Assembly: GCA_030616165.1 (NCBI GenBank)
Contig: JAUWXV010000232.1
Span: 1 to 5,732 of the forward strand
Origin: a bacterium
Lineage (GTDB): Bacteria; SM23-31; JAUVVT01
Direction: 5' to 3'
DNA length: 5,732 bases
Of this stretch, positions 1 through 5,732 are shown in pieces (within the stretch, counting starts at the first letter, position 1; every line of letters starts with the position of its first letter). Position numbers and translations under genes: made by a program. Below the pieces are notes generated by a model. The model searched no databases. It was not told the origin of the DNA and saw only the letters and a list, made by a program, of their open reading frames with translations.

Positions 1-69
1 CTTTGCCGTAGTTATTATCTTCTTCGTAGAATAGAAGGTCTTTTTTCTTGATAATATTATTATCTTCAT
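1..69 (-). CDS. rimK: RimK-family ATP-grasp ligase, N-terminal part only
   Basis: The minus strand from the ATG at 69-67 reads 23 codons to the window edge, beginning MKIIILSRKKTFYSTKKI. This closely follows the start of RimK (E. coli [22 protein letters not shown]): the MKIxILSR beta-strand, the Y-S pair and the following basic helix all line up. RimK-type proteins are ATP-grasp ligases that add glutamate or related amino acids to a carboxylate, such as the C-terminus of ribosomal protein S6. The substrate cannot be told here because the ATP-grasp core lies outside the window. The start is supported by an AAGGA site (minus strand, 82-78) with an 8-nt spacer. The gene is divergent from the flagellin gene. 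Identity rests on a short match, so another ATP-grasp family is possible. Confidence 0.62.
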   Translation of the reverse strand, partial: MKIIILSRKKTFYSTKKIITTAK

Positions 70-374
70 CGAATTTTTCCTTTTTATAAAACTTAAAACC
101 ATAAATAAATTATTAACAGAATATTGGGAAATTTTAAAATCGAAACTTTTTTAGAGTCACCAAGTTTTGAAGCCAAAATAAAATTCTTAATGAAAAATAA
201 AAATTTAGAAAATTTACGTTATTAAACTACTGCCATTATTTTACATAAAAATAATTAAAATAATATAAAACAATACAAGTAAAAATTAAAGAAAAATAAA
301 TAATAGCGATATTATAGATTAGGAATAAAATTTTTATCAAAAGATTTTAAAATTTCTATAATTATAAAAAATAC
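70..374. other. AT-rich divergent intergenic region
   Basis: This stretch separates the rimK-like gene from the flagellin promoter. It is extremely A/T-rich, with stops in all frames every few dozen codons. I see no RNA gene, no strong hairpin and no convincing -35/-10 pair for the rimK-like gene, although its promoter must lie here or overlap the flagellin promoter. The right half (about 230-374) consists mostly of A- and T-runs. Confidence 0.6.
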
Positions 375-401
375 TAAAGTTTAACTGAAATTTGCCGACT
401 A
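375..401 (+). promoter_or_regulatory. Sigma-28 (FliA) flagellar promoter
   Basis: TAAAGTTT (375-382), an 11-nt spacer, then GCCGACTA (394-401). The known FliA/SigD consensus is TAAAGTTT-N11-GCCGATAA. The -35 element matches 8 of 8, the spacer is exact and the -10 matches 6 of 8 including the invariant GCCGA. Transcription should start a few bases past 401, giving a leader of roughly 60 nt before the flagellin ATG. This places the gene in the late class of a flagellar cascade, normally held off by the anti-sigma factor FlgM until the hook is complete. Confidence 0.92.
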
Positions 402-436
402 TATTGATAACAATAACTATAAGTTAAGAAGAAAAT

Positions 437-468
437 ATTTAAAGGATAAATAAAACAAGGAGGTTTTA
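437..468 (+). promoter_or_regulatory. Two tandem GGA-loop hairpins in the flagellin leader; the second covers the SD (possible CsrA sites)
   Basis: Hairpin 1: ATTTA (437-441), loop AAGGA, TAAAT (447-451). Hairpin 2: TAAAAC (451-456), loop AAGGAG (457-462), GTTTTA (463-468). Both expose GGA in a 5-6 nt loop, and the two GGAs begin 15 nt apart. The loop of hairpin 2 is part of the AAGGAGG ribosome site, 7 nt before the ATG at 471. GGA in a small hairpin loop, with one of two sites overlapping the SD, is the arrangement CsrA uses on the Bacillus subtilis hag (flagellin) leader, where FliW relieves the block. The hairpins and the SD are seen directly; CsrA binding is inferred. The stems are A/T-rich and weak alone, as CsrA targets can be. 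Confidence 0.6.
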
Positions 469-470
469 AA

Positions 471-1334
471 ATGGCTATTGGAGATTCCACCCGCATCAAT
501 ACCAATATTGCTGCTTTTAATGCTTTAAATGCCTTAAAAAATATAAATCGAGGCTTAGAAAAGAGTCAGCTCAAACTTGCCACAGGTCTGAGGATAAATG
601 AAGTATCCGATGACCCTGCTGGTTTTGTAATTTCCAAACGATTATATGCCAGATCAAGGGGTTTATCAACAGCGCTGGATAATGTCGGAACTGCAAAAAA
701 TGTCCTTGCTATTGCAGAAGGGGGACTTATAAACATTAGCAACATACTTGTCACCATGAAGGAGAAAATCACCCAAGCGGCGAGTGACACTTTAGGTTCA
801 GCAGAGAGAAACGCCATTAAAACAGAACTTGACCAACTCACTGCAGAAATCAATAATATTGTAGATGAAACCACTTTCAACAATATAAGTCTAATAGATG
901 GAAATTATAGAAATAAGTCAATACAGACTGGTGAAGATACAACAAATACATTAGAGATAAACATTGTGAGACAAGGAACAACTTCAAGCGGTTTCAAAGC
1001 TGCCGATTTAGAAGTCGATACTCCGAACGTTTCTTCGCTGGTATTTACAGCAGCGGGTTCAAGCATGGCATTATCAAGAATTGATAGTGCAATAGAAGTC
1101 ATCTCCGATGCACTACAAAATATTGGTGCTTATATTTCGAGGATGACGGTTAAAGAATCTACTCTTTCCATTGCTATCATCAACACTGAAGGAACAAGAA
1201 GCAGAATTATGGATGCCGATATTGCAAGAGAACAGTTAGAATCTACAAAATTGCAGATACTCCAGCAGACAGCCACCGCCCAGTTAGCGCAGGCTAATAT
1301 TACTCCCCAGAATATTCTTGCTCTATTCACATAA
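471..1334 (+). CDS. fliC: Flagellin, short form
   Basis: The 287-residue product is the filament subunit, exported by the flagellar type III system and polymerised outside the cell. The conserved N-terminal D0/D1 region spans residues 5-140, with TRINTNIAAFNALNAL and a TGLRINEVSDDPAGFVIS block matching the usual TGxRINxAxDDxAGLAIS. The C-terminal D1/D0 region (about 200-287) has TRSRIMDADIARE and ends PQNILALF, as flagellins do. Only about 60 residues (141-200) separate them, so the variable D2/D3 domains are essentially absent. No cysteine is present. The ATG sits 7 nt behind a perfect AAGGAGG. It is transcribed alone: sigma-28 promoter upstream, strong terminator downstream, and no flaG, fliD or fliS next to it. 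Departures from the common pattern include FVISKRL where LAISEKM is usual. Flagellin identity is near certain; whether it is the major or a minor filament protein is unknown. Confidence 0.96.
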   Translation: MAIGDSTRINTNIAAFNALNALKNINRGLEKSQLKLATGLRINEVSDDPAGFVISKRLYARSRGLSTALDNVGTAKNVLAIAEGGLINISNILVTMKEKITQAASDTLGSAERNAIKTELDQLTAEINNIVDETTFNNISLIDGNYRNKSIQTGEDTTNTLEINIVRQGTTSSGFKAADLEVDTPNVSSLVFTAAGSSMALSRIDSAIEVISDALQNIGAYISRMTVKESTLSIAIINTEGTRSRIMDADIAREQLESTKLQILQQTATAQLAQANITPQNILALFT

Positions 1335-1371
1335 CATAAATAACTAAATAATTATAAAATAAGAAAATAAA

Positions 1372-1402
1372 GGAGGTTACCAATAGCATAATAACCACCT
1401 CC
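1372..1402 (+). promoter_or_regulatory. SD-like sequence in a hairpin with an anti-SD, in the flagellin 3' untranslated region
   Basis: AAAGGAGGTTA begins 35 nt after the flagellin stop and looks like a perfect ribosome site, but no start codon with an open frame follows. GGAGGT (1372-1377) can pair with ACCTCC (1397-1402). Alternatively GGTTA (1375-1379) can pair with TAACC (1392-1396). The terminator stem begins at the next base. It may be a remnant of a second gene's start, a stability element, or a further GGA site for the same RNA-binding protein as the leader. The pairing is visible; the function is open. Confidence 0.45.
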
Positions 1403-1438
1403 AGAAAAAGCAGCATCAATTTTGATGCTGCTTTTTCT
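1403..1438 (+). terminator. Intrinsic terminator of the flagellin gene
   Basis: There is a perfect 16-bp inverted repeat: AGAAAAAGCAGCATCA (1403-1418), loop ATTT (1419-1422), and the exact complement at 1423-1438. The GC-rich core GCAGCATCA is followed on the plus strand by a TTTTT run inside the descending arm. The A-run in the ascending arm would give a U-tract on the other strand too, so it could work in both directions. It isolates the flagellin transcript from the genes downstream. Confidence 0.9.
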
Positions 1439-1494
1439 TATATAGTAAAAATTTTAGCTATCAATAACTCTTTTATATCATAATTTCAATTGAC

Positions 1495-1557
1495 AATAAC
1501 TTATTATTTATAAAATTATCATTAATATTATCAAATTCCAAATTAATGATAGTTATT
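1495..1557. repeat. Nested AT-only inverted repeat in the intergenic region
   Basis: TATCATTAAT (1517-1526) is exactly inverted as ATTAATGATA (1542-1551) across a 15-nt loop. Outside it, AATAACT (1495-1501) is inverted as AGTTATT (1551-1557). A further direct copy of AATAACT lies at 1463-1469. The arms have almost no G or C, so it is a poor terminator; a protein-binding site or a cruciform-prone spacer is as likely. It lies about 150 bp before the LOG-family gene. Confidence 0.45.
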
Positions 1558-1583
1558 AAAATCATTCCACTCATTCTCAAAAT

Positions 1584-1660
1584 TTGACAAAAATTAAAAG
1601 AAGGAATATTTTTTATTATTCTTTTTATAATTTTCAAATAGTCCAAAAATTTTGTATATT
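1584..1660 (+). promoter_or_regulatory. Candidate vegetative promoter(s) for the LOG-family gene
   Basis: Two overlapping options are visible. The first is TTGACA (1584-1589), a 17-nt spacer, then TATTTT (1607-1612): a perfect -35 with a 4/6 -10. The second is TTTCAA (1632-1637), a 17-nt spacer, then TATATT (1655-1660): a 5/6 -10 with a weak -35. In such A/T-rich DNA chance matches are common. The perfect TTGACA with ideal spacing favours the first. Any transcript must start in this gap because the flagellin terminator lies just upstream. Confidence 0.4.
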
Positions 1661-1665
1661 ACAAA
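1651..1665. promoter_or_regulatory. Small palindrome, possible operator
   Basis: TTTGTA (1651-1656), a 3-base centre TAT, then TACAAA (1660-1665) make a perfect 6-3-6 dyad. It overlaps the second candidate -10 and lies downstream of the first promoter option, where a repressor would block transcription of the LOG-family gene. No regulator gene is in view. In DNA this A/T-rich it could be chance. Confidence 0.3.
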
Positions 1666-1709
1666 TATATTAATAAAAACATTAAAACTTATAAAAATCG
1701 GTGAAAATT

Positions 1710-2384
1710 ATGCCTACCAAGTATATCTCTGAAGAATCCTGGAGAGTATTTAGAATATTATCAGAGTTTATTGATGGAATTGAGGACCTCTCAAATATTG
1801 GACCAGCAGTAACAATATTTGGTTCTGCAAGAACTAAAAAGAACTATAATATTGCAATGGAATTAGCAGAAATGCTATCAAAAGAAGGTTTTGCAATAAT
1901 TACAGGAGCCGGCGGAGGCATTATGGAGGCTGCTAACAGAGGAGCATATATCGCAGGAGGGGAATCCATTGGGCTTAATATAGATCTTCCCACCGAACAA
2001 AAACCCAATAAATACACAACCAAACTTTTAAATTTCAGATATTTTTTTGTCAGGAAGGTAATGTTTGTTAGATTTTCTAAGGCATTCATTGCTCTTCCCG
2101 GAGGATTTGGAACACTTGATGAATTTTTTGAACTTATTACTCTAATTCAGACAAAAAAAATCAAGAAATTTCCTGTTGTTCTTATAGGAAAAGATTATTG
2201 GTCAGGGCTTTTTTCATGGATGAAAAATACCGTTCTTGCACAAAATAATATTAGTCCTGGAGATTTGAAAATATTTAAAATCATAGACAATCCGCGCAAT
2301 GCAGTAAAATATATTATAGATTTTTATAAAAATAAGAAAAATAAGAAAAATAAGAAAAATAAGTTAAAATTGGAAAATATTTGA
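1710..2384 (+). CDS. LOG-family (TIGR00730-type) Rossmann-fold protein, putative nucleotide phosphoribohydrolase
   Basis: The product has 224 residues from the ATG. LOG proteins ('lysine decarboxylase-like' is an old misnomer) hydrolyse nucleoside 5'-monophosphates, or cytokinin riboside monophosphates, to base plus ribose 5-phosphate. Visible signs, numbered from the ATG: VTIFGSAR (34-41), the glycine-rich loop ITGAGGGIMEAANRGA near 64-79, and the family signature PGGFGTLDEFFE near 126-137 with its catalytic glutamate. The ATG is preferred to the in-frame GTG at 1701 because GGTGA (1700-1704) sits 5 nt before it, whereas nothing resembling an SD precedes the GTG. The last residues form a lysine/asparagine tail built by a 9-bp tandem repeat. 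Fold and family are clear. The natural substrate, and any cytokinin link, are unknown; nucleotide salvage or detoxification is more likely in a bacterium. Confidence 0.9.
   Translation: MPTKYISEESWRVFRILSEFIDGIEDLSNIGPAVTIFGSARTKKNYNIAMELAEMLSKEGFAIITGAGGGIMEAANRGAYIAGGESIGLNIDLPTEQKPNKYTTKLLNFRYFFVRKVMFVRFSKAFIALPGGFGTLDEFFELITLIQTKKIKKFPVVLIGKDYWSGLFSWMKNTVLAQNNISPGDLKIFKIIDNPRNAVKYIIDFYKNKKNKKNKKNKLKLENI
2328..2363 (+). repeat. Four perfect 9-bp tandem copies inside the end of the LOG-family gene
   Basis: AAAAATAAG is repeated exactly four times, in frame as Lys-Asn-Lys. This extends the LOG protein with a (KNK)4 basic tail after its last predicted helix, before LKLENI and the stop. Because the unit is a multiple of three, slippage would change tail length without breaking the frame. 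It lies beyond the catalytic fold, so it is probably tolerated rather than selected. Confidence 0.9.
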
Positions 2385-2450
2385 AAATATATAAAAGAAA
2401 CAGTAGATACTATTTAAACACTATTAAAATTAAAAAATTTTTTAAATAAA

Positions 2451-2912
2451 ATGCCAAAATTTATAGTAGATTCAATGTTAGGGAAATTAGCAAAGTGGCT
2501 TAGAATTCTTGGCTATGATACCCTTTATTTTAAGAAAATAAAACCAAAAACTCTCGTAAAAATAGCTGTCTCTGAAAAAAGGATAATCTTAACAAGAAAT
2601 TCTCATCTCTCTGAATTTATAAAACCAGATAACTTTATTTACATAAATAGTATGATGATTAACGAACAGCTTAAACAATTGATTTCAAGTTTTAAACTCG
2701 ATACAAAATCCGGTTTATTTTCAATCTGCACTATATGCAATAAAAAAGTCAAAGAAATTGAAAAGGAAAACGCAAAAGACAAGGTTCCCCATCATGTTTT
2801 TCAAGAAAACTCATTATTCTACATCTGTCCAAAATGCAAAAGATTATACTGGATGGGCAGCCATTATCACCATACTATTAAAAAGATTGAAAATTTAAGG
2901 AAAGAAATTTAA
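2451..2912 (+). CDS. Mut7-C family protein (PIN-like RNase domain with zinc ribbon)
   Basis: The 153-residue product follows the Mut7-C pattern along its whole length. It opens FIVDSMLGKLAKWLRILGYDT (residues 4-24) with the first acidic residues Asp7 and Asp23, continues with RIILTRNSHL (44-53), and ends with a zinc ribbon of CTIC (93-96) and CPKC (126-129), then RLYWMGSHYHH. The family is named after the C-terminal domain of C. elegans exonuclease Mut-7 and is thought to be a PIN-type metal-dependent nuclease. Asn50 stands where relatives usually have Asp (LTRD), so catalytic strength is uncertain. It is presumably cytoplasmic. It begins 66 nt after the LOG gene with no SD: a 16-bp palindrome TTAAAAAATTTTTTAA (2430-2445) precedes the ATG instead. 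It probably shares the LOG transcript. No antitoxin-like partner is adjacent. Confidence 0.88.
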   Translation: MPKFIVDSMLGKLAKWLRILGYDTLYFKKIKPKTLVKIAVSEKRIILTRNSHLSEFIKPDNFIYINSMMINEQLKQLISSFKLDTKSGLFSICTICNKKVKEIEKENAKDKVPHHVFQENSLFYICPKCKRLYWMGSHYHHTIKKIENLRKEI

Positions 2913-2958
2913 AACTATTTCCTTTATATATTTTAACACAAAATTGAAATAATTTTTA

Positions 2959-2988
2959 TTGACTTTTAGAATTTTTTTAATATATAAT
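2959..2988 (+). promoter_or_regulatory. Strong vegetative promoter, apparently leaderless
   Basis: TTGACT (2959-2964), an 18-nt spacer, then TATAAT (2983-2988): 5/6 and 6/6 matches to the sigma-70 consensus. The expected start point, about 7 nt past the -10, falls at 2995-2996, directly on the ATG of the SUMF1 lipoprotein gene. There is no SD before that ATG. The mRNA would therefore begin with AUG or with a single extra base. It may also serve the phosphoesterase gene, which starts 40 nt after the lipoprotein stop. Confidence 0.6.
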
Positions 2989-2995
2989 TATATAT

Positions 2996-3868
2996 ATGAA
3001 AATAAAGAAAGAGATATTTGTAATTTTTTTGATTCTTTTGTTTATCGGGTGTAATAATAGAAATGTAAATTTTTACATCCAGCAGATTTTCGAACCTGAT
3101 CATGGTCCGATATATATACCTGCAGGCGAATTCATTATGGGTTTAGATTCTGGTAAGCCAAATGAATCTCCAGCCCATATTGTCTATCTTGATTCGTATT
3201 ATATTGATGAGAATCTTGTGACAAATGAAGAATATCTCGAATTCTGGGAAGATCCAAAAGGAGGGAATAAACATTATTATACTCCACGGAGTTTTACGAA
3301 CGATTCCTGGCCCAAGAGGGCATCAAGAAAGCCGAGACACCCTGTTGTTGGTGTATCCTGGTCAATGGCAAGTAAGTACGCCGAATGGGCGGGAAAAAGA
3401 CTACCCACAGAAGCCGAATGGGAAAAAGCAGCAAAAGGTATGACACAAAGAAAATATCCTTGGGGAGATACACCACCAGATTACAATGACAAATTCAGAG
3501 CAAATTTCAACATTATTGACCTTCAATCTAAATTTCCAAAAGATGGATTCTCCAGTACATCTCCGGTTGGCTATTACAATGGGATAAATCTAAAAACCGC
3601 CAGAGGAAGAAGCCCTTATGAATTAAATGATATGGCTGGAAATGTCTGGGAATGGGTTAGAGACTGGTATTCACCAGACTATTATAAATATTCTCCATAT
3701 GATAATCCAAAGGGACCAGGATATGATTATTCTGATGGGACAAAAGTAATCAGAGGAGGCTCCTGGAAAAATTCTTCTGAAGAACTGGTAACTACCTTTA
3801 GAATGCAAAAACCGTTTGTGTATGGAGAAAATGACATTGGGTTTAGATGTGCAAAATCCGCTCCATAA
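2996..3868 (+). CDS. SUMF1-fold (formylglycine-generating-enzyme-like) lipoprotein
   Basis: The 290-residue product starts with a lipoprotein signal: basic MKIKKE, a hydrophobic stretch to residue 16 and lipobox FIGC with Cys19 as the lipidated residue. Asn follows it, so no Asp+2 retention signal. From residue 38 on it is a full SUMF1/FGE fold: IYIPAGEFIMG (39-49), PAHIVYLDSYYID (59-71), HPVVGVSWSMASKYAEWAGKRLPTEAEWEKAA (115-146), YPWGD (154-158), MAGNVWEWVRDW (213-224), VIRGGSW (251-257) and the terminal GFRCA (282-286). FGE itself oxidises a sulfatase cysteine using a Cys pair shortly after GGS. Here that stretch (GGSWKNSSEELVTTFRM) has no cysteine, so formylglycine synthesis is unlikely. 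The domain is more probably a binding or structural module at the cell envelope. No sulfatase or kinase is adjacent. The ATG is the only start that keeps the signal peptide. Confidence 0.9.
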   Translation: MKIKKEIFVIFLILLFIGCNNRNVNFYIQQIFEPDHGPIYIPAGEFIMGLDSGKPNESPAHIVYLDSYYIDENLVTNEEYLEFWEDPKGGNKHYYTPRSFTNDSWPKRASRKPRHPVVGVSWSMASKYAEWAGKRLPTEAEWEKAAKGMTQRKYPWGDTPPDYNDKFRANFNIIDLQSKFPKDGFSSTSPVGYYNGINLKTARGRSPYELNDMAGNVWEWVRDWYSPDYYKYSPYDNPKGPGYDYSDGTKVIRGGSWKNSSEELVTTFRMQKPFVYGENDIGFRCAKSAP

Positions 3869-3908
3869 ATATTTATATATATAGGAACTATCTTCGCTAT
3901 TATATCTG

Positions 3909-5111
3909 ATGTTTTATATCTTCATCATAACATTTCTTGTTTTAGTTCAAATATATCTCATTTTTAAATCATACAGTTTTATTTCAGATTTTTTTAATAG
4001 CAAAAAAATCAAAAAATTATCATATTTGATAATTACAATAATTATAGGTTATCTTAATTTTTCATTTATAGTTTCAATAACAATTTCCCATTCAAATAAT
4101 CTAAAGTCATCGGACCTATTTTATTACGGATTCCTTTATCCCGGGGGAGTATGGCAGGGTATGTCAATCTTGCTATTTTTCATATTCCTTTTAAAAGATA
4201 AATTGGTTTTATTTTACAAATATTTTATGTATATTATGAAAAAATTATATAGATTAAAATATAAAGAAACCAAAGTCAATGTATCAGAATCGAGAAGAAA
4301 ATTCTTGAAAGGGCTTTCAGCAAGCCTCGCTCTGCCACCGATAATTGGTTCTGTATATGGAGCAACAATGCAAAGTTCTAATTTTGTTATAAATAAAAAA
4401 AGGATAAAATTCTGTTTTCTTCCGGATAAATTAAAAGGATTGAAAATAGCCCAATTAAGCGATATACACGCTGGAATTTATCTTCGGAAGAAAAAAATCC
4501 TCGAAGCAGTAGAAATAACAAATAGTCTGAACCCAGACATTATAGCATTAACCGGTGATTATGTTTCTAATTCTGGAAGATATATATACCCGTGTATAGA
4601 AGCGCTCTCTTTATTAAGACCTAAATTGGGAATTTATTCCTGTATTGGTAATCATGATAATTGGGTTAACCGCGATTTAATAATAGATGGCTTAAAAAGT
4701 GCAGAAATAAAGATTCTAATCAATGAAAACCAAAAAATAGAATATAATGGATATGATTTTTATATTGCTGGAATTGAAGACCCCTGGTATGCAAAGCCTG
4801 ATTTAAAAAAAACCCTTAAATATATACCAGAAGATTCATTTAAAATCCTTTTGAGCCATCAGCCTATTCTTTTCGATGATGCAGAAAAAGAAAAAGTAAA
4901 TTTAACACTTTCCGGACATACACACGGAGGACAAATTGCCATTCCCGTTTTGGGGATGCCTTTAAATATTGTGATGTTTGTTACTCCATACGTTAGCGGA
5001 TTATTCCTGAAAAATGAATCTTATTTATATGTTAACAGCGGAATTGGTTTTACAGGTCCTCCATTTCGTATGAATGTTCCACCAGAAATAACCTTGATTA
5101 CACTGGTATAG
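3909..5111 (+). CDS. Membrane-anchored calcineurin-like metallophosphoesterase (YkuE/YaeI type) with internal Tat signal
   Basis: The 400-residue product has three hydrophobic segments (about 1-20, 37-60, 80-96), a basic loop, a twin-arginine motif SRRKFLK (128-134) with a hydrophobic stretch to about 150, then the catalytic domain (about 175-400). Metal ligands are visible in order: SDIH (Asp185, His187), GDY (Asp217), GNHD (Asn248, His249), SHQP (His317) and GHTHGG (His337, His339). The lysine-rich loop at 32-36 and the basic 111-134 region predict N-terminus out, three crossings, RR inside and the enzyme outside. B. subtilis YkuE is a known Tat substrate. Relatives hydrolyse phosphodiester or pyrophosphate bonds; chlamydial LpxG, in the same superfamily, cleaves UDP-diacylglucosamine, so a lipid-precursor role is possible. 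It starts 40 nt after the lipoprotein gene with no clear SD and is probably co-transcribed. Substrate unknown. Confidence 0.88.
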   Translation: MFYIFIITFLVLVQIYLIFKSYSFISDFFNSKKIKKLSYLIITIIIGYLNFSFIVSITISHSNNLKSSDLFYYGFLYPGGVWQGMSILLFFIFLLKDKLVLFYKYFMYIMKKLYRLKYKETKVNVSESRRKFLKGLSASLALPPIIGSVYGATMQSSNFVINKKRIKFCFLPDKLKGLKIAQLSDIHAGIYLRKKKILEAVEITNSLNPDIIALTGDYVSNSGRYIYPCIEALSLLRPKLGIYSCIGNHDNWVNRDLIIDGLKSAEIKILINENQKIEYNGYDFYIAGIEDPWYAKPDLKKTLKYIPEDSFKILLSHQPILFDDAEKEKVNLTLSGHTHGGQIAIPVLGMPLNIVMFVTPYVSGLFLKNESYLYVNSGIGFTGPPFRMNVPPEITLITLV

Positions 5112-5263
5112 GGTTTGATAAGCAACATCTGAAAATTGCGATGTCAAGAAAGTTCCAAATATGGCTTAAAATGATGAGAATGGGTGTGTTATTCGGAAAC
5201 CACGTGATAACCCAATATAGAATAAACTTAATCAAGCTACAGCGATTGTCAGGCAAACGCCAA
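5112..5263. other. Non-coding spacer after the phosphoesterase gene
   Basis: I see no hairpin terminator, RNA gene or credible coding frame here. Base composition changes visibly: 5221-5280 has about 25 G/C in 60, against about 6 in 60 at 4201-4260 inside the preceding gene. Short open frames cross it on both strands but resemble nothing I know, and it may be debris continuous with the decayed genes to its right. Confidence 0.5.
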
Positions 5264-5521
5264 TTATTCGCCGCTGCTATTATTGTTGTTAATTTCAACC
5301 GCAACCCCCAACCTTTCCATATCATCAAACATTCGGTTTGGTTCAACAATGTTGGCTTGCATCCAAAGACCTGGTTTCTCAATCCAACTATCAAGATATT
5401 GAAGCAGACAGGCAACCATAGGGATTGCAGTCAGTACATAGCCATCTTCGTGATAGAGTTTTATGCTCATTGTTTTGTATTTTTCATCTTTCCATCCACT
5501 TTCCTCCAAAAGCATTGTCAA
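5264..5521 (-). pseudogene. C-terminal fragment resembling a saccharopine dehydrogenase-family protein
   Basis: An open minus-strand frame runs from a TTG at 5521 (or, better, the ATG at 5515) to TAA at 5266-5264. Up to 85 residues include SIKLYHEDGYVLTAIP (19-34), VACLLQYLD (36-44) and KPGLWMQANIVEP (49-61), then a FDDMERLGV tail (65-73). The sequence 'GYxLTAIPxxA...(I)xKPGLWxxxxxVxPxRxxxDMERxG' recalls the last domain of saccharopine dehydrogenase-type oxidoreductases. The NADP-binding N-terminus is missing: a TAA lies two codons before the TTG and the repeat at 5527 begins there. The end INNNNSSGE looks unlike a family terminus. I read it as a leftover of a larger gene cut by a rearrangement at the repeat. 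Family assignment is from memory of motifs, so moderate; loss of function is more certain. Confidence 0.5.
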
Positions 5522-5526
5522 AATTT

Positions 5527-5563
5527 AACCACAGAGAACACCCACAGGGCAGGCAGAGAAAAT
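5527..5563. repeat. Degenerate CCACAGAG-type dispersed repeat
   Basis: AACCACAGAGAACACCCACAG followed by GGGCAGGCAGAGAAAA has the appearance of the 'aaccacagagacacagagaa' repeats found in many copies in some bacterial genomes, commonly beside GxxExxY genes. Here it lies exactly between the GxxExxY remnant and the truncated C-terminal gene fragment, all on the minus side, so it marks the likely breakpoint. It is imperfect, with extra C-rich inserts, consistent with age. Confidence 0.6.
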
Positions 5564-5591
5564 ATTTAATATCAATGAGTTAAGGGAAATA

Positions 5592-5732
5592 CTATTCACT
5601 ATCTCTCAATTTGAATTCATGGGATAATGCTTCCTCATATACATTCTCTAATAATCCGGGACCTAATGTTGAAGAACCTCAATTGCACAAGAAATTATTC
5701 TTTCTGTTATATCTTTTAAAGGAAATTCTTTT
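5592..5732 (-). pseudogene. GxxExxY-family gene remnant, frameshifted and truncated
   Basis: On the minus strand, 5731-5666 reads KEFPLKDITERIISCAIEVLQ, then hits TAG at 5665-5663. Shifting one base, 5666-5592 reads LGPGLLENVYEEALSHEFKL and then RDSE before TAG. Together they rebuild the family opening 'IxxCAIEVxxxLGPGLLExxYEEAL', including the name-giving GxxExxY (GLLENVY). One base is missing in the CAACATTAGG junction. Intact members have roughly 120-130 residues; this copy stops near residue 50 and none of the later PD-(D/E)XK-like part follows. The start codon lies beyond the right edge. Family function is unknown. A one-base assembly error could explain the frameshift but not the truncation. 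Confidence 0.8.

Follow-up and report, generated by a model that had tools for sequence, protein, structure and literature searches.

The original studies of the Bacillus subtilis hag leader are reportedly those of Yakhnin in 2007 and Mukherjee in 2011. The CsrA–FliW mechanism is established for hag, and its leader is described as having two CsrA sites, one of them over the Shine–Dalgarno (SD) sequence (PMC7652899, PMC6529632). The mechanism is likewise established for Campylobacter jejuni flaA, for which both CsrA sites are proven (PMC4894983), and the module is conserved in deep branches of the bacteria (PMC6529632). FliX of Escherichia coli is a small RNA from the fliC 3'UTR; its pairing site is within the coding sequence of fliC, and Hfq is involved (PMC10578931). 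FlmE of C. jejuni is processed from the flgE mRNA and acts at ribosome binding sites; its targets are flgM and Cj1387c (PMC11187230). The joint action of FliW–CsrA and small RNAs, the latter acting on CsrA itself, has been named as an open question (PMC7652899).

The window, by which we mean the whole 5,732-nt stretch of DNA analysed here, carries a flagellin gene with a leader that resembles that of flaA (PMC4894983): it is short and has two stem-loops with ANGGA in each loop, the second over the SD. As for flaA, the flagellin gene is of the sigma-28 type, csrA and fliW are present in the genome, and compensatory changes are seen in relatives. Unlike flaA, the gene belongs to another phylum, hairpin 1 is weaker, there are several paralogues of which only some have the design, and the 3'UTR contains an additional antisense element. 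The spacing of the two sites is 15 nt compared to 21 nt in flaA; this counts against a two-site model, since it is shorter than the favourable 18–21 nt (PMC4894983). The first-pass annotation had likened the leader to that of hag, and the two share the arrangement of two putative CsrA sites, one over the SD, as far as the description of hag goes. By these testable features, we would place the window leader with the CsrA–FliW leaders of hag and flaA.

Our main reading, to which we assign a probability of about 0.75, is that positions 437–468 form a CsrA-bound translational operator of a CsrA–FliW–flagellin homeostasis module, with a start region that is probably also an antisense target. By analogy with hag and flaA, a CsrA dimer would occupy the SD hairpin (hairpin 2, with its high-affinity core ACAAGGAGGU), and its second pocket would take the upstream GGA in hairpin 1, so that the ribosome is kept off. 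FliW, when free of unsecreted flagellin, would bind CsrA and thereby release the message, and non-exported flagellin would sequester FliW. On this reading, the switch extends, with covariation, to a deep uncultured lineage (metagenome-assembled genomes (MAGs) labelled KSB1/SM23_31) and to the Neomarinimicrobiota. A place outside the usual hosts, which the first-pass annotation had raised as a question, is only mildly new, because conservation of the module in deep bacterial branches had already been noted (PMC6529632).

The flagellin leader in the window

The features of the flagellin locus are listed in Table 1. The two adjacent hairpins previously annotated at 437–468, with one base in common, were found at exactly these coordinates. 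Since the shared base, T451, can pair only once, the hairpins can coexist with at most 5 + 5 or 4 + 6 base pairs. The second loop lies over the SD and the leader lies behind a sigma-28-type promoter, both as annotated, the promoter being recognized by its consensus. A sigma-28-type motif was also present 5' of several flagellin paralogues and of an intergenic antisense copy on contig C202.

Table 1. Coordinates of features at the flagellin locus of the window.
Feature	Position	Strand	Remarks
Putative sigma-28-type promoter, TAAAGTTT-N11-GCCGACTA	375..401	+	Consensus match only
Hairpin 1, putative distal CsrA site	437..451	+	ATTTA 437–441, AAGGA 442–446, TAAAT 447–451
Hairpin 2, putative CsrA site over SD	451..468	+	TAAAAC 451–456, AAGGAG 457–462, GTTTTA 463–468
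Flagellin gene, 287 aa	471..1334	+	Flagellin_N E 9.8e-35, Flagellin_C E 1.6e-15
Predicted antisense pairing site, codons 1–4, TGGCTATTGG	472..481	+	Codon version common to two-site paralogues
3'UTR antisense hairpin (predicted), GGAGGTTACCAATAGCATAATAACCACCTCC	1372..1402	+	Conserved in other genera
Intrinsic terminator, stem GAAAAAGCAGCATCA / TGATGCTGCTTTTTC	1403..1438	+	Region folding z -8.0

By inspection, the leader has two GGA sites, starting at 444 and 459, one of which overlaps the SD. The core of hairpin 2, ACAAGGAGGT (455–464), differs at one position from the core of RUACARGGAUGU, the high-affinity CsrA consensus, and this change keeps the SD. Hairpin 2 matches the consensus core ACARGGANGU, whereas hairpin 1 has only ANGGA. 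The stem of hairpin 1 consists of A–U pairs only and is marginally stable. When the 66-nt leader was folded alone, the predicted probability was ≈0.94 for hairpin 2 and ≈0.1 for hairpin 1; with 45 nt of coding sequence added, the values were 0.55 and 0.3. Accordingly, the GGA is predicted to be presented in the loop with a probability of about 0.55–0.95 in hairpin 2 and about 0.1–0.3 in hairpin 1. The predicted fold of the whole leader was no more stable than that of shuffled sequences (z +0.93).

The genome to which the window belongs (G000; 3.74 Mb in 343 contigs, 90% complete, the window being contig C82) provided a background of 179 other start sites from 40 sampled contigs. A distal GGA hairpin at least as good as hairpin 1 was found at 1.1% of these sites, an SD hairpin at least as good as hairpin 2 at 2.8%, and both at the quality of the window at 0.6%. 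Dinucleotide shuffles of the upstream region matched hairpin 1 in 15 of 1000 cases. Given these background and shuffle rates, hairpin 1 by itself is unusual at a nominal level only, and the case for two hairpins from the window alone is suggestive, not strong; stronger support comes from relatives. No Rfam family reached its gathering score in the window when the leader and 3'UTR were searched, and sub-threshold matches were dismissed, since their scores rest on the terminator.

The window gene is one of five flagellin paralogues in G000. The two-site leader is found on C82 and C58 and is absent from C119, C171 and C199, although C171 has a single site, ACAGGGAAGT, at its SD. With three of the five paralogues lacking the design, it is no switch for flagellins in general; the CsrA–FliW leader is confined to a subset of the paralogues within a single genome. 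Further along the window are two ordinary genes, one for a lipoprotein-like FGE-sulfatase-domain protein (2996–3868), followed by one for a metallophosphoesterase with N-terminal membrane segments (3909–5111).

Related leaders, CsrA and FliW

The nearest named relatives are the MAGs bacterium CSMAG_1171, candidate division KSB1 and bacterium SM23_31, followed by Calditrichota and Neomarinimicrobiota. We compared 30 flagellin leaders, 21 from six genomes of the class and nine from Calditrichota and Neomarinimicrobiota. A strong distal GGA hairpin was present in 16 of the 30, compared to 6 of the 179 background sites (p 2e-11), and in 9 of the 21 when only the class was considered (p 9e-7); the background comes from G000 only and is an approximation for the other genomes. 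The distal stems vary in sequence yet still pair, as in TTTCTGTC-AAGGAT-GGCAGAAA, ATCTGGT-AAGGAT-GCCAGAT, TCTAGT-AAGGAC-ACTAGA and GTGAGC-ATGGAC-GCTCAC. When 20 leaders were aligned on 22 fixed columns, each of the seven pairs of the distal hairpin had changes on both sides, with 42 both-side-changed cells compared to 18.7 in shuffles. The covariation score was 0.634, against 0.245 for shuffled alignments and a maximum of 0.248 when the alignment was slid; some pairing bias remains in these values, because the distal GGA was picked for each leader. The inner pairs of hairpin 2 hardly vary between leaders and their compensatory signal is weak, so that conservation there may reflect sequence instead of structure.

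ACAAGGAGGT itself occurs in 14 of the 30 flagellin leaders and at none of the 179 other start sites, 40 of which have AAGGAG. The whole of G000 contains only nine such sites, two of them flagellin leaders, and no comparable upstream hairpin was seen at the others. The only ACAAGGAGGT site in the 2.5-Mb genome G001 is a flagellin leader. The nearest orthologue of the window gene, G001 C311, has kept a GGA at -28 (-27 in the window) and a four-pair SD hairpin; stem 1 is lost.

There is some chance, which we put well below even, that the SD hairpin alone matters, with CsrA on a single ACAAGGAGGT and hairpin 1 a decayed or chance A–U palindrome in A-T-rich sequence. The low folding probability of hairpin 1, the 15 shuffles in 1000 that equal it and the loss of stem 1 in the nearest orthologue all fit this simpler arrangement. 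However, a GGA is kept at the corresponding position of the orthologue, the distal hairpins of most other two-site leaders are strong and covary, and CsrA requires the GGA more than a stable stem. Very improbable is the notion that the hairpins arise only incidentally, from a strong SD (AAGGAGG) in DNA rich in A and T, and that CsrA control is absent, since, even though the leader folds no better than its shuffles, AC..GT flanks occur at none of the 40 other AAGGAG start sites, the distal hairpin covaries, and csrA and fliW adjoin flagellar genes.

The two-site reading had been made to depend on a csrA homologue in the same genome. G000 has one csrA and one fliW, adjacent to each other at the end of the row flgG-flgA-flgH-flgI-flgJ-flgN-flgK-flgL-fliW-csrA. 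FlgL, FliW and CsrA were confirmed, and the other genes of the row were named from their translations and order. This recalls B. subtilis, in which fliW and csrA are also adjacent near flgK–flgL. Both genes were present in all five relatives of the class. The G000 CsrA matches the CsrA equivalog with 102.7 bits, contains the motifs MLILTRK.. and ..VHREE.., and aligns end to end over residues 2–80 with the CsrA chain of the solved CsrA–FliW complex (5DMB); the G000 FliW aligns with FliW chain A of the same structure. CsrA retains L4 and R44, which we take to be RNA-contact residues, as well as I51, N55 and a C-terminal extension. V51 and N55 are FliW contacts, and in the FliW-containing species compared, N55 was identical in all and V51 was identical or isoleucine (PMC7829508).

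According to the first-pass annotation, an SD kept in relatives that had lost both stems would speak against its reading; what was found is an upstream GGA hairpin kept with compensatory changes. The covariation that it had proposed to look for is strong for the distal hairpin and weak for hairpin 2, and stem 1 of the window is lost in the nearest orthologue. Translational homeostasis of flagellin draws support from csrA and fliW, from the leader covariation and from the ACAAGGAGGT context, with CsrA binding at the window leader presumed by analogy.

The gene tree of the flagellins does not track the presence of the two-site leader, and a single origin of the design by descent of the coding region was therefore dropped. 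In this tree, C82 groups with C119. The coding regions of C82 and C119 (G000) and of C311 and C209 (G001) group by genome; their leaders are alike across genomes. This mismatch between coding regions and leaders hints at gene conversion between paralogues.

A predicted antisense element and its copies

Two parts of the 3'UTR hairpin in the window are antisense to the flagellin start: the loop, CCAATAGC, to codons 2–4 (GCTATTGG), and the 3' arm, ACCTCC, to the SD sequence GGAGGT. Their order and spacing correspond to those of the two targets. A search of seven genomes with the pattern GGAGG-N1-6-ACCRAYAGC-N3-18-CCTCC gave four matches, and the reversed control pattern gave none. Each of the four is followed by a terminator: the window element, one in a flagellin 3'UTR (G003 C209) and two in intergenic regions (G000 C202 and G002 C348). 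About 280 nt downstream of a flagellin fragment is a fifth, relaxed copy (G005 C233), whose arms are GAGGTTG/CAACCTC. In the predicted folds of the five copies, the seed occupies a loop that is large and open, and the hairpin and the adjoining terminator are kept in every one. Antisense-like pattern matches that had no terminator were treated as chance or coding.

A model built from the five copies and the diverged 3'UTR of G001 C311 gave two matches outside its training set, in the 3'UTR of a flagellin fragment (G004 C269; E 1.9e-6; GAGGGAAT-ACCAATAGCC-AAATTCCTC) and in that of a flagellin (G003 C59; E 4.7e-4). Matches on G004 C137 and G002 C241 look like plain terminators and were rejected. 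Clear antisense copies are present in five of the six class genomes, in flagellin 3'UTRs or intergenic regions; in the flagellin 3'UTRs of Calditrichota and Neomarinimicrobiota, no antisense elements were found except for a weak candidate (L072, z -3.2). The C202 copy (L209 1466–1660, minus strand) sits between a rhomboid-like gene, identified from its translation, and a convergent gene. A sigma-28-type promoter, TAAAGAAAATCAAATATAAGCCGATACT, belongs to this copy alone and speaks for a small RNA produced along with flagellin; the copy is a candidate free-standing small RNA gene.

Like FliX, the window element lies in a flagellin 3'UTR before the terminator, is complementary to flagellin mRNA, and is associated with sigma-28 expression. 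Unlike FliX, it is antisense to the SD and codons 2–4, it lies within a hairpin of the form GGAGG/CCTCC, and further copies of it are intergenic. FlmE and FlmR of C. jejuni provide a parallel as small RNAs of the flagellar regulon in a CsrA–FliW organism (PMC11187230), the window element being a predicted one; the targets of FlmE, however, are not flagellin. We think it probable, on somewhat weaker grounds than the CsrA reading, that a conserved antisense RNA element, located in flagellin 3'UTRs (here 1372–1402) and at intergenic loci, targets the flagellin start. Such an RNA would pair with codons 2–4 and the SD of those flagellin mRNAs that have the two-site leader, and would prevent initiation either in cis or in trans. 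Whether two interlocked RNA controls meet at one start site, CsrA–FliW together with a sigma-28-driven antisense family silencing its own or another paralogue, is to us an evenly balanced question. If true, the element would represent an RNA family outside Rfam, aimed at the same start site, with the choice of paralogue made through RNA pairing. This suggests a previously undescribed, RNA-based second brake on flagellin in these uncultured bacteria, and the system would make the joint action of FliW–CsrA and small RNA testable in one organism.

The predicted duplexes between the copies and the two-site starts of their own genomes were -38.0 and -41.7 kcal/mol for G000 C202, -36.6 and -36.7 kcal/mol for G003 C209, -38.9 kcal/mol for G002 C348 and -37.3 kcal/mol for G005 C233. 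The window element gave a modest -27.3 kcal/mol with its own start and -31.2 kcal/mol with its best partner, the paralogue C58. None of the background start sites paired as strongly as these five. Most duplexes with other paralogues were weaker (-17 to -29). In a comparison based on 50-nt windows across the entire 3'UTR, including the terminator, the background reached -31, which makes the window element the least convincing of the copies by energy; the duplexes of G004 C269 and G001 C311 were not distinguishable from background in the same windows. The evidence for an antisense family is therefore its recurrence, place and form.

It is doubtful, in our view, that the 3'UTR element acts only in cis, with the tail of the mRNA folding onto its own SD, instead of as a small RNA in trans. 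A fold-back of the mRNA tail on its own SD is described for Staphylococcus aureus icaR, and the copies in flagellin 3'UTRs of G000, G003 and G004, together with own-start duplexes of -27 (window) and -38 (G003), would be in keeping with it. This is countered by the existence of intergenic copies, two in number and one of them behind a separate sigma-28-type promoter, and by partners that lie elsewhere: the window element pairs best with C58, and the 3'UTR of the flagellin fragment G004 C20 is a near-complete antisense of the leader of the paralogue C179, with a predicted duplex of -49.5 kcal/mol. (This 3'UTR, L211 140–245, has a different antisense form, in which the anti-SD lies in a CCUCCU hexaloop.) We consider it improbable that the element is instead an inverted DNA repeat through which flagellin genes undergo inversion or gene conversion. 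The element does repeat the start region in inverted orientation, and the grouping of C82 with C119, taken with the resemblance of leaders across genomes, hints at conversion; against this, the blocks that match are short, with unrelated spacers between them, each copy has a hairpin with an adjacent terminator, and a sigma-28-type promoter precedes one of the intergenic copies.

The proposed CsrA and antisense controls may be linked through the first codons. A GCY ATY GG start is found in all nine class leaders with ACAAGGAGGT and in G003 C209, compared to none of the 11 other class leaders, and it is with this codon version that the antisense element pairs best. The link between ACAAGGAGGT and the codons could be due either to selection on RNA pairing or to recombination that moved leader and first codons together. 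An antisense counterpart was sought for the paralogues beginning GCA ATA GG and was not found. At the position corresponding to window 472–482, class flagellins whose leaders lack ACAAGGAGGT nearly all have GCA ATA GG or other versions, although the two groups are not split in the gene tree. Three leaders that lack CsrA sites, G002 C136, G005 C165 and G004 C75 (L051, L054 and L058), have GGCAATAA in common, ≈30–45 nt before the start, and this sequence resembles their own start, ATGGCAATAGG.
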